Assembly (NCBI RefSeq): GCF_008123425.1
Contig: NZ_VSSS01000007.1
Location: 62,001-126,000 of the forward strand
From: Bradyrhizobium rifense
GTDB lineage: Bacteria; Pseudomonadota; Alphaproteobacteria; Rhizobiales; Xanthobacteraceae
Reading direction: 5' to 3'
DNA length: 64,000 nucleotides
Under the pieces are notes generated by a model. It was not told where the DNA came from. It saw nothing but the letters and a program-made list of their open reading frames with translations, and did no database searches. The translations under genes were made by a program, and so were the position numbers. This document shows positions 1 through 64,000 of this stretch, in pieces (position 1 is the first letter of the stretch; the number at the start of each line of letters is the position of its first letter).

Positions 1-2210
1 TGCACCTGACCATCGTCTCCGACCGCACCGTCACCATCCGCGCTTCCGTCCACGACGTGCAGTTCACGCTGATCCTCAGCGTCGTGCTGGTGACGCTGGT
101 GGTGCTCTTGTTCCTGCGCTCGCTGCGCGCGACACTGATCGCCGGCGTCGCGCTGCCGCTGTCGCTGATCACCAGCTTCGGCATCATGTATTTTGCCGGC
201 TTCAGCCTCGATAATCTGTCGCTGATGGCGCTCACGATCGGTACCGGATTCGTGGTCGACGACGCCATCGTCATGATCGAGAACATCGTCCGCCACATGG
301 AAAATGGCGACAGCGCGATGACTGCCTCGCTCAAGGGCGCGAGCGAAATCGGCTTCACCGTGATCTCGCTGACGGTGTCGCTGATTGCGGTGTTCATCCC
401 GCTGCTGTTCATGTCGGGCCTGGTCGGCCGCATGTTCCGCGAATTCGCGCTGACCTTGACCATCGCGGTCGTGACCTCGGCCGTGGTGTCGCTGACGCTG
501 ACGCCGATGATGTGCTCGCGCCTGCTCAAGCACGCCCATGAGGAGTTCGCGGTTCCGGGGCTTGCCGCCGTCAGCCGCTTCATCGACCGCACCGTCGAAT
601 TCTACCACCGCACGCTGCTCGTTGTGTTGCGGCACCAGCGCACCACGCTGGTCGTGACATTTGCCACGCTGATCGCGACCCTGGTGCTCTATGTCGTCGC
701 GCCAAAGGGTTTTCTGCCGCTGCAGGACACCGCATCGATCACGGCAGTGACGGAAGCAGGTCCCGACGTGTCGTTCGGCGAGATGCAGAAGCGGCAGGCC
801 GAAGTCGCCGACGCCATCAAGGCCGATCCTGACGTGACCGGTGTGGTCTCGGTGATCGGTGCGGGCTCGGTCAATCCGACCACCAATGTCGGCCGCCTCG
901 TCATGAGCTTGACGCCTCGCGGCGAGCGGCGCGACGATGTCAGCGTGGTCATTGCCCGGCTGAAGGAGAAGGTCTCGGGCATCCCCGGCATGACCGTCTA
1001 CTTCCAGCCGGTGCAGGACGTGCAGATCTCGACGCAGTCGAGCCGCTCGCAATACCAGTACACGCTGACCGGCACGGATGCGGCCCTGGTCTCCGAATGG
1101 GCGAAGAAGCTCGTCGACGAGATGCGGCGCGATCCCCTGTTCCGCGACGTCTCCTCGGAGGCGCAGGAAGGCGGCCTGCGCGCGCAGCTCGATGTCGACC
1201 GCACCCGCGCCGGCCAGCTCGGCGTCAGCCTGCAAGCCATCACCGACACGCTGAACGACGCCTTTGCCCAACGCCAGATCTCGACCATCTACGGCCAGGC
1301 CAACCAGTACCGCGTAGTGCTCGAGGCGCTGCCGATGTACCAGCGCGATCCCTCGATCCTGTCAAAGCTGTACCTGCCGGGCGGCGCCAGCAGCTCGGTC
1401 GTCGGCGCGCCCAACGCGCAGGTGCCGCTGGATGCAGTGGCGACGCTGAAGCGCACCACGGCGCCGCTTGCGATCTCGCACCAGGCGCAATTTCCGGCGA
1501 TTTCGCTGAGCTTCAACCTCGCGCCGGGCGCAGCACTCGGCGACGCCGTCGATGCGGTGAAGGCGATCGAGACCCGGATCGAGATGCCGAACAGCATCGT
1601 CGGTGTTTATGCCGGCGACGCCGCCGAATTCGCCAAGGCGCTCGCCGGCCAGCCCTGGCTGCTGCTCGCCGCCGTGATCACGATCTATATCGTGCTGGGC
1701 GTGCTCTATGAGAGCTACATCCACCCGATCACGATTCTCTCGACGCTGCCATCGGCCGGCGTCGGCGCCATCCTGGCACTGATCCTGTTCGGGCAGGACC
1801 TCTCGGTCATCGGCCTGATCGGCATCATTCTGTTGATGGGCATCGTCAAGAAGAACGCGATCATGATGATCGACTTCGCGCTGGAGGCAGAGCGCGGGCA
1901 GGGCATGCCGGCCGATGAGGCGATCGTGCAGGCGTGTCTGTTGCGCTTCCGCCCGATCATGATGACGACCTTGGCCGCACTGTTCGGCGCGCTGCCGCTG
2001 GCGATCGAGAGCGGCACCGGCGCCGAGCTGCGCTTTCCGCTCGGCATCTCCATCATCGGCGGCCTGCTGCTGAGCCAATTGCTGACGCTCTACACCACGC
2101 CGGTGATCTACCTCGCGCTCGACCGCATCAACCGCCGCCTCGAGCAGGCGTTGCCGCCGCCGGAGCCCGACGCGCCGCCGGCGGCCAGCGCGACCGAGGG
2201 GATGCAGTGA
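1..2210 (+). CDS. RND efflux transporter permease, HAE1/MdtB-like (5' partial)
   Basis: Inner-membrane subunit of a tripartite proton-driven RND efflux pump. The reading frame is open from base 3, and the residues before the GTG at 57 already fit the family (end of the first periplasmic domain, then TM2), so the gene starts upstream of the window. Visible marks are the TM4 proton-relay motif VVDDAIVMIEN, a second large periplasmic loop, and a C-terminal helix block with GIVKKNAIMMIDFA. About 735 residues are present out of a usual 1020-1050. The stop overlaps the start of the next permease (ATGA), which indicates translational coupling. Paired RND permeases like this resemble MdtBC, where two different subunits form a heterotrimer. 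The substrate cannot be read from the sequence, and the membrane-fusion protein gene would lie upstream. Confidence 0.95.
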   Translation, partial: HLTIVSDRTVTIRASVHDVQFTLILSVVLVTLVVLLFLRSLRATLIAGVALPLSLITSFGIMYFAGFSLDNLSLMALTIGTGFVVDDAIVMIENIVRHMENGDSAMTASLKGASEIGFTVISLTVSLIAVFIPLLFMSGLVGRMFREFALTLTIAVVTSAVVSLTLTPMMCSRLLKHAHEEFAVPGLAAVSRFIDRTVEFYHRTLLVVLRHQRTTLVVTFATLIATLVLYVVAPKGFLPLQDTASITAVTEAGPDVSFGEMQKRQAEVADAIKADPDVTGVVSVIGAGSVNPTTNVGRLVMSLTPRGERRDDVSVVIARLKEKVSGIPGMTVYFQPVQDVQISTQSSRSQYQYTLTGTDAALVSEWAKKLVDEMRRDPLFRDVSSEAQEGGLRAQLDVDRTRAGQLGVSLQAITDTLNDAFAQRQISTIYGQANQYRVVLEALPMYQRDPSILSKLYLPGGASSSVVGAPNAQVPLDAVATLKRTTAPLAISHQAQFPAISLSFNLAPGAALGDAVDAVKAIETRIEMPNSIVGVYAGDAAEFAKALAGQPWLLLAAVITIYIVLGVLYESYIHPITILSTLPSAGVGAILALILFGQDLSVIGLIGIILLMGIVKKNAIMMIDFALEAERGQGMPADEAIVQACLLRFRPIMMTTLAALFGALPLAIESGTGAELRFPLGISIIGGLLLSQLLTLYTTPVIYLALDRINRRLEQALPPPEPDAPPAASATEGMQ

Positions 2211-5200
2211 TGGCATCGATCTCGGAGCCCTTCATCCGCCGCCCCGTAGCAACCACGCTGCTGTCGATCGGGCTGTTCCTGCTGGGGGGCGTCGCCTACG
2301 AGTTTCTGCCGGTCGCCTCAGTCCCGAATGTCGACTTCCCCGCCATCTTCGTCTCGGCGAGCCGTCCCGGCGCCGACCCTTCCGTGATGGCCGCAACCGT
2401 GGCCGCGCCGCTCGAACGGCGGCTCGGTGAAATCGCGGGCATCAACCAGATCACGTCGACGAGCTCTCTCGGCACGGCGAACATCCAGCTCCAGTTCGAC
2501 ATCGGCCGCAACATCGACAAGGCGGCGCGTGACGTGCAGGCCGCCATCAACGCCGCGCTGGTCGACCTGCCGAGCGACCTGCCGGCGTTGCCGCGCTTCC
2601 GCAAGGCCAACACCGCCGGCGCACCCGTCTTCGTGCTGGCGCTGACCTCCAAGACGCTATCCGCCAGCGCCATCTACGACGTTGCCGATACCGTGCTGGC
2701 GCAGCGCATCTCGCAGGTGCCGGGCGTGGGCGACGTGACAGTGTCGGGCGCCGACCAGCCGGCGGTACGGATCCAGCTCAACCCGGTGGCTCTGTCGAAT
2801 GCGGGGATTGCGACCGACGACGTGCGCACGGCCATCGTCAACGCCAATCCGCTCGGTCCGGTCGGCATCTTCAACGGCGAGCGCCAGAGCGAGACGCTGT
2901 CGCTGAACAAGCAGATGCGCACGGCCGCGGAGTTCCGCGACATCGTCATCAAGAGCTCGAACGGCAATTTCGTCCGGCTCTCCGACGTCGCAGATATCGA
3001 GGACGGCGTCCGCAACGCGCGCTCGATCGCCTGGTTCAACAAGCAGCCGGCGGTGCTGATCCAGATCACCAAGCAGGGCGATGCCAACGTGATCGACACC
3101 GTCGACCGGGTGAAGGCGCTGATCCCCGAGTTGAAGCAGTGGATCCCGGCCGGCGTCGACGTTTCCACGCTGGTCGACCGCACCAGCACGATCCGCGCCA
3201 GCGTGATGGACATGCAGTGGACACTACTCGCAACCGCCGTGCTGGTGATGGTCGTGGTGTTCGTGTTCCTGCGTCGTGTGACGCCGACGATCGCGGCCGG
3301 CATCTCGGTGCCGCTGGCGCTGGCGGGCACCTGCGCAGGGATGTGGGTCGCGGGCTTCTCGATCGACAATCTATCGCTGATGGCGCTGGCGATCTCGGTC
3401 GGCTTCGTGGTCGACGATGCCATCGTCATGATCGAGAACATGTTCCGCAATCTCGAGCATGGCATGCGGCCGATGGAAGCGGCCCTGGAGGGCGCCAAGC
3501 AGATTGGCTTCACCGTGGTCTCGATCAGCCTGTCACTGATCGCGGCGTTCACGCCGCTGATCTTCATGGATGGCATCGTCGGCCGCCTCTTGCGCGAATT
3601 CTCGCTGACGCTGACCTTCGCGATCGTCGTCTCGACCCTGGTGTCGCTCACGGTCACGCCGATGATCTGCGCGCAATACATCGGGCAGACCACGTCAGGT
3701 TCCGCAACGCTGTTCGACCGTCTGATCGAGGGCTCGCTATCGCGAATCGTCTCGTTCTACACCCGTACCTTGCGGGCGGTGCTGGAGTTCCCGCTGCTGA
3801 CGCTGCTGGTGTTCTTTGCCACTATCGGCCTGACGGTGATGCTCTACATCAAGGTGCCCAAGGGCTATTTCCCGACGGACGATTCCGGCTTCGTCATCGG
3901 CGCGACGCGCGCCTCCGCCGACATCTCGTTCCAGTCGATGCTGACGCTGCAGCAGCGCCTCGCCGACATCGTGATGCAGGATCCGGCGGTGGCCGGCATC
4001 GGCTCGACCGTCGGCAGCGGAGGCGGGGGCCCGGGGGCTGCGACCTCGAATCGCGGCACCATGTTCATCAGCCTGAAGCCGCCGGAGGAGCGCGATCACG
4101 TTTCGACCCAGGTCGTGATCGACCGGTTGCGGAAGGCACTGTTCCCCGTGCCCGGGATTCGCCTCTTCATGTTCGCAGCTCAGGACGTTCGCGCCGGCGG
4201 CCGGCAGAGCGATTCCGACTACCAGTATACGCTTGCCTCGACCGATCTCGATCTGCTCCAGAAATGGGCGCCGATCGTCGCCAAGCGCATGGAGACGGTC
4301 GAGGGCATCACCGACATTTCCAGCGACCGCGATCCCGGCGGACTTCAGCTGACATTGAACATCGACCGCCAGAAGGCAGCAGCGCTCGGGGTCAAGGTCC
4401 AGGACATCGACAACGCCCTGAACAACGCCTTCTCGCAGCGCCAGATCGCGATCATCTACACCCAGCGCAATCAGTACATGACCGTGCTGGAGATCGATCC
4501 GAAATTCCAGGTCGATCCGTCCAATCTCGAGCGCATCTACGTCGCCGGCGCTAACAACGTTCAGGTGCCGCTCTCCACCGTGGTGCACGCGACGCGCGGG
4601 CTTGCGGCACTCGCGGTTTATCATTCGCAGTCGGTGCCCTCGACCACGGTGTCGTTCAATCTGCTGCCCGACGTGCCGCTCCAGGCCGCAACCCAAAACA
4701 TCCAGCGCGCGGTCGACGAGCTGCACATGCCCGAGGGCATCCGCGGCAGCTTTGACGGCAACGCCGGCGATTTCGCCAAGACCAGCGGGCGTCAACCGCT
4801 CTTGATCCTCGGCGCGCTGGTGGCGATGTATATCGTGCTCGGCGTGCTCTATGAGAGCCTCGCGCATCCGCTCACGATCATCTCGACGCTGCCTTCGGCA
4901 GGCCTCGGCGCGCTGCTTGCGCTCCAGATCACCAACACGCCGCTGACGGTGATCGCCTTTGTCGGCATCATCCTCTTGATCGGAATCGTCAAGAAGAACG
5001 GCATCATGATGGTCGACTTCGCGCTCGATGCCGAGCGCCAGCGCGGCCTGTCGTCAGCCGAGGCGATCTTCGAGGCCTGCCAGGCGCGCTTCCGTCCGAT
5101 CCTGATGACGACCATGGCGGCGCTGTTTGCCGGCATTCCACTGGTCGTCGCGACCGGTCCCGGCACGGAGCTGCGGCGCCCGCTCGGCATCACCATCATC

Positions 5201-5317
5201 GGCGGCCTGTTCGTCTCGCAGATCCTGACGCTGTACACGACACCCGTGATTTACCTCTTGATCGACCGCCTGCGCCGGCGGTCCGAGCCGCAGCCACTGG
5301 CGGCGCCGGCGGAATAG
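2210..5317 (+). CDS. RND efflux transporter permease, HAE1/MdtC-like
   Basis: Full-length RND permease of 1035 residues, the family's normal size. The ATG at 2210 overlaps the TGA of the preceding permease and gives the typical N-terminus MASISEPFIRRPVATTLL. The TM4 relay motif VVDDAIVMIEN, the two large periplasmic loops and the C-terminal GIVKKNGIMMVDFAL block are all present. It probably forms a mixed trimer with the upstream paralogue, as MdtB and MdtC do, and exports drugs, bile-salt-like compounds or plant metabolites (inference). No outer-membrane partner follows. A tolC-family gene lies at 22237 but is not linked to this operon. Confidence 0.95.
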   Translation: MASISEPFIRRPVATTLLSIGLFLLGGVAYEFLPVASVPNVDFPAIFVSASRPGADPSVMAATVAAPLERRLGEIAGINQITSTSSLGTANIQLQFDIGRNIDKAARDVQAAINAALVDLPSDLPALPRFRKANTAGAPVFVLALTSKTLSASAIYDVADTVLAQRISQVPGVGDVTVSGADQPAVRIQLNPVALSNAGIATDDVRTAIVNANPLGPVGIFNGERQSETLSLNKQMRTAAEFRDIVIKSSNGNFVRLSDVADIEDGVRNARSIAWFNKQPAVLIQITKQGDANVIDTVDRVKALIPELKQWIPAGVDVSTLVDRTSTIRASVMDMQWTLLATAVLVMVVVFVFLRRVTPTIAAGISVPLALAGTCAGMWVAGFSIDNLSLMALAISVGFVVDDAIVMIENMFRNLEHGMRPMEAALEGAKQIGFTVVSISLSLIAAFTPLIFMDGIVGRLLREFSLTLTFAIVVSTLVSLTVTPMICAQYIGQTTSGSATLFDRLIEGSLSRIVSFYTRTLRAVLEFPLLTLLVFFATIGLTVMLYIKVPKGYFPTDDSGFVIGATRASADISFQSMLTLQQRLADIVMQDPAVAGIGSTVGSGGGGPGAATSNRGTMFISLKPPEERDHVSTQVVIDRLRKALFPVPGIRLFMFAAQDVRAGGRQSDSDYQYTLASTDLDLLQKWAPIVAKRMETVEGITDISSDRDPGGLQLTLNIDRQKAAALGVKVQDIDNALNNAFSQRQIAIIYTQRNQYMTVLEIDPKFQVDPSNLERIYVAGANNVQVPLSTVVHATRGLAALAVYHSQSVPSTTVSFNLLPDVPLQAATQNIQRAVDELHMPEGIRGSFDGNAGDFAKTSGRQPLLILGALVAMYIVLGVLYESLAHPLTIISTLPSAGLGALLALQITNTPLTVIAFVGIILLIGIVKKNGIMMVDFALDAERQRGLSSAEAIFEACQARFRPILMTTMAALFAGIPLVVATGPGTELRRPLGITIIGGLFVSQILTLYTTPVIYLLIDRLRRRSEPQPLAAPAE

Positions 5318-5353
5318 GTTGTTGCAGCGCCGCTTCAAGCGTATAGCGGCGGA

Positions 5354-6094
5354 ATGTCGAACTCAGTTGAAACCACGGCGGTCGTACCCGAGCCGATCCC
5401 CGAATGCCCGCACTGCCAGAAGCCGATGCAGCTGTGCATCTGCGACAGTGTCACGCCGATCAAGAGCCGGCTGGGACTCCTGATCCTCCAGCATCCGCAG
5501 GAGCAGGACAGGGCGCTCGGCACGGCGCGGCTGCTTGCCAAACATTTTGCAGGCGCGATCGTGCGGGTCGGCCTGTCCTGGCCGAGCCTCTCGAAGGCGC
5601 TCGCGCAGCCTGTTGAAAACGCCTCGCACTGGGCCGTGCTCTATCTCGGCTCGGCCCGCGCCGCCGACCTCGATGTGGAGGGTGAGATCGTCGCGCTCAA
5701 CCGCAAGGGCGAGGTTGCGGACAACCAGCGCGCCATCCTCGGCAAGCTCGAAGGTGTGGTGTTGCTCGACGGCACCTGGAGCCAGGCCAAGGCGCTGTGG
5801 TGGCGCAATCCCTGGATGCTGAAATGCCAGCGTGTGATCCTCAACCCGGCGCAGCCGTCGCGCTACGGGCGGCTGCGCAAGGAGCCTCGCAAGGACGGAC
5901 TGTCGACCATCGAGGCAGCCGCGACGCTGCTGGCCGGCCTCGAGCGGCGCCCCGACATCGCCGAGACGCTCAACGCGAGCTTTGAACGGCTGTTGACGCG
6001 CTACCGCGAGGTTCAGGCCGAGATGCCGGAACTGGCGCCAAAGCCGGCGCCGAAAGGGCGGCGACGCGATTTCCGCCGCGGCAAACGATCCTGA
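5354..6094 (+). CDS. DTW domain protein, tRNA-uridine aminocarboxypropyltransferase (TapT-like)
   Basis: A 246-residue DTW-domain protein. The family includes E. coli TapT (YfiP), which transfers the 3-amino-3-carboxypropyl group of SAM to uridine 47 of tRNA (acp3U). The signature D-G-T-W is at residues 139-142, followed by SQAK. Cysteines 18, 21, 28 and 30 at the N-terminus (CPHC...CIC) look like the zinc-binding set seen in this family. The C-terminus is basic (RRRDFRRGKR), which fits RNA binding. It starts 36 bases after the RND operon and could be co-transcribed with it, although the functions are unrelated. Confidence 0.85.
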   Translation: MSNSVETTAVVPEPIPECPHCQKPMQLCICDSVTPIKSRLGLLILQHPQEQDRALGTARLLAKHFAGAIVRVGLSWPSLSKALAQPVENASHWAVLYLGSARAADLDVEGEIVALNRKGEVADNQRAILGKLEGVVLLDGTWSQAKALWWRNPWMLKCQRVILNPAQPSRYGRLRKEPRKDGLSTIEAAATLLAGLERRPDIAETLNASFERLLTRYREVQAEMPELAPKPAPKGRRRDFRRGKRS

Positions 6095-6255
6095 CGTGAG
6101 CCGATCTCGTCCGTACGGTTGATTGCCCCGCCGGGAGCGGGCAGATACAGACCGTCCGACCGGGCCGGAGCAGAGGGGGCAGCCGAATTCTGAGCGCAGC
6201 GAAGGAGATCCTGGCCCAGGCAGCGCAGTTCGATCGTTGGGGCACGCTCGCCCTG

Positions 6256-6972
6256 ATGGACATCTCGCTGCGCTATCGGCGCACCGTGATCGGTCCGCTC
6301 TGGATCACGTTGACGCTGGCGGCGACGATCGTCAGCGTCGGCACGGTCTACGCCGCGCTGTTCAAGCAGGACATCGCCGGCTTCCTGCCGCCTTTCGCGG
6401 TCGGCCTGATCGTCTGGACGCTCATCGCCACGACGCTCCAGGAGGGCTCCAACATCTTCGTGGCCTCCGGCCATCTCATCAAGGCTGTGCCGGCGCCGTT
6501 GATCGTACACGTGCTGCAGATGATCGCGCGCAACGTCCTGATCTTCGCCCATCATCTCCTCATCGTCGTCATGCTCTATGTCGTGATGCCATGGCCGCTG
6601 CACTGGACCATGCTGCTCGCGGTGCCCGGCTTTGCGATCCTGCTCATCGTGCTGCTCGGTGGCTCGGTCGCGCTCGGCATGCTCTGCGCGCGCTTTCGCG
6701 ACATCGGCTCTGCGATCGTGAGCGGCCTGCAATTCGTCTTCTTCCTCACGCCCGTGATCTGGACCGAGGACAGCGTGCGCGGCACCACGTTCGCCTGGCT
6801 GACGCGAGTCAATCCGTTCGCGACGCTGCTTGATCTCATACGCAAGCCGCTGCTGTCGCAGCCGATGGATGCGGAGCAATGGCTGCTCGGCCTCGTTTAC
6901 GCAATTGTCGTCGCCGCCATTGGGCTGGGGTGCTACGCAAAATACCGCCGCCGTGTGGCGTATTGGCTGTGA
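6256..6972 (+). CDS. ABC-2 type transporter permease (Wzm/KpsM-like polysaccharide export)
   Basis: Six-helix ABC-2 permease that moves a lipid-linked glycan across the inner membrane, as in Wzm or KpsM. Typical stretches are SLRYRRTVIGPLWITLT near the N-terminus, then FFLTPVIW and VNPFATLLDLIRKPLL near the end. The listed ATG at 6256 is the first standard start, but the open frame upstream (from about 6187) encodes about 22 residues, including AKEILAQAAQFDRWGTLALM, that fit the family N-terminus. A purine-rich AGAGGGGG lies at 6172-6179, so translation probably begins at ATT 6187 or CTG 6190. The partner ATPase follows after 8 bases. No glycosyltransferases are nearby, so the substrate is unknown. 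Confidence 0.88.
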   Translation: MDISLRYRRTVIGPLWITLTLAATIVSVGTVYAALFKQDIAGFLPPFAVGLIVWTLIATTLQEGSNIFVASGHLIKAVPAPLIVHVLQMIARNVLIFAHHLLIVVMLYVVMPWPLHWTMLLAVPGFAILLIVLLGGSVALGMLCARFRDIGSAIVSGLQFVFFLTPVIWTEDSVRGTTFAWLTRVNPFATLLDLIRKPLLSQPMDAEQWLLGLVYAIVVAAIGLGCYAKYRRRVAYWL

Positions 6973-6980
6973 GGGGCGGG

Positions 6981-7733
6981 ATGAGCACCACGGCCCATAT
7001 CGTGCTGCGCAACGTCTCGGTCAATTTTCCGGTGCTGTCGTTCCGCGACCGCTCGCTGCGCAGCCGCTTCGTTCGCGCCGTGACGCTGCGCCGCGAGGCA
7101 GGCCGTCCGCACATCGTCACCGCGCTTGATGGTATCGACCTCGACATCCGTGCCGGCGATCGCGTCGCCATCGTTGGTGCGAATGGCGCCGGCAAGACCA
7201 CGCTGCTGCGGGTGCTGGCCGGCATCTACCATCCGACCGCAGGCGGCATCGACGTGCTCGGCCGCTGCCTGTCGCTGTTCGACCTCTCGGCCGGCTTCGA
7301 CGAGGAGGCGACCGGCTACGAGAACATCATGCGCCGCGGCCTCGTGATCGGTGCGCGGCGCACCGAGATCGACGCGCGGCGCGCGGAGATCGCTGAATTC
7401 ACCGAGCTTGGCGACCGGCTCGACTTGCCGCTGCGCACCTATTCCAGCGGCATGATGCTGCGCCTGATTTTTGCGGTCGCCACCGCCGTCGAGGGCGAGA
7501 TCGTGCTGCTCGACGAATGGATCGGCGTCGGCGACCAGCAGTTCCGGAAAAAAGCGCGGCAGCGGCTCGACGAGATCGTGGCGCGTGCCGGCATCCTGGT
7601 GCTGGCCTCGCACGACGTCGACCTGATCCAGAGCACCTGCAACCGCGCCATCCTGCTCCAGGAGGGGCGCATCACCGCAGCCGGCACGACCGAGGAGATT
7701 CTCGCCCGATACCTCGGGGCTGCGAAGGCGTAA
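6981..7733 (+). CDS. ABC transporter ATP-binding protein (Wzt/KpsT-like polysaccharide export)
   Basis: A 250-residue ATPase partner of the preceding permease. The Walker A motif is GANGAGKTT, the ABC signature reads YSSGM (the divergent form usual in Wzt/KpsT proteins), and Walker B is EIVLLDEW followed by a downstream switch histidine in LASHDVDL. The ATG at 6981 is preceded by GGGGCGGG and starts 8 bases after the permease stop. There is no C-terminal carbohydrate-binding extension of the Wzt O-antigen type, so it looks more like KpsT or a short Wzt. An upstream in-frame extension to 6879 overlaps the permease and is rejected. Confidence 0.9.
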   Translation: MSTTAHIVLRNVSVNFPVLSFRDRSLRSRFVRAVTLRREAGRPHIVTALDGIDLDIRAGDRVAIVGANGAGKTTLLRVLAGIYHPTAGGIDVLGRCLSLFDLSAGFDEEATGYENIMRRGLVIGARRTEIDARRAEIAEFTELGDRLDLPLRTYSSGMMLRLIFAVATAVEGEIVLLDEWIGVGDQQFRKKARQRLDEIVARAGILVLASHDVDLIQSTCNRAILLQEGRITAAGTTEEILARYLGAAKA

Positions 7734-7790
7734 CTGCCCGGTCGGGGTTGCCTAAACTCATGATCCCCTATATTGCTCCGCCCTCGTTGG

Positions 7791-7864
7791 GGCCACGTGG
7801 CGGAGTGGTTACGCGCCGGTCTGCAAAACCGTTTACTCGGGTTCGAGTCCCGACGTGGCCTCCA
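7791..7864 (+). tRNA. tRNA-Cys (GCA)
   Basis: A 74-base cloverleaf. The acceptor stem GGCCACG pairs with CGTGGCC, the anticodon loop is CTGCAAA with GCA at 7823-7825, the T-loop is GTTCGAGTC, and the 3' end is T plus an encoded CCA. The gene lies alone between the ABC exporter and a short hypothetical gene. Confidence 0.97.
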
Positions 7865-8022
7865 TCACAACCTTCTGATCTTCCAGCACAAATTAGGATT
7901 CGACGCGCGTTTCGCGGCTCACGCGGACGGAGCCGGCTGACCCGGGTCCACCGGGTTTGCCCGGGGCTTGTTGGAAACCCGCGATTCAGGCCCGATGGCA
8001 TAGACTTCGCATCTGCGAAGGC

Positions 8023-8202
8023 ATGCAGTCCCAACCATCGAGCGCTGGAGCACACGTGGGCGAGATCGTCCGATTTATCCCGAAGTCCGAGCTGGAGCGG
8101 GCCCGCCTCATTGCCGAGGCGCGCGCGATCTATGACAGCATCTTCCCGCCGGCCGCACCCGACCGGGCGCGGCAGGACGACGAGGACAGCGTCAAGAGTT
8201 GA
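8023..8202 (+). CDS. small hypothetical protein
   Basis: A 59-residue ORF from ATG 8023. The second half has the composition of a real small protein: GEIVRFIPKSELERARL, then an acidic tail ending EDSVKS. A GTG at 8056 would give a 48-residue form beginning at GEIVRF and is an equally plausible start. A perfect 7-base inverted repeat, CTTCGCA-TC-TGCGAAG (8005-8020), lies immediately upstream of the ATG. The gene converges with the small gene at 8246-8476. I do not recognise a domain and infer no function. Confidence 0.55.
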   Translation: MQSQPSSAGAHVGEIVRFIPKSELERARLIAEARAIYDSIFPPAAPDRARQDDEDSVKS

Positions 8203-8245
8203 TCGCGAGCCCCCGGGGCCCGCAATTATGTCGGGCTAAGAGGTC

Positions 8246-8476
8246 TCAGCAGGCGGCGTACCAGCCGTCCGGAAAGGGCACGAGGGGCCAGGCACCCTCA
8301 TTGTCATTCGCGGCCTTGGGCGTCGCGAAAAAGCTCCACGAGCGGGGCACGAATTCCTCCTCCGGCGCGGGCGCGAGATCTTCATTGATCATGGCGTCGC
8401 GGACGGCTTCCAGCATCAAGTTGAATTCGGCTTCGCTCATCACACCCTCCGGAACGCGGATGGCGCACTGTCGCAA
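8246..8476 (-). CDS. small hypothetical protein
   Basis: A 76-residue protein on the minus strand. It has an acidic middle (NEDLAPAPEEEFVPRSW) and a C-terminal PKAANDNEG stretch, and ends in a Pro/Trp/Tyr-rich tail (WPLVPFPDGWYAAC). The AANDNE-type motif and the aromatic tail recur, to my recollection, in short rhizobial proteins of unknown role. No signal peptide or membrane helix is seen. It is divergently placed from the secreted protein gene at 8699, with about 220 bases of shared upstream region. Confidence 0.65.
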   Translation of the reverse strand: MRQCAIRVPEGVMSEAEFNLMLEAVRDAMINEDLAPAPEEEFVPRSWSFFATPKAANDNEGAWPLVPFPDGWYAAC

Positions 8477-8698
8477 AGCCGGCTTGTTTCCCGATTGACC
8501 CGATCGTTCGCATTTTAACGATCGGGCGATCGAGATCCGTTTGGTTAGCGATTCCTGAAAATCCCCGATGGAACCTTAGGCGTCTCCAGGCAGCGGCCAG
8601 TGTGAAAGAGATCACATCCGGCGCGATTTATTCCTCCTACCCATGTGCACACACCGGCCAGCGCGGGCCGGGCGAGCAGGGCAGACAGGAGACTGGTC

Positions 8699-8962
8699 AT
8701 GAAGGCGAGGTTCTTGCGGTTTGCGGGTGTCAGAAGCCGGGCGCGTCGCGCCTCGACGGTCGGGCTGTTCCTGACGCTGTTTGCCACCGCCGCCCAGGCG
8801 CAGCAGGGCACGCCGGAACAGCGCCGGGCCTGCACCCCCGACGTCTACCGGCTCTGCGCCGGCGAAATCCCCAACGTCCGGGCGATCACAGCGTGCCTGC
8901 GCCGTAACCGATCAAGCTTGAGCGAGGCTTGCCGCACCGTGTTCGATCAGGCAGGCGGCTGA
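8699..8962 (+). CDS. secreted protein with one GLG1-type cysteine-rich repeat
   Basis: An 87-residue precursor with a basic N-terminus and a hydrophobic stretch (VGLFLTLFATAAQA) that reads as a Sec signal peptide cleaved near residue 34. The mature part has four cysteines (45, 53, 66, 78) in the spacing C-x7-C-x12-C-x11-C with RLC, ACL and LSEAC contexts. This matches the cysteine-rich repeat of Golgi apparatus protein 1 (PF00839), which also occurs in short rhizobial secreted proteins. The role is unknown. The ATG at 8699 is preceded by CAGGAGACTGGTC, which contains a GGAG ribosome-binding site. It is probably periplasmic with two disulphides (inference). Confidence 0.7.
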   Translation: MKARFLRFAGVRSRARRASTVGLFLTLFATAAQAQQGTPEQRRACTPDVYRLCAGEIPNVRAITACLRRNRSSLSEACRTVFDQAGG

Positions 8963-9382
8963 CGTAGCGGGCATGTGGGTTTGTGCGCAGCAAGTGGCCC
9001 GCGCGGGCTCGCGAATCCGGCATAGTCGGGCTGTGGATATGCTGCGGACAGGCTGTGGAGAGCCGTGACGTGCCGCGGACGCTGAAAGCAGATGCGTCTT
9101 CCGGTCGTCATATCTCCGTCAAGGCGCCTCACCAAATGATTCCCTTGGCCGTGCAAATTGCGGCTTGATCCGGCATCATGTGGTTCTCCCGAATTCGGAA
9201 TCCCGCATTGGCGGCGCTTCGTGCTGCGAACAGTTTTTGTGCAGCCGCCTGCCCAAATCGCAGGCCGCGTTCATCCAATTTTTTGTACGCCCGCGGACAA
9301 GCTTTTCGGTTCGCTTCCCACCTAGGCTCGCTCCCGAGATCTGGAACATGGCCAATGCCATGACAATTCGAAGGAGCTGGAG
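8963..9382. other. 420-base intergenic region upstream of the amide/amino-acid operon
   Basis: No convincing ORF is present in this stretch; the short frames across it have no codon bias. It must contain the promoter for the binding-protein gene at 9383. A TTGGCC...TTGC stretch at about 9144-9161 resembles a sigma-54 promoter, but the GG-to-GC spacing is one base too long. A GAAGGAGCTGGAG ribosome-binding region precedes the ATG at 9383. Confidence 0.5.
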
Positions 9383-10297
9383 ATGGAGAGACGGGTATTG
9401 CCCCAGACGCGGGGGATGTCGCGCGCGTTGCCATGGCGCAAGGTCGCGCTCGGCGCGACCATCGCTGTCGGCTTGGTCGCAGCCGCTCCGCTGAGCGCGC
9501 AGGCCGCCGCGCCTGCCGCCTGCGCCGCGCTCCAGGAGAAATATCCGGACTGGAAGGGCAAGACGCTCGTCAATGCCATCAACCCGCACACGCCGGGCTA
9601 TGAGACGATCGATCCGAAAGACCCCAACAAATATATCGGCTTCGACATCGATCTCGGCGAAGCCATCGGCGAATGCCTCGGCTTCAAGCTCACCTACAAG
9701 CCGGTGACGTTTGCGGCGCTCTTGACCACGCTGGCCGCCGGACAGGCCGACATCGTCATCTCCGACATCTACGCCACCAAGGAACGGGCCAAGGCGGCCG
9801 ACTTCATCACTTACTCGAAGGTGTTCGACGGTGTGCTGGTCGCCAAGGGCAATCCGAAGGGCATCAACGGCATCAATATTTCGATGTGCGGCGCGGCCGC
9901 GGCCGAGAACACCGGCTATGTCGAGGTGCCCCTGATCCAGGCGCTGATCCCGGAATGCAAGAAGGCCGGCAAGGCCGAGCCGACCATCCAGCTCTATGAC
10001 AACAACGCCAACTGCATCCAGGCGATCCTCGCCGGCCGCGCCGATACCTATGTCAACGACGTCAACACTGTCGACAGTGCGGTGAAGGCTTATCCGGACA
10101 AGCTGGAGAAGGCGATCGCGGTGACGATTCCGTATTCGGTCGGCATCGCCGTTCCCAAAGACAAGCCGAAATTCCGTGACGCAGTGCTCGCAGCCCTGAT
10201 CGAAGTGCAGAAGGCCGGCACGCACATGGAGCTCCTGAAGAAGTGGGAGCTCGATGTGAACAATTTCAAGGAGCCGGACATCCTCACGGCTGACTGA
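9383..10297 (+). CDS. ABC transporter substrate-binding protein, polar amino-acid type
   Basis: A 304-residue family-3 solute-binding protein. It has a signal peptide (basic start, then LGATIAVGLVAAAPLSAQAAA), a YIGFDIDLGEAIGECLG region typical of amino-acid binders, and ADIVISDIYATKERAKAADF in the hinge region. Cysteines in the mature part may form disulphides. The stop overlaps the start of the permease-ATPase fusion, so both make one importer. The following formamidases suggest the ligand is an amide or N-formyl/N-carbamoyl amino-acid-like nitrogen source. That is inference from context only. Confidence 0.9.
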   Translation: MERRVLPQTRGMSRALPWRKVALGATIAVGLVAAAPLSAQAAAPAACAALQEKYPDWKGKTLVNAINPHTPGYETIDPKDPNKYIGFDIDLGEAIGECLGFKLTYKPVTFAALLTTLAAGQADIVISDIYATKERAKAADFITYSKVFDGVLVAKGNPKGINGINISMCGAAAAENTGYVEVPLIQALIPECKKAGKAEPTIQLYDNNANCIQAILAGRADTYVNDVNTVDSAVKAYPDKLEKAIAVTIPYSVGIAVPKDKPKFRDAVLAALIEVQKAGTHMELLKKWELDVNNFKEPDILTAD

Positions 10298-11919
10298 TGT
10301 CGCTCTTCCTCCACTATCTAAGCATGCCGTATCTGCTCGAGGGCATCGAGCTCACCCTCGAGGTGACTGCCCTCGGGCTCGGCGGTGGATTGATCCTCGG
10401 ATTGATCCTCGCCGGCATGCAGCTGTCCCGCTTCTGGCCCCTGGCGGCGATCGCCAGGGCTTACACCGTGATCTTCCGCGGCACGCCGCTGATCCTGCAG
10501 ATGGTGTTTGCCTACGACGCGCTGCCCCATATCGGCATCAAGCTGCCGGCGGTGCTGGCCGCCGGCCTCGCGCTCGCCTGCAACGAGGCGCCGTTCATCG
10601 CCGAGATGTTGCGCGCCGGCGTACTCGGCGTCGATCGCGGGCAGGTGACGGCCGGCCAGGCGCTCGGCATGACGCCCCGGATTCTGATGTGGCGGGTGAT
10701 CGCGCCGCAGGCCATCCGCACCATGATCCCCGCCTTCGGCAACGAAGCCGTGAGTGCGCTGAAAAACTCCTCGCTTGCCTCCGTCGTCGCGGTGCAGGAG
10801 CTGACACTGCGTTCGACCCAGCTCGCATCCTCGACCTTCGACTTCTTCTCGATCTTCTTCGCCTCGGGCTTGCTGTACCTCGTGCTGACCTTCGCTATCA
10901 GCGTCATCCAGCTTTTCGTCGAATGGCTGCTCGATCTCGATCGCACCAAGGGCCGCCAGCGCAAGCTCGCCGATTACCTGCCGTGGCGTCGTGTCGATCT
11001 CACGACCAAGCTCGAACTCACCGAGGCGACTGTCGCCGATCCCGAGCCGGTGCAGACCGAGCCTGCCGACACGCCGCCGCTGGCGCTGACCCGCGAGGAG
11101 CGTACCCGGCGGGCGGCGACGATCGCGCGCAACAACATCGCGGTAGAGACCAAGGACCTCACCAAGAGCTACGGCGCGCAGAAAGTGCTTGGCGGCCTCG
11201 ATCTCACGGTGCGCGTGGGCGAGGTGGTGGCGCTGCTCGGGCCCAGCGGCTCCGGCAAGAGCACGCTGCTCCGCTGCATCAACCATCTCGAAAGCTGGGA
11301 CGGAGGCACCGTGCGCGTCGGCGGCCGCCGCCTCGGTTTCGACGACGACGGCAAGCTGCTGTCGCCGCGGGCCATCGCCAACGAGCGGGCGACCGTCGGC
11401 GTCGGCATGGTGTTTCAGCAGTTCAACCTGTTCGCGCACCTGTCGGCGAAGGAAAACGTCGCCGGTCCGCTGCGCTGGGTCCACGGCATGACGCGCATCG
11501 ATGCCGACCGCCGCGCCACCGAGCTGCTCGACCGCGTCGGTCTCTCACATCGCGCCGATGCGCTGCCGCGACATCTCTCGGGCGGCCAGCAGCAGCGCGT
11601 CGCCATTGCCCGCGCGCTGGCGCCGAACCCGAGCGTGCTGCTGCTGGACGAGCCGACCTCGGCGCTCGACCCCGAGCTCGTCAACGAGGTGCTGGAGGTG
11701 ATCCGCCGTCTCGCCATCGACGACGGCCTGACCATGATCATCTCAACCCACCAGATCCGCTTCGCCGACGAGGTCGCCGACCGCGTCGCTTTTTTAAGCG
11801 GCGGCGCGATCATCGAGGAAGGGCCAGCGCACGAGGTGCTCTCTAATCCCCGCAACCCGCTGACCGCGCGCTTCCTCAGCGTGATGGAAGCCGACAAGAC
11901 TCCGGAGGCGGTGCGATGA
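10297..11919 (+). CDS. amino-acid ABC transporter permease/ATPase fusion protein
   Basis: A single 540-residue chain holds both membrane and nucleotide-binding parts. Residues about 1-215 are a HisMQ-type permease with the EAA-like loop region (GQALGMTPRILMWRVIAPQA). Residues about 215-280 are a linker. Residues about 285-535 are an ABC ATPase with Walker A GPSGSGKST, signature LSGGQQQR and Walker B LLLDEPTS. In most polar amino-acid importers these are separate proteins, so a dimer of this chain would supply the whole core. The start overlaps the binding-protein stop (ATGTC at 10297), and the next gene follows 58 bases later. Confidence 0.92.
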   Translation: MSLFLHYLSMPYLLEGIELTLEVTALGLGGGLILGLILAGMQLSRFWPLAAIARAYTVIFRGTPLILQMVFAYDALPHIGIKLPAVLAAGLALACNEAPFIAEMLRAGVLGVDRGQVTAGQALGMTPRILMWRVIAPQAIRTMIPAFGNEAVSALKNSSLASVVAVQELTLRSTQLASSTFDFFSIFFASGLLYLVLTFAISVIQLFVEWLLDLDRTKGRQRKLADYLPWRRVDLTTKLELTEATVADPEPVQTEPADTPPLALTREERTRRAATIARNNIAVETKDLTKSYGAQKVLGGLDLTVRVGEVVALLGPSGSGKSTLLRCINHLESWDGGTVRVGGRRLGFDDDGKLLSPRAIANERATVGVGMVFQQFNLFAHLSAKENVAGPLRWVHGMTRIDADRRATELLDRVGLSHRADALPRHLSGGQQQRVAIARALAPNPSVLLLDEPTSALDPELVNEVLEVIRRLAIDDGLTMIISTHQIRFADEVADRVAFLSGGAIIEEGPAHEVLSNPRNPLTARFLSVMEADKTPEAVR

Positions 11920-11977
11920 ACGTCGCCTCCTCAAGGTTCAAGACTCCCGAAGAGGCCAAGTCAGAAGAGTTAAAGTC

Positions 11978-13219
11978 ATGAAGCATTTCACGCTGCCGGT
12001 TTCGCCCAAAACCGTTCACTGGGGCTATTTCTCCAAGGCCGTCGCACCTGCCTTGACGCTGCGCTCGGGAGATCGCGCCACCATCGAAACGCTCACCCAT
12101 CACGCCAATGACGATTACGAGCGTATGATCCAGGGCGATCCCGGCGCGGAGAGCGTGTTCCAGTGGACGCGCGAGCACAAGGCGGTGGCGCGCCGCGGCT
12201 CCGGTCCGGTCGAAGGTCCGTTCATTCGGGGCGCAGGTGAGGGGATCGGTGTTCATCTGTTGACCGGCCCGGTCGCGATCGAAGGCGCCGAGCCCGGCGA
12301 CATTCTTGAGGTGCGCATCCTCGACGTCCGGCCGCGGCCGAGCTGCAGCGCCTGCCACGCCGGGCGCTGTTTCGGCTCCAACGTCGCGGCGAACTGGGGC
12401 TTTCACTATCACGATTTGATCGAGGAGCCGAAGCCGCGCGAGGTCGTGACCATCTTCGAGCTCGACACCTCAGGCGAGCCCTACGCGAAGGCCGTCTACA
12501 ACTACGTCTGGACGCCGCAGACCGATCCTGACGGCATCGTGCATCCGACCATCGATTATCCCGGAGTTCGCGTCGATCACGCCACCATCAGGAAGCGCGA
12601 GAACATCCTCGCAAGCGTGAAGGTGCCGGCGCGGCTGCATTTCGGGACCATGGGTCTCGCGCCGTCGGAGGCTGATTTCGTCAGCTCGATCCCGCCGAGC
12701 TACACGGGCGGCAATATCGACGACTGGCGGATCGGCAAGGGCGCGCGGATGTTCTATCCGGTCGCGGTTCCAGGCGCTTATTTCTCCGTCGGCGATCCCC
12801 ATGCAGCCCAGGGCGACAGCGAGCTCGGCGGCACCGCGATCGAGACCTCGCTGACCGGAGACTTCGAGTTCATCCTGCACAAGAAGGCCGACCTCGCCGG
12901 CACCAATCTCGAAGGCCTCGACCATCCGATGCTGGAGACCGATCAGGCCTGGTCGTTCTACGGCTTCACCTATCCGAATTATCTCGCAAGCCTCGGCGCC
13001 GACGCGCAAACCGAGATTGCCAATCACTCGAGCCTCGACCGTGCGATGCGCGATGCGTTCAGAAAACTGCGCCGGTTCCTGATGACGGTGCACGGCCTCA
13101 GCGAGGACGAGGCGATCTCGCTGCTGTCGGTCGGAGCCGATTTCGGCGTCACCCAGGTGGTCGACGCCAATTGGGGCGTCCACGGCACGATCCGCAAGAA
13201 CATTTTCCGGTGCGACTAA
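11978..13219 (+). CDS. acetamidase/formamidase family protein
   Basis: A 413-residue FmdA/AmdA-family amidohydrolase that releases ammonia from formamide or short amides. Recognisable blocks are VHWGYFSK near the N-terminus, GAGEGIGVHLLTGPVAI, GDILEVRILDV, and AVPGAYFSVGDPHAAQGDSE with the conserved Asp/His metal and substrate residues. The C-terminal GVTQVVDANWGVHGTI block is also present. It is intact and of normal length, and about 60 bases from the transporter fusion. It is a close paralogue of the C-terminal half of the next gene, so the two may form mixed oligomers or act on different amides. Confidence 0.9.
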   Translation: MKHFTLPVSPKTVHWGYFSKAVAPALTLRSGDRATIETLTHHANDDYERMIQGDPGAESVFQWTREHKAVARRGSGPVEGPFIRGAGEGIGVHLLTGPVAIEGAEPGDILEVRILDVRPRPSCSACHAGRCFGSNVAANWGFHYHDLIEEPKPREVVTIFELDTSGEPYAKAVYNYVWTPQTDPDGIVHPTIDYPGVRVDHATIRKRENILASVKVPARLHFGTMGLAPSEADFVSSIPPSYTGGNIDDWRIGKGARMFYPVAVPGAYFSVGDPHAAQGDSELGGTAIETSLTGDFEFILHKKADLAGTNLEGLDHPMLETDQAWSFYGFTYPNYLASLGADAQTEIANHSSLDRAMRDAFRKLRRFLMTVHGLSEDEAISLLSVGADFGVTQVVDANWGVHGTIRKNIFRCD

Positions 13220-13353
13220 TGCGTTGAGGGACATTTCGTTTTTGAGATGAACAGGTGAGGAGCGGAGATCATTTGCGGCCCGTCGCTGCGACGGATGATC
13301 GCGTGCGTCTGGCACAGAGGTTGCTTCGATCGACTGCAATCTGGGTCGATCCG

Positions 13354-15687
13354 ATGAGTTTCCGGCCGTTTACGAGCGAGTCCTACGCGCAAGACGACCG
13401 CCCCGAAGCCTGGCGGGACGTGCTGGCCGCTGTCGGCCTGCAACCGGCGGCCAGTCATTCTTTCTATGACGGACACGCGACGGCTTCGCATCGTCATGCC
13501 GCCGGCGTCGCACTGACGCGCATGGCCGCGGGAGCGCAGAGCATTGCCCCTCTATCGCAGGCGAACGAGGATCTGCCGATCGCCTTGATGCCGGTTGAGG
13601 ACGGCATGGTGCTGAAAAGCGCCGGCGGCCATCGCATTGTTCCCGTCGGCCATCTCGTGCTGCTGCCGCGCGGCGGCGACTGGAGCATCGTCTTCCAGCG
13701 CGACATGCGCGCCATCGTGCTGGCTGTGACCTCGGAGGCGCTGCATGGGCGCCTCTCGGGCAAGCCGCGACTCCGCGAGCCCCGCGTCGTTCCGCCGGGC
13801 GGATTTGCCGACGTCTTCGCGCGCCTGCTGGACGCGACCGCCCGCACGCTCGATACTTTGAGCGATGTCGAGTGGAATGCGGTTTCGCAGGCACTGGTCG
13901 ATCTCCTCCTGACGCTCGCGCACCAGTTGGCGGCCTCGACATCCGACGCCGGATCGAGTGCGACGCAGGCTGCGCTGCTGCACCGGATCTGCCAGACCAT
14001 CGAGCGCCGCCTCGACGATCCCGATCTGGTGCCGGCGCGCGTCGCACAGGCTGAGGGGATTTCTGAGCGCTATTTACAAAAGCTGTTCGAGACGGTCGGC
14101 GACAACTTTACCCATTACGTCCGCGAGCGACGTCTCCAACGCGCCTGGGCCGACCTGTCGAACCCGGCGGAAGCGCATCGCTCGATCTCCGAAGTTGCCT
14201 ACGCCTATGGCTTTGGCGATTCCGCGCACTTTAGCCGCGCCTTCCGGCATCGCTTCGGCCTGCCGCCGCGCGAGTTTCGCCAACAGGAAGCCGAGCGGGC
14301 AACCTCGCAGCATGGCGTTACCGGTCAGCGCGGCTGGCCGCAGGATGCGCTGGCGCAGCCCCGCGCGCATCAGACCGGCGCGGAGGCGCGCAGCAATGTT
14401 TTCCAGGCTGACTCGGATGAGCCGAGAACGGCCGGGCGCAAGCACCATCATCTTCCGATCGAAGCGAGCCGCGTCCACTGGGGCTATTTCAGCCGCTCGC
14501 TCTCGCCGCAGGTCGAGATAGCCTCGGGCGACACCATCACCATCGAGACACTGACGCAGCATGCCTCCGACGATCCTGAACGGATGATCGCCGGCGATGC
14601 CGCCGCCGAAAGCGTGTTCGGCTGGACCAAGACCGGGAAGAACGTGGATCGCCGCGGCGCGGGACCAATGGACGCCAGCGTGTTCGGCCGCGGTGCCGGC
14701 GAGGGGTTCGGCGTGCACATCTGCACGGGGCCGGTGGCTGTGAAAGATGCCCAGCCCGGCGACGTGCTGGAGGTGCGCATCCTCGACATCGTGCCGCGCG
14801 CGAGCCGACATCCGAAACACGCCGGCCGCGTCTTCGGCTCTTCGGTCGCGGCCTGGTGGGGCTACCATTACGACGAGTTCCTCTCAGGACCCAAGCCGCG
14901 CGAGGCGGTGACGATCTACGAGATCTTTGATGAGGCGGACGCGCCGCACGCCCGCGCGCTCTATTCCTACCGCTGGGAGCCGCAGACCGATCCGTTCGGT
15001 GTCGTGCACGCGACCTATGACTATCCCGGAATTCCGGTCCTGCCCGGCACGGTGAAGCGCCGCCACGACGTGCTCGACGGCATCCGCATTCCCTTGCGGC
15101 CGCATTTCGGCGTGATCGCGGTGGCGCCGCGCGAGGTGGATTTCATCGACTCCGTGCCGCCGTCCTATTTCGGCGGCAATCTCGACAATTGGCGGCTCGG
15201 GAAGGGGGCAACGGTCTATCTTCCCGTCTCCGTGCCCGGCGCGCTGCTGTCGGTCGGCGATCCTCATGCCGCGCAAGGCGACGGCGAGTTGAGTGGTACG
15301 GCGATCGAATGCTCAATGACCGGCACGTTCGAGGTGATCCTGCACAAGAAGGCCGATCTGGCTGGCCAACCGTTTGCCGATCTCTCCTATCCCCTGATCG
15401 AGACCGAGACCGATTGGGTGCTGACAGGCTTCAGCCATCCCAATTATCTCGCCGAGTTTGGCGCGCAGGGCCAGAGCGAGGTCTACGCAAAATCCTCGCT
15501 TGATCTCGCCATGAAGGACGCGTTCCGCAAGATGCGGCGCTTCCTGATGAACGTCAAAGGCCTCAGCGAGGATGAGGCGATCGCGCTGATGTCGGCCGCG
15601 GTCGATTTCGGCGTAACCCAGGTCGTCGACGGCAATTGGGGCGTGCACGCCATCATCAGCAAGCGTCTGTTTCAGGACGCGCCTTAA
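13354..15687 (+). CDS. AraC-family regulator fused to acetamidase/formamidase
   Basis: One uninterrupted 777-residue frame. Residues about 1-180 form a cupin-like AraC effector domain of the AraC_binding type. Residues about 205-310 hold two helix-turn-helix units (RVAQAEGISERYLQKLF and SEVAYAYGFGDSAHFSRAF). After a Gln/Ala-rich linker, residues about 365-777 are a full FmdA-type formamidase with VHWGYFSR, GAGEGFGVHICTGPVAV and SVGDPHAAQGDGE. The ATG at 13354 is chosen because the family-like MSFRPF start lies there; the frame is open back to 13255. The regulator may sense an amide or its product and be physically tied to the enzyme (inference). The neighbours are the stand-alone paralogue upstream and a RidA-like gene downstream. 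Confidence 0.9.
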   Translation: MSFRPFTSESYAQDDRPEAWRDVLAAVGLQPAASHSFYDGHATASHRHAAGVALTRMAAGAQSIAPLSQANEDLPIALMPVEDGMVLKSAGGHRIVPVGHLVLLPRGGDWSIVFQRDMRAIVLAVTSEALHGRLSGKPRLREPRVVPPGGFADVFARLLDATARTLDTLSDVEWNAVSQALVDLLLTLAHQLAASTSDAGSSATQAALLHRICQTIERRLDDPDLVPARVAQAEGISERYLQKLFETVGDNFTHYVRERRLQRAWADLSNPAEAHRSISEVAYAYGFGDSAHFSRAFRHRFGLPPREFRQQEAERATSQHGVTGQRGWPQDALAQPRAHQTGAEARSNVFQADSDEPRTAGRKHHHLPIEASRVHWGYFSRSLSPQVEIASGDTITIETLTQHASDDPERMIAGDAAAESVFGWTKTGKNVDRRGAGPMDASVFGRGAGEGFGVHICTGPVAVKDAQPGDVLEVRILDIVPRASRHPKHAGRVFGSSVAAWWGYHYDEFLSGPKPREAVTIYEIFDEADAPHARALYSYRWEPQTDPFGVVHATYDYPGIPVLPGTVKRRHDVLDGIRIPLRPHFGVIAVAPREVDFIDSVPPSYFGGNLDNWRLGKGATVYLPVSVPGALLSVGDPHAAQGDGELSGTAIECSMTGTFEVILHKKADLAGQPFADLSYPLIETETDWVLTGFSHPNYLAEFGAQGQSEVYAKSSLDLAMKDAFRKMRRFLMNVKGLSEDEAIALMSAAVDFGVTQVVDGNWGVHAIISKRLFQDAP

Positions 15688-15704
15688 ATCCAGGGATAGC
15701 CTAA

Positions 15705-16088
15705 GTGAAATTCCACATGATCAGCGGCGGACCGAAGCCGGTCGCGCCCTTCAGCCACGCCGTCGAGACCGACGGCTTTGTCTTCGTCACCGGTCAGATG
15801 CCGGACACCCCCGAGACGCCAGGTGTGCTGCCCGAGGGCATCGTCGCGCAGACCCGCGCGGTGATGGAGAATCTGAAAGTGGTTCTCGCCGGCCTCGATC
15901 TCGGCCTCGAGCACGTCGTAATGGCGCGGATTTATCTGACGCGCTTCAAGGACGATTATGCGGCGATGAACGAGACCTATCGCACGTACTTTGCCGAGGG
16001 CAGGCTGCCGGCCCGCACCTGTGTCGGGGTTACCGGACTCGCTTATGATGCGTTGATCGAGATCGACCTGGTGTGCCGGCGGCCGTGA
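15705..16088 (+). CDS. RidA/YjgF/UK114 family protein
   Basis: A 127-residue protein with the family pattern of a KPVAPFSHAVETDG start, FVTGQMP, NLKVVLAGLDLGLEHVV and the C-terminal LPARTCVGVTGLAYDALIEI containing the arginine that binds the substrate carboxylate. RidA proteins hydrolyse reactive enamine/imine intermediates, and many catabolic operons carry one with a specialised role. The start is GTG 15705, 18 bases after the formamidase-fusion stop, so it closes this operon. The exact substrate is not predictable. Confidence 0.88.
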   Translation: MKFHMISGGPKPVAPFSHAVETDGFVFVTGQMPDTPETPGVLPEGIVAQTRAVMENLKVVLAGLDLGLEHVVMARIYLTRFKDDYAAMNETYRTYFAEGRLPARTCVGVTGLAYDALIEIDLVCRRP

Positions 16089-16165
16089 CCCTGCGCATCC
16101 GCGATGCGGATCCGTGTCTGCGCAGTGAGATGCGAGTGGGTGGAGCACCGCGGATGCTCTTTGCT

Positions 16166-16250
16166 CCGTCATTGCGAGCGAAGCAATCCAGAATCTTTCC
16201 GCTGAGGCAGTCTGGATTGCTTCGTCGCGAAGGGCTCCTCGCAATGACGG
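16166..16250. repeat. dispersed palindromic repeat, copy 1
   Basis: An 85-base element with long inverted ends. It begins CCGTCATTGCGAGCGAAGC and ends CTCGCAATGACGG, with inner arms CAATCCAGA and TCTGGATTG. A second copy lies at 53726-53813 with the same outer arms, and its central segment is in the opposite orientation. The element looks like a REP/MITE-type repeat that I recall as common between genes in Bradyrhizobium. It can fold into one long hairpin and may act as a terminator or RNA stabiliser for the operon ending at 16088. Confidence 0.85.
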
Positions 16251-16454
16251 CGCGGAGAGGGCGGCGCGTCAAACCTCAGTCGCGTGTTCCAGTCGGCGTC
16301 TACTTTTCCGTAAAATTGCAACCTGCGCATGCAAGAAGTCTTGATCCGCGGTGAACTAGAGGTGATGGGCCGCCTTGAACGTTGCCCCGGACGACAGCGA
16401 CTAACCCTTAGAGTGCATCAGGATCAGTGGAACGTGATCGAGCTTCCCCCTTGT

Positions 16455-16475
16455 AAAGCACCAAAATGGTGCTTT
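16455..16475. promoter_or_regulatory. perfect 9-base inverted repeat before the pspA-like gene
   Basis: AAAGCACCA, a 3-base spacer AAA, then TGGTGCTTT. It ends 1 base before the GTG at 16477 and 10 bases before the ATG at 16486. It could be an operator overlapping the start region, an RNA hairpin that controls translation, or a remnant transposon-end hairpin linked to the TnpB-like domain that follows. The sequence does not decide between these. Confidence 0.5.
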
Positions 16476-16485
16476 AGTGCTTTCC

Positions 16486-17640
16486 ATGAGCTCGTCGCCC
16501 CGACATGCGCCATCGGCGCTGCGTTACAGGCTAGCCCCTGACCCGGCCGCCAAAGCCGCGATTGAGGCGACGTTTAGCGCTTATGACCGCATGATGGAGA
16601 TCCTCGACGAGGTCGCGCGGACCCATAATGTGGGCTCCAACGTCGTCCTGCTGCATGCCCATGCCTATGACCCCATCCGCAAGGAAACCGCGCTGCCGTC
16701 GCGGCTGGTGACGCTAGGCCTGCGCGACCGTGCCGATTATCGCGCGGCTCAAGGCCGCCGCCTGCCGCTCGACGACAAGCTCGCCAAGATCAAGGGCCCG
16801 GCCACCATTTCGATTTCGACCGTGCAGGGGCGCTTCAGCGTGCCCTTCGACTACGCCGGCTACGCGGAGGGCTGGGGGCAGAGCGCGCCCGCGCACCTGA
16901 TCCGTACCGACGACGGTTTCGAGGTTCACTACGGCGTCACGCCGAACAATCTGCCAGAGGAGGAGAACGCTATGGATACCATCGCTGCCGCTCCCGAAAA
17001 CTTCCTGTCCCGGGTCGGACGTCTGATCGCCGGCATCGCCTATGACGCGATCGAGCAGGCGGAAGGCAACAACAAGCTTGGGGTGGTCGGACAGGCCATC
17101 CGTGAGATCGAGCGCGCGGAGAGCGAGGCGCGCGATGCGCTCGCGGCCGCGCGCGCCGAGGAATACCGCCTCAACGCGCGCCGCACCGAGATCGAACGCG
17201 AGATGACCGATCTCGCCGCCAAGATCGAGGGCGCGATCGCGGATAACCGCGACGACCTCGCCCGCGCCGGCATCGCGCGGCAGATGGATCTGGAGGCGCA
17301 ATTCGAGGTGCTCTCCCGCGCCATCGACGAGAACAACGAGAAGATCGAACAATGCGTAACGTCGCTGCGGGCGGTGCTCTCGGCGCTCCAGGACGCCGAG
17401 CAACGCCGCGTCGATCTCGAAAAGAGCGAGGCGGCAGCCAGCCACCAGGCCTCGACCTCGCCCCGCAAGCGTGGCGGCACGTCCGCGGCGGGGAAGGCGC
17501 TGCGCGCGGGCAGGGCGGTGGCGCGCGTCACCGGCGTGCCGCCGGGCATCCCGTATTCCAGCGACATCGACGAGCTCAGCACGTTGCATCGCGACAAGGA
17601 GATTGCAGCGAGGCTGGCGCGGTTGAAGTCGCGCTCCTGA
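16486..17640 (+). CDS. PspA/IM30 family protein with TnpB-like N-terminal domain
   Basis: A continuous frame of 384 residues from ATG 16486 (GTG 16477 adds three). The C-terminal part, from about residue 163, is a PspA/IM30 coiled-coil protein: FLSRVGRLIAGIAYDAIEQA, then long Ala/Glu/Arg-rich heptads. These proteins bind and reshape the inner membrane under stress. The first about 160 residues are different. YRLAPDPAAKAAIEATF, ETALPSRLVTLGLRDRADYR and the block ATISISTVQGRFSVPF resemble the N-terminal helical and WED regions of IS605-type TnpB, without any RuvC catalytic part. An internal ATG at 16972 with a strong AGAGGAGGAG site would make a plain 222-residue PspA, so both forms may be produced. 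It heads an operon with YqiJ- and flotillin-like genes. Confidence 0.8.
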   Translation: MSSSPRHAPSALRYRLAPDPAAKAAIEATFSAYDRMMEILDEVARTHNVGSNVVLLHAHAYDPIRKETALPSRLVTLGLRDRADYRAAQGRRLPLDDKLAKIKGPATISISTVQGRFSVPFDYAGYAEGWGQSAPAHLIRTDDGFEVHYGVTPNNLPEEENAMDTIAAAPENFLSRVGRLIAGIAYDAIEQAEGNNKLGVVGQAIREIERAESEARDALAAARAEEYRLNARRTEIEREMTDLAAKIEGAIADNRDDLARAGIARQMDLEAQFEVLSRAIDENNEKIEQCVTSLRAVLSALQDAEQRRVDLEKSEAAASHQASTSPRKRGGTSAAGKALRAGRAVARVTGVPPGIPYSSDIDELSTLHRDKEIAARLARLKSRS

Positions 17641-17650
17641 GGTTCGTGTC

Positions 17651-18316
17651 ATGAGCGCATTGCTCGAACACGTCATGTCGCCCGAGGTCAGGCCGTTCGC
17701 GATCGCGGCGGCCATGATCCTCATCGTCGGCGCGCTCGAAGTGGTCACGATGCTGGTCGGTGCCTCGCTCAGCGAGATGCTCGGCACCAGCATCGATTTC
17801 AGCCATCCCAGCGACAATGGCGTGATCAACGCCATCTCCTGGATCAATGTCGGCGGCGTGCCGCTGCTGATCTTCCTGCTGCTGGCGCTCGGCGCCTTCT
17901 CGATTACCGGCTTCCTGATCCAGGACGTCGCGCGGATGGTGGCCGGTCCCTTGCCGGCCTCGATCGCTTCGCTCGTGGCGGTCGTCGTCTCGGTCCCGCT
18001 GGTCCGCGCCGCCAGCAGCGGGATCGCGCGGGTCATCCCCAAGGATGAGAGCTACGCGATCGGCCTGGGCGATCTCGTCGGCCGCGTCGGTGAGGTCGTC
18101 GTCGGTCCGCTCGACCAGGGACCGCCCGGCCGCGTCAGCGTCGCCGACGTCCACGGCAACAGGCATTTTGTCTCTGCGGTGGCAGCTCCCACGTCATCGC
18201 CGCTGCCGCAGGGAACCCTGGTCCTCCTGGTCGACCGCGTCGACACCCGCTTCGTGGCGGTCAAGGCCGACGATGAACTCAAGCCGTCGAAGCCGACTCT
18301 AACAAGCCACCTCTAA
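17651..18316 (+). CDS. YqiJ-like inner-membrane protein with OB-fold domain
   Basis: A 221-residue protein with three to four hydrophobic segments in the first about 125 residues (PFAIAAAMILIVGALEVVTM; LLIFLLLALGAFSITGFLI; a third around ASIASLVAVVVSVPLV). A C-terminal soluble domain of about 75 residues (GLGDLVGRVGEVVVGPLDQG...) reads like the OB-fold of the YqiJ/NfeD group. In E. coli yqiJ is paired with the flotillin gene yqiK, as here. NfeD-like OB proteins are membrane partners of flotillins. It starts 10 bases after the PspA-like stop and is followed by the flotillin 30 bases on. Confidence 0.82.
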   Translation: MSALLEHVMSPEVRPFAIAAAMILIVGALEVVTMLVGASLSEMLGTSIDFSHPSDNGVINAISWINVGGVPLLIFLLLALGAFSITGFLIQDVARMVAGPLPASIASLVAVVVSVPLVRAASSGIARVIPKDESYAIGLGDLVGRVGEVVVGPLDQGPPGRVSVADVHGNRHFVSAVAAPTSSPLPQGTLVLLVDRVDTRFVAVKADDELKPSKPTLTSHL

Positions 18317-18346
18317 GCAGCTAGTCAGTCACTTTTGGAGAAAGTC

Positions 18347-20050
18347 ATGTTTGACATTGCAGTCCCGGCCATGATCGGCGTCGCGCTGATCGTCGTCTTG
18401 GGCATCATCTTCACCATTCTCTACAAGCGCGCCACGCGCGACGAGGCCTTCGTGCGCACCGGCCTCGGCGGCAAGAAGGTGGTGCTCGACGGCGGCGCCA
18501 TGATCCTGCCGATCTTCCACTCCTACGCCAGCGTCAATCTGAAGACGCTGCGGCTCACCGTCGAACGCAAGGAGCGGGAATCCCTGATCACCAAGGACCG
18601 CCTGCGCGTCGATATCGTCGCCGAGTTCTACGTACGTGTCCGTCCCGACGATGAGAGCATTGCGCTGGCGAGCCAGACGCTGGGCGCGTTGACAAATGAC
18701 GCCGAAGCCCTGCGTAACCAGGTCGAGGCCAAATTCGTCGACGGCCTGCGGTCGGTCGCGGCTACCATGTCCATTCTGGAGCTGCAGGAAAAGCGCAGCG
18801 ATTTCGTCAAGCACGTGCAGGCGACCGTGGAGTCCGACGTGAAATCCAACGGCCTCGAACTGGAATCGGTGTCGCTCACCAAGCTCGACCAGACGGATGT
18901 AAAATTCTTCAATCCGGAAAACTTTTTCGACGCCGAAGGCCTGACCCAGCTGAAAACCGTCACCGAGACGCGCCGGCGCGACCGCAACTCGATCGTGCGC
19001 GACAACGAAGTGGCGATCGCCCAGAAGGATCTCGAGGCGCGCCAGCAGACCCTGACGATCGAGCGGACCAAGAAGGAGGCCGAGCTGTCTCAGGAGCGCG
19101 ACATCGCCAACAAGACCGCCAGCACCCGCGCCGAAGTCGCAACCGCGACGCAAACCGCGCGCCTGACCGAAGAGAACGCCCGCATCGATACCGACCGTGC
19201 GGTCGCGGAGAAGGAGGCCGGCGCCAAGCAGGTCAAGGAAACCGCGGTCATCGAGTCGGACCTCGCCATCAACAAGCGCAAGACTGATGCGCAGCGCGAG
19301 ATCCAGATCGCGACGCAGGAGAACGAGATCCAGATCGCATCCAAGAGCAAGCAGACTTCGGAAGCTGTCGCCGAGGCCAAGACTGCTGAGGCGCTCGCCG
19401 TCTCCGCGGAGGAAAAGGTCGTCACGGCACGTGCCGTCGAGGTCGCCGATCGTTCCCGTCTCACCCAGGTGCTCGCAGCGCGCACCGAGGCCGAGCGCAA
19501 ATCGACCGAGCTGATCGTCGCGGCAGAAGCCGAGAAGAAGGCGTCGCTCGACCGCGCCGAGGCCGTCAAGACGTTGGCCACGGCCGAAGCCGAGTCCAAC
19601 AAGATCAAGGCGGTCGGTGTCCGCAACATCGGCGAGGCCGAAGCAGCAATCATCACCCTCAAGAACGAGGCGCAGAACAAGCTCGGCGCCAACGTGATCG
19701 ACTTCGAGCTCGCCAAGAAGCGGATCGAGACGATGCCGTCGGCGCTGGCCGAGATGGTCAGGCCGATCGGAAACCTGAAGGACGTCCGCATCCTGCACAC
19801 CGGCGGCGCGTTCGGCGGCAATGGCGTCGGTGGTGGCAATGTCGGCTTCGGCGAGGGGCTCGCCGGCGAGCTCCTCAAGGTCCACGCGCTGCGTCCGATG
19901 ATCGACGAGATTCTGCGCCAGAGCGGCTTTGCACCGGGCGACGATCCCGTGAAGACGCTGGTTGGCGCTGTTACCGGCAAGGCCAATGGTGCCGCGGTAA
20001 CGCCGCCAGCCGTGCCTGCGCCGGAAAAAACAAACACCGCTGATCTATGA
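18347..20050 (+). CDS. flotillin-like protein, YqiK family
   Basis: A 567-residue protein with one N-terminal membrane helix (AVPAMIGVALIVVLGIIFTIL), an SPFH/band-7 domain (about residues 30-200, including VNLKTLRLTVERKERESLIT), a long Glu/Ala/Lys coiled-coil (about 205-430) and a glycine-rich segment near residue 485 before a variable tail. Flotillins form large oligomers that organise membrane microdomains. ATG 18347 has a GGAG site at 18337-18340, 6 bases upstream, which favours it over the in-frame TTG at 18335. Together with the PspA-like and YqiJ-like genes it makes a membrane-integrity operon. Confidence 0.9.
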   Translation: MFDIAVPAMIGVALIVVLGIIFTILYKRATRDEAFVRTGLGGKKVVLDGGAMILPIFHSYASVNLKTLRLTVERKERESLITKDRLRVDIVAEFYVRVRPDDESIALASQTLGALTNDAEALRNQVEAKFVDGLRSVAATMSILELQEKRSDFVKHVQATVESDVKSNGLELESVSLTKLDQTDVKFFNPENFFDAEGLTQLKTVTETRRRDRNSIVRDNEVAIAQKDLEARQQTLTIERTKKEAELSQERDIANKTASTRAEVATATQTARLTEENARIDTDRAVAEKEAGAKQVKETAVIESDLAINKRKTDAQREIQIATQENEIQIASKSKQTSEAVAEAKTAEALAVSAEEKVVTARAVEVADRSRLTQVLAARTEAERKSTELIVAAEAEKKASLDRAEAVKTLATAEAESNKIKAVGVRNIGEAEAAIITLKNEAQNKLGANVIDFELAKKRIETMPSALAEMVRPIGNLKDVRILHTGGAFGGNGVGGGNVGFGEGLAGELLKVHALRPMIDEILRQSGFAPGDDPVKTLVGAVTGKANGAAVTPPAVPAPEKTNTADL

Positions 20051-20263
20051 ATGCCGGTTCATTGCTGCGGAGAATTCGAATCGATATGAACTGGCTCGTT
20101 GCGCGTCTCGCGTCGCGCAATGAGCCGGAGCGCGGATCGAGGGTGTGTCGAACCTCTCGATCGCGCTCCGGATGAACCCTTCAAGGCAACGCCATTGGTT
20201 GCCGCGGCGCCTGCGCCGATCGACGTCAGGCGCCGGAGCCTGTTTCGATCCGGAGAATTTCAC

Positions 20264-20635
20264 ATGAAGTTTTTTCTGTCTGGACTAATCGCGATCGGAC
20301 TTGCGATCGTAGCTGCTCCGTCGTCGTTCGCCGCCGATGCCCGCAACGTCACCGTCGTCAACGAGACCGGCTATGCCATCAAATTCCTGGGCTTCAACGC
20401 ACCGGATGATGGCCTGGACGAATGGGACAACGAGCTGGACAAGGTTTTGCAGAACCAGGCCTCGACCTATGTCGAGTTCGAGGAGGATGACGAGGGCTGC
20501 GTCTGGAACATCCGCGTCGACTGGCAGAACTATGACGAGTCGGTGCTCTGGATGAACGTCAATCTCTGCAAGATGACCGCGCTTCGGCTGCGCTACGACC
20601 CCGGCACCAAGACCACGTCCTTCATCGCCGAGTAA
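20264..20635 (+). CDS. secreted hypothetical protein
   Basis: A 123-residue precursor with a clear signal peptide (MKFFLSGLIAIGLAIVAAPSSFAA, likely cut after SFA). The mature domain is acidic and aromatic-rich. It opens ARNVTVVNETGYAIKFLGFN, which is typical of small periplasmic beta-sandwich proteins, and has two cysteines in GCVWN and NLCKM that could pair. I do not recognise a named family with confidence. It stands about 210 bases after the flotillin gene and has its own CCGGAGAATTTCAC leader with a GGAG site, so it is probably a separate transcript. Confidence 0.75.
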   Translation: MKFFLSGLIAIGLAIVAAPSSFAADARNVTVVNETGYAIKFLGFNAPDDGLDEWDNELDKVLQNQASTYVEFEEDDEGCVWNIRVDWQNYDESVLWMNVNLCKMTALRLRYDPGTKTTSFIAE

Positions 20636-20686
20636 TATCGGTCCGGGTGGTCAGGAGGAGGGGCCGGCAAGAAACTTCAAAATGGC

Positions 20687-20713
20687 CCATCCTCGACGCT
20701 TTGCGAAGGATGG
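20687..20713. terminator. possible hairpin terminator after the secreted-protein gene
   Basis: CCATCCT and AGGATGG form a perfect 7-base stem around a 13-base loop, about 50 bases after the stop at 20635 and before the tRNA-Asn promoter region. No U-run follows, so a terminator role is only a suggestion. Confidence 0.3.
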
Positions 20714-20783
20714 CGAATTCGTCCTTTGCAAGCGCAACCGGCTTTGTTATACGCAGCCGCGCGCGAACGACTGGTTCGCCTTT

Positions 20784-20858
20784 TCCTCGGTAGCTCAGCG
20801 GTAGAGCATCCGACTGTTAATCGGATGGTCGCTGGTTCGAATCCAGCCCGGGGAGCCA
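20784..20858 (+). tRNA. tRNA-Asn (GTT)
   Basis: A 75-base cloverleaf. The acceptor TCCTCGG pairs with CCGGGGA including G-U pairs, the D-arm is AGCTCAGCGGTAGAGC, the anticodon loop is CTGTTAA with GTT at 20816-20818, the T-arm is CTGGTTCGAATCCAG, and G plus encoded CCA closes it. The reading frames across this stretch on both strands are artefacts of the tRNA. Confidence 0.97.
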
Positions 20859-21070
20859 AATTCCGCTGCATTTTCAATTATTTGCCGACGTTCGCTGATG
20901 CGACGCACGATGCTGCTCGATCAGCTTCTCGGCCGCGTTACGCTTGGGCCCAGCAGAATCGCGTTCAAGTGGATGTGTGTGGCCGCGGCACAGCCGCCAT
21001 GCAGACGGCACCAAATCGACTTAATTCAAATCGAGCTTGATAGGGCCGGACTCTTACGGAGCTGATTCCC

Positions 21071-21250
21071 ATGCCCGACATCCAGATCGACCGCGCCCAC
21101 CTGGCCCCCTCGATTCTGCCGGCCGATATTCCTGAGCTGAGCGACGATGAATGCCTGGCCTGTCTCGCTCGCGCGGTCGAGACCCCCGATTCGGCGCGGC
21201 TGGACGAAGTGGCGGCCCTGATCGGCCGCCTTGCGGTGGCGATCGAATAG
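21071..21250 (+). CDS. small acidic hypothetical protein
   Basis: A 59-residue ORF beginning MPDIQIDRAHLAPSIL and ending LIGRLAVAIE, rich in Asp, Glu, Ala and Leu, with GC-rich third codon positions like the neighbouring genes. GGAGCTGATTCCC precedes the ATG. It has no signal peptide or membrane helix and probably folds as short helices. I recognise no family. Support rests on codon use and the ribosome-binding site only. Confidence 0.5.
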   Translation: MPDIQIDRAHLAPSILPADIPELSDDECLACLARAVETPDSARLDEVAALIGRLAVAIE

Positions 21251-21386
21251 GCCATCTCGCCTCCGAGGCCTGCGTTGCGTAGCCGTTGATTCACCGGCCA
21301 ACGGACGTGTTGCGTTTTCGCGGAGCCTGCTCCAAATATGCCGCCAAGTTTCGTCCGCGGCATCGTCCGCCTTGCAGGGTCCGCAA

Positions 21387-22049
21387 ATGTCCGGTTTTTC
21401 GACCGCGCGCCTAAAAATGGTCGATGGCCAGGTGCGCACCAATGATGTCACCGATCGCCGCATTCTCGATGCCATGCTCACGGTTCCCCGCGAGGCCTTC
21501 GTGCCGGCGAGCCGGCAGGCGCTGGCCTATCTCGACCTCGATCTCGATGTGAGCGAGGGTGGCGCCAAGCGCTTCCTGATCAAGCCGCAGCTGATCGGCA
21601 AGCTGCTCCAGGCCGCCGAGATCGGCGAAGGCGACAACGTGCTGGTCGTCGGCTGCGCCACCGGCTACCTCGCCGCGCTGACCGCGAAGCTTGCGCGTCA
21701 GGTCACGGCAACGGAGAGCGATCCGGCTCTGGCGGCGAAAGCCAAGGACGCCTTCGCCGCAATCGGGGTCAGCAACGTCACCTGCAAGGCCGCCGCCTGT
21801 GCCGAGGGCGATCCGGCTGCCGCGCCCTATGACGTGATCATCCTCAACGGCGCGACCGAAGTGACGCCGGACGGACTGTTCGGCCAGCTCAGGGAAGGCG
21901 GACGCCTGGTGGGGGTCTCGGCCGAATCCCGGCCGTCGCGGGCCATGATCGTGACCCGTACCCACGGCGAATTCGGCCATCGGCCGCTGTTCGATGCCGC
22001 AGCCCCGGTGCTTCCCGGGCTGGAACGGGCCGCCGCCTTCGTCTTCTGA
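21387..22049 (+). CDS. protein-L-isoaspartate O-methyltransferase family protein
   Basis: A 220-residue SAM-dependent methyltransferase of the PCMT family, which repairs isoaspartyl residues in aged proteins. The N-terminus (ARLKMVDGQVRTNDVTDRRI, VPREAFVP) and SAM motif I (VLVVGCATGYLAALTAKLA) are clear. The glycine loop differs from the canonical GTGSGY form, as in other alphaproteobacterial members, so the exact substrate is less certain. The ATG at 21387 was chosen; the frame is open upstream but without family similarity. It stands upstream of tolC-popZ-valS, an order I recall from related genomes. Confidence 0.85.
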   Translation: MSGFSTARLKMVDGQVRTNDVTDRRILDAMLTVPREAFVPASRQALAYLDLDLDVSEGGAKRFLIKPQLIGKLLQAAEIGEGDNVLVVGCATGYLAALTAKLARQVTATESDPALAAKAKDAFAAIGVSNVTCKAAACAEGDPAAAPYDVIILNGATEVTPDGLFGQLREGGRLVGVSAESRPSRAMIVTRTHGEFGHRPLFDAAAPVLPGLERAAAFVF

Positions 22050-22236
22050 TGGCCAAAACCCCGTTAAAATCCCGTTCTAAATCAGAAGTGTGGCCGGGAT
22101 GCTGCACGTAAAGAGTTTCCACTGAGAACCACCCAGAGGGTGTTCCGTCGCGCTCGGCCGCGTCCTATGTTGCTGCGGGGCAACGACTCCACTTGGATAC
22201 GGTAACCAGGCTCGCGGGCACGAGCCTGACGTGAGA

Positions 22237-23646
22237 ATGAACGGATTTTCAAGGATGCATGGGGTGAAGTTCTTCACCGGAGCAGCGGTTTCGGTTCTCC
22301 TGGCGGCGCTTGCCGGGCCGACGCCTGCATTGGCGGATACGATCGAGGCCGCGCTGGTGCGCGCCTATCAGAACAATCCGCAGCTCAACGCACAGCGCGC
22401 CCAGGTGCGCTCGACCGACGAGAACGTGCCGCAGGCGCTGTCGGGCTATCGCCCCAAGGTCAATGTGACCCTGGGCACCGGGTATCAATATCAGGATATC
22501 CAGGCGGCGCAGAAGGACAGGTCGATCCATAACCCCGATCCACTTCAGTCCAACAGCGCCAGCCTGACCGTCAGCCAGACGCTCTATAACGGCAACATCA
22601 CGGCCAACAGGACGCGCAATGCGGAAGCTCAGGTGTCCGGCCAGCGTGAGGCGCTGCGCGCTCTGGATCAGTCAGTGCTGCTCAGTGCAGCAACGACCTA
22701 CATGGATTTTCTGCGGGATGCGGCCACCCTCGAAGTCCAGCGGAGCAACGTCCGCGTGCTCGAACAGACCCTCAAGCAGACCCGTGATCGGTTCAATGTG
22801 GGCGAAGTGACGCGCACCGACGTTGCGCAATCCGAAGCTCAGTTGGCCGCCGGTAAGACGCAGGCACTCACGGCTGAATCGAATCTCACGACGACGCGCG
22901 CGAACTTCCGCCGAATCATCGGGAACGAGCCGACGAACCTCGCGCCAGGTTCGCCGGTCGATCGTTTCCTGCCCGCGACGTTAGCCACTGCCGTTAATCT
23001 CAGCCTGGTGGAGAATCCCAACGTCACGGCCGCGATGTACGGCATCGACGTCAACTATCTCCAGGTCAAGATAGCCGAAGGCGCGTTACTGCCGACGGTC
23101 ACGGTCCAGGCCGGTGTCAGTACGGCCTATCAGCAGAGCCTGCAGGTTTTCCGAACGAATACGGCGTCGGCTCTCGCGACAGTCACGGTGCCGATCTTTC
23201 AGGGCGGCGCAGAATATTCGCTGATCCGCCAATCGAAAGAGAACCTGGCGCAGCAGCGCCTGAATCTTGAAAATACGCGCGACCAGACCCGCGCCAACGT
23301 CGTGCAGGCCTGGGGCCAATTGGAAGCCGGCAAGGCGCAGGTGCAGTCCGCGCAGGCCCAGGTCACGGCCTCCGAGATCGCGCTGAACGGTGTGCGCGAG
23401 GAAGCCAAGGCCGGCCAGCGCACCACGCTCGACGTACTCAACGCGCAGCAGGCGCTGGTGAATGCGCGCGTCGCGCTCGTCACGGCGCAGCACGACCGCG
23501 TGGTGGCGTCCTATTCGGTGCTCAGCGCGGTTGGCCGCCTTGCACCTCAGGTGCTCAGCCTCAACACCACCGTCTACGATCCGAGCGTGCACTACCAGCA
23601 GGTCCGCGACAGCTGGGTCGGCGTGCGTACGCCTGACGGACGCTGA
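22237..23646 (+). CDS. tolC: TolC family outer-membrane efflux protein
   Basis: A 469-residue outer-membrane channel subunit. A signal peptide (VKFFTGAAVSVLLAALAGPTPALA) is followed by ADTIEAALVRAYQNNPQLNAQR, the usual TolC start. Two repeats of about 200 residues follow with coiled-coil tunnel helices, and the second contains EEAKAGQRTTLDVLNAQQALVNARV, the family's hallmark. It serves type I secretion or tripartite efflux pumps such as the RND pair at the window start, though it is not linked to them. The ATG at 22237 is preferred to GTG 22231; ATG 22255 is also possible. Confidence 0.93.
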   Translation: MNGFSRMHGVKFFTGAAVSVLLAALAGPTPALADTIEAALVRAYQNNPQLNAQRAQVRSTDENVPQALSGYRPKVNVTLGTGYQYQDIQAAQKDRSIHNPDPLQSNSASLTVSQTLYNGNITANRTRNAEAQVSGQREALRALDQSVLLSAATTYMDFLRDAATLEVQRSNVRVLEQTLKQTRDRFNVGEVTRTDVAQSEAQLAAGKTQALTAESNLTTTRANFRRIIGNEPTNLAPGSPVDRFLPATLATAVNLSLVENPNVTAAMYGIDVNYLQVKIAEGALLPTVTVQAGVSTAYQQSLQVFRTNTASALATVTVPIFQGGAEYSLIRQSKENLAQQRLNLENTRDQTRANVVQAWGQLEAGKAQVQSAQAQVTASEIALNGVREEAKAGQRTTLDVLNAQQALVNARVALVTAQHDRVVASYSVLSAVGRLAPQVLSLNTTVYDPSVHYQQVRDSWVGVRTPDGR

Positions 23647-23949
23647 TTGCCGTAGTTCTCCGGTCGGTCTCGCAAACAGACGAGTCCGACCGGTGCTTTG
23701 CTTGCAATCATCAAAATCCCTGACATAGCCTTGCCAAGAAGCTGCGGGTCGATTCGCCCCGCATCCAATGTTGCATGCGTAATGCTTGAGTGACGGGGCA
23801 GGGGCGCGCCGCCTCACGTTGAGCCGTGATCTGGGGACAAGTCTGGCTGCCGTGACGAAAATGTCGGGGCACACATCCGGAACCGGCCAATCCTGTCGTG
23901 CTTGGTGTAAAACAACGCATGCGAGGGCGTTGATGATGTGGAGTCGGAG
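23647..23949. other. 303-base gap between tolC and popZ
   Basis: Apart from the hairpin at 23660-23693 I see no gene. The minus-strand frame across 23711-23965 lacks coding character. The promoter for popZ should lie in the later half. Confidence 0.5.
23660..23693. terminator. hairpin after tolC, probable terminator
   Basis: CCGGTCGG and CCGACCGG form a perfect 8-base stem, continued inward after one T-T mismatch by CTCG/CGAG around an 8-base loop. It lies 14 bases after the tolC stop. Only a weak T-rich stretch (GCTTTGCTTG) follows. Confidence 0.55.
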
Positions 23950-24720
23950 ATGACGCAGCCTGCAAAGGTCACAGAACCCTCCATGGAGGAGATTCTGGCC
24001 TCGATCCGGCGCATCATTGCCGACGACGAGGCCAAGCCGCCGCCGGCAGAGGCTGCCAGGCCCGCGCCGGCGCCCGCCGCACCAAAGCCCCCGGCGATGG
24101 CCGACATTCCACCATCCAAGGTCGCGCCTGCAAAACCTGCCGCCGAAAAGCCTGAGCCACCGCCGGCCGCGAAGCCTGCGCCACCGCCACCACCCGCGCC
24201 TGCGGCGGATGCCGGCCCCAACAACCAGGACGACATCGACGCGCTGCTGGCGGGGCTCGATACGGCCACGGCTGCGCCCGAGATCCGTGCGCCGGAACCC
24301 GAGCCTGAGCCCGAACCCGACGTGCTCGAATTGACCGACGAGATGGCGATGGACCCGGAGCCGACGCCCGCGCCACCGCCGCCGACTTTCCGCAGGGTCG
24401 AGCCGCGCGACGATCTCGAATTCGCCGAGGCGCCGCCGCCTCGTCCGACACCCGCGCCGTCCTATGCGCCGGTGGACTTTGACGCGCCGCCGCTGCCGCC
24501 GCAGCAGCCGATCCTGGCCCAGTCGACCGTCTCGGCGGTCGAATCCGCCTTCAACTCGCTGGCCCACACGGTACTCAGCAGCAATGCGCGGACGCTGGAG
24601 GATCTGGTCAAGGAGATGCTGCGTCCGATGCTGAAATCCTGGCTCGATGACAATCTGCCGGGCCTCGTCGAACGCATCGTGAAGGCCGAAATCGAGCGGG
24701 TCTCGCGCGGCGGCAGGTAG
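23950..24720 (+). CDS. popZ: PopZ-like polar organising protein (DUF2497)
   Basis: A 256-residue protein with the three-part PopZ plan. A short N-terminal helix EPSMEEILASIRRIIADDE (residues about 9-27) recruits client proteins. A long Pro/Ala/Glu-rich disordered spacer covers about 30-185. A C-terminal helical oligomerisation region (VESAFNSLAHTVLSSNARTL, EMLRPMLKSWLDDNLPGLVE) follows. PopZ forms the pole-anchoring matrix for the centromere and cell-cycle proteins in alphaproteobacteria. The spacer is longer and more proline-rich than in Caulobacter. The start could also be the GTG at 23938. valS follows in the same direction. Confidence 0.88.
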   Translation: MTQPAKVTEPSMEEILASIRRIIADDEAKPPPAEAARPAPAPAAPKPPAMADIPPSKVAPAKPAAEKPEPPPAAKPAPPPPPAPAADAGPNNQDDIDALLAGLDTATAAPEIRAPEPEPEPEPDVLELTDEMAMDPEPTPAPPPPTFRRVEPRDDLEFAEAPPPRPTPAPSYAPVDFDAPPLPPQQPILAQSTVSAVESAFNSLAHTVLSSNARTLEDLVKEMLRPMLKSWLDDNLPGLVERIVKAEIERVSRGGR

Positions 24721-24848
24721 GGCGGGCCGCACAGCCCCGATAAAGCCCTGCTCCTGTGTCACATTCGGCCTGCGGAGCGGGCCGGAAAGCCCTTTTGCCG
24801 CTGAGCTTTCCGTTGACTTGAACCCCGCACGCGGCTTTCTAGCGCCCC

Positions 24849-27725
24849 ATGATCGAGAAAAACTACCAGCCCGCCGATATCGAAGCCCGCATGTCCGTCG
24901 TGTGGGAGGACAGCCTCGCCTTCAAGGCCGGCCGGCCCGACCGACGCGACGCCGTGCCCTTTACCATCGTGATCCCGCCGCCGAACGTGACGGGCTCGCT
25001 GCACATGGGCCACGCCCTCAACAACACGCTCCAGGACATCCTGTGCCGCTTTGAGCGCATGCGAGGCCGCGACGTGCTGTGGCAGCCCGGGACCGACCAT
25101 GCCGGTATCGCCACCCAGATGGTGGTCGAGCGGCAGCTGATGGAGCGCCAGCAGCCCGGCCGTCGCGAGATGGGCCGCGAGAAATTTCTGGAGCGGGTCT
25201 GGCAATGGAAGGCCGAGAGCGGCGACACCATCATCAACCAGCTCAAGCGCCTCGGCGCTTCCTGCGACTGGTCGCGCGAACGCTTCACCATGGACGAGGG
25301 CCTGTCCAAGGCCGTCATCAAGGTGTTCGTCGAATTGCATCGCGACGGCCTGATCTACAAGGACAAGCGGCTGGTGAACTGGGACACCAAGCTCTTGACC
25401 GCGATCTCCGATCTCGAAGTGCAGCAGACCGAGGTGAAGGGCCACCTCTGGTATCTGCGCTATCCGATCGAAGGCAAAACGTTCAGCCCCGAGGATCCCA
25501 CGACATTCATCGTGGTCGCCACGACGCGCCCGGAGACCATGCTCGGCGATACCGGCGTGGCCGTGCATCCGGAGGATGAGCGCTACCAGAAGCTGGTCGG
25601 CAAGAACGTCATCCTGCCGCTGGTCGGCCGCAAGGTTAAGATCGTCGCCGACGACTATTCCGATCCGGAAAAGGGCTCGGGCGCGGTGAAGGTGACGCCG
25701 GCGCACGATTTCAACGATTTCGAGGTGGGCAATCGCCATGGCCTGCGCCGCATCAGCGTGCTCGACAAGGAAGGCTGCCTCGATCTCCTCGACAACGAGG
25801 ATTATCTGAAGGGCCTGCCGGAAGGCGCCTCGCAATTCGCCGAGGAGTTCAACAAGGTCGACCGCTTTGCGGCGCGCAAGCGCATCGTGGAGCGGCTGGA
25901 ATCGTTCGGCTTCGTCGAGCGCATCGAGCCGCACACCCACATGGTGCCGCATGGCGACCGCTCGAACAGCGTGATCGAGCCGTATCTGACCGATCAGTGG
26001 TACGTGGACGCCAAGACACTCGCAAAACCCGCGATGGCGGCGGTGCGTTCGGGCGAGACGTCGTTCGTCCCGAAGAACTGGGAAAAGACCTATTTCGAGT
26101 GGATGGAGAACATCCAGCCCTGGTGCATCTCGCGTCAGCTCTGGTGGGGCCATCAAATCCCGGCCTGGTACGGTCCCGACGGCAAGGTGTTCGTCGCCGA
26201 GACCGAGGAAGAGGCCGTCAGCCACGCGCTCGGCTACTATGTCGAGCAGGAAGTCATCACGGTCGAGCAGGGCCGCGAGATGGCGCTCGACCGCAACAAG
26301 CGCGAAGGCTTCATCACCCGCGACGAGGACGTGCTCGACACCTGGTTCTCCTCGGCGCTGTGGCCGTTCTCGACGCTCGGCTGGCCGGAAGACGCGCCCG
26401 AGGTGCAGCGCTACTACCCGACCAACGCGCTGGTGACGGGCTTCGACATCATCTTCTTCTGGGTCGCCCGGATGATGATGATGGGCCTGCACTTCATGAA
26501 GGAGGTGCCGTTCTCGACCATCTACATCCACGCCCTCGTCCGCGACGAGAAGGGCGCCAAGATGTCGAAGTCGAAGGGCAACGTCATCGACCCGCTCAAC
26601 CTGATCGACGAGTACGGCGCGGACGCGCTGCGCTTCACGCTGGCGGCGATGGCGGCGCAGGGCCGCGATATCAAGCTCGCCACCAGCCGCGTCGAGGGCT
26701 ACCGCAATTTCGCAACCAAGCTCTGGAACGCGTCCCGCTTCGCGGAGATGAACCATTGCGCCGTGCCCGAGGGTTTCGAGCCGGCAAAGGCCAAGGAGAC
26801 GCTGAACCGCTGGATTGCGCATGAGAGCGCGCACACCACGCGCGAGGTGACCGAGGCCATCGAGGCCTATCGCTTCAACGACGCCGCCGGCGCGATCTAC
26901 CGCTTCGTCTGGAACGTCTATTGCGACTGGTATGTCGAGCTCGCCAAGCCCGTGCTGCTCGGTCCCGACAGTCCGGCCAAGGACGAGACCCGCGCCATGG
27001 TCGCCTGGGCGCGCGACGAGATCCTGAAGCTGCTGCATCCCTTCATGCCGTTCATCACCGAAGAGCTTTGGGAGGTGACGGCCAAGCGCGACGGCCTGCT
27101 CGCGCTGGCGCCATGGCCGCTGAAGCCGTCCGGTCCGACGCCGGAGCAGCTTGCGATGCTTGCGGCTGCGGCCGGCCCGACTGATCCGCTGATCTCACCT
27201 GCGTTCGTCATGCCGATCTTCGACCATGCCGACTTCACCGATCCCAAGGCGGAAGCCGAGATCGGCTGGGTGATCGATCTGGTCACGCAGATCCGTTCGG
27301 TGCGCGCCGAGATGAACATCCCGCCCGCGACGCTGACGGCGCTCGTGCTCGCGGGTGCCTCGGCCGAGACCAGGGAACGCGCACCGCGCTGGACCGACGT
27401 CATCAAGCGCATGGCGCGACTCTCTGACATCTCCTTCGCCGACCGCGCGCCCGATGGTGCAGTTCAGCTCCTCGTCCGCGGCGAGGTGGCTGCGCTGCCG
27501 CTGAAGGGGGTGATCGATGTTGCGGCCGAGCGCACGCGTCTCGACAAGGAGATCGCGAAAGCCGACGCCGACATCAAGCGCGCGGAGTCCAAGCTGGCGA
27601 ACGAGAAATTCGTCGCCAACGCGGCCGAAGAGGTCGTCGAGGAGGAGCGCGAAAAGCGCGAGGCGGCGCTGGCCCGCAAGGCCAAGCTGCTTGAGGCGCT
27701 CGAGCGGCTGAAGCAGGCGTCCTAG
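24849..27725 (+). CDS. valS: valyl-tRNA synthetase
   Basis: A 958-residue class I synthetase that charges tRNA-Val. PPPNVTGSLHMGHALNNT contains the HIGH-type motif HMGH at residues 52-55, and KMSKS is at 571-575. The CP1 editing domain (TTRPETMLGDTGVAVHPED) and a C-terminal coiled coil (VDVAAERTRLDKEIAKADAD ... LLEALERLKQ) complete the family layout. Length is normal. It follows popZ by about 130 bases. A palindromic repeat separates its end from the convergent glycosylase gene. Confidence 0.98.
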   Translation: MIEKNYQPADIEARMSVVWEDSLAFKAGRPDRRDAVPFTIVIPPPNVTGSLHMGHALNNTLQDILCRFERMRGRDVLWQPGTDHAGIATQMVVERQLMERQQPGRREMGREKFLERVWQWKAESGDTIINQLKRLGASCDWSRERFTMDEGLSKAVIKVFVELHRDGLIYKDKRLVNWDTKLLTAISDLEVQQTEVKGHLWYLRYPIEGKTFSPEDPTTFIVVATTRPETMLGDTGVAVHPEDERYQKLVGKNVILPLVGRKVKIVADDYSDPEKGSGAVKVTPAHDFNDFEVGNRHGLRRISVLDKEGCLDLLDNEDYLKGLPEGASQFAEEFNKVDRFAARKRIVERLESFGFVERIEPHTHMVPHGDRSNSVIEPYLTDQWYVDAKTLAKPAMAAVRSGETSFVPKNWEKTYFEWMENIQPWCISRQLWWGHQIPAWYGPDGKVFVAETEEEAVSHALGYYVEQEVITVEQGREMALDRNKREGFITRDEDVLDTWFSSALWPFSTLGWPEDAPEVQRYYPTNALVTGFDIIFFWVARMMMMGLHFMKEVPFSTIYIHALVRDEKGAKMSKSKGNVIDPLNLIDEYGADALRFTLAAMAAQGRDIKLATSRVEGYRNFATKLWNASRFAEMNHCAVPEGFEPAKAKETLNRWIAHESAHTTREVTEAIEAYRFNDAAGAIYRFVWNVYCDWYVELAKPVLLGPDSPAKDETRAMVAWARDEILKLLHPFMPFITEELWEVTAKRDGLLALAPWPLKPSGPTPEQLAMLAAAAGPTDPLISPAFVMPIFDHADFTDPKAEAEIGWVIDLVTQIRSVRAEMNIPPATLTALVLAGASAETRERAPRWTDVIKRMARLSDISFADRAPDGAVQLLVRGEVAALPLKGVIDVAAERTRLDKEIAKADADIKRAESKLANEKFVANAAEEVVEEEREKREAALARKAKLLEALERLKQAS

Positions 27726-27726
27726 A

Positions 27727-27770
27727 GCGTTTTCGAGCGAAGTGGATCCCGGTTCGCGTAAAGAAAACGC
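27727..27770. repeat. short palindromic repeat between convergent genes
   Basis: GCGTTTTC at one end and GAAAACGC at the other form perfect 8-base arms around a 28-base centre (GAGCGAAGTGGATCCCGGTT...). I recall near-identical elements scattered through Bradyrhizobium and relatives. It starts within 2 bases of the valS stop and ends just before the end of the convergent glycosylase gene, so it may serve as a two-way terminator. Confidence 0.7.
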
Positions 27771-27771
27771 G

Positions 27772-28374
27772 TCATTTCGGAAACGGCTTGCTGAGGAATT
27801 TCGAGCCCTTGACGCCATAGCGCCAGGGCAGCTCGACGGCTTTGGTGATGCCGATCCGGATGCCGGTCGCGACTTCGACGTCTGCCGTCCGCGCATGCAG
27901 CGCGATCGGCGGGCGGTCCAGCGGCAGGGTGTTGTGCGCGATGGTGATGCCGAGCGCTTCCGTCAGCTTGCCCGGGCCCGAGCACAGCGCATGCACATCG
28001 ACAGCATGGCGGCGCCGGCGCATCGCGGCCAAGCCATGCGTCGGCTCCAGCGCGCGGATCAGGACGGCTGCAGCCGAACCTTCCTCCTCGCAGACGAAGT
28101 TGATGCACCAGTGGATGCCGTAGGAGCGATAGACATAGACATAGCCGGGCCGGCCAAACATGATCTGGTTCCGCGGCGTCGGGCCGTTGTAGGAGTGCGC
28201 CGCCGGCTCGGTATGATGATAGGCCTCGACCTCGACAATGATTCCACCGATGCCGTTGACCAGCATGGTCGCCCCGATCAGATCGGGCGCGACCTCGCGC
28301 ACGCTGCGCGCAAAAAAGGCACGCTTCAGCGCTTTGCCGAGCCGCGGTGTGGAAGTGTTCGAGGTTGGAGCCAT
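27772..28374 (-). CDS. DNA-3-methyladenine glycosylase (AAG/MPG family)
   Basis: A 200-residue monofunctional glycosylase that removes alkylated purines in base-excision repair. Family blocks are the [21 protein letters not shown] region with the catalytic glutamate in VEVEAYHH, then [35 protein letters not shown] and the C-terminal [14 protein letters not shown]. The ATG at 28374 is chosen; an upstream in-frame extension to 28464 looks non-coding. It faces valS tail to tail. Confidence 0.92.
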
Positions 28375-28504
28375 TCGAGGTGAGAATCGCCTGAGAACAG
28401 AGCAGGATATTGCCCATATCTGCCATGTTCCCTGAAGAGGCGCGAGCCGGGTTGCGGCAGGCAACCAGACCGACTAGGTAGGACCTGAACAGACCGGACA
28501 GATC

Positions 28505-29461
28505 ATGGTCGTTATTGTCGATACCATCACGAACCCGTTGCGCCCGCGCCACCCCGAAAAGGTGAACCGCCCAGATTCCGCTTCGCCGCCGAAGCCGGAC
28601 TGGATCCGCGTACGCGCCCCGAATACCCGCGGCTATGCCGACACCCGCAACATCGTGCGCGCCAATGGCCTGCACACGGTGTGCGAGGAGGCGGGCTGCC
28701 CGAATATCGGCGAGTGCTGGGACAAGAAGCACGCGACCTTTATGATCATGGGTGACACCTGCACCCGGGCCTGCGCCTTCTGCAACGTCAAGACCGGCAT
28801 GCCCAATGCGCTTGATGCGGCCGAGCCGCAGAATGTCGCCGAGGCCGTCGCCAAGCTGGGCCTCGCCCACGTCGTCATCACCTCGGTCGACCGCGACGAT
28901 CTCGCCGACGGCGGCGCCGAGCATTTTGCAGAGACCATCCGCGCAATCCGCGCTGCATGCCCCTCGACCACGATCGAGATCCTGACGCCCGACTTCCTCC
29001 GCAAGGAAGGCGCGCTCGAGGTCGTCGTCGCGGCGCGGCCGGACGTCTTCAACCACAATCTCGAGACCGTGCCGTCGCGTTATCTCACGGTGCGGCCGGG
29101 CGCGCGCTACTTCCACTCGATCCGGCTGCTGCAGCGGGTCAAGGAGCTCGATCCCACCATCTTCACCAAGTCCGGCATCATGGTCGGCCTCGGCGAGGAG
29201 CGCCACGAGGTGCAGCAGGTGATGGACGATCTGCGCTCGGCGGACGTCGACTTCCTGACCATCGGGCAATATCTCCAGCCGACCCGCAAGCATCACGCCG
29301 TGATGCGTTACGTGCCGCCGGACGAGTTCAGTTCTTACGAGAAAGTCGCCTACACCAAGGGCTTCCTGATGGTGTCGGCGAGCCCGCTCACCCGTTCGTC
29401 GCATCATGCCGGCGAGGATTTTGCGAGACTGAAGGCCGCGCGGGCCGCGACCGCCCGCTGA
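28505..29461 (+). CDS. lipA: lipoyl synthase
   Basis: A 318-residue radical-SAM enzyme that inserts two sulphurs into octanoyl-carrier domains to make lipoate. Cysteines 60, 65 and 71 (C-x4-C-x5-C) bind the auxiliary cluster that donates sulphur, and 86, 90 and 93 (C-x3-C-x2-C in CTRACAFC) bind the radical-SAM cluster. The [15 protein letters not shown]-terminus carries the conserved RSSYHA-type serine. The next gene (RatA/COQ10-like) follows 6 bases later, an arrangement common in alphaproteobacteria. Confidence 0.97.
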
Positions 29462-29467
29462 ACCGCT

Positions 29468-29938
29468 ATGCCCAAATTTTCAAGCAAGCGCCGTGTTCAT
29501 CACAGCGCACCCAAGATGTTTGATCTGGTCGCCGATGTCGAGCGCTACCCGGAATTCGTGCCGTTATGCAGCGCGTTGAAGATCCGTCAGCGCATGGCAA
29601 AACCCGACGGCACCGAGGTGCTGGTCGCCGACATGACGGTGTCGTTCAAGCTGGTCAAGGAATCCTTCACCAGTCGCGTGACGCTCGATCGCGCCAATCT
29701 GAAAATCCTGGTCGAATATCTGCAAGGTCCGTTCAGTAATCTCGAAAACCGCTGGACGTTCGAACCCAAAGGCGATGACGTCTGCGATGTCGGTTTCTTC
29801 CTCGCCTATGAATTCAGGAGCCGCATGCTGGCGATGCTGATGGGCTCGATGTTCGACGCAGCGTTCGCGCGCTTCTCCACTGCGTTCGAGAAGCGCGCCG
29901 ATGCGATTTACGGCCGTCCGAAGCTGGCGTCGACCTGA
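29468..29938 (+). CDS. SRPBCC/COQ10-like protein (RatA family)
   Basis: A 156-residue START-like helix-grip protein. The start HHSAPKMFDLVADVERYPEFVP is the family signature, followed by FSNLENRWTFEP and a C-terminal helix (MFDAAFARFSTAFEKRADAIYG). Homologues include mitochondrial Coq10, a ubiquinone-binding chaperone, and E. coli RatA. A ubiquinone-related role is more likely in this lineage than a toxin role (inference). It is coupled to lipA. Its stop is directly adjacent to the end of the convergent cytochrome gene. Confidence 0.9.
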   Translation: MPKFSSKRRVHHSAPKMFDLVADVERYPEFVPLCSALKIRQRMAKPDGTEVLVADMTVSFKLVKESFTSRVTLDRANLKILVEYLQGPFSNLENRWTFEPKGDDVCDVGFFLAYEFRSRMLAMLMGSMFDAAFARFSTAFEKRADAIYGRPKLAST

Positions 29939-30754
29939 TCAATCCACCGCCTTCACCACATCCGGCGGCTGCGAGGCGTAATAGGCCGCGGCGGCCTCGA
30001 TTTCCTGCGGCGTCATGGCGCGGGCGATGTTGCGCATCTGCTGGCTGATGTCATTGCGCCGCTCGCCTGAGGCAAACGCCTGGAGTTGCGCCTTCATATA
30101 GGCCTCGGACTGCCCCTCCAGCCAGGGGCTGCCGGTCTTGTTGTCGAGGCTGCCATGGCAGGCGCCGCAGGGCGCGATGCCGCGCATGGGCGCGCCGTAG
30201 ATAACGATGTTGGGTTTTGGGAGCTGCGGCGTCGGGTGATAGGCGGGCAGCCGCGGCAGATAGGCGTAGTAGTTTGAGAGGTCGGCGATTTCCTCCTCCG
30301 TCAGGTTGACGGCGAAGGGTGACATCACGGCATTGCTGCGCGCGCCGGAGCGGAAATCGTGCAGCTCCTTGTAGATCACGGCGGCATATTGGCCGGCGAG
30401 GTTCGGCGAATCCGCGCGGCTGATGCCGGTTGGCCCGTGGCAGATCGCGCAACGCTGGGCCAGCGTCGCGCCTCGGCCGATCGCCTCCTGGCTCGGACGC
30501 GACAGCGTATGCGAGGTGAGCACGACCTCCGAGAGACCTTTGTTTTGCTCCGGCGCCGGCACGCTTGCGGCACGCTGCGGCACGCCGGCGGCGCTGCAGA
30601 TCGCATCCCAGACGTTTGCAAACTGAACCCAGGGCTGCGCGAAGGGTAGCACGACGAAGCCGGCAATCGCCGTCACGATCAGGATCGCGGCGGTGATACC
30701 GACGCCCCGCGTGAAATGAGGATTGTTGAAGGTGAAGAGGTCGCGGGTGCTCAT
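29939..30754 (-). CDS. membrane-anchored dihaem cytochrome c
   Basis: A 271-residue cytochrome with an N-terminal membrane anchor (GVGITAAILIVTAIAGFVVL) and two haem-c sites, CAICH at 102-106 and CGACH at 196-200, in two class-I-like domains. It is the last gene of the oxidase operon, and its ATG overlaps the TGA of subunit I (ATGA). It probably feeds electrons to, or forms a fixed subunit of, the oxidase, replacing a soluble cytochrome c. Confidence 0.92.
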   Translation of the reverse strand: MSTRDLFTFNNPHFTRGVGITAAILIVTAIAGFVVLPFAQPWVQFANVWDAICSAAGVPQRAASVPAPEQNKGLSEVVLTSHTLSRPSQEAIGRGATLAQRCAICHGPTGISRADSPNLAGQYAAVIYKELHDFRSGARSNAVMSPFAVNLTEEEIADLSNYYAYLPRLPAYHPTPQLPKPNIVIYGAPMRGIAPCGACHGSLDNKTGSPWLEGQSEAYMKAQLQAFASGERRNDISQQMRNIARAMTPQEIEAAAAYYASQPPDVVKAVD

Positions 30755-32376
30755 CACTGCGCTCCCACATAGACGGCCGGCACCGACGTACCTGCCGTGG
30801 TCGCGAGGTTGAGGATCGGATAGCCGTAATTGGTGATGGTCAGCACAATCATCAGCGCCACCCACAGCGCATGCGTGTTGAGCGCAACCGGCACGGTCGC
30901 CGGCTGATGCACGGCAATCGCGAAACGATAGGGACCGGCGTCGATCTGCGGTGCGCGCATGCCCCGTGCCAGGATGACGATGAACATGATGCCCGAAGTC
31001 AGCAGGATGAAGCCGCCAATTGCGGAGAAAGTCACGGAGAGCGCCTGCGGCGCGATCGCGGGATCGCCGAAGTCGAAATAGGCCATGCGGCGCGGCATGC
31101 CGAGAATGCCGACCCAGTGCCACGGGAAGGTGGTGACGATCATGCCGACGAACCACAGCCAGAGCTGGGTGCGGATCAGGCGGACGTCAATCAGCTCGCG
31201 GCCCGTCAGATGCGGCCACAGATCATAGGCGATCGCAAAATACATGATCACGATGGCGCCGCCGAAGATCAGGTGGAAATGGCCAGTGATCCACTGCGTG
31301 TTGTGAATGGACGCATCGAGCTGATAGCTCATGTTGATGAGCCCGCCGGCGCCGCCGAAGCCGAGCATGACGAACGAGAATGCCAGAGCCAGCATCATCG
31401 GATTGTCCCAGGGCAGGGCCCTGATCCAGCCGAACAGGCCGCGGCCGCCGCGCAAGCGCGCGGCGATCTCCACGGACGCGCAGATCGTGAACACGGTCAG
31501 CAGTGTCGGCAACGCCACCAGCGCGGTGAAGGCCGAATGGACGAACTTGAAGCCGGCGCCGACCTGCGGATCGGCAAACGTGTGGTGCATGCCGATCGGC
31601 ATCGCCACCACCAGGAACAGGATGAACGAGATCCGCGCCATGCTGTCGGAATAAACCCGGCCGCCGATCGCGCGCGGCACGATGGTATAATAGGCGATGT
31701 AGGTCGGCATTAGCCAGAAATAGACGATGGCGTGCAGCGTCCAGGAGAAGAAGATGCGGGCGAGGCCGGCGTCGATCGTGTTCTTCAGCCCGGCCGCGAC
31801 GGGGATGATCTGCAGCAGCAGCTCGAGCGCCGCACCCACGGCAGTCCAGGCCCACAGATACGAGCCCGCGACATTGGCAAACATTGCGAGCGGCACCGGC
31901 GCGCCGGGATGGGCCTTGCGCCAGACGCGCAGATTGATCGCCATCAGCGCGACCCAGATCCAGGAGCCGACCACGACCAGCACGACGCCGAGATAGTAGA
32001 AGAGGTTGCCGATCAGCGGTGGATAGAACGTGTAGAGCACCGAGGCGCGGCCGAGCGCGATCGGGATCACCGCCATGACGCTGCCGATGACGATCAGCCA
32101 GAAGCCGGTCCAGGCCCAGCGCACGCCGACCAGACGCTGCTCCAGCGCGGACTCGCTGATGGCATAACCAAAGCCCATCGCGACCAGGGTCGGGAACACA
32201 TAGCCCATCACCGTGCCATGCGCGGTCAGCGAGCGGTAGTAGAGCTCGGGGTTGGAGAGCCAGGTGCCGATCGGGCTGCGGATGAACATCTGCCAGGCGC
32301 CGAGCGTGAGGGCGACGCCAAACACGGCGAAGGCAAACCAGAAATGGGCGAGAATGAGCTTCCTATTGACCAACAC
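30754..32376 (-). CDS. cytochrome c oxidase subunit I, ba3 type (haem-copper oxidase B family)
   Basis: A 540-residue catalytic subunit with about 13 membrane helices. His53 (SLTAHGTVMGY) is a low-spin haem ligand. His215 and Tyr219 in WTLHAIVYFW are the CuB ligand and cross-linked tyrosine, His264-His265 (MHHTF) the other CuB ligands, and His366 and His368 (GHFHL) the haem ligands. The HAIVYFWLMP and RGGRGLFGWIRALPWDNP blocks match Thermus ba3 rather than A-type oxidases. B-family enzymes usually have high oxygen affinity. The start is GTG 32376, overlapping the end of subunit II by 14 bases. Confidence 0.94.
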   Translation of the reverse strand: MLVNRKLILAHFWFAFAVFGVALTLGAWQMFIRSPIGTWLSNPELYYRSLTAHGTVMGYVFPTLVAMGFGYAISESALEQRLVGVRWAWTGFWLIVIGSVMAVIPIALGRASVLYTFYPPLIGNLFYYLGVVLVVVGSWIWVALMAINLRVWRKAHPGAPVPLAMFANVAGSYLWAWTAVGAALELLLQIIPVAAGLKNTIDAGLARIFFSWTLHAIVYFWLMPTYIAYYTIVPRAIGGRVYSDSMARISFILFLVVAMPIGMHHTFADPQVGAGFKFVHSAFTALVALPTLLTVFTICASVEIAARLRGGRGLFGWIRALPWDNPMMLALAFSFVMLGFGGAGGLINMSYQLDASIHNTQWITGHFHLIFGGAIVIMYFAIAYDLWPHLTGRELIDVRLIRTQLWLWFVGMIVTTFPWHWVGILGMPRRMAYFDFGDPAIAPQALSVTFSAIGGFILLTSGIMFIVILARGMRAPQIDAGPYRFAIAVHQPATVPVALNTHALWVALMIVLTITNYGYPILNLATTAGTSVPAVYVGAQ

Positions 32377-32926
32377 AGCTCAGCCTCCCGCCAGATTTCG
32401 CGCGATTGGCGAAGTCGGCCTTGTCGATCACCTTGACCTTGCCCCACATGCCCTCATGGCCGAAGGAGCAAAACTCCTGGCAGGGCATCAGATAGTCGCC
32501 GGTCTCCGCAAAGCGCATCAGCTGCTCGGAGATGTAGCCGGGCACCAGCATGGTGTTGACGTTGGTGCCCTGGATCAGGATGCCGTGCACGACGTCGGCG
32601 CTGGTGGCGCGCAGCGTAATCGGCGTATCCACGGGGACCACGATGCAGGCCGGCGTGAAGGAATATTGCTGACCGATCGCGCGCACCGTGATATTGCCAT
32701 TGGCCTCCAGCACGCTGCCGAGATTGCTCTCGACGAATTCGCCGGAAAGATGGATCCGCGACGGATCGGTGATCTCGACACGCGGCTGCGGCATGGTCGC
32801 CTGGTGGATGCCGGCGAAGGCCGCGAGCAGCGCCATGCCCACGACGATGATCACGGCAATGGTGGCCCAGCGCCGCTCGACGCGGGCCGCGACCTCGACG
32901 CTGCGATGAGTTTCCTCTGCGCTCAT
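32363..32926 (-). CDS. cytochrome c oxidase subunit II, ba3 type
   Basis: A 187-residue subunit with a single N-terminal helix (ATIAVIIVVGMALLAAFAGI) and a periplasmic cupredoxin domain. The dinuclear CuA ligands are His114, Cys149, Glu151 (backbone), Cys153, His157 and Met160, in CQEFCSFGHEGM. The single-helix form is typical of B-type enzymes; A-type subunit II has two helices. The ATG at 32926 overlaps the stop of the small upstream subunit, and an upstream extension to 32974 is rejected. Confidence 0.94.
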   Translation of the reverse strand: MSAEETHRSVEVAARVERRWATIAVIIVVGMALLAAFAGIHQATMPQPRVEITDPSRIHLSGEFVESNLGSVLEANGNITVRAIGQQYSFTPACIVVPVDTPITLRATSADVVHGILIQGTNVNTMLVPGYISEQLMRFAETGDYLMPCQEFCSFGHEGMWGKVKVIDKADFANRAKSGGRLSCVGQ

Positions 32927-33099
32927 TGCAGCGGTCCGCGCGGCAGGAAGACGAAGAGATAGAACGCAAACCACATCGCGACCACGCAGGCCGTGGCGAT
33001 GCCGGCCAGCACAATCGCGCCGGACGGTCCTTGCGCGACGACCTCCTCGACGGCCTGGTCGGCGGTGGCTGGGCTGGTCGGCGGATCGGAGTTGAACAT
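32923..33099 (-). CDS. putative small oxidase subunit (single-helix, subunit IIa-like)
   Basis: A 58-residue ORF. A soluble acidic N-terminus (MFNSDPPTSPATADQAVEE) is followed by one membrane helix (GAIVLAGIATACVVAMWFAF) ending YLFVFLPRGPLQ. Its stop overlaps the subunit II start (ATGA) and it lies 8 bases after the trihaem cytochrome stop, so it is translated as part of the oxidase operon. Thermus ba3 also has a one-helix subunit IIa. Equivalence is inferred from position and topology, not from clear sequence identity. Confidence 0.75.
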   Translation of the reverse strand: MFNSDPPTSPATADQAVEEVVAQGPSGAIVLAGIATACVVAMWFAFYLFVFLPRGPLQ

Positions 33100-33107
33100 G
33101 ACGCCTC

Positions 33108-34349
33108 TCAGTTCAGCGGTGCGGAGCGCAGCTCGTTGGCCTCGCGCGCCGAGACCGGCGTGCCGCGATTGCCCCAGGCGGTGCGGATGTAGGAGACGAC
33201 GGCGGCGACCTCATTGTCGGAGAGGAGGCCGGCAAACGGCGGCATGCCATAGGGCATCGGATTGCCCTTGGTGCCCGGCGGATAGCCGCCATTGAGCACC
33301 ATGCGGATCGGGTTGACCGCCGACTGCATCTCGATCGACTGGTTGTTGGCGAGCGGCGGCCAGTGCGGCGGCTTGCCTTCGCCCTGCGTGCCGTGACAGC
33401 TCGCGCAGTTCTTGTCGTAGACGGTCTTGCCGAGGCTGATCAGCAGGCTGCTCTCGGTGTTCGGCAGTGCCGAGCTCGCCGGCGGCGGCGACGAGGCCTC
33501 CGCGATGCCCTTGAGGTACACTGCCATCGCCTTGGTGTCGGCGTCATCGAGATATTGCAGGCTGTTGTGCACGACCTCGGCCATCGGGCCGTAGACCACG
33601 CCGCGTGCGGAGACGCCGGTCTGAAGCAGATCGGTGATGTCCTTGATGCTCCAGTCGCCGAGGCCTGCCTCGCGATTGGAGGTGAGCGAGGGCGCGTACC
33701 AGTTCTGCATCGGAATCAGGCCGCCCTTGAAGGCGTCGGATTGCGAGGTGCCGCCGAGTGCGTTGATCGGCGAATGGCACATGCCGCAATGGCCGAGGCC
33801 TTCAACCAGATAAGCGCCGCGATTCCATTCGGCCGATTTGGTCGGATCGGGCTTGAACTCGCCCTCGCTGAAGAACAGCGTGCGCCAGCCGAGGATGAGC
33901 TGGCGATTGTCATAGGGGAAGCGCAGCTCGTGCGGCTTGTTCTTCTGGTTCACCGGTGGGATCGAGCGCAGATAGGCAAAGATCGCGTCGCTGTCGGCGC
34001 GTGTCACCTTTGTGTAGGACGCAAACGGCATCGCCGGATAGATCAGCCCGCCATCCGGGAAACGGCCATTGTGCATGGTCCGGTAGAAATCGTCCGCGCT
34101 CCACTTGCCGATCCCGGTCTCCGGATCGGGCGTGATGTTGGAGGTGTAGATCGTTCCGAACGGGGTCGGCATCGGGCGCGCGCCGGCAAACAGGCGGCCC
34201 TCCGCCGCGGTGTGGCAGGCGGTGCAATCGCCGGCGCGGGCGAGATATTCGCCGCGCGCTATGATGTCACTGGTCTTGTCCTGTGCCTGGGCCACCGTGG
34301 TGAACGCGGCGAGTGCGAGCAGTGTGATCGACAGTTTGAAGCCCATCAT
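33108..34349 (-). CDS. trihaem cytochrome c
   Basis: A 413-residue periplasmic cytochrome with a signal peptide (LSITLLALAAFTTVAQA) and three haem sites: CTACH 42-46, CGMCH 188-192 and CASCH 315-319. The three-domain plan, with RGEYLARAGDCTACH and RGAYLVEGLGHCGMCH, resembles the cytochrome subunits of membrane alcohol and gluconate dehydrogenases. It may be an electron-entry module or a dehydrogenase-linked carrier to the adjacent ba3 oxidase. It lies 8 bases from the preceding and following genes, in the middle of the operon. Confidence 0.9.
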   Translation of the reverse strand: MMGFKLSITLLALAAFTTVAQAQDKTSDIIARGEYLARAGDCTACHTAAEGRLFAGARPMPTPFGTIYTSNITPDPETGIGKWSADDFYRTMHNGRFPDGGLIYPAMPFASYTKVTRADSDAIFAYLRSIPPVNQKNKPHELRFPYDNRQLILGWRTLFFSEGEFKPDPTKSAEWNRGAYLVEGLGHCGMCHSPINALGGTSQSDAFKGGLIPMQNWYAPSLTSNREAGLGDWSIKDITDLLQTGVSARGVVYGPMAEVVHNSLQYLDDADTKAMAVYLKGIAEASSPPPASSALPNTESSLLISLGKTVYDKNCASCHGTQGEGKPPHWPPLANNQSIEMQSAVNPIRMVLNGGYPPGTKGNPMPYGMPPFAGLLSDNEVAAVVSYIRTAWGNRGTPVSAREANELRSAPLN

Positions 34350-34357
34350 CCGCCTCG

Positions 34358-35065
34358 TCAGTTGGGCTGGCTGCCGCAGCCGAAGGGCAGCGCGTAGGTG
34401 CCTTTCGGGACGGGAGCAGGATTAGCGGGGGCAGGGCGCGTCGCAAGCCAGGCGGCGACCGCAGTGACGTCAGCCTCGGTCAGATGGCCGGCGACGAGCT
34501 GCATGCAGTCGGGCGATTTCGCCGTGCGGGTGCCGTAGCGCCAGGCGCCGAGCTGGGCGCTGACATAGGCGGCGCGCAAGCCGAGCAGGCCGGGGATGCC
34601 GGGCTGCATGCCCGTGAGCCCCGGACCATGGCAGCTCACGCAGGCCGGAATATTGCGGTTCGCATCGCCGCTGGTGGCGAGCAACTCACCTTGCGCCAGC
34701 ACATCCTTGCTGACTTCGCTCGGCGCAGGCTGCGGCAGTGGCGGGTGCTCGCTGGCAAAATACTCCGCCATCGCCTCCAGATACGGATCGGGCAGAAACT
34801 CCAGCAGATAGTTCATCGGCGGGTATTTGCGCCGACCGCTGCGGAAGGCGAGGAGCTGGTTGTAGAGATAGCCGGCCGGCTTGCCGGCAAGACGCGGGAA
34901 ATAGACGTCGCTGGTGCCTTCGCCCTTGTTGCCGTGACAGGGCGTGCAGGCTTCCACCCGTGCCGCCATGGTATCCGGCGGTTGGTTGGCCGTTTGCGCG
35001 GCCGCGCCATCGGAGGCGGCCAAAGTGACGATCAGTGCGGCCGAGGCCGCGGCGCGAGCGAGCAC
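34358..35065 (-). CDS. dihaem cytochrome c
   Basis: A 235-residue secreted cytochrome with a signal peptide (ARAAASAALIVTLAASDGAAA) and haem sites CTPCH 40-44 and CVSCH 142-146. It resembles dihaem class I c4-type cytochromes (FPRLAGKPAGYLYNQLLAFR). The GTG at 35065 is chosen because GGAGGGCGG lies just upstream and the signal peptide starts there; a TTG at 35110 would extend it by 15 unlikely residues. It is the first gene of the ba3 oxidase operon. Confidence 0.88.
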   Translation of the reverse strand: MLARAAASAALIVTLAASDGAAAQTANQPPDTMAARVEACTPCHGNKGEGTSDVYFPRLAGKPAGYLYNQLLAFRSGRRKYPPMNYLLEFLPDPYLEAMAEYFASEHPPLPQPAPSEVSKDVLAQGELLATSGDANRNIPACVSCHGPGLTGMQPGIPGLLGLRAAYVSAQLGAWRYGTRTAKSPDCMQLVAGHLTEADVTAVAAWLATRPAPANPAPVPKGTYALPFGCGSQPN

Positions 35066-35545
35066 TGAGCCGCCCTCCACAATGCTGGATCGGTTGATTT
35101 CGGATCGCAACGTAGAGCGGCATTATTGCGCCAATATTTTTCCGCGCAAGCGTGCATCGGCGTGATGACGTTTGGTCGCGCCGCTACGCCGCACATGATG
35201 ATCGATCCGGACAAATTTGCGTGCAATTTGAAAGCCAAACATGACGCTGCAGTCTCGCGACGCATTGCGCACGAGCTTTACGTCCTTACAAATTCGGTCA
35301 GTGGAATCTTTTCGCGCGCGGATTGAGCCCGCAGGGAATTGTGGGTCGCGAAGTGCCCGCAAGCTGGCCCCAATCAATCATTCGCGCAGCGATGAGCGAC
35401 GGTGACAAGTGCAGTTTGTGCCAAAACGCGGAGGAGTGACGGAACACCCCTTGCCGTGGACGGCACATCTGCACTGGCTGCATTTCGCGACGGAGGCAAC
35501 TACAGTCCGAGTCGGGCGCAGGGCTTGTGTAGCGGGACCAGAGAC
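35066..35545. other. 480-base divergent region upstream of the oxidase operon
   Basis: No convincing gene is visible. This stretch must hold the promoters for the minus-strand oxidase operon and the plus-strand small gene at 35546. I searched it for an FNR/FixK box (TTGA-N6-TCAA) and found none. Confidence 0.5.
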
Positions 35546-35740
35546 ATGGCGCGCTGGAAGCAGTCGTGGAGCGACGACGACCTCAATCGGCTCAGGAAGC
35601 TTGCAGGGACCAAGCCAATCACGTTGATTGCGAAGGAGCTCGGTCGGACCACGGGAACTGTGCTCGCGAAGGCGATTGAGCAAAAGCTTCCTGTCATCCC
35701 TCAGATCGAGCGAACCTCCCAAGGATCAAACCCGCCTTGA
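35546..35740 (+). CDS. small basic SANT/HTH-like hypothetical protein
   Basis: A 64-residue protein beginning MARWKQSWSDDDLNRLRKLA, with a helical middle (GTKPITLIAKELGRTTGTVL) that looks like a helix-turn-helix or Myb/SANT-type unit (spaced aromatic residues, IAKELGRT). It may bind DNA, but this is inference from pattern alone. It converges with the cinA-like gene 66 bases downstream. Confidence 0.65.
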   Translation: MARWKQSWSDDDLNRLRKLAGTKPITLIAKELGRTTGTVLAKAIEQKLPVIPQIERTSQGSNPP

Positions 35741-35806
35741 ATGTCGAATTCCTGCCGAGGACGGGGCGCCCGGATTGCGCTTCGCTCCATCCGGGCTACG
35801 GGGACC

Positions 35807-36418
35807 TCAACCGCGCGGCGACCGCGGCGGCCGTCGCTTCGCAGTGTGGCGTCGCGGCGTTCGTGTCACGCGGGGACGCAGCCTCGTTGCGGCGGCGGCG
35901 CGGCGCGGCTTGGCCGCGGCTTGCGGGCCGCGGGCGAGCTCCATGAGCATGCGCAGCGCCTCGACCACCGACCGCTGGCGTACGGCGGTGCGGCCGATCG
36001 CGCCAAAACGTTGCTCGCGATGGATGATGCGGCCGTCACGCGCGGCAGCGGCAAAATGCACGAGGCCGACCGGCTTGCCCGGGGTGGCGCCACCGGGGCC
36101 GGCAATGCCGGTGATAGCAACTGCGAGATCGACGCCGGCACGCTCCAGCGCGCCGATCGCCATCGCGGTCGCGGTCTCCTTGCTGACCGCGCCGAAATTG
36201 GTGAGCGTGCCGGCCTCGACCCCCAGCATCGCGCGCTTGGCGTCGTTGGAATAGGTGACGAAGCCGCGGTCAATGACGTCAGAGGAGCCGGGGATATCGG
36301 TCAAGGCGCCGGCGACGAGGCCGCCGGTGCAGGACTCGGCAGTCGCGATCGTCAGCTTGCGCATCCGGCACAAATCGAGCAGCGAGCGGGAGAGGGCGCG
36401 TGCGTCGCTGCCGGCCAT
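35807..36418 (-). CDS. CinA/PncC family nicotinamide-nucleotide amidohydrolase
   Basis: A 203-residue protein. Residues about 10-165 are the CinA C-terminal domain (TIATAESCTGGLVAGALTDI, GITGIAGPGGATPGKPVGLV), which deamidates NMN in pyridine nucleotide recycling. The last about 35 residues are an added Arg/Pro-rich tail (KPRRAAAATRLRPRVTRTPR). It has no molybdopterin-binding CinA N-domain. It lies 3 bases downstream of ispDF and is surely co-transcribed, although the pathways differ. Confidence 0.9.
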   Translation of the reverse strand: MAGSDARALSRSLLDLCRMRKLTIATAESCTGGLVAGALTDIPGSSDVIDRGFVTYSNDAKRAMLGVEAGTLTNFGAVSKETATAMAIGALERAGVDLAVAITGIAGPGGATPGKPVGLVHFAAAARDGRIIHREQRFGAIGRTAVRQRSVVEALRMLMELARGPQAAAKPRRAAAATRLRPRVTRTPRRHTAKRRPPRSPRG

Positions 36419-36421
36419 GAC

Positions 36422-37603
36422 CTAGACACTCCAGGGAAGGCGGATGGTGGCGCTCGCAGTGGCCGCGATGCCTTCCTCGCGGCCGGTGAAGCCGAGTCGC
36501 TCGCTGGTCGTCGCCTTCACGGCGACGCGGGAGATGTCGACGCCGGAGATCTCGGCGATGCGCGCGCGCATGGTGTCGCGCAAGGGTCCGATCTTCGGCC
36601 GCTCGCAGATCATCGTGACCTCGAGATTGGCGATGCGGCCGCCGCGTGCCGTGACGCGCTCGATGGCATATTTCAAGAACTGATCGGAGGAGGCGCCCTT
36701 CCACTTGGCCTCGCTCGGCGGAAAGTGCGAGCCGATGTCGCCGTCGGCGAGCGCGCCGAGGATGGCGTCGACCAGCGCATGCAGGCCGACATCGCCGTCG
36801 GAATGGGCCAGGAAGCCTTTCGTGTGCGGCACGCGCACGCCACAGAGCATGAGGTGGTCGCCCTCGCCGAAAGCGTGCACGTCATACCCCGTGCCGGTCC
36901 TGATGTCGCCGAGCAGGCTGGCCAGGCGCGCTTCCTCGCGCACGAAATCTTCGGGGGTGGTGAGCTTCATGTTGGCAACATCGCCTTCAAAGGTCGCAAC
37001 CGTCAATCCCGCCCATTCGGCGATCGCGGCATCATCGGTGAAATCGCTTCGTCCGTCCTTTGCCGCGCGACGATGCGCTTCGAGGATGACATCGAAACGA
37101 AAGGATTGCGGCGTCTGCGCGATTCGCAAGGAAGCCCGATCCGGCGTGTCCTCGACATTGCCGTCCGCGCTCGTCACCTTGATCGTGTCGGTGACGGGGA
37201 CGACGGGGATCGCCGCACCGGTGCGGCTTGCCGCTTCGATCGCACGCGAGATCACACCGGCCGAGACGAAGGGACGCGCGGCATCATGGATCAGGACGAT
37301 GTCGGGCTTGTGCCGGACGAGCGCTTCGAGACCGGCGAGCACCGAGGCCTGGCGCGTCGCGCCGCCATTGGTCGGCGCCTCGTGCTTCAGGCCTGCGACC
37401 GCTGCCGTGAACATGGCGCTGTCGTCGGGGTTCACCACCGGCTGCACGGCGAACAATTCGGAATGGGTGCTGAAGGCTTCCATGGCGCGGTAGATCACGG
37501 GCACGCCGCCGATCTCACGATATTGCTTCGGCCCGCCCGCGCCTGCGCGCAGGCCACGACCGGCCGCGACAAGAACAACTGCGGTGCGCTGTGATTTCGC
37601 CAT
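36422..37603 (-). CDS. ispDF: bifunctional MEP cytidylyltransferase / MECDP synthase
   Basis: A 393-residue fusion for two steps of the non-mevalonate isoprenoid pathway. Residues about 1-230 are IspD ([20 protein letters not shown] nucleotide-binding start, [11 protein letters not shown]). Residues about 235-393 are IspF, with the zinc ligands in GTGYDVHAF and the trimer elements [18 protein letters not shown] and [16 protein letters not shown]. Such fusions are usual in alphaproteobacteria. The ATG at 37603 gives [17 protein letters not shown]. It is divergent from dusB across about 206 bases. Confidence 0.96.
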
Positions 37604-37781
37604 AGGACTCAAATATTCAGCTGTTAGGGAATGCGTCGGGCGTGGGGTGATTGCCGGCATGCCTCTAGCACGGCAGGCCCGCAAAAAAAGGGGGTTTCCC
37701 CGGATTGTGGGATTCAGCATTTTGCTGCACTGCACTTGAAAGATTTGCAGAACTGTCTAAACTGTAGGCATGACGCTTGAC

Positions 37782-37798
37782 TGCACAAGAATTGTGCG
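37782..37798. promoter_or_regulatory. NtrC-box-like inverted repeat upstream of dusB-ntrBC
   Basis: GCACAA-GAA-TTGTGC (37783-37797) is a perfect 6-base inverted repeat. With the preceding T it reads TGCAC-N7-GTGC, which resembles the NtrC recognition pattern TGCAC(C)-N5-(G)GTGCA. It lies about 12 bases before the dusB ATG, a position suited to repression. Autoregulation of nifR3-ntrBC by NtrC is known in rhizobia. Binding here is inference. Confidence 0.4.
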
Positions 37799-37809
37799 CA
37801 AGATAGGCC

Positions 37810-38886
37810 ATGGCAGGCGCGATGAGGCCCTGTCCACTCAACGAGACCCCTGTGACCGGCTCGGCAAGATCAGGCTCTAAGCCGTTGAAAATAGGCGATA
37901 TTGAAATCGCTACCCCGGTCTTCCTGGCACCGATGTCGGGAGTGACGGACTCACCCGTTCGCCGGCTCGCCGCCGAACTCGGGGCGGGTCTGGTCGTCTC
38001 CGAAATGACGGCCAGCGATGAGCTCGCCAACGGTCACCGCATGTCGCGGTTGCGCTGCGAAGCGACCGGGGTCGGACCGCATGTGGTCCAGCTCGCCGGC
38101 TGCGAGGCGCATTGGATGGCGGAGGGTGCCCGGATCGCCGAGGCCGAAGGCGCAGACATCATCGACATCAACATGGGCTGTCCGGCCCGCCACGTCACCG
38201 GCGGCCAGTCCGGCTCGGCCCTGATGCGCGATCTCGATCACGCCGTCAGCCTGGTCGAGGCAACGATTGCCGCCGTGAAGGTGCCGGTGACGCTGAAGAT
38301 GCGGCTCGGCTGGGACGATCGCACCCGCAACGCGCCGGAGCTCGCGCGTCGCGCGGAGGCCGCCGGCATCAAACTCGTCACCGTGCATGGCCGCACCCGC
38401 TGCCAGTTCTACAAGGGCGAGGCCGATTGGGACGCGATCCGCGCGGTGCGCGAAGCCATCTCCATTCCGCTCGTCGTCAATGGCGACATCACGACTTACG
38501 AGAAGGCGCTCGCGGCGCTTCAGGCCTCCGGCGCCGATGCCGTGATGATCGGCCGCGGCGCGCAGGGCCAGCCCTGGCTGCCCGGCGAGATCGGCCGGCG
38601 CCTGAATGGCGGGGCGACGGAAGCCACACCATCGCTCGCAACGCAGCTGCATTATGTCCGCACGCTCTATGAGGGCGTCTGTGCGCTCTATGGTCTGCGC
38701 GTGGGCCTGAAGCATGCGCGAAAACATCTCGGCTGGGCGCTCGATGTCGCGGCCGATGCGAGCGGCGCGCCGGTCGCGACGCTGAAGGCCTGGCGCCAGA
38801 AGATTTTGACCTCCGAAGATCCGGGCCTCGTCCACCAGTCCCTGCAGGATGCCTTCGACGATTTCGCATGGAGCGCCGCTGCATGA
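37810..38886 (+). CDS. dusB: tRNA-dihydrouridine synthase, DusB (NifR3)
   Basis: A 358-residue FMN enzyme that reduces uridines in the tRNA D-loop. [20 protein letters not shown], the active-site [10 protein letters not shown] (Cys), GHRMSR and [12 protein letters not shown] are diagnostic. The start may be ATG 37810 or 37822; the first about 25 residues before [13 protein letters not shown] are variable. It heads the nitrogen-regulation operon, as nifR3 does in other rhizobia, and its TGA overlaps the ntrB ATG. Confidence 0.95.
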
Positions 38887-40058
38887 GCTCAGCCGCTGAC
38901 CATCGCCGGCCGATTCTGTCCGAGAGCGACGCGATCCTGGACGCCTTGCCCAATCCCGTGCTGATGATCGGGCCGGACGGCAAGATCGTCGCCGCCAATA
39001 TCGCGACCGAGGCGTTCTTCGATATCTCGACGCAGTTCTTGAAGCGGCAGGCGCTGAAAGAGCTGGTGCCGTTCGGCAGCCCCTTGCTGGCGCTGATCGA
39101 CCAGGTGCGCTCGTCGAACTCGCCGGTCAACGAATACAAGGTCGATCTCGGCACGCCGCGCATGGGCGGCGACCGCCAGGTCGATCTGCATGTCGCGCCA
39201 CTCACCGAGCGGCCCGGCCACATCGTGGTGATGCTCCAGGAGCGCTCCATCGCCGACAAGATGGACCGGCAGCTGACCCATCGCAGCGCTGCGCGCTCGG
39301 TGATAGCGCTAGCAGCGATGCTCGCGCATGAGATCAAGAATCCACTTTCGGGCATCCGTGGCGCAGCACAGCTTCTGGAGCAGCAGGCGTCCTCCGAAGA
39401 CCGCATGCTGACGCGGCTGATCTGCGACGAGGCCGACCGCATCGTGACGCTGGTCGACCGCATGGAGGTGTTCGGCGACGAGCGGCCGGTGGTGCGCGGC
39501 CCCGTCAACATCCATTCGGTGCTCGACCACGTGAAGCGGCTGGCGCAGTCGGGCTTTGCCCGCAACATCCGCTTCATCGAGGACTACGATCCGTCGCTGC
39601 CGCCGGTGCTTGCGAACCAGGACCAGTTGATCCAGGTGTTCCTCAATCTGGTGAAGAATGCCGCCGAAGCGCTGATCGACGTCCCCGACGGCGAGATCCA
39701 GCTCACCACCGCATTCCGGCCCGGCGTGCGCCTGTCAGTCCCCGGTCAAAAATCCCGGGTATCCCTACCGCTTGAATTCTGCGTGAGGGACAATGGACCA
39801 GGCGTGCCGGACGATCTTCTGCCCAATCTGTTCGATCCCTTCGTGACCACCAAGCAGACCGGCTCGGGCCTCGGTCTGGCACTGGTCGCCAAGATCGTCG
39901 GCGATCACGGGGGCATCATCGAATGCGAGTCTCAGCCGCGCAAGACCACCTTCCGCGTGCTGATGCCGATGTATTCCACATCGGTGAAACATGCCGATCA
40001 CAGCAGTCGCGACGGCTCTGCCGGGAAGTCGTCGTCTGCATCACAGGGGGCAAAATGA
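38883..40058 (+). CDS. ntrB: nitrogen regulation sensor histidine kinase NtrB
   Basis: A 391-residue soluble kinase/phosphatase that phosphorylates NtrC under nitrogen limitation and is controlled by PII. An N-terminal PAS domain ([20 protein letters not shown]) precedes the H-box with His149 in [18 protein letters not shown], then the N-box ([15 protein letters not shown]), the G1 box (VRDNGPGVP) and the G2 box ([12 protein letters not shown]). There is no membrane helix. It overlaps dusB by 4 bases and precedes ntrC by 9 bases. Confidence 0.97.
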
Positions 40059-40067
40059 GGATTAACG

Positions 40068-41510
40068 ATGCCCGCAGGTAGCATTCTCGTAGCTGATGAC
40101 GACACCGCCATCCGCACGGTTCTCAACCAGGCGCTTTCCCGGGCCGGGTATGAAGTCAGGCTGACCGGCAATGCCGCGACGCTGTGGCGTTGGGTCAGCC
40201 AGGGGGAGGGCGATCTCGTCATCACCGACGTGGTGATGCCGGACGAAAACGCCTTCGACCTGTTGCCGCGGATCAAGAAGATGCGGCCGAATTTGCCGGT
40301 CATCGTCATGAGCGCGCAAAACACTTTCATGACGGCGATCCGGGCCTCCGAGCGTGGCGCCTATGAATATCTGCCAAAACCCTTCGACCTGAAGGAGCTG
40401 ATCGCCATCGTCGGCCGCGCACTCGCGGAGCCCAAGGAGCGGATCGCGACGCCGGACGACGACTCCGAGATGGAGGCGATCCCGCTGGTCGGCCGCTCGC
40501 CGGCGATGCAGGAAATCTACCGCGTGCTCGCGCGGCTCATGCAGACCGATCTCACCGTGATGATCACGGGCGAGTCCGGTACGGGCAAGGAGCTGGTGGC
40601 GCGCGCGCTGCATGATTACGGCAAGCGCCGCAACGGCCCGTTCGTTGCGGTCAACATGGCGGCGATCCCGCGCGACCTCATCGAATCCGAGTTGTTCGGT
40701 CATGAGCGTGGTGCCTTCACCGGTGCCAACACCCGTGCGTCCGGCCGGTTCGAGCAGGCCGAGGGCGGCACGCTGTTCCTCGACGAAATCGGCGACATGC
40801 CGATGGAGGCGCAGACCCGCCTGCTGCGCGTGCTGCAGCAGGGCGAATACACCACCGTCGGCGGCCGCACGCCTATCAAGACCGACGTGCGCATCGTCGC
40901 GGCCTCCAACAAGGATCTGCGCGTGCTGATCCAGCAGGGGCTGTTCCGCGAGGATTTGTTCTTCCGCCTCAACGTCGTGCCGCTGCGGCTGCCCCCTTTG
41001 CGGGAACGCATCGAGGACTTGCCGGATCTGATCCGTCACTTCTTCGCGCTGGCCGAGAAGGACGGCCTGCCGCCGAAGAAGCTCGATTCGTTGGCGCTGG
41101 AGCGGCTGAAGCAGCATCGCTGGCCCGGCAACGTGCGCGAGCTTGAAAACCTCGCCCGGCGTCTCGCCGCGCTCTATCCGCAGGACGTGATCACGGGCTC
41201 CGTCATCGACGGCGAACTCGCGCCGCCCTCGGTCAGTCCGGGCGCTGCGGTCCAGCAGGGCGTCGACAATCTCGGCGGCGCGGTCGAGGCCTATCTCTCA
41301 TCGCACTTCCAAGGCTTCCCGAACGGCGTGCCGCCGCCGGGCCTCTATCACCGCATCCTCAAGGAGATCGAGGTGCCGCTGCTCACGGCCGCGCTCGCCG
41401 CCACCCGCGGCAACCAGATCCGCGCCGCCGATCTGCTCGGCCTCAACCGCAACACGCTGCGGAAGAAGATCCGGGATCTCGATATCCAGGTGTATCGGAG
41501 CGGGGGCTAG
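40068..41510 (+). CDS. ntrC: nitrogen assimilation response regulator NtrC
   Basis: A 480-residue sigma-54 activator. It has a receiver domain with Asp54 (VITDVVMP), an AAA+ domain with Walker A GESGTGKE (168-175), the sigma-54-contacting GAFTGA loop at 215-220 and Walker [12 protein letters not shown], and a C-terminal Fis-type helix-turn-helix ([20 protein letters not shown]). All parts are intact, so it should activate nitrogen-stress promoters. A long hairpin follows the stop and probably ends the transcript. Confidence 0.98.
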
Positions 41511-41520
41511 GCCCTCGGAA

Positions 41521-41569
41521 CGGACGAGTGGCTCAGCTCCCCCTACCAAAGGTGAGCTGAGCCTGTCCG
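41521..41569. terminator. long hairpin after ntrC, probable terminator
   Basis: GGCTCAGCTC (41530-41539) pairs perfectly with GAGCTGAGCC (41554-41563), and an outer CGGAC/GTCCG pair extends the stem. It begins 11 bases after the ntrC stop. No U-tract follows. It separates dusB-ntrBC from the autotransporter and ntrYX. Confidence 0.6.
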
Positions 41570-41679
41570 GATCGCGCTGGCCTGTGTGGTCCGCGCGGTG
41601 AAGTGAAGCGCGAACCGGGCTGAAATGTTCCTCGGGAACGTTCGAATTCGTCATTAGGCCGCAGAGCGCAGCGTCGCAC

Positions 41680-41826
41680 CTATCTGATCAGGCGCGCTGC
41701 GACCGGCTCGATGTTGGCCATCTGCGCCGTCTGGTCCTGCCTGCTCGGGCCATTGACCAGCAGGTCAGAGGCCACGATCAGCAGCAGCACCGCCGATACC
41801 ATGATCGCGAGAAATATCCTGTCCAT
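41680..41826 (-). CDS. tiny membrane protein
   Basis: A 48-residue ORF on the minus strand. A short start (MDRIF) leads into one hydrophobic helix (LAIMVSAVLLLIVASDLLV), then a polar tail (NGPSRQDQTAQMANIEPVAA). The pattern of one helix followed by a soluble tail, with GC-rich third positions, suggests a real small membrane protein. It lies in the ntrC-autotransporter gap, opposite to both, within the shared upstream region of the autotransporter. Confidence 0.5.
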   Translation of the reverse strand: MDRIFLAIMVSAVLLLIVASDLLVNGPSRQDQTAQMANIEPVAARLIR

Positions 41827-41997
41827 GCCGGGTCAAGCCGGAATGGCCGGATTCTGTTCCGGGCAATGTGCGCGGACGCAACGATACATGAGCCAGACAT
41901 GTTCTGGAACTCACGATCCGGGCGTGGTAGGGAACCACCGAAATGAGACCTTTTGACGCAGGCGCGGCAAGCGTGCGCGCCCTGCGGAAGGTGGCCA

Positions 41998-44900
41998 ATG
42001 AGTTGCGTCCGTATCGTCGCGTTTGCCGCAGCCGGCTTCGGTCTGATGCCGGGGCCTGGCCTGGCGCAGTCGGTCGACATCCCGCTCGGCTACACCATCA
42101 ACACCGGCGCCAATTACGGCTTCAACAACCCCAATCCGGCGCTCGTCCTGACGATCAATGTCGGCGTCAACGGCGGCGCGGCGCAGACCTACGCCTTCGA
42201 TACCGGATCGTCCGTGTTCCTGGCGCCGAGCAGCGTCTACGCCGGCGGGGCCCCGACGGTGCTCGCGACCGGCGTCAACGTCGAGACTTATGGTACTTCG
42301 CCCACCAGCGCGTTCACCGGAGATCTCTATCAGATCTCCGCATCGGCGCTGAAATTCTACGCGACAGCGGGTGCAACGTCCGGCGGCATATCGCTTGGGA
42401 CGACAGGCAATTACAACGTCGCCTCGTACACCTCGTATTCGTTGTCGAGCGGCGGCGCCACCAGCTCGCAACCGTTCGGCGCGTCGGTCGGCGTGTTCGG
42501 CGCCTCGGCGCTCGCCTTCACCAAGACCGTAGCGGGATCGGCGATTGGCCTCGGCAGCGTGATCGGCCAGACCAACGTTGCGAACACCACGGCCGGTTAC
42601 ATGGTGGCGGCCAATGGCCAGAGCCTCGCCGCGCTCAATGCGCAGCTCAACACCAGCATTCCCGGCGGCCCGGTCACGAGTGCGCAGCAATCGATCCAGA
42701 CCGTTCCGCAGTCGATCACAAGCTGCAACCCTTGCGTGACGGTCGGCCTGACGCCGGCGCTGATCGCACAATTCCAGTCCGTCAACACGGTCGCTGCGGG
42801 CAGCAACGGCATCAGCTTTCCGAACTCCAATGTGCTGAGCATGGGCAAGTTCGTGCCGCTTAATTTCTCGGTCGGCTTCCGCGCGCCGTTCAGCCTCAAT
42901 GTCTCCCTGGATACCGGATGGACCGACTTCGCAGTGTCATCCGGCAGGGGAGCTCCGCCGACGCTGACCGTCTCGGCCAACAGCAACGGCACGCAGGAGA
43001 CGTTTAACATCGCTTCCGCTCGCGGCGTGCCGTCGCCTTACGCGCTGGCGAATTCGAGCGCCGACATCCTGGGCATCGGGTTCTTCGTGCAGAACTCCGT
43101 GCTCTACAATCTGGCCGGACAACAGGTCGGCTATTCCCCGAATTTCGTCACCGACGCCAACATCGCCACGACCCAGCCGCTCGTCATCGACGCGAATTTG
43201 GTGCCGCTGGGGCTCGCCGGAGTGATTTCAGGTCCCGGCGGCCTGTCGATCGCGGCCGGCGGCTCGGCGACGCTCAGCGGCACCAACACCTATACCGGGC
43301 CGACAAATGTGTCGGGGGACAGCGCCTATCTGGCGCTGGTCGGCCCAGGCAGCATCGCGCCATCGAGCGGCGTCAATGTGTCGGCCGGCGGATGGTTCGA
43401 CGTATCGGGCGCGAGCACGGCCGCCACGATCAAATCGCTGTCCGGTGACGTCGACGGCCTGGTCTGGCTCGGCGCCAATTCACTGGCGCTGTCGGCCGCA
43501 AGCGGCGTATTCGCGGGAACGATCGTCGGCACCGGCGGCCTCGAGCTGTTATCCGGACACCAGACGCTCTCCGGCATCAACGGCTACACCGGGATGACCG
43601 TAGTCAGCGGCGGAACGCTGACCGTGAACGGAACAATTGCGAGCTCGTACCTGACGCTCGTCGGTCCCGGCGCGACCCTGGCGGGCACCGGAACGATCGG
43701 CCTGTTGAGCGTGCTGGACGGCGGCACCTTCGCGCCCGCATGGGGCATGCCGGCGCGCACGATGAATGTTGCGGGCGACCTCATCCTGTCGTCAGGAGCG
43801 AACTATGCCGTGCAGTTGGGTGCGAGCAGCGCGGCCTTCGCCAACGTCAGTGGTAACGCCTCGCTCGCGGGAACACTGGCCATCAGTCCCGCACCCGGCA
43901 GCGCGCTCATCAGGCAGTATGATCTCCTGCACAGCGGCAGCCTGGGAGGTACCAGTTTCGGAGGGATCACGACGTCGCTGCCGGGCTTCTCCACAAGCCT
44001 GAGCTATTCCGCGACCGACGCCACTCTCACGCTCGATGCCGCACTCTTGGCGCAGGCGCAAACGTCCGGCATCGGGGCCAACGGTCAGCGTATCGCAAAA
44101 CTGCTCGACGCGAGCTTCAACACCACGGGCACGACGTCGGCAGGTTTCTCGCCGCTCTACACGCTGACCGGCCGCAACCTCGGCAATGCCTTGACGCAGG
44201 CATCAGGCGAGGCAGGGACCGGCGTCCAGCAGACCAGCTTCAACGCGATGGATCAGTTCCTTGGCCTGCTCATGGATCCCGGCGTCGGCGAGCAGGGCGG
44301 AACGCGCTGGTCCGCGACTTCAACATCGAATTTTGCCGGCGCGGACGACGAGCTCGCCTATGCCGCGACGTCACGCACGCGACGTGCCAGCGAGCGCGAC
44401 GCCTATGGGCTGATGGCCAAGGCACCCCTGCGAACGAATTATGATCCGCGCTGGAGCGTGTGGGCGTCGGGCTTTGGCGGCTCGCAATCGAGCGATGGCA
44501 ATGCCGCAGTCGGCTCGAACGCTGCGACCAGCCAGGTGTTCGGCACGGCGGTGGGCGCCGACTATCTGCTCTCGCCACGCACGGTCATGGGCTTTGCGCT
44601 CGCAGGTGGGGGCACCAACGCCAGCGTCGCCAACTCCGGAGCGGCGCGCTCCGATCTGTTCCAGGCCGGCGCGTTCGTTCGGCACAAATCGGGGGCGGCT
44701 TACATTTCCGCCGGATTCGGCTATGGCTGGCAGGACATCACCACCGACCGCACGGTGACGGTGTCCGGCGTCGACCGCCTGCGGGCGGAGTTTCACGCCA
44801 ATGCCTGGTCAGGCCGTGTCGAGGGCGGCTATCGCCTCGCCATTTCCTCATTGAAGGGTTTTGGCATCACACCCTATGCGGCCGCCCAATTCACCACGAT

Positions 44901-45294
44901 CGCGCTGCCGGCTTATGCCGAATCCGCGGTGTCGGGGGCGGGGACGTTTGCGCTGTCCTATTCGGGGCGCAACGTCACCGACAGCCGTAGCGAGATCGGC
45001 GTCCGCACCGATCAAACTTTCGCAATCCGGAACGGCCTGCTGACCGTCAATAGCCGGTTGGCCTGGGCACATGATTTCGATCCGGACCGCTGGGCGGCGG
45101 CATCGTTTCTGGCGCTGCCTGCATCGGGCTTCACTGTCAGCGGCGCGGCGCAGGGCCGCGACGCGGCACTCACCTCGCTCGGAGCGGACATCAACTGGCT
45201 GAACGGCTGGTCCGCCCGCGCCGGGTTCGAGGGTGCGTTCGCCGATGTCAGCCGTTCCTATGCCGGTAAAGGACTGCTCCGGTACGCGTGGTAG
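41998..45294 (+). CDS. autotransporter with pepsin-like aspartic protease passenger
   Basis: A 1098-residue type Va autotransporter. A signal peptide (CVRIVAFAAAGFGLMPGPGLAQ) is followed by about residues 45-385 with the marks of a two-lobed pepsin: YAFDTGSS with Asp68, a flap-like YGT (98-100) followed by SAFTGDLYQ, a second VSLDTGWT with Asp305, and a C-terminal ILGIGFFVQ-x5-NLAGQQVGY block that matches the pepsin ILG ending. Passenger-associated beta-helix repeats follow (SGTNTYTGPTNVSG; SGINGYTGMTVVSGGTLTV). The last about 280 residues are the outer-membrane beta-barrel, ending in an aromatic residue (YAW). ATG 41998 with a GGAAGGTGG site is preferred to TTG 41953. Protease activity is inference. 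Confidence 0.85.
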   Translation: MSCVRIVAFAAAGFGLMPGPGLAQSVDIPLGYTINTGANYGFNNPNPALVLTINVGVNGGAAQTYAFDTGSSVFLAPSSVYAGGAPTVLATGVNVETYGTSPTSAFTGDLYQISASALKFYATAGATSGGISLGTTGNYNVASYTSYSLSSGGATSSQPFGASVGVFGASALAFTKTVAGSAIGLGSVIGQTNVANTTAGYMVAANGQSLAALNAQLNTSIPGGPVTSAQQSIQTVPQSITSCNPCVTVGLTPALIAQFQSVNTVAAGSNGISFPNSNVLSMGKFVPLNFSVGFRAPFSLNVSLDTGWTDFAVSSGRGAPPTLTVSANSNGTQETFNIASARGVPSPYALANSSADILGIGFFVQNSVLYNLAGQQVGYSPNFVTDANIATTQPLVIDANLVPLGLAGVISGPGGLSIAAGGSATLSGTNTYTGPTNVSGDSAYLALVGPGSIAPSSGVNVSAGGWFDVSGASTAATIKSLSGDVDGLVWLGANSLALSAASGVFAGTIVGTGGLELLSGHQTLSGINGYTGMTVVSGGTLTVNGTIASSYLTLVGPGATLAGTGTIGLLSVLDGGTFAPAWGMPARTMNVAGDLILSSGANYAVQLGASSAAFANVSGNASLAGTLAISPAPGSALIRQYDLLHSGSLGGTSFGGITTSLPGFSTSLSYSATDATLTLDAALLAQAQTSGIGANGQRIAKLLDASFNTTGTTSAGFSPLYTLTGRNLGNALTQASGEAGTGVQQTSFNAMDQFLGLLMDPGVGEQGGTRWSATSTSNFAGADDELAYAATSRTRRASERDAYGLMAKAPLRTNYDPRWSVWASGFGGSQSSDGNAAVGSNAATSQVFGTAVGADYLLSPRTVMGFALAGGGTNASVANSGAARSDLFQAGAFVRHKSGAAYISAGFGYGWQDITTDRTVTVSGVDRLRAEFHANAWSGRVEGGYRLAISSLKGFGITPYAAAQFTTIALPAYAESAVSGAGTFALSYSGRNVTDSRSEIGVRTDQTFAIRNGLLTVNSRLAWAHDFDPDRWAAASFLALPASGFTVSGAAQGRDAALTSLGADINWLNGWSARAGFEGAFADVSRSYAGKGLLRYAW

Positions 45295-45428
45295 CCCTGC
45301 ATCCTCTGTGGATGCGCCGGTCCGCCGCGGAGAAGACGCCGCGGAATTGTCGCAATTCGGCAACAATGTGGTACGAATACATCAGTACCCGCCCATCGCG
45401 GACCCCTTTTCAGCACCCCATTGCCGGA

Positions 45429-47849
45429 ATGACCAGCGCAGATACCTCGGCCGCATCCTTTGACACGGCCCCAGCGGAAGAGCCCCGGCGTTGGTCGGTG
45501 CGGCGCTGGCTGGTGCCGTTTGCGGTCGCGCTGGCGCTGTTATCGGGCCTCCTGACCTTCCTGGTCCTGACCGGCCTCACCAGGATCGATCCGACTCCCG
45601 AAGTGGTCCGCTCGTTCTACCTGATCAATGCGGGCACGATCCTGCTGCTGGTCGGCATCATCGTGCGCGAGCTCTGGCAGCTGATCCTGGCGCGGCGGCG
45701 GGGCAGGGCGGCGGCGCGCCTGCATGTCCAGATCGTCAGCCTGTTCTCGATCGTCGCGGTGCTGCCGGCGGTGCTTGTTTCCGTCGTCGCCAACGTCACC
45801 CTCGAACGCGGTCTCGACCGGCTGTTCTCGGGACCGACCAAGGAAGTCATCCAGAACTCGCTGGATATCGCGCGGGCCTATATGCAGGACCATGCGCAAT
45901 TGATCCGCGGCGACATCATCGGCATGGCCAATGATATCGCCCATGCAAGGCCGCTCTACGACCAGGATCGCCGGTCGTTCCGCGAGCTGCTGACCGCCAG
46001 CGCCGGCTCCCGCAATCTGCCGGGCGCGATGATCATCGACAAGAACACCAATATCCTGGAGTCCGCCGACACCGGCATGCGACTGGCCTATTCGCCGCCG
46101 GCGCCGGACTTCCTCAGCAACGTCAACGAGAATGAGCCCGAGATCGCGGTGCTGCCGGATGCGAGCTTCGTCGCGGCGGTGATCCGCCTGCGCGCCTTCA
46201 GCGACACGTTCCTGTACGTCGCCCGCCCGCTCGATCCGAAGGTCGTCAGTCAGCTCAAGCAGACCGAGATCAGCGTCGCCGAATACGCCCAGATCGAGTC
46301 ACGCCGGCTCGGCATCCAGGTGGCGTTTGCGCTGATGTTTGCGGTGATCGCGCTGACCATCCTGATGGCCTCGGTGCTGATCGGCCTCAACTTCGCCAAC
46401 TCGCTGGTGGCACCGATCCGGCGGTTGATGAACGCGGCCCACACCGTGTCGACCGGTGACCTCCATGTGAAGGTGCCCGTGCATCAGTCCGAAGGCGATC
46501 TCGCCCAACTCGGTGAGACCTTCAACAAGATGACGCAGGAATTGCGCAGCCAGCGCGACGAGCTCGTCAACGCCAGCGACCTCATCGACAGCCGCCGCCG
46601 CTTCATCGAGGCCGTGCTGTCCTCTGCAAGCGCCGGCATCATCGGCGTCGACACCTCGGGCAGCGTCGGCATCCTCAACCGCTCCGCCGAGAAGCTGATC
46701 GGGCATTCCGAGGCCGAGACGCTCGGCCATCCGCTCTCCGACGTGCTGCCCGAGCTCGACGAGATGATGAAGACGTCGCGGGAAGGGACCCAGCGCCTGG
46801 TGCAGGGCCAGATCACCATCACGCGCGACGGCACCGAGCGAAATCTCTCGGTGCGCGTCAGCGCCGAGAAGAACCAGCCGCACGACAGCTACATCATCAC
46901 GCTCGACGACATCACCGAACTGGTGTCGGCGCAGCGCACCTCGGCCTGGGGCGACGTCGCGCGCCGCATCGCCCACGAGATCAAGAACCCGTTGACGCCG
47001 ATCCAGCTCTCCGCCGAGCGCATCCGCCGCAAGTTCGGCAAGGACATCACCGAGGCCAAGGACAAGCAGATCTTCGAGCAGTGCACCGACACCATCGTGC
47101 GCCAGGTCGACGACATCAGGCGCATGGTCGACGAGTTCTCGCGCTTTGCGCGGATGCCGAAGCCCGTGATGGAAGGTGAGGATGTCGCCGACACCGTGCG
47201 GCAGGCGGTGTTCCTGATGAAGGTCGCCCATCCCGAGATCGATATCGAGGCCGAGTTCAGGGACGATCCGCTGCGCGCCCAGTTCGACCGGCGGCTGATC
47301 TCGCAGGCGGTCACCAACATCGTCAAGAACGCCACCGAGGCGATCGAGCAGGTTCCGCCTGAGGAGCTTGGCAAGAACGGTGGCAAGGGCCGCATCGACG
47401 TCGTGGTGTCGCGCGAAGGCGAGGACGTGCTGATCGACGTGATCGACAACGGCATCGGCCTGCCCAAGGTCGCGCGCTCGCGGCTGCTCGAGCCCTATGT
47501 GACGACGCGCGCCAAGGGCACCGGCCTTGGCCTTGCCATTGTCGGCCGCGTGCTGGAAGACCATGGCGGCCGCATCGAGCTGAAGGACGCCTCCGATTTC
47601 CGCGAGGGCCAGCGCGGCGCCTGGATGCGGATGCGCTTTGCGATCTCCGGCGAGGCCAAGAAGGCCGAGGGAGCCGAGGAGGCGCCGGCAGCCAAAGCAC
47701 CGGTGAAGGACGCAGCTGCGGCGGATATCAAGGCAACGGCTGCGGATTCCGTCACGGCGCGGGAAACAAAAGAGCCGGCGGGCGAAACCAAAGAGCCCGC
47801 TGAAAAGACCAATGATTCAACGAAAATCGAAGCCTCAACAGGCATCTGA
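45429..47849 (+). CDS. ntrY: nitrogen regulation membrane sensor kinase NtrY
   Basis: An 806-residue membrane histidine kinase. N-terminal helices (LVPFAVALALLSGLLTFLVL and two more before residue 130) precede a periplasmic/extracytoplasmic segment. A further helix, a HAMP domain (SLVAPIRRLMNAAHTVSTGD), a PAS domain, the H-box [20 protein letters not shown] and the G2 box GTGLGLAIVGRVL follow. An unusual Ala/Lys/Glu-rich tail of about 60 residues follows the kinase domain. The ATG at 45429 (MTSADTS) is chosen; ATG 45366 would add 21 residues. ntrX follows 17 bases later. Confidence 0.95.
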   Translation: MTSADTSAASFDTAPAEEPRRWSVRRWLVPFAVALALLSGLLTFLVLTGLTRIDPTPEVVRSFYLINAGTILLLVGIIVRELWQLILARRRGRAAARLHVQIVSLFSIVAVLPAVLVSVVANVTLERGLDRLFSGPTKEVIQNSLDIARAYMQDHAQLIRGDIIGMANDIAHARPLYDQDRRSFRELLTASAGSRNLPGAMIIDKNTNILESADTGMRLAYSPPAPDFLSNVNENEPEIAVLPDASFVAAVIRLRAFSDTFLYVARPLDPKVVSQLKQTEISVAEYAQIESRRLGIQVAFALMFAVIALTILMASVLIGLNFANSLVAPIRRLMNAAHTVSTGDLHVKVPVHQSEGDLAQLGETFNKMTQELRSQRDELVNASDLIDSRRRFIEAVLSSASAGIIGVDTSGSVGILNRSAEKLIGHSEAETLGHPLSDVLPELDEMMKTSREGTQRLVQGQITITRDGTERNLSVRVSAEKNQPHDSYIITLDDITELVSAQRTSAWGDVARRIAHEIKNPLTPIQLSAERIRRKFGKDITEAKDKQIFEQCTDTIVRQVDDIRRMVDEFSRFARMPKPVMEGEDVADTVRQAVFLMKVAHPEIDIEAEFRDDPLRAQFDRRLISQAVTNIVKNATEAIEQVPPEELGKNGGKGRIDVVVSREGEDVLIDVIDNGIGLPKVARSRLLEPYVTTRAKGTGLGLAIVGRVLEDHGGRIELKDASDFREGQRGAWMRMRFAISGEAKKAEGAEEAPAAKAPVKDAAAADIKATAADSVTARETKEPAGETKEPAEKTNDSTKIEASTGI

Positions 47850-47866
47850 CAAGACAGGCGCGACCC

Positions 47867-49237
47867 ATGGCAAGTGAAATTCTGATTGTCGATGATGAGG
47901 CCGATATTCGGGATCTCGTTGCGGGCATCCTCGAGGACGAGGGTTTTGTCACGCGAACGGCGCGCGACAGCGACTCGGCGCTGACCGAAATCGCCAATCG
48001 CCGGCCGCACCTCGTATTCCTCGACATCTGGCTGCAGGGCTCCAAGCTCGACGGCTTGCAGCTGCTGGAGCAGGTCAAGAAGGACAATGCCGATCTGCCT
48101 ATCGTGATGATCTCCGGCCACGGCAACATCGAGACCGCGGTCGCCGCGATCAAGCGCGGCGCCTATGATTTCATCGAAAAGCCGTTCAAGGCCGATCGCC
48201 TCATCCTGGTCGCCAACCGCGCGCTGGAAAACTCGCGGCTCAAGCGCGAGGTGAAGGAGCTGAAACAGCTCGCACCGAGCGCAAGCTCGCTGGTCGGCCG
48301 TTCGCCGAGCATGAACCAGCTGCGCCAGACCATCGAGCGCGCGGCCAAGGCCAACAGCCGCATCCTGATCGTCGGTCCCGCCGGCGCCGGCAAGGAGCTG
48401 ACCGCACGCACGCTGCACACCGCCTCCGGTCGCGCCGACGGTCCCTTCGTCGTGATCAATGCCGCCGCGATCACGCCCGAGCGCATGGAGCATGAGCTGT
48501 TCGGCGTCGAGCAGTCCAACGGCGAGCAGCCGCGCAAGCCCGGCGCGCTCGAGGAAGCCCATGGCGGCACGCTGTTCATCGACGAGATCGCGGACATGCC
48601 GCGCGAGACCCAGAACAAGATCCTGCGCGTGCTGGTCGAGCAGTCGTTCCAGCGCGTCGGCGGCGCCGGCAAGGTGCAGGTCGACGTGCGCATCATTTCC
48701 TCCACCGCTCGCAACCTCGAAGAGGAGATCGCGGCCGGCCATTTCCGCGAGGACCTCTATCATCGGCTTTCGGTGGTACCGATCCGCGTGCCCGCGCTCT
48801 CGGAGCGGCGCGAGGACATTCCGGAGCTGATCGACTATTTCATGGAGCAGATTTCGGCCGGCAGCGGCCTGCCCAAGCGGCAGATCGGGCAGGATGCGAT
48901 GGCGGTGCTGCAATCGCATGTCTGGCCGGGCAATGTGCGACAGCTCCGCAACAACGTTGAGAGAGTCATGATTCTGGCCGCTGGCGGACCGGAGGTCATC
49001 ATCACCGCCGATATGCTGCCCCAGGATGTCGGCTCGATGGTGCCGGCGATGCCGACCAGCAACAATGGCGAGCACATCATGGGCCTGCCGCTGCGCGAGG
49101 CCCGCGAAGTGTTCGAGCGCGACTATTTGATTGCCCAGATCAGCCGTTTTTCAGGAAATATTTCTCGCACGGCTGAGTTTGTTGGCATGGAACGTTCGGC
49201 GCTGCACCGGAAGTTGAAGGCGCTCGGCGTCGGCTAA
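47867..49237 (+). CDS. ntrX: nitrogen regulation response regulator NtrX
   Basis: A 456-residue NtrC-like regulator with a receiver Asp53 (LVFLDIWL) and an AAA+ domain. The Walker A is altered (GPAGAGKE), and the GAFTGA loop that contacts sigma-54 is missing: ELFGVEQSNGEQPRKPGALE occupies that place. The Fis-type helix-turn-helix (NISRTAEFVGMERSALHRKL) is intact. Loss of GAFTGA is usual in alphaproteobacterial NtrX, which therefore probably acts on sigma-70 promoters. It forms a pair with NtrY. Confidence 0.96.
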   Translation: MASEILIVDDEADIRDLVAGILEDEGFVTRTARDSDSALTEIANRRPHLVFLDIWLQGSKLDGLQLLEQVKKDNADLPIVMISGHGNIETAVAAIKRGAYDFIEKPFKADRLILVANRALENSRLKREVKELKQLAPSASSLVGRSPSMNQLRQTIERAAKANSRILIVGPAGAGKELTARTLHTASGRADGPFVVINAAAITPERMEHELFGVEQSNGEQPRKPGALEEAHGGTLFIDEIADMPRETQNKILRVLVEQSFQRVGGAGKVQVDVRIISSTARNLEEEIAAGHFREDLYHRLSVVPIRVPALSERREDIPELIDYFMEQISAGSGLPKRQIGQDAMAVLQSHVWPGNVRQLRNNVERVMILAAGGPEVIITADMLPQDVGSMVPAMPTSNNGEHIMGLPLREAREVFERDYLIAQISRFSGNISRTAEFVGMERSALHRKLKALGVG

Positions 49238-49484
49238 CGCCCGACGTCGCGGCCAGAGTTGAGGGATAAGCGAGAAAAATCATCTATTTCCGTAGTTTTT
49301 CGGAGAAAACGGACGGGCCCTGCCGCGTCAAGCGGCTTGCCTAATAAGCCGACCTGTCCTCTAATCGAGCAGCTGTTCCTACGAGGGGGATCTCATGAGG
49401 GACGGCAACCGGGAGAAGGCCTCAATTTTGAAAACAGGGTCACGACCGGCGCAATAAAAAGAAACTCAAAGCGAGAAAAAAACA

Positions 49485-49733
49485 ATGGCGGCAGACCGCG
49501 CACAAAACCTGCAGGACACCTTCCTCAATCACGTTCGCAAAACCAAAACGCCACTGACGATCTTTCTGGTCAACGGAGTGAAGCTCCAGGGCATCGTGAC
49601 CTGGTTCGATAATTTCTGTTTGCTGCTTCGGCGCGACGGTCATTCGCAGCTCGTCTACAAGCATGCGATCTCGACCATCATGCCGGGCGCTCCGATCCAA
49701 CTGTTCGAAGGCGGCGAGGATCAGCCGGCTTGA
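49485..49733 (+). CDS. hfq: RNA chaperone Hfq
   Basis: An 82-residue Sm-like protein that forms hexamers and pairs small RNAs with mRNAs. The start [20 protein letters not shown] and the Sm2 signature with Tyr-Lys-His (residues 58-60, YKHAIS) are diagnostic. The C-terminal tail is short (GEDQPA), as in other alphaproteobacteria. It lies 247 bases after ntrX with an A-rich leader (AAGCGAGAAAAAAACA) and 11 bases before hflX. Confidence 0.97.
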
Positions 49734-49744
49734 GAGTGATCTGA

Positions 49745-51127
49745 TTGGAACCCCGGAATTTCGACGGGGATGCCGACCGTCCGCGGTCGGCTGGGGCTAA
49801 GCAAACGGGGCGGGTGCTCGTCATCGGCCCCTATTTGCGAGTGCGCGCAGGCGGTGCCGACGCGCAATCGGAGAGTCATATCCAGCGCAACGCAGAGGCC
49901 CGGCTCGACGAAGCCGCCGGCCTCGCGCGCGCCATCGATCTCGTCATTGCGGACGCCATCATCGCGCCGATCAGCCAGATCCGGCCCGCGACCTATATCG
50001 GCAAAGGCAAGGTCGAGGAGATCGCCGCGCTGGCCAAGAGCCTCGACGTCGAACTCGTGGTGATGGATTGCGCACTGGCGCCGATCCAGCAGCGCAATCT
50101 CGAGAAGGAGCTGCATGCCAAGGTGCTCGACCGCACCGGGCTCATCCTCGAAATCTTCGGCCGCCGCGCCAAGACCAAGGAAGGCTCGCTCCAGGTCGAG
50201 CTCGCGCATCTCAATTACCAGCGCTCGCGCCTGGTGCGATCGTGGACCCATCTCGAACGCCAGCGCGGCGGTTTCGGCTTCATGGGCGGTCCCGGCGAGA
50301 CGCAGATCGAGGCCGACCGCCGCCTGATCCAGGAGCGCATCTCCAAGCTCGAGGGCGAGCTGAAGAAGGTACAGGCGACGCGGCGGCTGCACCGCGCCGG
50401 CCGCCAGCGGGTGCCGTATCGCGTCGTCGCGCTGGTCGGCTATACCAATGCCGGCAAGTCGACGCTGTTCAACCGCCTGACCCGCGCCGACGTGCAGGCC
50501 GCCGACATGCTGTTCGCCACGCTCGATCCTACCTTGCGCGCGCTGACGCTGCCGCATGGCGGCAAGGCGATGTTGTCTGACACCGTCGGCTTCATCTCCA
50601 ATCTGCCGACGCAGCTCGTCGCCGCCTTCCGCGCCACGCTGGAAGAGGTGCTGGAGGCCGACGTCATCCTGCATGTCCGCGACATCTCGCATGAGGATGC
50701 CGAGGCGCAGCAGAGCGACGTCGACGCGGTGCTGCGCCAGCTCGGTATCAATCCAGATGACTCAGGCCGCATCATCGAGGTCTGGAACAAGATCGACCGC
50801 TACGATGCCGAACAGCGCGAAGAGCTTTTGAACATCGCAGCGCGCAGGCCCGAAGATCATCCGGCCATGCTGGTCTCCGCCGTGTCAGGCGAGGGGATCG
50901 ATGCACTGCTTGCCACAATCGAGGAACGCCTGGCTGCCACGCGGACCACGCTCGACCTCTCCATCGACGCCGCCGACGGCGCCGGCATCTCCTGGCTGCA
51001 CCGCAATTCCGAGGTGCTCGCGAAAGAGCTGCACGACGGCCGCTTTGACATGACCGTGCGGGTGGACGAGACCAAGCGGGATATCGTGGTGAACAGGTTT
51101 GATGCGGTGCCGCGTCTGTCGGCGTGA
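49745..51127 (+). CDS. hflX: ribosome-associated GTPase HflX
   Basis: A 460-residue GTPase that rescues or splits stalled ribosomes. An N-terminal HflX domain (YIGKGKVEEIAALAKSLDVE, MDCALAPIQQRNLEKELHAK) and GGFGFMGGPGETQIEADRR precede the G domain with G1 GYTNAGKS, G3 DTVGF and G4 NKID. The start is TTG 49745, 11 bases after hfq, and the hfq-hflX order is widely conserved. It converges with the broken acetyltransferase gene. Confidence 0.95.
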   Translation: MEPRNFDGDADRPRSAGAKQTGRVLVIGPYLRVRAGGADAQSESHIQRNAEARLDEAAGLARAIDLVIADAIIAPISQIRPATYIGKGKVEEIAALAKSLDVELVVMDCALAPIQQRNLEKELHAKVLDRTGLILEIFGRRAKTKEGSLQVELAHLNYQRSRLVRSWTHLERQRGGFGFMGGPGETQIEADRRLIQERISKLEGELKKVQATRRLHRAGRQRVPYRVVALVGYTNAGKSTLFNRLTRADVQAADMLFATLDPTLRALTLPHGGKAMLSDTVGFISNLPTQLVAAFRATLEEVLEADVILHVRDISHEDAEAQQSDVDAVLRQLGINPDDSGRIIEVWNKIDRYDAEQREELLNIAARRPEDHPAMLVSAVSGEGIDALLATIEERLAATRTTLDLSIDAADGAGISWLHRNSEVLAKELHDGRFDMTVRVDETKRDIVVNRFDAVPRLSA

Positions 51128-51138
51128 GCTCTGGGCTA

Positions 51139-51598
51139 TTACCTCAACAGATCGAGGCTCATGAACTGGTTGTGCGGGCTCGCCTGATAGTCGGCGAATG
51201 GCGCACACGAGACGAAGCCGGCGCTGCGGTAGAGCGCGACGGCAGGTTCGTGCAGCGGCGCCGTGCCGGTCTCCAGGTTGAGGCGCGTATATCCGCGCTT
51301 ACGGCCCTCGGCGATGATGTGGTTCAGAATCGTGCGCCCGGCTCCGGTCCGCCGCGCGGTCGGCGCTGCGCGCATCGACTTCACTTCGCCATGCGTCGCA
51401 TCCAGCTGCTTCAGAGCACCAAAGCCAGCCAGCACACCGTCCTGCCAGGCGGTCCAGAACGTCACGGACGCAGCCGAAAGACCACTTGCGTCGAGCGCTT
51501 GCGCGTTCGCCCATGACGCTCTGCAACTCTCGCAGATGGTGCGCCAACAAGTCAGCGACATGTGGCGCCCTTGGATCGTCCTGCCTGATTTCCACCAT
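51139..51598 (-). pseudogene. GNAT family N-acetyltransferase, frameshifted
   Basis: The two halves of one acetyltransferase lie in different frames. The N-terminal part (MVEIRQDDPRAPHVADLLAH ... HLRELQSVMGER) is in one frame from ATG 51598. The rest (LDASGLSAASVTFWTAWQDG, then RAAPTARRTGAGRTILNHII with the acetyl-CoA-binding RRTGAG, and ALYRSAGF) is in another. The switch lies at about 51495-51512. A one- or two-base indel would restore a protein of about 152 residues. Either the gene is newly inactivated or the base call is wrong. Confidence 0.75.
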
Positions 51599-51614
51599 GC
51601 CCTCGAACTTGAGA

Positions 51615-51959
51615 CTAGTCCTCGTCCTCGACCCATAAGCAACCGCTGCTGGACTCACCGACGACCAAAACACCTATATCAAACGTGGCGTTCGTTGCGA
51701 GATTCCATTGGTGCAGGCCGGCTCGGCAGTTCGAAAAGAAGCGAAGCCCCTGGCCGTCGAAGAGCTGAAGAAATTGTTGCCAGAGAGCCGCCGCGCGAGC
51801 AGGGCTCAAGATCTCAGTGTCGTAGGCAAGATCGCGGCTCAAGATGCCGATTGCAATCGAGGCCGCTTCGGATTCGTCTCTCGAAATGTAGACGTCAGCC
51901 TGATCCAATAGTCCAAAGCCTCGGGCAAGATCTACGAGCGGAAGCTGCCCCCGGATCAC
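51615..51959 (-). CDS. hypothetical protein
   Basis: A 114-residue ORF. Its middle and end look genuinely coding: LVDLARGFGLLDQADVYISR, LWQQFLQLFDGQGLRFFSN, and an acidic C-terminus (SGCLWVEDED). The GTG at 51959 is the likely start; the frame is open to an ATG at 52031, but that extension uses rare codons and looks non-coding, so the gene may be 5' truncated. I do not recognise the family. Its stop lies 17 bases before the start of the broken acetyltransferase. Confidence 0.55.
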   Translation of the reverse strand: MIRGQLPLVDLARGFGLLDQADVYISRDESEAASIAIGILSRDLAYDTEILSPARAAALWQQFLQLFDGQGLRFFSNCRAGLHQWNLATNATFDIGVLVVGESSSGCLWVEDED

Positions 51960-52043
51960 GCCGCATCGCGTATGTCTGGAGCGCCGCTCATTCCTGATTT
52001 GACGGCAGATATCGGGCTCTGATCCGACCACGGGTGATCTACC

Positions 52044-52880
52044 TCAGCGCGGATTGGCAGGCTTCTCCTCGCCCTTCGCCGCATTCCACAGCGCGTCCAT
52101 CTCCGCCAGCGACGCCTGCTCCAGGGTGCGCCCCTGCGCCTCCAGCGCCCGTTCGATGAACGCAAAGCGCCGTTCGAACTTCGCGTTGGTCGCGCGCAGC
52201 GCGGCTTCCGGATCGGCGTCGACATGGCGGGCTAGGTTGACGAGGGCGAACATCAGGTCGCCGATTTCTTCCGCCATCTCCTGCTTGTCGTTGCGATCCA
52301 GCGCGGCCTCGATCTCGTCGGCTTCCTCGCGGATCTTTTGCAGCACCGCGCGCGGGTCGTTCCAGTCGAAGCCAACGGTGGAGGCCTTGCGTTGCAGCTC
52401 CATGGCGCGGGTCAGCGCGGGCTGGCCGGCCTTCACGCCTGACAGCAGCGATTTATGCGGCGGCGTTGCCTCCGGCGGCCGGCGCGCAGCGCGCTCGGCC
52501 TTCTCTTCGGCCTTGATGCGGTCCCAGACTTCCTTGACGTGGGAGGAGGCGAGATTGCCGTTCTTGTCGGCGAAGACGTGGGGATGACGCCGGATCATCT
52601 TGCGGGTGATGGCTTCGACGACATCGCCGAAAGCAAACGCGTTCTGCTCCGAGGCCATCTGGGCGTGGAACACCACCTGCAGCAGGAGGTCGCCGAGCTC
52701 CTCGCGGAGATCGTCGAGATCGCCGCGGTCGATGGCGTCGACCACCTCATGAGCTTCCTCGATCGTGTAGGGCGCGATGGTCGCGAAATTCTGCTCGAGG
52801 TCCCAGGGGCAGCCGGTCACCGGCGTGCGCAGCGCCGCCATGATCTCGATCAGGCGGGAAATGTCGCGGGAAGGGGTCAT
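52044..52880 (-). CDS. mazG: nucleoside triphosphate pyrophosphohydrolase MazG
   Basis: A 278-residue two-domain MazG that hydrolyses (d)NTPs to monophosphates in nucleotide pool cleaning and stringent-response control. Domain 1 (residues about 15-130) has [20 protein letters not shown] and [16 protein letters not shown]. Domain 2 (about 160-260) has [10 protein letters not shown] and [16 protein letters not shown]. The acidic metal-binding ExxE and ExxD pairs are intact in both. The ATG at 52880 is chosen and an upstream extension is rejected. Confidence 0.95.
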
Positions 52881-53006
52881 TGCGGGGCAGTCTCCTGGGT
52901 CCAAAACCTTATGCCAAAAGCGGGCCGCCGTTCCCAGCGGCGGCAGGCGGAACAGGCCGATTTCCACCGATTGGCTGATACGCTTCACAGTGCTAAAGCG
53001 CGGGCC

Positions 53007-53720
53007 ATGAGTGACGGATTTTCATCACAAACCGCGCTGGTGCTGTTTTCCGGCGGCCAGGATTCCACCACCTGCCTCGCCTGGGCGCTGAGCCGCTTTG
53101 CGCACGTGGAAACGCTGGGATTCGAATACGGGCAACGCCACGCCGTCGAGCTCGATTGCCGTGACCGGCTGTTCGACGGCATCAGGGGCTTGCGTGCCGA
53201 CTGGGCCGCAAAGCTCGGCGAGAGCCATACGCTGTCGATCCCGACGCTGGCGGCCGTGTCCGAGACCGCGCTGACGCGTGACGTCGCGATTGCGATGGGG
53301 GCCGACGGCCTGCCGAACACGTTTGTGCCCGGCCGCAATCTGGTGTTCCTGACCTTTGCCGCGGCGCTGGCCTACCGGCGCGGCATCACGCACATTGTCG
53401 GCGGCATGTGCGAGACCGATTATTCCGGCTATCCAGATTGCCGCGACGACACCATTCGCGCCATGCAGGCCGCGCTCTCGCTTGGCATGGCGAGAGCCTT
53501 CGAGCTGCATACGCCGCTGATGTGGATCGACAAGGCCGCGACGTGGAAGCTGGCGCAGGACCTCGGCGGCGATGGGCTCGTCGATCTCATCCGCGAGCAG
53601 TCGCACACCTGCTATCTCGGCGAACGCGGCGCGCAGCATGATTGGGGATACGGGTGCGGGGAGTGTCCGGCGTGTAGCTTGCGCGCGAAGGGGTGGCGGG
53701 AGTTTGTGGCGGGAAGGTAA
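53007..53720 (+). CDS. queC: 7-cyano-7-deazaguanine synthase
   Basis: A 237-residue PP-loop enzyme that converts CDG to preQ0 for queuosine synthesis. The PP-loop is SGGQDS (residues 15-20), [17 protein letters not shown] follows, and the zinc cysteines are at the C-terminus (HTCYLG and [12 protein letters not shown]). The ATG at 53007 follows the divergent mazG gene by 126 bases. It converges with the nitrile hydratase cluster, with a palindromic repeat in the gap. Confidence 0.95.
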
Positions 53721-53725
53721 TTCCG

Positions 53726-53813
53726 CCGTCATTGCGAGGAGCTCTTGCGACGAAGCAATCCAGATGCCTCTGCGGAAGGATTCTGGATTGCTTCGCTGCG
53801 CTCGCAATGACGG
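53726..53813. repeat. dispersed palindromic repeat, copy 2 (inverted relative to copy 1)
   Basis: An 88-base element with the same outer arms as the copy at 16166-16250 (CCGTCATTGCGAGGAGC ... GCTCGCAATGACGG) and inner arms CAATCCAGA and TCTGGATTG. The central asymmetric segment (TGCCTCTGCGGAAGGAT) is the reverse complement of the centre of copy 1. It fills the gap between the convergent queC and nitrile hydratase genes and may work as a two-way terminator. Confidence 0.88.
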
Positions 53814-53817
53814 AGGT

Positions 53818-54198
53818 CTACCGAAAATCCTCGTCCCGCAACTCGATCGGCCTGCCGTGCGGCGTCCGATCCGCGGCGTGGTCCCAGGCGTCGCGATATC
53901 GATGCAGCGTGTCGATCGACGCGACGCCCTTGCTTGCGACCAACCCTTCAAGCGTGGCAAGCCAGTGCAGATAGTAGGTCTCGCCCGTGTCAGGGTCGCC
54001 GGCGGCCTGCGCACGTCTGATCTCGGAGGCCAAGGCTGCGGCCCATTCCGGCCAGGTGAACACGCCGCGGTCATGCAACGTCAGCGCCATCGCAAAGGCG
54101 TGCGCCTCCCAAGGCGCACGGAACACCGGGCCGTCGGCATCTCGCGGGATGCTTGGAACGGCCGCTGTCGCTGCGGCGGCAGCGCTGCTGCTCATCAC
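53818..54198 (-). CDS. nitrile hydratase accessory protein
   Basis: A 126-residue protein with the beta-subunit-like pattern FRAPWEAHAFAMALTLHDRG, FTWPEWAAALASEI and GETYYLHWLATLEGLV. This is the small activator/chaperone family needed to load metal into nitrile hydratase. It overlaps the beta-subunit stop by 4 bases and is the last gene of the cluster. Confidence 0.88.
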   Translation of the reverse strand: MMSSSAAAAATAAVPSIPRDADGPVFRAPWEAHAFAMALTLHDRGVFTWPEWAAALASEIRRAQAAGDPDTGETYYLHWLATLEGLVASKGVASIDTLHRYRDAWDHAADRTPHGRPIELRDEDFR

Positions 54199-54854
54199 GC
54201 GGGGTCCAGATAGGGCTCGAACGCGTCGATCGACACCTTCAGGTTCGGATCACCGTCCGCGCCCCAGAGATCACGACCTTCGAACACCACGGTGTAGAGC
54301 CATTGCGGATTTTCGCCGAGCTCCATCGCCGCCGAATCCGGAAACACGTGGCAGCCGTGGTTCAGCTCGACCACGCCGACATGGCCGCGCACATAGCGCG
54401 GCAGCCGCGTGTGCGTGGTGGGATGAATGTTCTTGGCGCGGACACGATCGCCGATCTCAAACTTGGCCGCCGCGGGAGCAGGGCGGGCGAACTTGCCGCG
54501 CACCATGATGCGCTCGACATTGGCGAGGTCGAACTTGCCGTGCTTGAGCGCCTTGCCGGGCGTCGTCGCATGGCCGGCGGCGACTTCCTCGCGGGTGAGG
54601 TAGCCCTTCTCGATCAGCATCTCCTCGAGACCGAGGAACCACTTTTTGTAGTAGGAGCTGGAGAGGTAGACATGCGGCGGCAGCGTCTCGCGATAGAAGC
54701 GCGAAGTGTCGATGTTGAACGCGCCGGCAGCGCCCATCGCACGCACCATCGCCAGCACGCGCGACTCCCACACCTCGTGGAACACCGGCTCGTTCGGCTC
54801 GGGCTCGACCTTGCCGAAGCCGTCCATGCCGCCCATGTCGTGCACGCCGTTCAC
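54195..54854 (-). CDS. nthB: nitrile hydratase subunit beta
   Basis: A 219-residue beta chain. The start [13 protein letters not shown] is the family hallmark, followed by [38 protein letters not shown] and a C-terminal SH3-like barrel ([20 protein letters not shown] ... GHVGVVE). With the alpha chain it hydrates nitriles to amides. The start is GTG 54854, which overlaps the alpha stop (GTGA). Confidence 0.93.
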
Positions 54855-55483
54855 GACGGCGCTCCGGGTGTTTTGGGAAAGCCGGTACCGATCATCGAGT
54901 CGCGCGTCACGAGGTCGGCGAGTTGCTCCTCGCTCCAGCCTTCCGTGCCTGCGGGGCGCATCGGCAGCACCAGGAAGCGCGTCTCGGCGGTGGAATCCCA
55001 GACCCGGATTTCCATGTCCTTCGGCAGCGTGACGTCGAAATCGGCGAGCACGCCGCGCGGGTCTTTCACCGCGCGCGAGCGATAGGGCGAGGCCTTGTAC
55101 CAGACCGGCGGCAGCCCGAGCATTTCCCAGGGGTAACAGGAGCACAACGTGCACACGACCATGTTGTGCCGCTGCGGCGTGTTCTCGATCACGACGAGAT
55201 GGTCGCCGACGCGGCTGACATGACCGAGCGTGCCGATCGCCTTGCTGCCGTCCTCCAGCAGCGCCTGCTTGAACGCCGGATCGGTCCAGGCCTTGGCGAC
55301 GACGCGCGCGCCGTTATGCGGACCGATCTTGGTCTCGTAGGCCTGGATGATGGCGTCGAGCGCGGCCGGCTCGACATAGCCTTTTTCGGTCAGAATCGTC
55401 TCGAGCGCGCGCACGCGCAGCTCGGTCTCCGACAATTCCGAATGATCGTGGTCGTGATGATGGTGGTCGTGATCGTGGCTCAT
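54851..55483 (-). CDS. nthA: nitrile hydratase subunit alpha, cobalt type
   Basis: A 210-residue catalytic chain. The metal-binding loop VCTLCSCY (Cys111, Cys114, Cys116, with Thr before the second Cys) is the low-spin cobalt form; iron enzymes have VCSLCSC. Cysteines 114 and 116 are expected to be oxidised. The N-terminus is unusually rich in His and Asp ([16 protein letters not shown]), which may help cobalt capture. ATG 55483 is preferred to the TTG at 55489. It is the first gene of the cluster and divergent from the enoyl-CoA hydratase gene. Confidence 0.93.
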
Positions 55484-55604
55484 GGCCAAAGATTAAGCGA
55501 ATCCGTCACTGCCTGTCGAGGGTTCGTTGCAACGCAATCCAGCCACGTATTCGTGACGCCGTTTGTGCGCTAGCATCGCCGAAAATAGGCTTTGGAGATG
55601 CGCG

Positions 55605-56411
55605 ATGAAAGACTTCGTCAAGATCGAGAAAGGCCTCGGTCCCGAGGGGCGGATCGCGGTGGTGCGGTTCGACCGTCACGACGGCATCAATGCGTTGTCG
55701 CCGGAGGCGCTGCGCCAGCTTACCGCGGCGGCGCGCTCCTTCGAGGATGATGCAGCGACGTCCGTCGTGGTACTGACCGGCAATTCGGGCGCGTTCAGTG
55801 CCGGCTTCGACCTGAAGGATGCCGAAGGGCGCTCGCGCAAGGAGATGGACCTCGGCGCGCTGCGGCGGCATCTCAAGCTCGGGCCGCGCCTCACCCGTGC
55901 CTGGCAGGAGATGGAGCAGATCACGATCGCGGCGATCGAAGGCTTTTGCGTCGGCGGCGGCGTGGCGCTAGCGGTCGCGCTCGACTTCCGCGTCATGGGC
56001 AGCGACGCGCATCTGCGCGTGCCCGAGATCGGGCTCGGCATGAACATGAGCTGGCAGAGCATCCCCCGCATGCTGCATCTGATCGGGCCGGCCCGCACCA
56101 AGCAGGCCGTGATCCTGGCCGACGAACGCATCTCCGCGGACGAGGCCTATCAATGGGGCCTGGTCGAGCAGGTCGTCGATCCCGGCCATGCCTTCGATGC
56201 CGCCATGGAGCTGGCGCGCAAGGTGGCCGCGCAGCCGCCGCTCTCGGTCGCCATGACCAAGCTGACCGTCAACCGGCTCGCGCATGCGCTGGACGATCTC
56301 GCCAGCCACATGGATGTCGACCAGTTCGCGCTGGCGAGCCTCAGCGAGGACCACAAGGAGGGCGTCGAGGCGTTCCTCGGCCGCCGCAAGCCGCGGTTCA
56401 AGGGACGGTAG
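55605..56411 (+). CDS. enoyl-CoA hydratase/isomerase family protein
   Basis: A 268-residue crotonase-fold protein. The oxyanion-hole pair is in GAFSAGFDLKD and IEGFCVGGGVALAVALDFRV, and the C-terminal trimerisation helices are present (EDHKEGVEAFLGRRKPRF). The usual catalytic glutamates cannot be assigned with certainty, so it could be a hydratase, isomerase or related crotonase. ATG 55605 was chosen. It may share the upstream promoter region with the divergent nitrile hydratase genes. Confidence 0.88.
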   Translation: MKDFVKIEKGLGPEGRIAVVRFDRHDGINALSPEALRQLTAAARSFEDDAATSVVVLTGNSGAFSAGFDLKDAEGRSRKEMDLGALRRHLKLGPRLTRAWQEMEQITIAAIEGFCVGGGVALAVALDFRVMGSDAHLRVPEIGLGMNMSWQSIPRMLHLIGPARTKQAVILADERISADEAYQWGLVEQVVDPGHAFDAAMELARKVAAQPPLSVAMTKLTVNRLAHALDDLASHMDVDQFALASLSEDHKEGVEAFLGRRKPRFKGR

Positions 56412-56518
56412 ACTCCAGGCCATTGATCACGCCGCGGACAATCCGTATACGCCGCGTCGGGACAAAACGGCCCGGCCAACGGGCTGCACGATACCAAGAC
56501 GATTGAGGGGGAGGGCGC

Positions 56519-57994
56519 ATGACCGCCAGTTCGCAGGCACCTGAGGCGAAAGGCTTTCGCTGGAAACTTGTTGCGCCGCTGGTGGTATGGCTGGCGATCT
56601 ATCTCTTGCCGGTTCCGGCGGGTCTCAACGTCAATCAGTGGCACTATTTTGCCGTGTTCGCGGCCGTCATCACCGGGCTGATCCTGGAATCGATGCCGGT
56701 CGGCGCGGTCGGCCTGATCGGGCTGACGGTTGCCGGCGTCGGCGGCTATATCGATCCCGATCCCAACAAATCGCTGCGCTGGATGCTGGCGGGCTTTGCC
56801 GAGAGCACGGTGTGGCTGATCGTCGGCGCCTTCGTGTTCTCGATCGGCTATCGCAAGAGCCAGCTTGGCCGGCGCATCGCGCTGGTGCTGGTGCGGCGGC
56901 TCGGCACCAACACGCTCGGCCTCGGCTATGCGGTGGCGATGTCGGACTTCCTGCTGGCGCCGGCGACGCCGTCCAACACCGCGCGCAGCGGCGGCATCGT
57001 CTATCCCATCATCAGCAACATCCCGCGCATCTACGGCTCCGAGCCGGGGCCGACTGCCGGCAAGATCGGCACCTACGTGATGTGGACCGCGTTCGCGGCG
57101 ACCGCGATCACGAGCTCGCTGTTCTTCACCGCACTGGCTCCGAACGCGGCGGCGCTCGCAATCGCCAAGAAGACGGTGGGTGTCGATGTGAGTTGGGGCC
57201 AGTGGTTCATCGGCTTCGCGCCGCTCGGCATTCTCCTGATGATCCTTGTTCCGCTGCTCAGCTACGCGATCTGCCGGCCGGAGGTGAAGCACAGTCCCGA
57301 AATCTCCGAGTGGGCGGCGAAGGAGCTCGCGGAGATGGGCCCGATGTCGCGCAACGAGTGGATCATGCTGGCGCTGATCATCCTCGCGATGTTCCTGTGG
57401 ATCGCGGGCTCGAGCCCGGACATCAACCTGCCCCTCCTTGGTTCGAACTTCGTCAATGCCACGACTGTCGTGTTCATCGTGATCTCGCTGATGCTGGTCA
57501 CCGGCGTCATCGAGTTTGCCGACATCGTCAGCGAGAAGGGCGCCTGGGAAGTGTTCTTCTATTTTACCTCGCTATTGACGCTGGCTTCGGGACTGAACGA
57601 GATCGGCTTCATCAAATGGCTCGCCAATGAATTCGCCAAACCGCTCTCGGGGCTCTCGCCGTCGACCGCGATGATCCTGCTGGTCGCGCTGTTCTTCTGG
57701 ATCCACTATTTCTTCTCGAGCATCACCTCGCATGCGGCGGCCGTGCTGCCGGTGGTGCTCGCGGTCGGCTCCGGCATCCCCGATCTGCCGGTCCCGACGC
57801 TCGCCGCGCTCTGCATGTATTCGCTCGGCCTGATGGGCGTGATCTCGCCTTACGCAACCGGGCCGGCGCCGATGTATTACGGCAGCGGCTATATCGGGAA
57901 GGGCCAGTTCTGGGGCTTTGGCCTGATCTTCGGGGTGCTGTATTTCGCCGGGCTGCTGCTGATCGTGATGCCCTGGCTCGCCATGGTCCGGTGA
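56519..57994 (+). CDS. DASS/SLC13 family anion permease
   Basis: A 491-residue transporter with about 11-12 membrane helices and the repeated re-entrant substrate motifs of the divalent anion:sodium symporter family (LLAPATPSNTARSGGIVYPI and SSITSHAAAVLPV). It probably takes up dicarboxylates or tricarboxylates, and bacterial members such as CitT can be exchangers. The substrate is not resolved. ATG 56519 has a GGGGGAGGGCGC site directly upstream. Confidence 0.9.
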   Translation: MTASSQAPEAKGFRWKLVAPLVVWLAIYLLPVPAGLNVNQWHYFAVFAAVITGLILESMPVGAVGLIGLTVAGVGGYIDPDPNKSLRWMLAGFAESTVWLIVGAFVFSIGYRKSQLGRRIALVLVRRLGTNTLGLGYAVAMSDFLLAPATPSNTARSGGIVYPIISNIPRIYGSEPGPTAGKIGTYVMWTAFAATAITSSLFFTALAPNAAALAIAKKTVGVDVSWGQWFIGFAPLGILLMILVPLLSYAICRPEVKHSPEISEWAAKELAEMGPMSRNEWIMLALIILAMFLWIAGSSPDINLPLLGSNFVNATTVVFIVISLMLVTGVIEFADIVSEKGAWEVFFYFTSLLTLASGLNEIGFIKWLANEFAKPLSGLSPSTAMILLVALFFWIHYFFSSITSHAAAVLPVVLAVGSGIPDLPVPTLAALCMYSLGLMGVISPYATGPAPMYYGSGYIGKGQFWGFGLIFGVLYFAGLLLIVMPWLAMVR

Positions 57995-58225
57995 GCCCTG
58001 CCCAGGCGAATACCCTCGGCAGATGAATTTTCTTCGCTAGGGGAGGATTGGGAAAACTTCGCCCAAGCCTCCGCAAATATCTGAAATTGCAAGAAAGACT
58101 GGAAAAGGCGATGGTGTGGTGCAGTGCAGCGTCGCCATTGGGTGCCTGCATTGCTCCACCCTCCGTCGCGTGAATAGCGACCTGGTTCTCGTGCGCCTTT
58201 CCGGCGGGCGAGCTAAATATCGTGC

Positions 58226-59359
58226 ATGAAAGCCGCTTCCATGAATGCGCACCCATCGCTGGTAATCGGACAGCCGGTCGAGATCCCTGACGCCGCGGCT
58301 GAACCGGAGGCAATGGTTCGTTTCGAGAGCATCTCAAAGACCTATCCGGCCTATCGCGGCAAGCCCGGCGTCGACGCGCTGCAAGGCATCGATTTCGCGA
58401 TTGCGCGTGGTTCCATTACCGGCGTGATCGGCCGCTCCGGCGCCGGCAAGTCGAGCCTGGTTCGGCTGATCAACGGGCTGGAGAAGCCCACCACGGGCCG
58501 TGTCGTCGTCGACAACAAGGATATCTCGGCGCTCACGGGCCGCGAGTTGCGGCTGGCGCAACGCTCGATCGGCATGATCTTCCAGCATTTCAACCTGCTG
58601 TCGTCGCGCACCGCCGCTGACAACATTGCGCTGCCGCTGGAGATCGCAGGCTGGTCCAAGGCCGACATCAAGGCCCGCGTGGCCGAGCTGCTCGACCTCG
58701 TCGGCATCGCCGACAAGCACGACCGTTACCCCTCAGAGCTCTCCGGCGGCCAGAAGCAGCGCGTCGGCATTGCCCGTGCGCTGGCGACACGGCCGAGCGT
58801 GCTGCTGTCGGACGAGGCGACCTCCGCGCTCGATCCGCAGACCACGCGCGCCATCCTCGACCTGCTTGCCAACATCAATCGCGAGCTCGGGGTGACCATC
58901 GTGCTGATCACCCATGAAATGTCCGTGGTGCGGCAGCTCGCCAAGGAAGTCTTCGTGCTCGATGCCGGCCATGTCGTCGAGAGCGGCCACGTCGCTGATA
59001 TCTTCACGCACCCGAAGCATCCAATCACGCAGTCGTTCCTGGCCGAGGTAACCGGCGACAGCCTGCCGGTTTCGCTGGCCAGCCGGATCGTGCAGGAGCC
59101 GGGCAGCCACGCCGTGATTCGCGTCCAGGTGCGCGGGGCAGGGGCGGGAGACACGCTGATTGCGCGGCTCGCCCGCGAGCTCGGCCTCGACGTCTCACTG
59201 CTCTCGGCGCGCATTGACGAGATCGGCGGCCAGCATGTCGGATCGCTGGTGCTCGGCATTCCTCTTGGCATTTCTGGCGGCGAGGGCGCGACGACGCGCA
59301 CGCTGGCTTGGCTGTCCCAATATCAATTCCCGGCGGAGCGTCTCGGCTATGTCGCCTGA
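58226..59359 (+). CDS. metN: methionine import ATP-binding protein MetN
   Basis: A 377-residue ABC ATPase with Walker A GRSGAGKS, signature LSGGQKQR and Walker B VLLSDEATS. The C-terminal NIL/ACT-like domain (VIRVQVRGAGAGDTLIARLA ... VGSLVLGIPLG) is the MetN allosteric methionine sensor. ATG 58226 or 58241 may be the start. It overlaps metI by 11 bases. The upstream 231 bases contain a GTCGC-GTGAATA-GCGAC hairpin of unknown meaning. Confidence 0.93.
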   Translation: MKAASMNAHPSLVIGQPVEIPDAAAEPEAMVRFESISKTYPAYRGKPGVDALQGIDFAIARGSITGVIGRSGAGKSSLVRLINGLEKPTTGRVVVDNKDISALTGRELRLAQRSIGMIFQHFNLLSSRTAADNIALPLEIAGWSKADIKARVAELLDLVGIADKHDRYPSELSGGQKQRVGIARALATRPSVLLSDEATSALDPQTTRAILDLLANINRELGVTIVLITHEMSVVRQLAKEVFVLDAGHVVESGHVADIFTHPKHPITQSFLAEVTGDSLPVSLASRIVQEPGSHAVIRVQVRGAGAGDTLIARLARELGLDVSLLSARIDEIGGQHVGSLVLGIPLGISGGEGATTRTLAWLSQYQFPAERLGYVA

Positions 59360-60014
59360 ACTCATCAACCTGATCGTCCAGGCCACCTTCGAGAGCCTGT
59401 ACATGGTCGGCATCGCGGCGCTGCTCGGCACCGCCTTCGGCCTGCCGCTCGGCGTCTTCCTTGCGACCAGCCGGAAGGGCGAGCTGTTCGCGGCGCCCAC
59501 CGTCAATCGCGTGCTCGGCATCGTCGTCAATGCGACGCGCTCGACGCCATTCATCATCCTCGTCGTCGCCATCATCCCGTTCACCCGGCTGATTGCCGGC
59601 ACCTCGATCGGCTCGACCGCGGCGATCGTGCCGCTGGTGATTGCGTCGACGCCGTTCATCGCGCGCCTGGTCGAGGCTGCGATCCGCGAGGTCGATGGCG
59701 GCCTGATCGAGACCGCGTCCTCGTTCGGGGCCTCGCCGATCCAGATCGTGCTCAAGGTGCTGATCCCCGAGGCGCTGCCCGGCCTGTTGCTGGCGCTCAC
59801 CCTCGCGGTCGTCAGCCTGCTCGGCTATTCGGCCATGGTCGGCGCCGTCGGTGGCGGTGGTCTCGGCGATCTCGGCATCCGCTACGGCTACCAGCGCTTC
59901 ATGCCGGAGATGATGCTGGCCGTCGTGGTCGTGCTCATCGCGTTGGTGCAGCTCGTCCAGAGCGCGGGCGACTATCTGGCGCGCCGGGTCAACCGCCGCC
60001 TGCGGCACCGCTGA
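59349..60014 (+). CDS. metI: methionine import permease MetI
   Basis: A 221-residue permease with five helices and the coupling segment EVDGGLIETASSFGASPIQIV typical of MetI. VNATRSTPFIILVVAIIPFTR and the glycine-rich AMVGAVGGGGLGDLGIRYGY end also match. It overlaps metN. No MetQ binding-protein gene follows; the next gene is convergent. Confidence 0.93.
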   Translation: MSPELINLIVQATFESLYMVGIAALLGTAFGLPLGVFLATSRKGELFAAPTVNRVLGIVVNATRSTPFIILVVAIIPFTRLIAGTSIGSTAAIVPLVIASTPFIARLVEAAIREVDGGLIETASSFGASPIQIVLKVLIPEALPGLLLALTLAVVSLLGYSAMVGAVGGGGLGDLGIRYGYQRFMPEMMLAVVVVLIALVQLVQSAGDYLARRVNRRLRHR

Positions 60015-60017
60015 GAC

Positions 60018-60041
60018 GCGCGTCAGGCTAGCCTGGCGCGC
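60018..60041. terminator. near-perfect palindrome between convergent metI and AraC-family gene
   Basis: GCGCG-T-CAGGC-TA-GCCTG-G-CGCGC: arms of 5 plus 5 bases with one T/G pair and a 2-base centre. It spans the ends of both convergent genes and may end transcription from both sides. No U-run is present. Confidence 0.4.
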
Positions 60042-61003
60042 CGCAGCGTCTCCGAGGGCAGTTCGGAGAAATGGCGCTTGTAGTCGAGCGAGAACTGGCT
60101 GAAGTGCCAGAAGCCGTGCTGCACGGCGATGTCGTAGACCGACGCCTCGGCGCCGCGCTTGAGGTCACGCCGCACGCGGTTGAGCCGCATCGCGCGCCAA
60201 TAATGCATCGGGCTCGTGCCCAAGACCTCCCGGAAGCAATAGCCGAGCTTGCGCGGGCTGGCGCCGACCGCCTTGCAGACCTCCAAGAGCGAGAGCGAGC
60301 GATCGCCGCTGCCATGCATCCGCGCGCGGGCGCGGTCGACGGTGCGCTTGCGCGTCACAGCGCTCCGGCCGGGATCGGTGGGGCGCGCCGTCGGCAGCAT
60401 GTCCATGATCTCGACGAGGAGGGTATCCTCCAGCGCCTGCCTTGCGACCGGATCGTTGAAACGTTCGGGGGCGGTCGTGATGGTCTCCTGGATCGCTGCC
60501 AGATGCGCGCGCAGCCGCGCGACTGGCGCTTCAGCCATTTCCATCGCACGTAGCTGGTGCCAGACCGCGCGCGGCAGTTCGATCTCGAGATTGGCGGCCA
60601 GTTCCTCGATCAGCGCCGCGCTGGTGACGACACCGCGGAATTCGAACGCCTTCGGCGTGCACATGTCGACTTCGGCATCGATGCAGGCGATCACCTGGGA
60701 GCCTGCGACGCTGGCGCCGTTGCAATTGACCTCACCGTCGCCATGCCAGGGCAGGCCAATGCCAAAGCTGCCGGCACCGAGCTGGCCGTATTGGCGGACC
60801 TGCTGGCTGGTGATTTCGCGGAATACTTCGACGCGGGGCAGGGAGAGCTGGGTAAAGCTTCCCGTGAATGCGCCGGCGCTGATCTGGTCGTAGCTCAGCC
60901 GCCAGCGCCCCAGCGCGGCACAATGCTCATCCACATCCGTGCTGCTCGCCTGGAACAGGCTGGCAGCCGAGTCTTGAATCGGAAGAGTTGCGCTTAAGGC
61001 CAT
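60023..61003 (-). CDS. AraC family transcriptional regulator
   Basis: A 326-residue regulator. The N-terminal about 190 residues are a sensor region (YDQISAGAFTGSFTQLSLPR, VEVFREITSQQVRQYGQLGA). The C-terminal about 100 residues hold two helix-turn-helix motifs (LSLLEVCKAVGASPRKLGYC and YDIAVQHGFWHFSQFSLDYK). The divergent neighbours are a NylB-like hydrolase and a copper amine oxidase, which it may regulate, possibly in response to an amine or amide (inference). Confidence 0.9.
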   Translation of the reverse strand: MALSATLPIQDSAASLFQASSTDVDEHCAALGRWRLSYDQISAGAFTGSFTQLSLPRVEVFREITSQQVRQYGQLGAGSFGIGLPWHGDGEVNCNGASVAGSQVIACIDAEVDMCTPKAFEFRGVVTSAALIEELAANLEIELPRAVWHQLRAMEMAEAPVARLRAHLAAIQETITTAPERFNDPVARQALEDTLLVEIMDMLPTARPTDPGRSAVTRKRTVDRARARMHGSGDRSLSLLEVCKAVGASPRKLGYCFREVLGTSPMHYWRAMRLNRVRRDLKRGAEASVYDIAVQHGFWHFSQFSLDYKRHFSELPSETLRRARLA

Positions 61004-61186
61004 GACAGCATGTCAGAATTTGTTAGCCGAGCCGCCAGCAAGAACCACGCCAGACTGGCACGGCCACCGGCGCTGTCCAGCAAAATATTGCCGGATCTCG
61101 ATAACGCCTGCCGCGACCAGAGTGCAGTCTTCCTCACTGCCATTCCCGGCATCGGAGCCGGGATCGCGCTTTGCGGAGGGATCGAG

Positions 61187-62383
61187 ATGCGACCGACCGA
61201 GATCATGCGCGGCAGCCCGCCCGCGCCCGAGGCCCAGGTGACGCGCGCCAATTGGCGTAGCTTTCCAGCCATCCGCTGGGGCTTCACCCACACCCGCGAG
61301 GTGCTGCCCACCGCCGAAATCCGCCGCTCGGCGCATCCGACGCCAATTGCGAGTGCACCGCGCGAGCTGGCAAAACTCGGCTTCACTGCACCCGACGGCA
61401 AGGCGACCACGATCGAGGCGACGCTGCGCGAGACGTTTGCAGACGCGCTGCTCGTCATGCACCGGGGCACACTGATCCACGAATGGTACGGCGACGGCAT
61501 GAGCGTGACCACGCCGCATCTGATCTGCTCGATCAGCAAGGCGGTCGCCGGCGCGCTCGGCGGCGTGCTGGCCGGGCGCGGCTTGGTCGATCCGGAGGCG
61601 AGGGTGGTGCGCTACGTGCCGGAACTCGAGACCTCGGTCTACGGCACCTGCACGGTTCGCAATCTCCTCGACATGGCCGTCGCCATCCAATTCGAGGAAG
61701 ACTACGAGGACCCGGCCGGCGACGTCGCGCGCTACCGCTTCTCCTCGGGCTGGGATGTGCCGCCGCCCGGCGTCGAGCCCGGCCATCAGCGCGCCTATCT
61801 CGCCACGCTCCGCGGCACCGGCAAGCCGCATGGCAAGGTGTTCCACTACGTGTCGACCAACACCGAGGTGCTCGGCTGGGTCTATGAGCGTGCCTGCGGC
61901 ATGCCTTACCATCGCATCCTCTCCGAATATCTCTGGCAGCCCTTGGGCGCGGAGGAGGACGGCTCCCTCACGCTCGACAGCCACGGCATGGGCCGCCTCG
62001 CCGGCGGTATCTCCGTCACCGCGCGGGACCTGCTGCGCTTCGGCGAGATGATGCGCAATCGCGGCGTGGTGGAGGGGCGGCAGGTCGTACCGGGCTGGTG
62101 GATCGACGACATCCGCGAAAACGGCGACCCCAAGGCCTGGGCCGACGGCGACCTCGCCGAGTTCTTCCCGGGCGCGCGCTATCGCAGCAAATGGTTCACG
62201 ATCGATCCGGCGCGCAACGCGCTCACCGCGATCGGCATCCACGGCCAGCACCTCTATGTCGATCTCGAGTCGGACACCGTCATCGTCAAGCTCGCAACGC
62301 AGCCCAAGGCGATGGACGTGCCCATCGACCAACGCTGGTTCGAAGCCTTCCGCGCCATCACGACACATCTCGCTCCGCGCTAA
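61187..62383 (+). CDS. serine hydrolase, class C beta-lactamase / NylB-like
   Basis: A 398-residue penicillin-binding-protein-fold hydrolase. The nucleophile motif is S-I-S-K with Ser115 and Lys118 (HLICSISKAV), and FHYVSTNTEVLGWVYERACG resembles the tyrosine-containing region of 6-aminohexanoate-dimer hydrolase (NylB) and EstB-type esterases. There is no signal peptide, so it is probably cytoplasmic and acts on amides or esters rather than beta-lactams. ATG 61187 with GGAGGGATCGAG is preferred; an in-frame ATG at 61010 gives an unlikely extension. The copper amine oxidase gene follows 14 bases later. Confidence 0.88.
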   Translation: MRPTEIMRGSPPAPEAQVTRANWRSFPAIRWGFTHTREVLPTAEIRRSAHPTPIASAPRELAKLGFTAPDGKATTIEATLRETFADALLVMHRGTLIHEWYGDGMSVTTPHLICSISKAVAGALGGVLAGRGLVDPEARVVRYVPELETSVYGTCTVRNLLDMAVAIQFEEDYEDPAGDVARYRFSSGWDVPPPGVEPGHQRAYLATLRGTGKPHGKVFHYVSTNTEVLGWVYERACGMPYHRILSEYLWQPLGAEEDGSLTLDSHGMGRLAGGISVTARDLLRFGEMMRNRGVVEGRQVVPGWWIDDIRENGDPKAWADGDLAEFFPGARYRSKWFTIDPARNALTAIGIHGQHLYVDLESDTVIVKLATQPKAMDVPIDQRWFEAFRAITTHLAPR

Positions 62384-62397
62384 CGTCAGGACATCAC

Positions 62398-64000
62398 ATG
62401 CTCGATACCGTCAAAGAAAAATCGTCGACGCAGACCGCGACGCCGCATCCGCTCGATCCGCTGACGGCGGAGGAGATCACGGCAGCCTGCACACTTGTAC
62501 GTACCGCTGCGACCTCGCCCGAGAACTGCCGGTTCCCGACGGTGCGGCTGGAAGAGCCGACCAAGCAGGAGCTGGCCGCAGGCGGAGTAGGGCGCCGCGC
62601 CTTCGCGCTGACGCTCGACGTGGTGACGGGCGAGGCGATCGAGCACATCGTCGATCTCGCCCGCAACGAGATCGTCGCACGAAAGGTCATTCCGAACCGC
62701 GAGGCACCGTACGGCCAGCCGTCGGTGATGCTGGAAGAGTTTTTCAAATGCGAAGCCGTGGTCAAGGCCGATCCCGGCTGGCGCGCGGCGATGGTCCGGC
62801 GCGGGCTCACCGATGAGGATATCGAGCTGGTCCAGGTCGATCCGTTCTCCTCGGGCTTCTTCGATTTCGAGTTTGAGCGCGGCGCTCGCATCGTCCGCGC
62901 CGTCAGCTTCTTTCGCGAGCATCTCCAGGACAACGGCTATGCCCACCCGATCGAGGGCGTGGTCGCCGTCGTCGACCTGATCAGTGGCAAGGTCCTCGAC
63001 CTCACCGATGCGGACCCGATCGTGCCGATCCCGCGCAAGAAGCGGAACTACGGCGCGCACGAGGTCACCAATCCGCGCACCGACATCAAGCCGCTGCATA
63101 TCGAGCAGCCGGAAGGCGCAAGCTTCAAGGTGGATGGCTGGAATGTCGAGTGGCAGAAATGGAGTTTTCGCGTCGGCTTCACGCCGCGTGAAGGCCTGGT
63201 GTTGCATCAGCTCGGCTATCAGGACGGGATGCGCAAGCGCTCGCTGATCCATCGCGCCAGCGTCACCGAAATGGTGGTGCCCTACGCCGATCCAACCGCG
63301 AACCACTTCTGGAAGTCGCCGTTCGATGCCGGCGAATACGGGCTCGGCATGCTCGCAAACGCGCTCGAGCTCGGTTGCGACTGCCTCGGCCACATCCATT
63401 ATTTCGACGTGCCGGCAGCCGACAACAATGGAAAACCCTTCGTCATGCAGAACGCCATCTGCATGCATGAAGAAGACTACGGAATTGCCTGGAAACACTA
63501 TGAATTCCGCAACGGCCTGTTCGAGGTGCGGCGCTCACGCCGGCTCGTGATTTCGTTCTTTGCGACCGTCGGCAATTACGATTACGGCTTCTACTGGTAC
63601 CTCTACCAGGACGGCACGATCCAGCTCGAAACCAAACTCACCGGCATCATCCAGACCGCCGCCGTGCAGCCGGGCGAAAAGTACAAATGGGGCGGCATGG
63701 TCGACGATAGTCTGGGCGGGCCGACGCACCAGCATTTCTTCAACGTGCGCCTGCACATGGATCTCGACGGCGGCGGCAACACCGTCAGCGAGCACGATTT
63801 CGTGCCGCGACCCTGGGGCCACGACAATCCGCACGGCAACGCGTTCGACACCACGACGCGCGTTCTGTCACGCGAGCGCGATGCCGCGGCGATTGCCAAT
63901 GGCGAGACTGGCCGCTTCTGGAAGATCAGCAACCCCAGCGAGACCAATTCGGTCGGCAATGCGCCCGCCTACAAGCTCGTGGTCAATCCGAGCCCGCTGA
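62398..64000 (+). CDS. copper-containing primary amine oxidase (3' partial)
   Basis: The first 534 residues of a topaquinone amine oxidase, which oxidises primary amines to aldehydes with release of ammonia and hydrogen peroxide; full length is usually about 640-660. Tyr394 in VGNYDYGFYW is the residue that becomes topaquinone. SPFDAGEYGLG contains the catalytic-base aspartate region, and H-Q-H (PTHQHFFNVRLHMDLDGG) gives two copper ligands. The frame is open at the window end. It has no signal peptide, so it is probably cytoplasmic, unlike E. coli TynA. Confidence 0.94.
   Translation, partial: MLDTVKEKSSTQTATPHPLDPLTAEEITAACTLVRTAATSPENCRFPTVRLEEPTKQELAAGGVGRRAFALTLDVVTGEAIEHIVDLARNEIVARKVIPNREAPYGQPSVMLEEFFKCEAVVKADPGWRAAMVRRGLTDEDIELVQVDPFSSGFFDFEFERGARIVRAVSFFREHLQDNGYAHPIEGVVAVVDLISGKVLDLTDADPIVPIPRKKRNYGAHEVTNPRTDIKPLHIEQPEGASFKVDGWNVEWQKWSFRVGFTPREGLVLHQLGYQDGMRKRSLIHRASVTEMVVPYADPTANHFWKSPFDAGEYGLGMLANALELGCDCLGHIHYFDVPAADNNGKPFVMQNAICMHEEDYGIAWKHYEFRNGLFEVRRSRRLVISFFATVGNYDYGFYWYLYQDGTIQLETKLTGIIQTAAVQPGEKYKWGGMVDDSLGGPTHQHFFNVRLHMDLDGGGNTVSEHDFVPRPWGHDNPHGNAFDTTTRVLSRERDAAAIANGETGRFWKISNPSETNSVGNAPAYKLVVNPSPL

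Follow-up and report, generated by a model that had tools for sequence, protein, structure and literature searches.

The principal gene considered here, from a window of 64,000 nucleotides of Bradyrhizobium rifense DNA (the whole stretch analysed), raises the question of whether an autotransporter can carry a pepsin-like aspartic protease as its passenger. A preliminary description had proposed a two-lobed acid protease of family A1 placed between signal peptide and repeats. The two-lobed pepsin-like protease on an autotransporter is borne out by residue conservation, a profile search and the confident model of a homologue; the other two labels fared less well, as given below. From sequence and model together, the protein is probably a surface-displayed aspartic endopeptidase.

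Gene layout

Features of the gene are collected in Table 1. The C-terminal PF03797 barrel expected of type Va is present in the window protein (Pfam scan, residues 821–1077, E 1.1e-45, 156.8 bits; cut-off 26); the PATR repeat at 519–543 lies below the Pfam cut-off, and the stalk around it (402–820) is likely a beta-helix. Pfam yields PF03797 and PATR only, with no S6 or S8 serine protease domain in the window protein; residues 25–401 are unannotated by Pfam and NCBIfam, and the NCBIfam EprS match spans the barrel region (76 bits; cut-off 1700). Since the models scanned miss the protease domain, such genes are probably annotated by their barrel only. A hydrophobic stretch similar to the putative signal peptide was seen by eye ahead of the domain in many homologues. 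No sigma-70 promoter was found by consensus scan; the neighbouring genes tested encode DusB and nitrogen-regulation proteins.

Table 1. Positions in the window of the gene, its protein segments and its conserved motifs.
Feature	Position	Strand	Basis
Whole gene, aspartic-protease-like type Va autotransporter, 1098 aa; start ATG 41998, stop side 45294	41998..45294	+	ORF (frame) translation, Pfam
Shine-Dalgarno-like GGAAGG, 6 nt before ATG 41998	41986..41991	+	read by eye
Putative Sec signal peptide, residues 1–24, ending GPGLAQ	41998..42069	+	by eye
Pepsin-like two-lobed domain, residues 25–401	42070..43200	+	alignment, profile; fold via homologue L017
First catalytic motif DTGSS, Asp68	42199..42213	+	translation, alignment
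Flap motif YGT, residues 98–100, Tyr98	42289..42297	+	translation, alignment
First psi-loop-type motif (hydrophobic-hydrophobic-Gly), VFG, residues 166–168	42493..42501	+	alignment
CNPC, residues 243–246, conserved Cys pair	42724..42735	+	alignment
Second catalytic motif DTG, Asp305	42910..42918	+	translation, alignment
Second psi-loop-type motif, ILG, residues 357–359	43066..43074	+	alignment
Repeat stalk, residues 402–820	43201..44457	+	PATR match at 519–543
Autotransporter beta-barrel, residues 821–1098	44458..45291	+	PF03797 match 821–1077

Homologues and alignments

Homologues were found in Bradyrhizobium, Reyranella, Aquabacter, Dyella, Paracoccus, Beijerinckiaceae and Verrucomicrobia. 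PF03797 was detected in 29 of the 34 members scanned and PATR (E ≤ 0.01) in 28 of 34, the window included in both counts. Members without barrel: L028, L031 and L044, the frames of which run off their contigs; L038, which stops some 100 bases short of the end of its contig; and L041, in which a PEP-CTERM tail stands in place of the barrel, so that the domain occurs there without autotransporter. Viral contigs gave 69 pattern matches, none of which was confirmed as a relative.

A 36-row alignment was extended by 12 rows, duplicates and rows lying wholly within another row being removed in the course of the extension; L068 and L072, which repeat L024 and L044, were then taken away as well, leaving 46 rows. 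L006, L007, L008, L079 and L080, without profile match at E ≤ 0.01, were excluded, as was L081, labelled by eye as a PF13650-like protein. Partial rows (L063, L075 and the two halves of L061) carry gaps where they do not reach a site, and counts below refer to rows with a residue there. The genome scan used two peptide patterns, one containing FDTGS, and conservation of the first motif is thus partly selected in the loci so found; Asp305 and Tyr98 lie outside every pattern of the scan, and the other loci were gathered by protein or profile searches.

Catalytic motifs

Translation reproduced exactly the residue numbering of the preliminary description: Asp68 in FDTGSS, YGT at 98–100, Asp305 in SLDTGWT and ILGIGFF at 357; the interval between the two Asp is 237 as claimed, and that from Asp68 to Tyr98 is 30. 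The window protein therefore has a D-[ST]-G motif in each lobe (D68TG, D305TG), as A1 proteases do. The survey of homologues proposed there for both DTG motifs was favourable, the catalytic Asp never being lost in rows reaching it; 46-row alignment: D68 – 44/44, Y98 – 43/44 (the flap tyrosine of A1), D305 – 43/43, G307 – 43/43; the second site reads D-A-G in two rows.

It could be supposed that a Ser/Thr/Gly-rich beta-helical passenger had produced these motifs by chance, its composition favouring D-T-G and the window's own structure model being poor (pLDDT 39.9). The motifs exceed chance because D68, T69, G70, Y98, D305 and G307 are invariant in the 36-row alignment at a mean column identity of 35%; further points against accidental origin are the invariance of the Asp over 43–44 rows, the fold of homologue L017, PDB profile matches to A1 proteases only, and the domain without autotransporter in L041. 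Coincidence, already contradicted by these data, is scarcely credible.

The full A1 motif at both sites, hydrophobic-hydrophobic-D-x-G-[ST] (PMC2761423), fits the first site (AFDTGS) and fails at the second (SLDTGW) in the window. The residue after the second DTG is Thr in 35 of 43 rows and Trp in three, all of the window's own small clade (taken from a tree without rows under 250 residues, in which the duplicate rows L068 and L072 are included). Placed by their motifs, the sites of pepsin Thr218 and Asp303 hold Trp308 and Ile, respectively, in the window protein, the latter position being hydrophobic in 42/42 rows, in contrast to the Asp of A1 pepsins; with these two replacements the label "acid" is unsupported, and the action on host or soil proteins proposed along with it is conjecture. 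To judge from the sequence, Trp after the second DTG could alter activity.

The two psi-loop-type motifs known from A1 are present in the window protein (V166-F-G, I357-L-G). In the first, F and G are kept in 43/43 rows, with V, I or A (27/43) or Thr (16/43) as opening residue; in the second, Gly is kept in 42/42 and the opening residue is Thr in 21/42, whereas pepsins have a hydrophobic residue in both opening places. The cysteines of the CNPC motif (C243 in 41/43 rows, C246 in 38/43) may possibly form a disulphide. Against an 87% identical copy, the whole gene and its protease domain both have a dN/dS of 0.13; against a roughly 62% identical copy, the values are 0.29 (whole gene) and 0.27 (protease domain). 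By these ratios the gene is under purifying selection.

A pepsin fold deprived of catalysis and serving as adhesin or inhibitor has precedents in A1 relatives, namely pregnancy-associated glycoproteins and a xylanase inhibitor (PMC2761423), and it is favoured by the Trp that the window clade has in place of Thr218. Both Asp and the motif Gly are fully kept, however, and the flap Tyr nearly so, over deep divergence; conservation of this kind is demanded by catalysis, not by binding alone, and a non-catalytic role is accordingly considered unlikely.

Fold of the domain

The structure prediction proposed in the preliminary description succeeded for a homologue and failed for the window's own protein: AlphaFold gave pLDDT 39.9 for the window's own domain (10-row alignment), and pLDDT 89.6 and pTM 0.90 for the Aquabacter homologue L017, picked for modelling since its motifs were judged most pepsin-like; the ten-residue blocks with its two Asp score 97 and 95. 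L017 and the window domain are 35% identical, and it is from this homologue that we infer a shared pepsin fold for the latter.

The L017 model shows the two-lobed pepsin fold of A1. With Foldseek it has 531 matches in the PDB at E ≤ 0.001, and the best 50 of 531 are all aspartic proteases or pepsin-fold domains; VIA-align: Z 21.3–22.0 over 268–284 residues, rmsd 3.1–3.8, for the 50 matches listed. The VIA alignments cover residues ~1–351 of the model, so that both lobes fall within one alignment. Pepsin, cathepsin D, plasmepsin II and penicillopepsin are matched with Z about 22 over 268–278 residues, whereas sequence identity of A1 enzymes to L017 is 12–18% among the VIA matches listed and a sequence-family match is lacking. 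Against viral models, Foldseek gave one match at E ≤ 0.001, to a long Pandoravirus protein (rmsd 21).

Sequence relation to known protease families

The A1 membership claimed in the preliminary description was not borne out by sequence. PF00026 was looked for in the window protein (E ≤ 1), in 11 members (E ≤ 10), in 34 members (E ≤ 0.01) and in the host genome (E ≤ 0.001), and matched none of them; nor do the members tested match any other aspartic-protease model of Pfam or NCBIfam. In surveys, PF00026 was found in 0 of 190 genomes of the class and also in 0 of 14 controls, which is uninformative alone, and in 5 of 249 genomes of the phylum (four above cut-off), controls again giving none.

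The 36-row family profile searched against PDB gave nine sequences at E ≤ 10, all A1 proteases (among them candidapepsin-5, chymosins and plasmepsins); the best, candidapepsin-5, is a weak match (HMMER E 0.0032). In the four alignments printed, motif counterparts were FDTGS and YG in chymosins, and YG and LLDSGT in candidapepsin. Searched by phmmer as a single sequence, the window domain had four weak matches in PDB, all to ribosomal protein L11 (best E 0.095). Against translated A1 loci the family profile found nothing significant (best bacterial A1 4.5 bits, E 0.43; next 0.63). When the profile was compared with two A1 sequences, the matches were no longer than a motif (probability 0.7% and 0.5%). 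A four-row A1 alignment (A6) combined two subfamilies and was set aside, as was alignment A8. Few sequences, or a single one, entered these comparisons and locus searches and those with PF13650 below, and their weight is small in either direction. Because no tested member matches the Pfam pepsin model, we would call the pepsin-like domain a separate family, distinct from A1 by sequence.

Could the protein instead be a tandem retropepsin-like one of PF13650 type? DTG motifs are common to such proteins; L081 was weakly found by the family profile, and frames of PF13650 loci headed its non-significant matches in a small mixed set (6.8 bits, E 0.088), ahead of bacterial A1. On the other side, Pfam gave no PF13650 match in the window or any member scanned, profile comparison with 11 PF13650 domains extended over 13 columns (probability 1.4%), and the Foldseek and VIA matches listed are pepsin-type, those of VIA spanning both lobes. 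The retropepsin-like assignment is hence regarded as very improbable.

Comparison with known systems

The earlier belief that surface tethering is unknown among bacterial pepsin homologues does not hold, mycobacterial PecA (PE_PGRS35) being a surface-associated aspartic protease (PMC6819658). PecA and PE_PGRS16 (PF20729; PDB 4EHC for the C-terminal domain of PE_PGRS16) are bacterial proteins with a surface association and an aspartic protease fold, both of which are predicted for the window protein as well; they carry one DTG and one DSG motif. The 4EHC domain was ranked 13 by Foldseek with the L017 model (E 1.8e-8), and its TM-score by target length (0.69) is the highest among the best 50 of 531 matches; the overall fold of the model is thus 4EHC-like. 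4EHC is absent among the 50 VIA-align matches listed, from which nothing is drawn. In contrast to the autotransporter, PecA and PE_PGRS16 are type VII secretion substrates with N-terminal PE domain and C-terminal protease (partly from PMC6819658); their Asp spacing is 177 against 237 in the window protein, and PF20729 matched neither the window nor the family members scanned (Pfam).

Shewasins share the two lobes and flap Tyr, and shewasin A (D37, Y69, D282; PMC2761423) has nearly equal Asp–Tyr–Asp spacing: 32 and 245, against 30 and 237 in the window. Shewasins are, however, A1 members, whereas the window family has no PF00026 match; they are described as without signal peptide, shewasin D being mainly cytoplasmic (PMC2761423, PMC4814920). 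SPATE and subtilisin-like autotransporters have the same order of N-terminal protease, beta-helical stalk and C-terminal barrel (PMC9289746), but are serine proteases (S6, S8A), while the catalytic set of the window family is two Asp. APRc of Rickettsia and secreted enzymes of Pseudomonas aeruginosa are exported or envelope-associated bacterial aspartic proteases (PMC4140852, PMC12239564); they are of retropepsin-like type, however, and do not form part of an autotransporter themselves.

No published description of an aspartic-protease autotransporter was found among the literature matches listed (open-licence papers), and "aspart" and "pepsin" have 0 occurrences in the main texts of the autotransporter surveys PMC9289746, PMC6555100 and PMC3419190. 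Bacterial homologues of pepsin have been presented as rare proteins found inside the cell (PMC2761423), and the surface association of PecA was set against the cytoplasmic location general among bacterial aspartic proteases (PMC6819658). We think it fairly probable that the family adds an aspartic class of autotransporter protease, the third after chymotrypsin-like and subtilisin-like enzymes, and forms a separate exported pepsin-like family of Alpha- and Gammaproteobacteria and Verrucomicrobia, used also with PEP-CTERM sorting, and belonging neither to A1 by sequence nor to the PecA family. If so, autotransporters would gain a new catalytic class, a pepsin-like domain would be placed outside Gram-negative cells in apparently two display formats, and the question of the origin of two-lobed aspartic proteases would gain a new branch.

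Proposed mechanism and role

The Sec signal would direct passage to the periplasm and the C-terminal barrel would insert in the outer membrane; the passenger would then cross this membrane and fold outside, presenting the two-lobed pepsin-like domain (residues 25–401) at the tip of the repeat stalk. Asp68 and Asp305, one per lobe, would activate a water molecule, and the flap Tyr98 would close over the bound peptide. Surface location and activity of the window protein are what we infer, and its passenger may or may not be released. The domain measures ~380 residues and a homologue has been modelled with confidence, so that activity is directly testable with genes from a soil genus.

Most likely the enzyme would make limited cuts in proteins on or close to the cell; these may be environmental proteins or, as with PecA, surface proteins of the cell itself. 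A narrower alternative is that the same protein processes itself or other surface proteins and autotransporters, in the manner of PecA or NalP, and not outside proteins. Self-cleavage and cleavage of PE_PGRS surface proteins are described for PecA (PMC6819658), and the host genome offers 18 PF03797 matches (E ≤ 0.001, window gene included; 15 above cut-off) as possible substrates; no cleavage site or partner gene was found, the tested neighbours being those named above, and exclusive self- or surface processing is held to be rather doubtful. APRc processes autotransporters in vitro (PMC4140852). The autotransporter-processing peptidase of PMC10414592, considered for comparison and set aside, is a putative serine protease.

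Proposed new family and its predicted delivery

The window protein is called here a new family, predicted from sequence motifs and a structural model to work like pepsin, and is not counted as a member of A1 (pepsin family, Pfam PF00026), because the A1 enzymes of bacteria are described in the cited part of PMC2761423 as lacking signal peptides and as intracellular, no aspartic-protease autotransporter was found in the open-licence papers searched, and PF00026 gave no match at E ≤ 0.001 in the B. rifense genome. As predicted from domain order, delivery is like that of SPATE (serine protease autotransporters). In the sections cited, the 2022 autotransporter classification notes chymotrypsin-like and subtilisin-like protease groups (PMC9289746), and the autotransporter AaaA is an aminopeptidase (PMC6555100). 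True PF00026 pepsins occur in Bradyrhizobium (one in genome G064). The PF00026 pepsin at L083:1465-2799 (E 5.5e-21), in a Bradyrhizobium genome other than that of B. rifense, has no obvious signal peptide by eye.

Features of the autotransporter gene and its neighbours (positions in the window)
Feature	Position	Strand or placement	Basis
Autotransporter gene, open frame of 1098 codons	41998 (ATG) to 45294	+	reading frame
ntrC	40068-41510	same strand as autotransporter gene, adjoining	TIGR01818 over cut-off
Sensor kinase, named ntrY	45429-47849	same strand, other side of autotransporter gene	position
ntrX		after ntrY	NF051870 over cut-off
dusB		upstream	TIGR00737 over cut-off
ntrB-like kinase		upstream, with dusB	

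Domain scans: The window protein was matched by Pfam in the autotransporter barrel (residues 821-1077, E 1.1e-45) and, below cut-off, in a PATR stalk repeat; residues 25-400 gave no Pfam match at E ≤ 1 and likewise none in the NCBIfam scan. The protease domain is present once in the B. rifense genome (9.95 Mb, 140 contigs). When 34 members were scanned (window included), the barrel (PF03797) was found in 29 and PATR in 28. The barrel is absent in L028, L031 and L044 because their frames run past contig ends; L038, also without barrel, has its stop about 100 bases short of the contig end. At L041:5782-7119 (Spartobacteria, Verrucomicrobial) the same domain has a PEP-CTERM tail (motif E 1.1e-5) in place of the barrel and so seems to reach display by another route. 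The short relative L075:928-2433 has two DTG motifs in frame and gave no Pfam match at E ≤ 1, hence no recognised barrel; its genome also carries L053 and autotransporter forms.

Against EprS, a serine peptidase model of NCBIfam, the barrel region (44458-45291) gave a match that fell far short of the cut-off. EprS was matched at E ≤ 0.01 by 30/34 family members, and annotation by top match would mislabel them as serine proteases.

Conservation and selection

The pepsin arrangement consists of a pair of Asp, one contributed by each lobe, plus a Tyr on the flap (PMC2761423, part cited). D68, T69, G70, Y98, D305 and G307 were among the invariant columns of 36 aligned rows (mean column identity 35%). 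The alignment was then enlarged (further rows added, duplicates removed; counts over rows with a residue at the site). A survey of homologues for both DTG motifs, proposed in the preliminary description as a check on its pepsin reading, upheld them: D68 was kept in 44/44 rows, D305 and G307 in 43/43, conservation of the first DTG being partly selected by a species-wide scan pattern and that of the second not. Flap Tyr Y98 was found in 43/44 rows (sole exception L061), and the Gly of the psi-loop-type motifs in 43/43 (first) and 42/42 rows (second). dN/dS against L042 (87% identical copy): whole gene 0.134, protease part 0.126, stalk 0.163, barrel 0.094; against L046 (~62% identical): whole gene 0.286.

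The copy at L061:1360-4299, the only row with another residue for the flap Tyr, has an in-frame TGA and is probably decaying. A C-x-P-C motif (window 42724-42735) lies between the lobes' catalytic motifs; C243 is present in 41/43 and C246 in 38/43 rows, and the motif is missing from both Verrucomicrobial rows.

Fold and catalytic residues

The 36-row profile gave nine matches at E ≤ 10 against all PDB sequences, all A1 proteases; in the four of nine alignments inspected, the motifs FDTGS, YG (flap) and D-[ST]-G (second site) coincided with their counterparts wherever the alignment reached them. For the window protein's own domain (10 rows) AlphaFold gave no usable model (pLDDT 39.9); for L017, an Aquabacter homologue 35% identical to the window (34 rows), pLDDT was 89.6 and pTM 0.90. 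With the L017 model as query, Foldseek gave 531 PDB matches (E ≤ 0.001), of which the best 50 are all aspartic proteases or domains of pepsin fold; rank 13 is 4EHC, a mycobacterial domain whose target-normalised TM-score (0.69) is the highest of these 50. VIA-align of the same model (50 matches listed): Z 21.3-22.0 over 268-284 residues at 3.1-3.8 Å, both lobes, with cathepsin D, plasmepsin II, penicillopepsin, pepsin and others among the matches listed. The pepsin fold predicted for the window's own domain rests on alignment, by which it was carried over from L017.

The sequence links of the family to A1 are weak and count against the pepsin reading: PF00026 matched no family member tested, the family profile did not pick out bacterial A1 proteins in a small set, and in profile comparison with bacterial A1 sequences the motif alone matched.

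In pepsin, Thr218 bonds Asp303. By motif position, Thr218 corresponds to the residue that follows the second DTG, a Thr in 35/43 rows and a Trp in the window protein; Asp303 corresponds to the one that follows the second Gly motif, where 42/42 rows have Ile, Leu, Val or Met. Residue 218 is a poor guide to pH optimum, because the neutral optimum predicted from it for shewasin A, a bacterial A1 pepsin, did not hold, the enzyme being most active at pH 4 (PMC4814920, part cited).

Insertion site

The L042 copy (also retrieved as L137) lies at the same genomic place, ntrC-ntrY. The ntrC-ntrY junction of Bradyrhizobium (window 41511-45428; loci L134-L137) is a variable insertion site. Because it is empty in G303 (L136; ~510 bases between the two genes) and filled in G377 and G363 by genes unrelated to the autotransporter (L134: FabI and acetate/propionate kinase family protein; L135: CusA/CzcA efflux pump and P-type ATPase), the autotransporter gene is a lineage-specific guest there, and its neighbours therefore say little about its job. 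No tested neighbouring window gene was found within 6 kb of L046.

Relatives and distribution

Matches were counted at E ≤ 0.001: genus genomes, 7/265 (B. rifense included); family genomes, 7/296, stop-free in four (B. rifense, G051, G203, G264) and short with stop codons in the remaining three; family genomes by profile search, 6/391, three of them weak; class genomes, 2/385, one being B. rifense; family around G813 (Reyranella and kin, judged by the named loci that match), 12/75 genomes, including one weak case; a single genome has as many as five matches. The species-wide scan, whose counts are a lower bound since short patterns were used, gave at least 32 loci in 20 assemblies; among the sources are two Verrucomicrobia, Methylocapsa, Aquabacter and Dyella, the last with two copies in tandem. 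The Dyella acidiphila copies (L018:2309-9192) are diverged. In the protease domain, L013 and L014 show no difference from L034 and L037, which are Bradyrhizobium loci. A homologue with a 1205-codon open frame (L119:5752-9366) lies on a 1.7 Mb conjugative Paracoccus denitrificans plasmid; no gene is entered there in the plasmid collection's gene table, itself incomplete. The plasmid record contains a second candidate place. The tree placed the window protein in a group of 9 rows (support 99/96) together with the other Bradyrhizobium and both Beijerinckiaceae rows, separate from a Reyranella-rich clade (25 rows, support 100/99).
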